Assembly (NCBI GenBank): GCA_022798035.1
Contig: JAAWLS010000030.1
Location: forward strand, 1 to 13,641
Length of the DNA stretch: 13,641 nt
Direction of reading: 5' to 3'
Source: Lachnospiraceae bacterium
GTDB lineage: Bacteria > Bacillota > Clostridia > Lachnospirales > Lachnospiraceae
Of this stretch, positions 1-13,641 are shown in pieces (the first letter of the stretch is position 1; each line of letters begins with the position of its first letter). The position numbers and the translations under genes are program-made. The notes below the pieces were generated by a model, which was given only the letters and a program-made list of their open reading frames with translations, ran no database searches and was not told the origin of the DNA.

Positions 1-1
1 G

Positions 2-532
2 AAATATATGGAGAACCAGGCCAATATAGAGAAGGATTTGAAAGCAGCCCAAAGCGCTTACGAAGAGCTGTCTGAAAGCGAGCGGGAGAGCTGGAGCTGT
101 TATGAGACGGGAACAGTTTATAAGATGGTGTATGCTTCTCAGAAGATTTTGAGCATTGAGATGGAGACCTTCCAAAAGCAGGGAGCGGATTACAGCAATG
201 AATGGACTTCTGCCTATTGTTTTGACGTCACCACCGGAAAGCTTCTTGCACTTACGGATATCTTTACCGACAAGGCAGAGGCGAAGAAAATTGTGGAAGA
301 GCGCATTTCAGACACCATCACAAAAGAGCCTTACAAAGACTATTTGATGGAGGACTATGAGAATTATATTCCTGACATTTTGACAGATGTGGTATTTTAC
401 CTGAACGAGAAAGGCGTTGTGGTTATCTGCAATCCCTATATGGTGACGATGAAAGAGGGAGAAATTATTGAAATCGAGGTACCTTACAAAGAATTGTCAG
501 AAGTTATGAACCCGGTTTACGCAGAGCCTTAA
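2..532 (+). CDS. DUF3298-domain protein, C-terminal part (5' end outside the window)
   Basis: The frame is open to the left edge of the window, and the first ATG (8-10) has no room for a visible ribosome binding site, so this is the tail of a longer protein. About 176 residues are present. The middle and end match the DUF3298 pattern: a segment FDVTTGKLLALTDIF, an acidic helix region, then a strand pair with CNPYMV and a closing EVPYKEL. In full-length members this domain usually follows a DUF4163 domain behind a signal peptide or membrane anchor, as in the anti-sigma factor RsiV and the deacetylase PdaC, so an extracytoplasmic location is expected. Which of these, if either, applies cannot be told from the fragment. 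It ends 16-40 nt before the Nudix gene and is probably co-transcribed with it. Domain call fairly sure; function unknown. Confidence 0.7.
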   Translation, partial: KYMENQANIEKDLKAAQSAYEELSESERESWSCYETGTVYKMVYASQKILSIEMETFQKQGADYSNEWTSAYCFDVTTGKLLALTDIFTDKAEAKKIVEERISDTITKEPYKDYLMEDYENYIPDILTDVVFYLNEKGVVVICNPYMVTMKEGEIIEIEVPYKELSEVMNPVYAEP

Positions 533-572
533 AAGAGAAGATGATGTTGTGTCTGCAGAATGGAGAAATGCG

Positions 573-1655
573 ATGGAGAAATCACCGTTGACTACCCTGT
601 GCTACATAGAAAAAGATGGAAAATATCTGATGCTTCACAGGGTCAAGAAACAGAAAGACGTAAACAAGGATAAATGGATAGGAATCGGCGGACATTTTGA
701 AAAAGGAGAAAGCCCGGAAGAATGCCTGCTTCGGGAGGTGAGGGAAGAGACCGGTCTTACGTTGACCGGTTTTTCTTTTCGCGGAATTGTGACTTTTTCA
801 GCCGTGGGATGGCCGTCGGAATATATGTGTCTGTACACTGCAGAATGTTTTGAGGGGACTTTGACAGATTGCAGCGAGGGAACTTTAGAATGGGTGGAGA
901 AAGAAGCGCTGGTGTCTTTTTCATCCGAAGACCACAGCGCTTCTTACCAGCTCTGGGAAGGAGACAGAATTTTTCTCAAACTGCTGATGGAGGATGCGCC
1001 CTTTTTCTCTCTGAAACTGAGCTATGATGGAGACCGTCTGATAGAAGCAGTTTTAAATGGAGCGCCTATGGAACTCTTAGAGCTGCGCAAGGAGGATGGA
1101 AGTCTGACGGGAGAAGTGCGTGAGCGCTCCATGGTACACGAGAATGGAGACCTTCACGGCACTTCCCACGTGTGGATTGTACGCGTCAGCAGAGAGGGAA
1201 AATTTGAAATTCTGATGCAGAAACGCAGCGCGAACAAAGACTCTTATCCGGGGTGCTATGATATCTCCTCTGCTGGACATATTTCTGCCGGGTGCGGTTA
1301 TCTGGATTCTGCGCTGCGGGAGATGGAAGAGGAGCTTGGAATTCAGGCGGAGGCAGAGGATTTGCAGGAAGCCTTTACCCATCTGGGATATGCAGAAGCA
1401 GAATTCTATGGAAAGACATTTAAAAATGCAGAAATCAGCAAAGTGTATGTCTACGGCAAACCTGTGGAAATCCAGAACCTGAAACTTCAGAGAGAAGAAG
1501 TGGAGGGAGTGTGCTGGATGGATTACGAAACGCTATTGTCGGAAGTGCGCACGGAGACAGAAAAGGGAAAACCAGAGAAATACTGTGTTTTTCTGGATGA
1601 GCTGGAACAGCTTGGCATGTGGCTTGAAGAAAATTGGAACAGGAATGGAAGATGA
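573..1655 (+). CDS. Tandem Nudix hydrolase (MutT-like domain fused to a second Nudix domain)
   Basis: Nudix enzymes cleave nucleoside diphosphates linked to another group; MutT-type members remove oxidised dNTPs. Numbered from the GTG at 549 (368 aa), the first domain (about 12-150) has a textbook Nudix box: G48, E54, R62-E63, E66-E67, G69. It follows KWIGIGG, typical of MutT/MTH1-like proteins. The second domain (about 170-365) has a box at 243-265 with R257-E258 and E261-E262 intact, but C249 replaces the first conserved Glu. Its preceding LMQKRS and YPGCYDISSAGH segments resemble the IPP-isomerase-like Nudix branch. ATG 573 is preferred as start: GGAGAA at 562-567 lies 5 nt upstream, and family members begin just before TTLCYIE. 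GTG 549, with AGAGAAG 8 nt upstream, is the alternative and adds 8 residues. Substrates of both domains are unknown. The fold is certain, the MutT-like activity of domain 1 likely. Confidence 0.9.
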   Translation: MEKSPLTTLCYIEKDGKYLMLHRVKKQKDVNKDKWIGIGGHFEKGESPEECLLREVREETGLTLTGFSFRGIVTFSAVGWPSEYMCLYTAECFEGTLTDCSEGTLEWVEKEALVSFSSEDHSASYQLWEGDRIFLKLLMEDAPFFSLKLSYDGDRLIEAVLNGAPMELLELRKEDGSLTGEVRERSMVHENGDLHGTSHVWIVRVSREGKFEILMQKRSANKDSYPGCYDISSAGHISAGCGYLDSALREMEEELGIQAEAEDLQEAFTHLGYAEAEFYGKTFKNAEISKVYVYGKPVEIQNLKLQREEVEGVCWMDYETLLSEVRTETEKGKPEKYCVFLDELEQLGMWLEENWNRNGR

Positions 1656-1687
1656 TGCGGAAACGGAATCATTCCAAGGAGGATTTT

Positions 1688-2260
1688 ATGGCAGAGGATA
1701 TCATGTGGAGAGAGACTGAGAATTTCTCAGACGCCGGGGAGACAGCGGAACTTTTGGAAGAAGATTTTGTGGGAGAAGATGATAAACCGGAGGATGCGGT
1801 GCGGGTCTATATTCAGATAGATGGAACGTATTCCATGGAAACTGTCATTGAAAAAATTTCAGCGGAAGTTCTTGGAGGAGCAAAACTGGATGTGCACAGC
1901 AGACGGCCGGAAGATGGAATTTTGACAGCTTACATTTCTTATGAGCAAATTACTGCCATTCAGGAGGTGGGAGGCGTTGCCTCTGTGGAGCTGGTGGAAA
2001 AGGCCGAACAGACAGAATCGGAGAAATCTTCAAAGGCCGAAAAGGAAACAGGTGCAGAAAAATCTTTAAAAGATGAAAAGGAAACAGGCGCAGAAAAATC
2101 TTCAAAAGACGAAAAGGAAACAGACGCAGAAAAGAGTACGGAAACCGGAATGCAAAACAGCATTCCGGTTTCCAAAATAGCTGGTGTGACAGCCGTTCTT
2201 TTGGCGGTGATTATCCTTTTGGCGGCGGTGAAAAGCAAGCGAAAGAGAAAGGGAAAATGA
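1688..2260 (+). CDS. Membrane-anchored stand-alone subtilisin-prodomain-like (I9-like) protein
   Basis: This 190-residue protein has an acidic N-terminus, a compact domain at about 37-105, a Lys/Glu repeat linker (112-152), one transmembrane segment (about 164-181) and a basic tail KSKRKRKGK. The domain (VRVYIQIDG at its start, EQITAIQEVGGVASVEL at its end) can be aligned by eye with the I9 prodomain of the subtilase encoded next (VRVFIVMEG; DIDKIKEIKGVEQVHIV), so it looks like a detached prodomain. Prodomains of this family fold and inhibit their protease; acting in trans here is inference. The start is set by AAGGAGG at 1676-1682, 5 nt before the ATG; upstream TTG 1634 and ATG 1652 would overlap or abut the Nudix gene and have poorer sites. 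Odd point: no signal peptide, although the basic tail suggests the C-terminus is inside. Its stop overlaps the subtilase start (ATGA). Confidence 0.75.
   Translation: MAEDIMWRETENFSDAGETAELLEEDFVGEDDKPEDAVRVYIQIDGTYSMETVIEKISAEVLGGAKLDVHSRRPEDGILTAYISYEQITAIQEVGGVASVELVEKAEQTESEKSSKAEKETGAEKSLKDEKETGAEKSSKDEKETDAEKSTETGMQNSIPVSKIAGVTAVLLAVIILLAAVKSKRKRKGK
2021..2128 (+). repeat. Three in-frame 36-bp tandem repeats (12-residue linker unit)
   Basis: Units at 2021-2056, 2057-2092 and 2093-2128 encode EKSSKAEKETGA, EKSLKDEKETGA and EKSSKDEKETDA, and a broken fourth copy (EKSTETG) follows. They form the charged linker between the prodomain-like domain and the transmembrane segment. Because the unit is a multiple of three, copy-number change would lengthen or shorten the stalk without breaking the frame. 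Confidence 0.9.
2140..2173. other. Perfect 14-bp inverted repeat with 6-nt loop inside the coding sequence
   Basis: GGAAACCGGAATGC (2140-2153), loop AAAACA, then GCATTCCGGTTTCC (2160-2173) pair without a mismatch. It lies in codons just before the transmembrane segment of the prodomain-like protein, about 85 nt before the subtilase start. No U-tract follows on the + strand, so it is not a classical terminator. It might slow ribosomes, limit read-through or protect a processed mRNA end, but its function is unknown. Confidence 0.85.
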
Positions 2261-5200
2261 AAATGAGAGGCAGCAGATGGAAGTGGAAAATATGTTCCTG
2301 GATGTTACTGGCGGGCCTTGTAACTGGCATGGCGGACACCGTCTGGGCAGTGTCAGGGGAACCTTCCAGAGCAGAGCAGGCAGAGAAAGAGGAAATCCCT
2401 GTTTCCGATAGTCTGCTCTGGACAGAGGAGACAGAAAATGCAGGCGGCAGGGCGGCTTTTGAAGAGCCTTTGGAGGAGACGTTTGTCCAGGAGCCGGAGG
2501 CGCCTGTAGAAGAGCAGCACAACCCGGAGGAGAAAGTCCGGGTATTTATTGTGATGGAAGGGGATTCTGTGACAGACGCAGGATACTCCGCCGCAGAGAT
2601 TGCAGACAGTACAAGGGCTGCCGGATTTTCCCAGGAGATGGAGGACAGGCAGAATCAGATTGTGAAAGAGATTGCGCAGTGTCTGCAGCAGTCTGACCTG
2701 GAAATCCGATACCATTTCACCTTGTTTTCCAACGCAGTGTCTGCAGTTGTGGCTTACGGCGACATTGATAAAATAAAAGAGATAAAAGGAGTGGAACAAG
2801 TACATATCGTTCCTCAGTATGAGATTCAGGAGACGGCGGACACAAATACTGTCACTGCCGGCGAGATGATAGGAAGCGTTCAGGCCTGGGAGAGCGGGTA
2901 CACAGGAGCCGGGGAGCGGATTGCCATTATTGATACGGGAATTGACGCAGACCATCCTTCCTTTGACCCAGGCGCATTCCGTTACGGGCTGGAAATGGCG
3001 GGACAGGAGAAGAAAAAAAATATATCAGACTATCATCTGCTGGGACAGGAGGAGATTGAAAACGTTTTAACTCAGTTAAACGCCAAAAGCCTGAAACAGG
3101 ATTTGAAGGGACAGGATGTATTTTTCAACGACAAGATTGCCTTTGGATTTAACTATGTGGACCGTGATTTGAATATTACCCATGAGAAGGACAGTCAGGG
3201 GGACCATGGAACCCATGTGGCGGGAATTGCCGCCGCCAATCAATATGTGCCCAAGGCAGACGGAGGATATGAGGAACCGGCGAACGGCGTGATGGGAGTT
3301 GCGAAAAACGCTCAGCTTTTGGTGATGAAAGTATTTGGCTCCGGAGGCGGCGCCTATACGGACGACTACATGGCGGCTCTCGAGGACGCTGTCCTGCTGG
3401 GAGCAGACGTGATTAATATGAGCCTCGGGGAAGTCTATGCCGGAGAGAGTTCTGAATACGCCCAGGCGGAACAGTATGTAAATGAAATCTTTGAAAAATT
3501 ATCCGGCACAGACACAGTTGTGAGTATTTCAGCCGGAAATACAGGAAGCTGGTCTGACAACAGCGTCTATGGGGCAAACCGCACGGATGATGTCAATATG
3601 GACGCCATAGGAGTTCCCGCTTCCTATACCAATGCTTTTACTATAGGAAGCGCTCAAAACAGTGGTTTTACCGGCCATTGTGTGCAGGTGGGGGATGCCA
3701 GTATATTTTATGATGAATCTGGTTCTTCCGGAGGAATCTCTGCTTTTTCATCCCTGGACACCACAGGAGAGGGGACAGATTACGAGTATGTATTTTTGGA
3801 TACCTTTGGAGAAGCCGAGGACTATATCCGGCAGGATGTGACAGGAAAAATTGTTCTGGTGAGCAGAGGCGTGATTTCTTTTTCTGAAAAGCACCAAAAT
3901 GCAGCAGCCGCAGGAGCAGCCGGAATCTTTGTGTACAACAATGAGCCAGGTCTGAGCGCTATGAGCCTTACAGATTCCGGGGCTGATATTCCCTGCGCTA
4001 TGATTTCCCAGACGGATGCCCAGATAATAGAAAAGAAAGGGGCGGCCGGGACGATGAAAATTTTGTCGCAGGTTGTCACAAACCATTCTGCGGAGGATGG
4101 ATATCAGATGAGTGATTTTTCTTCCTGGGGAGTTCCCGGGGATTTGACGCTGAAGCCGGAACTGACGGCTCCCGGAGGAAATATCTATTCCACGTTGGAT
4201 AAAGGAACATACGGAAATCAGAGCGGTACCTCTATGGCGGCTCCCAGCGTGGCAGGAATGAGCGCGCTGGTGTCAGAGTACATCAAAGAAAATGGTTTGG
4301 CAGAGAAAACGGGACTGAGCATCAGGACTTTGAATCAGTCTCTTTTGATGAGCACGGCGAAACCGCTGACGGAGGAAGATGGGGAAGCCTATTCTCCCAG
4401 AAAACAGGGAAGCGGACTTGCCAACGTGGCGGCTGCCACAGCAACGCCTGTCTATCTTTTGGTGGGAGACAAGGAAGGAAACGATGGAAAAGTAAAGGCG
4501 GAGCTGGGGGACGACCCCTCCAGAAGCGGCGTGTATGAATTTAACTTTACCATGTACAATATGTCGGACAAGAACCAGTATTATACGGTGGACAGCTCTG
4601 TGATGACGGAGCAGGTGATTGAGGAACAATTTTTCAATGGAAGTTCCCACAGACTTCATCCTCAGGTAACTGTCAATTCTCCCCAAAAGGAAAAAATATA
4701 TGATTTGAATGGAGACGGACAGGTGAACCGGGAGGACGGGCTGGAATTGCTGCGCCACGTAAACCAGTCTGTCATCTTGGACAAAGCAGAATATTATACG
4801 GATAAGTTTGATTTTAATTCAGACGGTGTGATAAATACGGCAGATGTGCATGCTTTTTTGCGGGAGCTGGAAAAAGACATGCCGGATGTGGATTTAGAAG
4901 AGACTTGTGTGAAAGTGGAGCAGAGCACAGAGGTATCGGTTAAGATTACCTTGTCCGAGGAGGACAGACAGTATTTGGACACTTATTTTGCCCATGGAAT
5001 GTACATAGACGGATTTCTGTATCTGGACGGAAAAGTTCCGTTGTCTCTGCCGATGCTGGCGTTCTATGGAAGCTGGGCAGAATCTTCCATGTTCGAGCCC
5101 TTTGACTATCTCACTTATGTAAACGGCGGGGCAGAACGCACGCACCCTGCTTACAGTGGGATTCAGACTGCAAATTATCTGACGTATCGTCTTGCAGGGG

Positions 5201-7023
5201 ACAAAAAAGATTATTATTATACCGCTAATATGTACTGCAGCCAGCGGGACGAAGAATATCTTCCTGACAGAAATGCATTTTCACCGCAGTCCGGGGACAG
5301 CTTTGGAGCCGTTTCTTACAGTTTGATTCGAAATGCTGTTCTGGTGAGGATTTCCATTGTCGATGCCAAGACGGGAGAAGTCTATTATGAGAATCAGGAA
5401 GGGGGACAGCATGCGGCTTTCTACCATGAGGGTGAGGGAAAATGGCGCGACACCTCTTATCGCGCTGTTTTAGACTGGTCTGGAACAGATGCAAAAGGAA
5501 ATCCTTTGCCGGAAGGGACCAAAGTAAACATAAGCGTTACGGCTCTGCCTGCTTATTATGCCAAAGACAGAGAAGTGACAGGAGAAGGATTGACCTGGAA
5601 TGTTCCGGTAACCATGGATGACACGGCGCCAAAAGCAGTGGACATGGCAGAGACAGAGAATGGAAAAATCCGGATTACCGTGAAAGACAACCGCTATACG
5701 GCGGCAGTGAATGTGTATGAGAGAGACAAGACAACGCTGATTGATTCCTATGCTGTCAATCAGAAAGAAGCAGGCCGGGAAGCCTCTGTGGATATCTCAT
5801 ATCCTGCGAAAGTGTTTTATGTGAAGATTGTGGACTATGCGGGAAATGAAACTGTTTACCGCGTCAACCGAAGCGCTCAGGAGGACACGGAGATTACAGA
5901 AGGCGTGACATTGAGTGAGACGACGCTGCGTCTTATAGGAGGGGAAGAGAAGAAACTGACTGCGCTGGTGGAGCCGGAGAGTATTTTGGATGACACAGTT
6001 GTCTGGAGCAGCAGTGATGAAAATATTGCAACGGTAGATGGAGAAGGCCTGGTAAAAGGAGTGGGAATTGGCACAACGAAGATTACAGCCACGACAAATG
6101 CCCAAAATGCGGCGGGAGAGAAAGAGACGGCAGAATGTGAGGTGACGGTGCTTGCGCCTTCTATACGGATGAATGGAATTATCTGGGAACAGCCCGGTGC
6201 TGTGCGCTGGGCGCAGTTCTCTTCGGACCACACCCAGGAAACTGCCTGGCTGTCGGAGGCCCAGAGCAATCTTTATATGGCTGCGGCAGTTGTGGGAGAC
6301 AAGGTGATGGCGGCCACTTACACGACGGATGGAAATCAGAAGTCCGAAATTTATCTGGTAGATGCGTCCAACAGTTATGAGGCCAAGAAGGTGGGAGACA
6401 CCTACTGGTGCACCGATATGGCCTACAGCCCCAAGACAAATCTGATGTTTGCTGTGTACGGGGATTATGTGCATTGGTTTGATGTTTCCAATGCTGGGAA
6501 AGTGGGAGTCAGCAGTTTTAAGGATGTGACAGGAGGCAGCAGTCTGGTGGGAATTGCCTATGCAGGCTGCAGTGAAAACAGCCAGTACGGTCCTGTGGAA
6601 TGGTTCTATGCTGTGAGCCAGTCTGGGACACTGTATCAGCTTGCCTACTGTATCAATGAGGGAGCATTTCGGTATGCAGATTTGGGAAATACCGGGATAA
6701 GCACGAAAAGCCAGTGGTATTTTAATTCTCTTTACTATGAACAGGACAGTAAAACGCTGTTCTGGGCCATGTATGATGGAGACAGCAGCGCCGCCCTCTA
6801 TGCACTGCAGGAAAAATCAAATGCAGCGGGAAATACTTTGATTCAGAACTATGAGCTTGGCAAGTTTCCCGACGGACAGTACCCGGCGGCAGGTTTGTAC
6901 CAGCCTCCAAAAGAGACCGGGCAGGCGTATCAGGCGCCGGAGCATGTAACGGAAAGAGATACGCAGCTTTTGGATGTGCCCAAAGCGGCTGAGCCAGAGA
7001 AAAAAGAAGAGGTGCTAAGATGA
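2257..7023 (+). CDS. Secreted multidomain S8 subtilase (lactocepin/C5a-peptidase-like) with an internal dockerin
   Basis: A 1588-residue extracellular serine protease. In order: signal peptide (1-31, cleavage likely after VWA); acidic linker; I9 prodomain (about 93-190); peptidase S8 with D226 (IIDTGID), H317 (HGTHVAGI), oxyanion N428 (SAGN) and S659 (GTSMAAP); a PA domain inserted at about 505-605; an Fn3-like domain (about 758-923) interrupted by a type I dockerin (814-873); a second beta-rich region (about 940-1205); a Big_2 Ig-like domain (about 1213-1298); and a C-terminal region (about 1303-1550) with four blade-like repeats suggesting a beta-propeller. The catalytic triad is complete, so it should be active. 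It has no LPXTG, transmembrane or S-layer anchor; the dockerin may supply attachment through the cohesin-like protein encoded next. Both gene junctions are ATGA overlaps, implying translational coupling. The start ATG has AAAGGG just upstream. Substrate unknown. Confidence 0.95.
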   Translation: MKMRGSRWKWKICSWMLLAGLVTGMADTVWAVSGEPSRAEQAEKEEIPVSDSLLWTEETENAGGRAAFEEPLEETFVQEPEAPVEEQHNPEEKVRVFIVMEGDSVTDAGYSAAEIADSTRAAGFSQEMEDRQNQIVKEIAQCLQQSDLEIRYHFTLFSNAVSAVVAYGDIDKIKEIKGVEQVHIVPQYEIQETADTNTVTAGEMIGSVQAWESGYTGAGERIAIIDTGIDADHPSFDPGAFRYGLEMAGQEKKKNISDYHLLGQEEIENVLTQLNAKSLKQDLKGQDVFFNDKIAFGFNYVDRDLNITHEKDSQGDHGTHVAGIAAANQYVPKADGGYEEPANGVMGVAKNAQLLVMKVFGSGGGAYTDDYMAALEDAVLLGADVINMSLGEVYAGESSEYAQAEQYVNEIFEKLSGTDTVVSISAGNTGSWSDNSVYGANRTDDVNMDAIGVPASYTNAFTIGSAQNSGFTGHCVQVGDASIFYDESGSSGGISAFSSLDTTGEGTDYEYVFLDTFGEAEDYIRQDVTGKIVLVSRGVISFSEKHQNAAAAGAAGIFVYNNEPGLSAMSLTDSGADIPCAMISQTDAQIIEKKGAAGTMKILSQVVTNHSAEDGYQMSDFSSWGVPGDLTLKPELTAPGGNIYSTLDKGTYGNQSGTSMAAPSVAGMSALVSEYIKENGLAEKTGLSIRTLNQSLLMSTAKPLTEEDGEAYSPRKQGSGLANVAAATATPVYLLVGDKEGNDGKVKAELGDDPSRSGVYEFNFTMYNMSDKNQYYTVDSSVMTEQVIEEQFFNGSSHRLHPQVTVNSPQKEKIYDLNGDGQVNREDGLELLRHVNQSVILDKAEYYTDKFDFNSDGVINTADVHAFLRELEKDMPDVDLEETCVKVEQSTEVSVKITLSEEDRQYLDTYFAHGMYIDGFLYLDGKVPLSLPMLAFYGSWAESSMFEPFDYLTYVNGGAERTHPAYSGIQTANYLTYRLAGDKKDYYYTANMYCSQRDEEYLPDRNAFSPQSGDSFGAVSYSLIRNAVLVRISIVDAKTGEVYYENQEGGQHAAFYHEGEGKWRDTSYRAVLDWSGTDAKGNPLPEGTKVNISVTALPAYYAKDREVTGEGLTWNVPVTMDDTAPKAVDMAETENGKIRITVKDNRYTAAVNVYERDKTTLIDSYAVNQKEAGREASVDISYPAKVFYVKIVDYAGNETVYRVNRSAQEDTEITEGVTLSETTLRLIGGEEKKLTALVEPESILDDTVVWSSSDENIATVDGEGLVKGVGIGTTKITATTNAQNAAGEKETAECEVTVLAPSIRMNGIIWEQPGAVRWAQFSSDHTQETAWLSEAQSNLYMAAAVVGDKVMAATYTTDGNQKSEIYLVDASNSYEAKKVGDTYWCTDMAYSPKTNLMFAVYGDYVHWFDVSNAGKVGVSSFKDVTGGSSLVGIAYAGCSENSQYGPVEWFYAVSQSGTLYQLAYCINEGAFRYADLGNTGISTKSQWYFNSLYYEQDSKTLFWAMYDGDSSAALYALQEKSNAAGNTLIQNYELGKFPDGQYPAAGLYQPPKETGQAYQAPEHVTERDTQLLDVPKAAEPEKKEEVLR
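4696..4875 (+). other. Dockerin type I module coding segment within the subtilase
   Basis: Residues 814-873 of the subtilase hold two dockerin repeats. Each has a calcium-binding loop followed by a helix: D816-x-N818-x-D820 with D827 at the twelfth position, then LELLRHV; and D852-x-N854-x-D856 with D863, then HAFLREL. Dockerins bind cohesins. It sits inside the Fn3-like domain, whose strands resume right after it (VDLEETCVKVEQSTEVSVKI). Confidence 0.88.
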
Positions 7024-7745
7024 GGAAAAGTTTGAGCATAGTGACAGGCCTTTTGTGCTGTTTTCTGCTGGGGCAGAACCTTCTGCCCGCAGAGGCAGCA
7101 CAGAAAATAGAAGAAACCCAGGAAGCAGGGACAGCACAGGAGGGGAAAGATTACGTGGAGACGACGTTGGAGGCGGAGGATGCAGATGTGACGCTGACCG
7201 TCAGAATACGGAAAGAGAGCCAGATAACCAGCGGCAGAATAGCAGTGTATTGTGATTCGGATTTGCTGGAATTGTCTGAGGCAAAAACCGGGAATCTCTG
7301 GGAGACAGAGGACGTCAATGATAAAATGACGGAGGATGGAAAAAAGGGGCTGTCCTATGCATGGGCAGATACCGGCAGGCAGACAGAGGAGGGCACTCTG
7401 ATTACCGTATCTTTTCGGGCATCAGAAAGAGCAGACGGGCAGGAAGTATCAGTGGAGACGAGAATTTTAGAACTCTATTCGGAACAGACAGTCCTTTCTC
7501 CTGCGTGGAAGAAAAAGACGGATAAAGTAAAAATACATTTGGAGGACGGCAGAGATAAACCGGACAATGAGGAAAGCAATCAGGAAGAAGCCAGTGAAGA
7601 GGAGGATGGAGAGAGCGGAGAGCAAAAATCAGGTTCCGGGGTGCAGACAGGAGACGATACCAATCTGGCTGGCTGGATTCTGACCGCTTTTGGTGCGGTT
7701 TTGGTGATTCTGGATGCGGGAAGAAAGGTTAAGAATATAAATTAA
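7020..7745 (+). CDS. Anchored cohesin-like domain protein (putative one-domain scaffoldin)
   Basis: The 241-residue protein has a signal peptide (1-26, ending AEA), a beta-rich domain at about 52-175, an acidic Glu/Asp/Ser linker (about 176-205), and a tail with VQTGD, a hydrophobic segment (217-232) and RKVK. The domain resembles cohesins: VTLTVRI, a SGRIAVYCDSDLLEL strand pair, GNLWETEDVN, a GLSYAWAD strand, and GTLITVSFRA. Cohesins bind dockerins, and the gene upstream encodes a dockerin protease whose stop codon overlaps this start (ATGA, with GAAGAGG at 7006-7012), so a partner relationship is a strong inference. The tail looks like a degenerate sortase signal (VQTGD where LPXTG or PKTGD would be expected); plain membrane anchoring is equally possible. 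Another beta-sandwich family cannot be excluded by eye. Confidence 0.72.
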   Translation: MRKSLSIVTGLLCCFLLGQNLLPAEAAQKIEETQEAGTAQEGKDYVETTLEAEDADVTLTVRIRKESQITSGRIAVYCDSDLLELSEAKTGNLWETEDVNDKMTEDGKKGLSYAWADTGRQTEEGTLITVSFRASERADGQEVSVETRILELYSEQTVLSPAWKKKTDKVKIHLEDGRDKPDNEESNQEEASEEEDGESGEQKSGSGVQTGDDTNLAGWILTAFGAVLVILDAGRKVKNIN

Positions 7746-7781
7746 CAGTACAGACATGATAAATTTTGAGGAGAACAGAGA

Positions 7782-10700
7782 ATGAACAGCATTTGCCGGG
7801 ATATTTTCAGAGCCATTCACGAAGGGAAATGGCTCAGCATTGAATATCGCAACAGAGGAGGACAGATTTCTAAATACTGGATAGGAATCTGTGATTTGAA
7901 TGCGGCGAAACGAACCCTCAAAGTGGAAGGGCTCCATTTAAGCAGATACACAACGGAGACTTATGATGTAATCTACATTGACTCTATTCTCTCTTCAAAT
8001 ATTGTGGAGGGTTCTTATTGTCCGGTGAATCAGGAGCTGATAAACGATATTTATAGAAATCCCCACAAATATAAAGAACTGTTTGACTGTACTGTGAATC
8101 TGAAAATTCTGAATTATCTGGAAATGTGCAGCCGTATGGACACAGTGCCTTATTACTCTGATTTTGAGCTGATTCCTTTTCTGGACAGAGAGAGCTTTCA
8201 GGGAGAGTGCTATCAGTTAGATGAAGAACAATTCCGCATGGTTGTGAAACATTTTCAGTATAAGACCAGAGAGAAAAGACAAAAGGACGGTAAGCTGAAG
8301 CTGCAGCAGCTTGCCATGAACGTGCTCAGCATTCACACGCCGAGAGGACTTTACGTTTTGGCTTACCGGAGGCTGCAGCTGGATGTAAAGGGAAAGATTC
8401 TCCGGCCGGAGGATGAGATTATCATCTGTACAGAATACACCCTGGACGGCGTAAAAGAAAATGTGCGGAAATATCTGGATGCGGAAGAGTATGAGCTGTT
8501 AAGCGATTTTGAGCAGAACCAGGAAATCATCAAAGAGTGTATCACAAACCACAACAGACAGGCGCTGGGCGTGGATGATATGCCTTACATGATAGGGCTT
8601 GGGATGGATGTGATTCTGGATTTACACAAAGAGTATGAGGCCATCATCAACATGTACCAGAGACAGGAAGTGACAGCTCCCATCCGCGCTTTTTTCGGGG
8701 AAATGGTCAGCAGGCCCATCCGCAGAAAGGCATATCCCATTGTGCTCATGGAGCCGAAGGTGAATCTGGACCAGCTTCTTGCCATTCACAATGCTATGAA
8801 ATATCCCGTTGCATACATTCAGGGACCGCCGGGAACCGGCAAAACCAGTACTATTATCAACACCATTGTCACGGCTTTTTTCAATGGTAAAACCGTGCTG
8901 TTTGTGTCCTACAACAATCACCCCATCAATGGAGTGGTGGAGAAGCTGCTGAGGATGCAGTATCAGAATAAATTTATTCCCTTTCCGGTGCTCCGCCTGG
9001 GGAACACGGAGAAGATGAGGGAAGCTCTGGAACACATGCAGAATATCTACATGCAGACCAGAACTATCAAAGTCTATGAATCCACATTGGACCGGGACAA
9101 AGATGACAGAATCAAGCGTGCGCGGAAACTTTCCGGTCTGCTGCGCAGATATGAGGAAAGACTGGATTTAGAGGAGAGAAAAGAAACCATCAGCCGGGTA
9201 CTGGAATATGAAAATGGGCAGAAACTCTCCTTTCAGATGCTGCCTTTCCAGGCAGATTTGCAAGGGAGGCAGATGGAGCAGGTGAAGCGCAGAATTGAGC
9301 GGACAGGAGAGATTACGGAGGCGGAAGCCCTTTCCCTGCTGGACGATAACGAAGAAGAGCTGAAAAAATATTTGTATTATACTTCTGCCCGCTACATCAA
9401 AAAAATAGATTCTCCCAGACATAAAGATTTAAAGGAAATCATATTAAATGAAAATAAAAAAAGTCAGTTGGAAGATTTTGCAAAATATCTGAGCCAGAAA
9501 GAGAACATAAAGAAATTGCAGGAAATTTTTCCTATTGTGGCTACCACCTGTATTTCCGCCCATAAACTGGGGGAGCCTGAGCCCATGTTTGATATGGTGA
9601 TAATGGATGAGGCCAGCCAGTGCAACACGGCGGTGTCCCTGGTGCCCATAATCCGGGGCAGAAGCCTGATGATGGTGGGAGACCCTCAGCAGCTGAATCC
9701 CGTCATACTGTTAGAGGAGATGGTGAATCAGAAATTGAGGAAGAAGTATCGTGTCTCAGAAGAGTACGACTACCGCAGAAATTCCATTTACAAGACATTT
9801 CTGGCCTGTGATGCGGTAAGTGATGAGATATTGCTGCATTATCATTACCGCTGTCATGAGAAAATTATCGAATTCAATAATAGGAAATATTACAACGGAA
9901 AACTTTCCATTCAGACCAAGAGCCAGGAACGGGAGCCTCTTTTGTACATTGATGTGAAAGGAAATAAAAGTGACAGGAAGAATACGGCTCCAGGGGAAGT
10001 GGAGGCGGTTGTCTCTTATGCGGCAAAGCACAGGGAGAAAACCATAGGCGTCATCACGCCTTTTGTCAATCAGAAAAATCTGCTGGAGGAAGCGCTGCAG
10101 AATGCCAATCTGAGTAATGTAGACTGCGGAACGGTTCATGCTTTTCAAGGAGATGAAAAAGACATTGTACTTTTTTCCACCGTGCTGACGGAGCAGACCC
10201 ATGGGGGAACGTATGCATGGCTGAAAAATAACAAAGAGCTGATTAATGTGGCTACTTCCCGGGCGAGAGATAAATTGATAATTCTTTCCGATATGGAAAA
10301 TTTAGAACGGCTGCATCAGAGAGATGGAGAGGACGATTTATACGAGCTGGTGCAGTATGTAAAAAAGAATGGGGCATCCCAGGTAAGCCAGAAGAAGGCC
10401 AATTCCAGAGCGCTGGGCGTAAAGCCTTTTACCACAGCTACAGAAGAGGCATTTTTTCGAAATCTGAATCATGCCCTGGAAAATATCTGGCTGTCTCAGA
10501 ATCGGTTTCAGGTGCAGAGGGAAGTGGAAGTTTCTCAGGTGTTTCCAGACTGTCCGGCTGCAGAGGAAGTGTTTTCTATGGGAACATTTGACTTTGTGGT
10601 GTATGAGCAGCAGAAAGAAAGGAAAATTCCAGTGCTGGCCATTGAGCTGGAGGGAAAAGAACAGATGGAAGAAGAGCTTGCACGGCAGCGCGGCAGGGAA

Positions 10701-10817
10701 AAGAAAGAGCTCTGTCAGGCTTTTGAAATGCAGCTGATTCGTGTGGAAAATTCATATGCCAGACGGTACAATCACATGAAGGAGATTCTTTTTAATTTCT
10801 TTTCCGGAAAACATTGA
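7782..10817 (+). CDS. Upf1/Dna2-like superfamily 1 helicase fused to a PD-(D/E)XK-like nuclease, with an N-terminal WYL-like domain
   Basis: A 1011-residue, probably cytoplasmic, nucleic-acid-processing enzyme. Residues 1-82 (GKWLSIEYRN, SKYWIGI, YIDSIL) resemble a WYL/Sm-like beta-barrel. Helicase motifs of the Upf1/Dna2 branch are all present: Walker A GPPGTGKT (348-355), motif II DEASQ (609-613), GDPQQL (633-638), HYRCHEKIIEFNN (688-700), GTVHAFQGDEKDIV (783-796) and NVATSRARDKLI (822-833). A helical, probably coiled-coil insertion (about 430-585) lies between motifs Ia and II. The C-terminus (about 885-1005) looks like a DUF2726-style nuclease fold, with D937 (FDFVV), E955-x-E957 (IELEG) and K974/K975. 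GAGGAG at 7768-7773 is 8 nt before the ATG. It lies 36 nt after the cohesin gene but has no obvious functional link to it. Repair and phage defence are both possible roles; no defence neighbours are visible. Confidence 0.88.
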   Translation: MNSICRDIFRAIHEGKWLSIEYRNRGGQISKYWIGICDLNAAKRTLKVEGLHLSRYTTETYDVIYIDSILSSNIVEGSYCPVNQELINDIYRNPHKYKELFDCTVNLKILNYLEMCSRMDTVPYYSDFELIPFLDRESFQGECYQLDEEQFRMVVKHFQYKTREKRQKDGKLKLQQLAMNVLSIHTPRGLYVLAYRRLQLDVKGKILRPEDEIIICTEYTLDGVKENVRKYLDAEEYELLSDFEQNQEIIKECITNHNRQALGVDDMPYMIGLGMDVILDLHKEYEAIINMYQRQEVTAPIRAFFGEMVSRPIRRKAYPIVLMEPKVNLDQLLAIHNAMKYPVAYIQGPPGTGKTSTIINTIVTAFFNGKTVLFVSYNNHPINGVVEKLLRMQYQNKFIPFPVLRLGNTEKMREALEHMQNIYMQTRTIKVYESTLDRDKDDRIKRARKLSGLLRRYEERLDLEERKETISRVLEYENGQKLSFQMLPFQADLQGRQMEQVKRRIERTGEITEAEALSLLDDNEEELKKYLYYTSARYIKKIDSPRHKDLKEIILNENKKSQLEDFAKYLSQKENIKKLQEIFPIVATTCISAHKLGEPEPMFDMVIMDEASQCNTAVSLVPIIRGRSLMMVGDPQQLNPVILLEEMVNQKLRKKYRVSEEYDYRRNSIYKTFLACDAVSDEILLHYHYRCHEKIIEFNNRKYYNGKLSIQTKSQEREPLLYIDVKGNKSDRKNTAPGEVEAVVSYAAKHREKTIGVITPFVNQKNLLEEALQNANLSNVDCGTVHAFQGDEKDIVLFSTVLTEQTHGGTYAWLKNNKELINVATSRARDKLIILSDMENLERLHQRDGEDDLYELVQYVKKNGASQVSQKKANSRALGVKPFTTATEEAFFRNLNHALENIWLSQNRFQVQREVEVSQVFPDCPAAEEVFSMGTFDFVVYEQQKERKIPVLAIELEGKEQMEEELARQRGREKKELCQAFEMQLIRVENSYARRYNHMKEILFNFFSGKH

Positions 10818-10906
10818 GGTTTCACAACAGAAAAAAGTCGGTTGAAAACATTCTGCTTTTGAAAAAATACTCCTAATCCGAAGTAATTTAAGAGATGGGA
10901 TAACCA

Positions 10907-10935
10907 TTGACAATAATTCGGACAGTGATTCGGAT
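10907..10935 (+). promoter_or_regulatory. Weak candidate promoter for the FlxA-like gene
   Basis: A perfect -35 TTGACA (10907-10912) is followed after 17 nt by TCGGAT (10930-10935), a poor -10 matching only 3 of 6. A second weak option lies upstream: TTGAAA (10842-10847), 18 nt, AATACT (10866-10871). The heptamer ATTCGGA occurs at 10916-10922 and again at 10928-10934, on one face of the helix about 12 bp apart, so a regulator site is possible. No terminator is evident after the helicase gene, so read-through is also possible. Confidence 0.35.
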
Positions 10936-10971
10936 GAAAAGGATTTCAAAACGAAGAAGGAGGACAACAGA

Positions 10972-11793
10972 ATGAGAATTGGCGGTATAAACGGTGCAAA
11001 TCCCAGACCAGGGCAGGCGGGCATGCAGCAGCAGACGGATTCTGTCAGCAAAAATATTCAAAAACAGATTGCAAACAAGCAGAAAGAACTGCAGAATCTT
11101 TCTTCCAACAATGAGCTGGATATGGAAGCAAAAGGAAAGAAACGTCAGGCGATTATGCAGGAAATCAACGATTTGAACAATCAGCTGCGGCAGCATCAGA
11201 TAGAACAGCGCAGAGAACAGGCTATGGCGCAAAAGAAGCAAAGCGGCGGTTCTTCTGTAGATGAGTTGACAGGAGGCGGCGCCAGAAAGGCAGGGAAACA
11301 AGGCAGTATGATGTCCCAGTCCAGTATGAAAGCTGTGATTTCTGCAGAGTCTGCTTTAAAGCAGGCTCAGGTACAGGGCAGCGCTGCAAATGGGCTGGAA
11401 AATCAGGCTCACATTTTGAAGTCAGAGATTGAGCAGGACAAAGGACGCACAGATGTGACAAAGAAAGAAGAAGAACTTGCCAGGAAAGAGGAGAGAGCGG
11501 CAGCGGCGGCGGCTTCCCAGATGGATACTTTAAGCGAGGCCGGTGAGAAGATAGAGGAGGCCGCAGAAGCAGAACGGAACAATGCTCAGGCAGGAAAGAA
11601 GCCAGAAAAGACGCAGGATGACAAGTCAGAAAAGAAACCGGGGAAAATAGGCCAAAAGGCAGATAAAGCAGAAAAGAAAACTGTGGAAATAGAGAATCAA
11701 AAGGCGGATGACTCTGGGAAAACAGGAAAGGAAAAGAGTGTAAATCAGACTGCAGCAGCGTCAAAATATCCATCCGTAGATATTTATTTGTAA
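10972..11793 (+). CDS. FlxA-like family coiled-coil protein
   Basis: A 273-residue hydrophilic protein with no signal peptide or membrane segment, so cytoplasmic or peripheral. Residues about 22-90 match the FlxA-like pattern: SVSKNIQKQIANKQKELQ, a short loop, then KKRQAIMQEINDLNNQLRQHQIEQRRE, two amphipathic coiled-coil helices. The remainder is low complexity: a Gly/Ser patch (91-120), a Glu/Ala-rich helix (about 145-205) and a Lys/Glu/Asp-rich tail ending in YPSVDIYL. AAGGAGG at 10957-10963, 8 nt before the ATG, fixes the start. FlxA was named from an E. coli flagellar-regulon gene, but no flagellar gene is near, and stand-alone copies are common in Clostridia. It appears to be transcribed alone, bounded by a weak promoter candidate and a clear terminator. 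Family call good; function unknown. Confidence 0.75.
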   Translation: MRIGGINGANPRPGQAGMQQQTDSVSKNIQKQIANKQKELQNLSSNNELDMEAKGKKRQAIMQEINDLNNQLRQHQIEQRREQAMAQKKQSGGSSVDELTGGGARKAGKQGSMMSQSSMKAVISAESALKQAQVQGSAANGLENQAHILKSEIEQDKGRTDVTKKEEELARKEERAAAAAASQMDTLSEAGEKIEEAAEAERNNAQAGKKPEKTQDDKSEKKPGKIGQKADKAEKKTVEIENQKADDSGKTGKEKSVNQTAAASKYPSVDIYL

Positions 11794-11862
11794 AATTTCA
11801 GAAAAGATTTTCCAGCGGGGCAGTTTGAAAGATTTTAGAATATTGCAAGGGGAAAATCAGAG

Positions 11863-11894
11863 AAAAAGAAGCTTCAAAGGGGCTTCTTTTTTCT
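11863..11894 (+). terminator. Rho-independent terminator after the FlxA-like gene
   Basis: AAAAAGAAGC (11863-11872), a 9-nt loop, then GCTTCTTTTTT (11882-11892) form a stem whose right arm runs into the U-tract. It lies about 70 nt after the stop at 11793 and separates the FlxA-like gene from the Hpt gene. Nothing else was recognised in 11794-11862. Confidence 0.85.
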
Positions 11895-11917
11895 TCCTGT
11901 ACAATTGCATAAATTAG

Positions 11918-11946
11918 TTGCGGGTAAAATAAAACTATGGTAAAAT
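11918..11946 (+). promoter_or_regulatory. Candidate sigma-A promoter for the Hpt/response-regulator genes
   Basis: TTGCGG (11918-11923), a 17-nt spacer and TAAAAT (11941-11946) form a plausible housekeeping promoter about 75 nt before the Hpt start codon. A second TAAAAT (11974-11979) lies 17 nt after CGGACA (11951-11956) and may be a tandem promoter. The stretch is very AT-rich compared with the genes around it. Confidence 0.55.
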
Positions 11947-11951
11947 AAAAC
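11923..11951 (+). repeat. Perfect 13-bp direct repeat in the Hpt promoter region
   Basis: GGTAAAATAAAAC occurs at 11923-11935 and 11939-11951, a 16-bp period with 3 nt between copies. The second copy contains the predicted -10 element. It may be a double binding site for a regulator or a local duplication. Confidence 0.75.
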
Positions 11952-12023
11952 GGACAGTCATGGAAAAAACGTATAAAATAATATAATTTTACAATGATAT
12001 AAAAACGAGAAGGAGACATTTTT

Positions 12024-12374
12024 ATGAATTTATTAGACGAATTGAGAGAACTAGGCGTAAATGTAGACGAAGGAGTGAGACGCTTAGGAGGAAATGCTGC
12101 AATTTATAAAAAAATGCTTGGCACGTTTTTGAAGATGATGGGAAATTATACGGTTAGTCCGGATTTTGACAGTGAAAGCTATGAAGATGTGATAGAGACG
12201 GCGCATGCCATCAAAGGAGCAGCTGGAAATCTGTCTGTAACGCCGATTTATGAGGCTTATGGTGAGATTGTAAATCTGCTTCGAAATAAACAGCCGGAAC
12301 AGGCCCGGGAGATTCTTGTGGGAGTGCTTCCCGTACAGGAAAAGATTATAAACACCATAAAGAACAACATATAA
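12024..12374 (+). CDS. Histidine-containing phosphotransfer (Hpt) protein
   Basis: A 116-residue, all-helical, cytoplasmic protein that should carry a phosphoryl group between a hybrid histidine kinase and a response regulator. The signature HAIKGAAGNL places the phospho-accepting residue at H61, with the conserved K64-G65 following. The length fits a single Hpt domain with nothing added. GAAGGAG at 12009-12015 is 8 nt before the ATG. It heads a unit with the response regulator gene 128 nt downstream, and the two probably belong to one phosphorelay. No kinase is present in the window; the truncated gene at the right edge could be one, but that cannot be judged from eleven codons. It is likely driven by the AT-rich promoter region just upstream. 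Confidence 0.88.
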   Translation: MNLLDELRELGVNVDEGVRRLGGNAAIYKKMLGTFLKMMGNYTVSPDFDSESYEDVIETAHAIKGAAGNLSVTPIYEAYGEIVNLLRNKQPEQAREILVGVLPVQEKIINTIKNNI

Positions 12375-12380
12375 TATACC

Positions 12381-12414
12381 TTGAGGAGGGAACCAGCATA
12401 TGCTTTGAGGAGGG
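12381..12414 (+). promoter_or_regulatory. Duplicated strong Shine-Dalgarno sequence with a two-codon ORF between the copies
   Basis: TTGAGGAGGG occurs at 12381-12390 and 12405-12414, a 24-nt period. The first copy lies 9 nt before ATG CTT TGA (12400-12408), a complete two-codon reading frame. Its stop overlaps the second copy, which itself lies 6 nt before the ATG at 12420. This arrangement would suit re-initiation or mRNA stabilisation by bound ribosomes. Confidence 0.6.
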
Positions 12415-12417
12415 GGT

Positions 12418-12444
12418 TCATGTCTGTGTTTAAGAGAGACATGA
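12418..12444 (+). promoter_or_regulatory. Hairpin over the start codon of the small ORF
   Basis: TCATGTCT (12418-12425) and AGACATGA (12437-12444) pair perfectly over 8 bp around an 11-nt loop. The ATG at 12420-12422 is inside the left arm, so the hairpin could block initiation. A second short stem, CTGAG (12465-12469) with CTCAG (12477-12481), lies further on. Neither is followed by a U-tract. Confidence 0.6.
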
Positions 12445-12497
12445 GAATTCATCTGAAAGGAGCCCTGAGGGTGTTTCTCAGAGAAAAGGTAGATTAG
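12420..12497 (+). CDS. Putative 25-residue leader peptide upstream of the response regulator
   Basis: This frame runs from ATG 12420 to TAG 12495-12497, four nt before the response-regulator ATG. Its ribosome binding site (AGGAGG 12408-12413, 6-nt spacer) is far better than that of the regulator gene. The product begins MSVFKRDMRIHLKG; it is short and basic (seven Lys/Arg against three Asp/Glu) with alternating hydrophobic positions. It may be a leader whose translation feeds the next gene by coupling, a functional micropeptide, or chance. No family is recognised. Confidence 0.4.
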   Translation: MSVFKRDMRIHLKGALRVFLREKVD

Positions 12498-12501
12498 AGA
12501 T

Positions 12502-13536
12502 ATGATAGGTAATAGCAGAAAATTATTGATAATTGATGATTCAGAGATAGACCGAGAAGTATTAAAAAATATTTTAGAAGAAGAATTTTCCATTCTGGAA
12601 GCCGATAATGGTTCCGCTGGGGTTGAAAAGATTCTGAAAGAAATGGACAGCCTGGATGCAATTTTACTGGATGTGTCCATGCCGGTTATGGATGGATTTG
12701 GTGTGCTGAAACGCATGAGGGAAAACAGAATAGACAGCATTCCTATCTTTTTGATTACTGCAGAAGCCACTAGAGACAATGTAACCAGTGCAGCACAGTA
12801 TGATATTTCCGGATTTATTAAGAAGCCTTTTGAGAGAGAAGAAGTGCTGTGGAGAATGGAATCGAAACTAGGATTGACCGGGAAGAACAGCCTCACAGAG
12901 GAGGATATCCAGGAGACAGAGAAATACATAGCAGACCTCGACATGGTATATCGGCGGTTTTTGAAAAATTTTGGTCAGGACAGCGGACACTATGAGAGAA
13001 TGGCAGATTTGATGGAGATTCTGTTAAAGAAATATTTGATAAATGCAGGAGAAGAGAGCGTGGAGCAGGCCCAGATAGAAATTATAAGTAAAGCGGCCTT
13101 TTTTTGTGATATCGGAAACATGCTGCTTCCCAATAATTTTAAGTTCAAATCGTCAAAACAGGATGAGATGAGCAATGATATTTATGGCCATACAGGTTCA
13201 GGGGCAAGTATTATTCGCTTAAATTATTCAAAGCACTGTGAGTATTTTGTGCAGATATGTGCAGATATGTGCGCGCATCATCATGAAAGATACGATGGGA
13301 AAGGATTTCCCCATAAGGTTAAGGGAAAGAATAACGCTATTTTTACCCAGATGTGTAAACTGGCAGATGAGTTTGACAATTTGTTTTATCGGTATCGTGA
13401 ACATAATGAGCTTCAGTTTGAGTTTGTGAGGGGAACATTGATGCAGGACAGAGGTTCTGTGAGAGAGGAAATACTGGAGCTGCTGGCACAATGCAAACGA
13501 GAGATTGATGAGTATTATAGTGCCGTAAATCAATAG
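12502..13536 (+). CDS. Response regulator with a degenerate HD-GYP output domain
   Basis: A 344-residue cytoplasmic protein. The N-terminal receiver domain (about 7-122) is complete: acidic pocket D12-D13, phospho-acceptor D57, T86 and K108. The C-terminal part (about 155-340) is HD-GYP-like; this family hydrolyses cyclic di-GMP. Metal-ligand positions H163, D203, H230, H260, H261 and D289 can be matched, and HHERYDGKGFP (260-270) corresponds to HHExxDGxGYP with Phe for Tyr. However, the HD dyad reads C202-D203, and the DIGK lysine is N206, so the His and Lys of the catalytic core are lost. It may be inactive, altered or a c-di-GMP sensor. It probably receives phosphate from the Hpt protein. 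The site before its ATG (GGTAGA, 12488-12493) is weak, and translation may depend on the small ORF ending four nt upstream. Confidence 0.87.
   Translation: MIGNSRKLLIIDDSEIDREVLKNILEEEFSILEADNGSAGVEKILKEMDSLDAILLDVSMPVMDGFGVLKRMRENRIDSIPIFLITAEATRDNVTSAAQYDISGFIKKPFEREEVLWRMESKLGLTGKNSLTEEDIQETEKYIADLDMVYRRFLKNFGQDSGHYERMADLMEILLKKYLINAGEESVEQAQIEIISKAAFFCDIGNMLLPNNFKFKSSKQDEMSNDIYGHTGSGASIIRLNYSKHCEYFVQICADMCAHHHERYDGKGFPHKVKGKNNAIFTQMCKLADEFDNLFYRYREHNELQFEFVRGTLMQDRGSVREEILELLAQCKREIDEYYSAVNQ
13248..13272 (+). repeat. 10-bp tandem repeat (2.5 copies) inside the HD-GYP coding region
   Basis: The unit GCAGATATGT occurs at 13251-13260 and 13261-13270, with partial copies on both sides. It encodes part of VQICADMC just before the H259-H261 metal site. 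The period is not a multiple of three, so gain or loss of one unit would shift the frame ahead of the metal-binding residues. Confidence 0.75.
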
Positions 13537-13606
13537 AGGTTATGGCGGATGAAATAAAGTCAGGTTCAATGAGGTTGTATATTTTGCACATCATATGGAG
13601 GATAAA

Positions 13607-13641
13607 ATGGAAAAAAATATCAGGAAATTTTTGAGGAACAG
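13607..13641 (+). CDS. Start of a further gene, truncated by the window end
   Basis: ATG 13607 is preceded by GGAGG at 13597-13601 with a 5-nt spacer, and the frame stays open to the last base, giving MEKNIRKFLRN. An in-frame ATG at 13595 has no ribosome binding site. It lies 70 nt after the response regulator on the same strand and may belong to the same signalling unit. Too little is present to name it. Confidence 0.55.
   Translation, partial: MEKNIRKFLRN

Follow-up and report, generated by a model that had tools for sequence, protein, structure and literature searches.

A dockerin-bearing subtilase and its neighbouring single-cohesin protein: a putative one-to-one surface-display pair in Lachnospiraceae

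Our analysis of the window, a stretch of 13,641 nucleotides that is one whole contig (C4) of a Lachnospiraceae genome (2.26 Mb in 325 contigs, 64% complete), suggests that it encodes a private surface-display pair, in which one secreted protease would dock on one cohesin receptor encoded by the neighbouring gene; we put the probability of this sequence-based reading at about 0.7. Pfam assignments, a predicted cohesin fold, the order and co-occurrence of the genes and a natural fusion speak for it, and on this evidence the one-enzyme, one-scaffoldin part of an earlier note, which had proposed a minimal protease display with its own regulator, is supported, while the own-regulator part is not. 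The three genes lie on the forward strand and, as that note had described, are linked by two ATGA overlaps, at 2257-2260 (genes 1 and 2) and 7020-7023 (genes 2 and 3). The features are:

1688..2260, forward strand: gene 1, with an I9-like domain, a charged linker, one C-terminal membrane helix and a basic tail
1793..1999, forward strand: I9-like domain of gene 1 (residues 36-104)
2174..2230, forward strand: predicted membrane helix of gene 1 (residues 163-181), at the hydropathy maximum
2257..7023, forward strand: gene 2, secreted C5a-peptidase-like subtilase of 1588 aa with an internal dockerin
2533..2826, forward strand: the subtilase's own I9-like prodomain (~residues 93-190), by profile comparison
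2908..4416, forward strand: S8 catalytic domain (residues 218-720; D226, H317, N428, S659), with a PA insert at 3811-4026
4534..4653, forward strand: first part of an Fn3-like domain (fn3_5 positions 10-51, 18.0 bits, below cut-off)
4699..4851, forward strand: type I dockerin (residues 815-865; Dockerin_1), inserted in the Fn3-like domain
5899..6114, forward strand: Big_2 Ig-like domain (residues 1215-1286), by Pfam
7020..7745, forward strand: gene 3, single-cohesin protein with a hydrophobic N-terminus and a sortase-like tail
7146..7544, forward strand: cohesin fold (residues 43-175; Pfam stretch 50-145), by Pfam and predicted structure
7644..7742, forward strand: presumed QTGD-type sorting signal, hydrophobic stretch and basic tail (residues 209-241)

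By Pfam the neighbouring genes encode a PdaC/DUF3298-type protein truncated by the contig start and a Nudix protein, followed by AAA_11/AAA_12, FlxA-like and Hpt proteins and an HD-domain response regulator. We found no plasmid copy of the locus in PLSDB at megablast sensitivity and no viral copy in a search with the cohesin alignment; in the protein database two proteins were matched for gene 1 and two for gene 3.

The product of gene 2 has Pfam matches to Peptidase_S8 (E 4.3e-45), PA, Big_2 and Dockerin_1. Its catalytic residues D226, H317, N428 and S659 are conserved in 12/12 aligned relatives, and by this S8 tetrad, the PA domain and the Fn3-like region (its fn3_5 match being below cut-off) it is a C5a-peptidase-like S8 protease. 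The eleven best PDB relatives were C5a peptidase, chemokine protease C and cell-envelope proteinases, and these matches stop at residues 790-801, immediately before the dockerin. Like C5a peptidase and the streptococcal and lactobacillar cell-envelope proteinases, gene 2 has a catalytic domain with a PA insert and the start of an Fn3-like region; unlike them, it has a dockerin interrupting the Fn3-like domain, and inspection of the sequence by eye showed no C-terminal wall anchor, whereas the related streptococcal and lactobacillar proteases carry a covalent one (LPXTG). It also falls outside the SGO_0316-type LPXTG-anchored subfamily (NF040553, 256.8 bits against a cut-off of 1400). The description of gene 2 in the earlier note as a secreted subtilase with a dockerin and without an anchor is borne out.

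The dockerin is of type I by its Dockerin_1 score (27.2 bits against a cut-off of 22.9). Both calcium loops are present in 12/12 copies, and the ligand positions that we take to be numbers 1, 5 and 12 are kept in both halves in all twelve; in 5/12 the second half has His at its third ligand position, a point against the display pair. Dockerins are usually terminal, and this one, judged from the alignments, is an insertion in a loop of the Fn3-like domain. After the dockerin, fn3_5 positions 57-104 are matched in L111 (33.5 bits, over cut-off) and positions 60-111 in L107 (23.8 bits, below cut-off), and in L112, which has no Pfam dockerin, positions 10-111 form one uninterrupted match. Two genus paralogues, on contigs without a dockerin match, are homologous to residues 9-783 of the studied subtilase; in one (L094) homology restarts at 879 (843 to 871 in the paralogue against 783 to 879 in the subtilase), and in the other (L093) a second alignment from 806 crosses the gap. 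Searches against PDB gave nothing useful for the region behind the dockerin, and with the Fn3-dockerin profile they returned dockerins and EF-hand proteins and no Fn3 relative.

The product of gene 3 matches the Pfam Cohesin profile over residues 50-145 (31.0 bits against a cut-off of 24.1), and its predicted structure has the cohesin fold; a search of PDB sequences with the cohesin profile gave nothing useful. Its C-terminus reads GVQTGDDT, followed by a hydrophobic stretch and basic residues, and has GVQTGD instead of a canonical LPXTG. All 12 rows of our alignment A1 match Cohesin at E ≤ 0.01 and all 12 end in such a sorting-signal-like tail, giving in 12/12 a ScaE-like combination of one cohesin with a C-terminal sorting signal, and the genome has two sortase-family matches over cut-off. 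The cohesin-like domain with a C-terminal anchor that had been proposed is therefore recovered, the anchor as a predicted sorting-signal tail.

From these parts we propose that the subtilase would be exported with its own prodomain and mature outside the cell, where the dockerin in the Fn3-like loop would bind calcium and dock on the single cohesin of the adjacent gene's product. The cohesin protein would be exported too, and its C-terminal TGD sorting signal would attach it to the cell wall, presumably by way of a sortase. The enzyme, probably acting on an external protein substrate, would then have a non-covalent tether where a covalent anchor at the C-terminus might have been expected from its relatives.

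The I9-like domain of gene 1 aligned with the subtilase's own prodomain at an hhalign probability of 96.4% (E 1.2e-9), the gene-1 profile retrieved the subtilase prodomain in 8 genomes, and the predicted structure resembles pro-subtilisin prodomains and POIA1, a stand-alone prodomain-like inhibitor, so that both homology and fold are those of a prodomain. Pfam listed no Inhibitor_I9 match for gene 1, and none at E ≤ 1 in the whole genome; this profile was touched at E ≤ 1 by 10/12 aligned subtilase copies (best 2.2e-4), that of the studied locus not among them. Rifin-type Pfam matches of gene 1, all below cut-off and lying in the charged linker and tail, were read as composition. The I9-like domain on a membrane tail that the earlier note had seen is thus supported by the hhalign match and the predicted helix, but its description as a detached prodomain is not: the subtilase still has a prodomain of its own, which makes gene 1 an additional copy, and nothing has been detached. 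We found no signal peptide in gene 1, the first 40 residues being without a hydrophobic stretch in 5/5 copies (including P0003, whose start is 12 codons earlier), and a concealed signal peptide 5' of the gene was rejected on the same grounds and because AAGGAGG at 1676-1682 precedes the start ATG at 1688. Gene 1 is carried by 3/29 genus genomes, directly upstream of the subtilase in 3/3, and is missing in 8/11 genus genomes that have the subtilase-cohesin pair. With this distribution and no signal peptide, regulation of the secreted enzyme by gene 1 is not supported.

Gene 1 is probably an accessory protein derived from a prodomain, which could be an inhibitor acting from outside, a helper inside, or dispensable; its topology would decide which of these roles applies. 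It is possible, though we do not favour it, that the I9-like domain lies in the cytoplasm and attends to the protease precursor while this is still unfolded and awaiting export, or that a partial duplication left it behind as a dispensable remnant; against this, the acidic N-terminal part and basic tail of gene 1 better suit an N-terminus outside by the topology rule, NapD has a common fold, and the gene has been retained, I9 core included, in five copies that are 31-92% identical. The full cassette of the earlier note, with the I9-like membrane protein as a third part that inhibits the docked protease in trans or helps it to fold from outside the cell, would fit the same charge distribution, the homology to the subtilase's prodomain, its retrieval by the gene-1 profile and the position immediately before the subtilase, but we consider it unlikely, given that the protease already has a prodomain, that no copy has a signal peptide and that most genomes with the pair lack the gene; for these reasons we do not retain the proposed regulator.

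The display pair itself draws on conservation within the genus, where the dockerin subtilase gave strong matches (E ≤ 1.8e-53) in 11/29 genomes, two more matching weakly over a short piece of the Fn3-like part, and the cohesin protein occurs in the same 11. Among 145 relatives the cohesin protein was matched in 13, the two beyond the 11 being G077, from another genus, which has the pair with a cohesin protein without the TGD tail (a point against the display pair), and G055, where two cohesin-like proteins are encoded and the 16 kb inspected gave no match to the subtilase. The spacing between subtilase and cohesin genes is -14 to +33 bp in the 12 loci (11 genus genomes and G077), with the start in three loci chosen inside a longer ORF. 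The pair order is thus conserved in 11/11 genus genomes and G077, whereas the three-gene order whose conservation the earlier note had proposed to survey is not, gene 1 being restricted as described above; the 11 genomes are related and the genes linked, and they do not represent 11 independent events.

At E ≤ 0.1 four of the 11 genomes (G000, G007, G015 and G016, of which G007 is 99% complete) have one dockerin and one cohesin match, both at this locus; the cohesins of G015 and G016 are below the Pfam cut-off, and that of G004 is missed by Pfam. The remaining 7/11 show additional dockerin or cohesin matches or weaker ones, with additional matches over cut-off in, e.g., G002, G003, G019 and G021 (G003 has four dockerin rows and three cohesins), so exclusivity of the pair is not general, which counts against our reading. 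Such extra matches, and a locus in G148 with dockerin and cohesin on one chain, would suit a dockerin that is no one-to-one tether and instead assembles a larger complex by binding cohesins in trans, or, where the chains are fused, binds in cis or head to tail; we think this improbable in view of the single matches in four genomes and the adjacency of the genes in 11/11 and G077. A cellulosome was rejected for the studied genome, which at 64% completeness has one cohesin and one dockerin match, with neither a multi-cohesin scaffoldin nor many dockerin enzymes.

Beyond the genus, the Fn3-dockerin profile matched 14/397 family genomes at E ≤ 1e-10, with near-complete rows in ten (G000, G021, G077, G445, G213, G223, G316, G329, G148 and G320) and a match confined to the part behind the dockerin in the other four. 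Six Fn3-dockerin ORFs from other genera were scanned, and Dockerin_1 was over cut-off in L107, L109 and L111, while L113 scored below it and L108 and L114 had no listed match. In L111 (G213) 17 bp separate the dockerin subtilase from a downstream gene, whose product has a cohesin (28.1 bits, scored on a cut-out piece), FIVAR and a TGD tail, and L107 (G148) is a single 1979-aa ORF comprising S8, PA, dockerin, Big_2, cohesin (27.3 bits on a cut-out piece, not listed by the full-length scan) and a QTGD tail. This natural fusion supports a functional link of the modules; with a TGD tail on the G148 protease chain, anchoring need not always depend on docking. That chain counts against the display pair, as does L112, where a cohesin/TGD protein lies downstream of a subtilase without a Pfam dockerin. 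In G316 cohesin profile matches fall in the same open frames as subtilases, with none listed by full-length Pfam scans, and in G445 the gene heads towards a contig end that is 609 bases away from the match, so that a downstream partner could lie beyond the sequence. Upstream TGD-tailed proteins at L114 and L116, weak against the cohesin profile and without Pfam support, were excluded from the count. As a separate observation, a dockerin lies 0-700 bp upstream of a cohesin in at least 28/397 family genomes (a lower bound, many dockerin rows from multi-dockerin genomes having been left out), and where inspected these loci were mostly another conserved gene pair.

Distance correlations over 11 pairs were r 0.88 between cohesin and dockerin, 0.88 between cohesin and catalytic domain and 0.92 between cohesin and the domain behind the dockerin (partial correlations with cohesin of 0.67 for the dockerin and 0.59 for the domain behind it), so the dockerin was not singled out in this set as the cohesin's co-varying partner, a further point against the pair. 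That the insert is merely a calcium-stabilised EF-hand-like module without a partner, the neighbouring cohesin-fold protein having another ligand, we regard as very unlikely: EF-hand families match it below their Pfam cut-offs, EF-hand proteins are among its PDB matches, and the His at one ligand position and the cohesin of L112 would agree, but Dockerin_1 is over cut-off, dockerin chains top the PDB list, and a cohesin adjoins in 11/11 and G077.

Each part of the proposed pair has precedent. ScaE of Ruminococcus flavefaciens is a sortase-anchored single-cohesin scaffoldin (PMC4081043, PMC2930009) that, as described there, resembles gene 3 in its single cohesin and C-terminal sortase signal and holds a dockerin protein on the wall; it differs in anchoring a multi-enzyme cellulosome via ScaB, whereas gene 3 would hold a single protease, the product of the adjacent gene, and has a TGD tail in place of a canonical LPXTG. 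A 2008 survey reported dockerin subtilases of the architectures Sub_N-Subt-PA-Dockerin and Subt-(Dockerin_1)2 (PMC2605481), which like gene 2 unite an S8 domain with a dockerin on the same chain, one of the two also having PA; in gene 2 the dockerin lies within an Fn3-like domain and an anchored cohesin gene adjoins, while the survey's account of these proteins mentions no paired cohesin. Mucinolysomes of the gut bacterium Limousia bring together dockerin peptidases and a sortase-anchored scaffoldin, with, as outlined in that report, many enzymes on several scaffoldins rather than the one enzyme and one receptor proposed here (PMC12997984). A single cohesin may keep dockerin enzymes on the surface of R. 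albus (PMC6118326), and another report describes both C-terminal helices on single-cohesin proteins of a Lachnoclostridium and an S8 domain within the set of cohesin-containing proteins of Acetivibrio mesophilus (PMC11557425). The Plasmodium propeptide-like protein is a stand-alone prodomain-like subtilase inhibitor (PMC6993865); it and POIA1 share their fold with the gene-1 domain, which differs from both in its C-terminal membrane helix and lack of a signal peptide, and in which inhibition is putative. The suggestion that such a unit is not a described system holds in that a one-protease, one-cohesin pair is not named in titles or abstract openings among the open-access literature matches listed.

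A wider speculation, which we hold to be rather doubtful, is that in gut Lachnospiraceae one-to-one dockerin-cohesin pairs generally hold single extracellular proteins (proteases, possibly wall hydrolases) reversibly with calcium, and that in this lineage a spare prodomain became a membrane protein controlling the docked protease. The small cohesin-dockerin pair of this locus lends itself to direct testing. If the display pair is real, a dockerin placed within an Fn3-like domain would serve in protease display, and cohesin-dockerin docking would extend beyond polysaccharide-degrading complexes to the display of single proteases by gut commensals; such proteases may act on host or dietary protein.

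Apart from the pair formed by the dockerin subtilase and its cohesin neighbour, a further adjacent dockerin/cohesin pair was seen in Lachnospiraceae, at loci L072-L086. Across the family set, a dockerin is followed by a cohesin in the same orientation, at a distance of 0-700 bp, in at least 28 of 397 genomes, a count in which some cases have both domains within one ORF. ORF layout was examined in 15 loci selected by eye (L072-L086); 14 of these have two distinct ORFs and the remaining locus, L074, is cut. Two examples are:

Locus L072, ORF pair: 1626-3656 and 3681-5375
Locus L075, ORF pair: 744-3392 and 3424-5184

A domain scan of this second pair covered four loci, in all of which the first protein carries Dockerin_1 and Cadherin-like matches and the second carries Cohesin and Cadherin-like matches. 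The first protein also showed SH3_3 over the cut-off in one of the four and a Glucosaminidase match, below the cut-off, in one of the four. Of the 14 partner ORFs, six have an acidic C-terminal tail, FEF[ILM]D.

Cohesin proteins were also seen in other gene settings. At L039, from a Eubacterium record, a cohesin protein with a KTGD tail (5390-6136) is preceded by a 1784-residue ORF. Locus L028 (genome G055, contig C39) has a tandem of two cohesin-like proteins, one with a KTGD tail, and no subtilase match was found within the 16-kb stretch read there.

Among subtilase loci of other genomes, L112 (G213, contig C13) encodes a subtilase, in which Pfam found no dockerin, followed by a cohesin-FIVAR-TGD protein. 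At L107 (G148, contig C48) a single chain (3001-8937) joins a subtilase with an internal dockerin to Big_2, a cohesin and a QTGD tail; here one protein holds both dockerin and cohesin.

Separately, positions 549-1655 of the window encode one protein with two Nudix stretches. Nine other genus loci match this protein over only ~170 residues; genome G009 also has a long Nudix protein, 354 of 368 residues being aligned.
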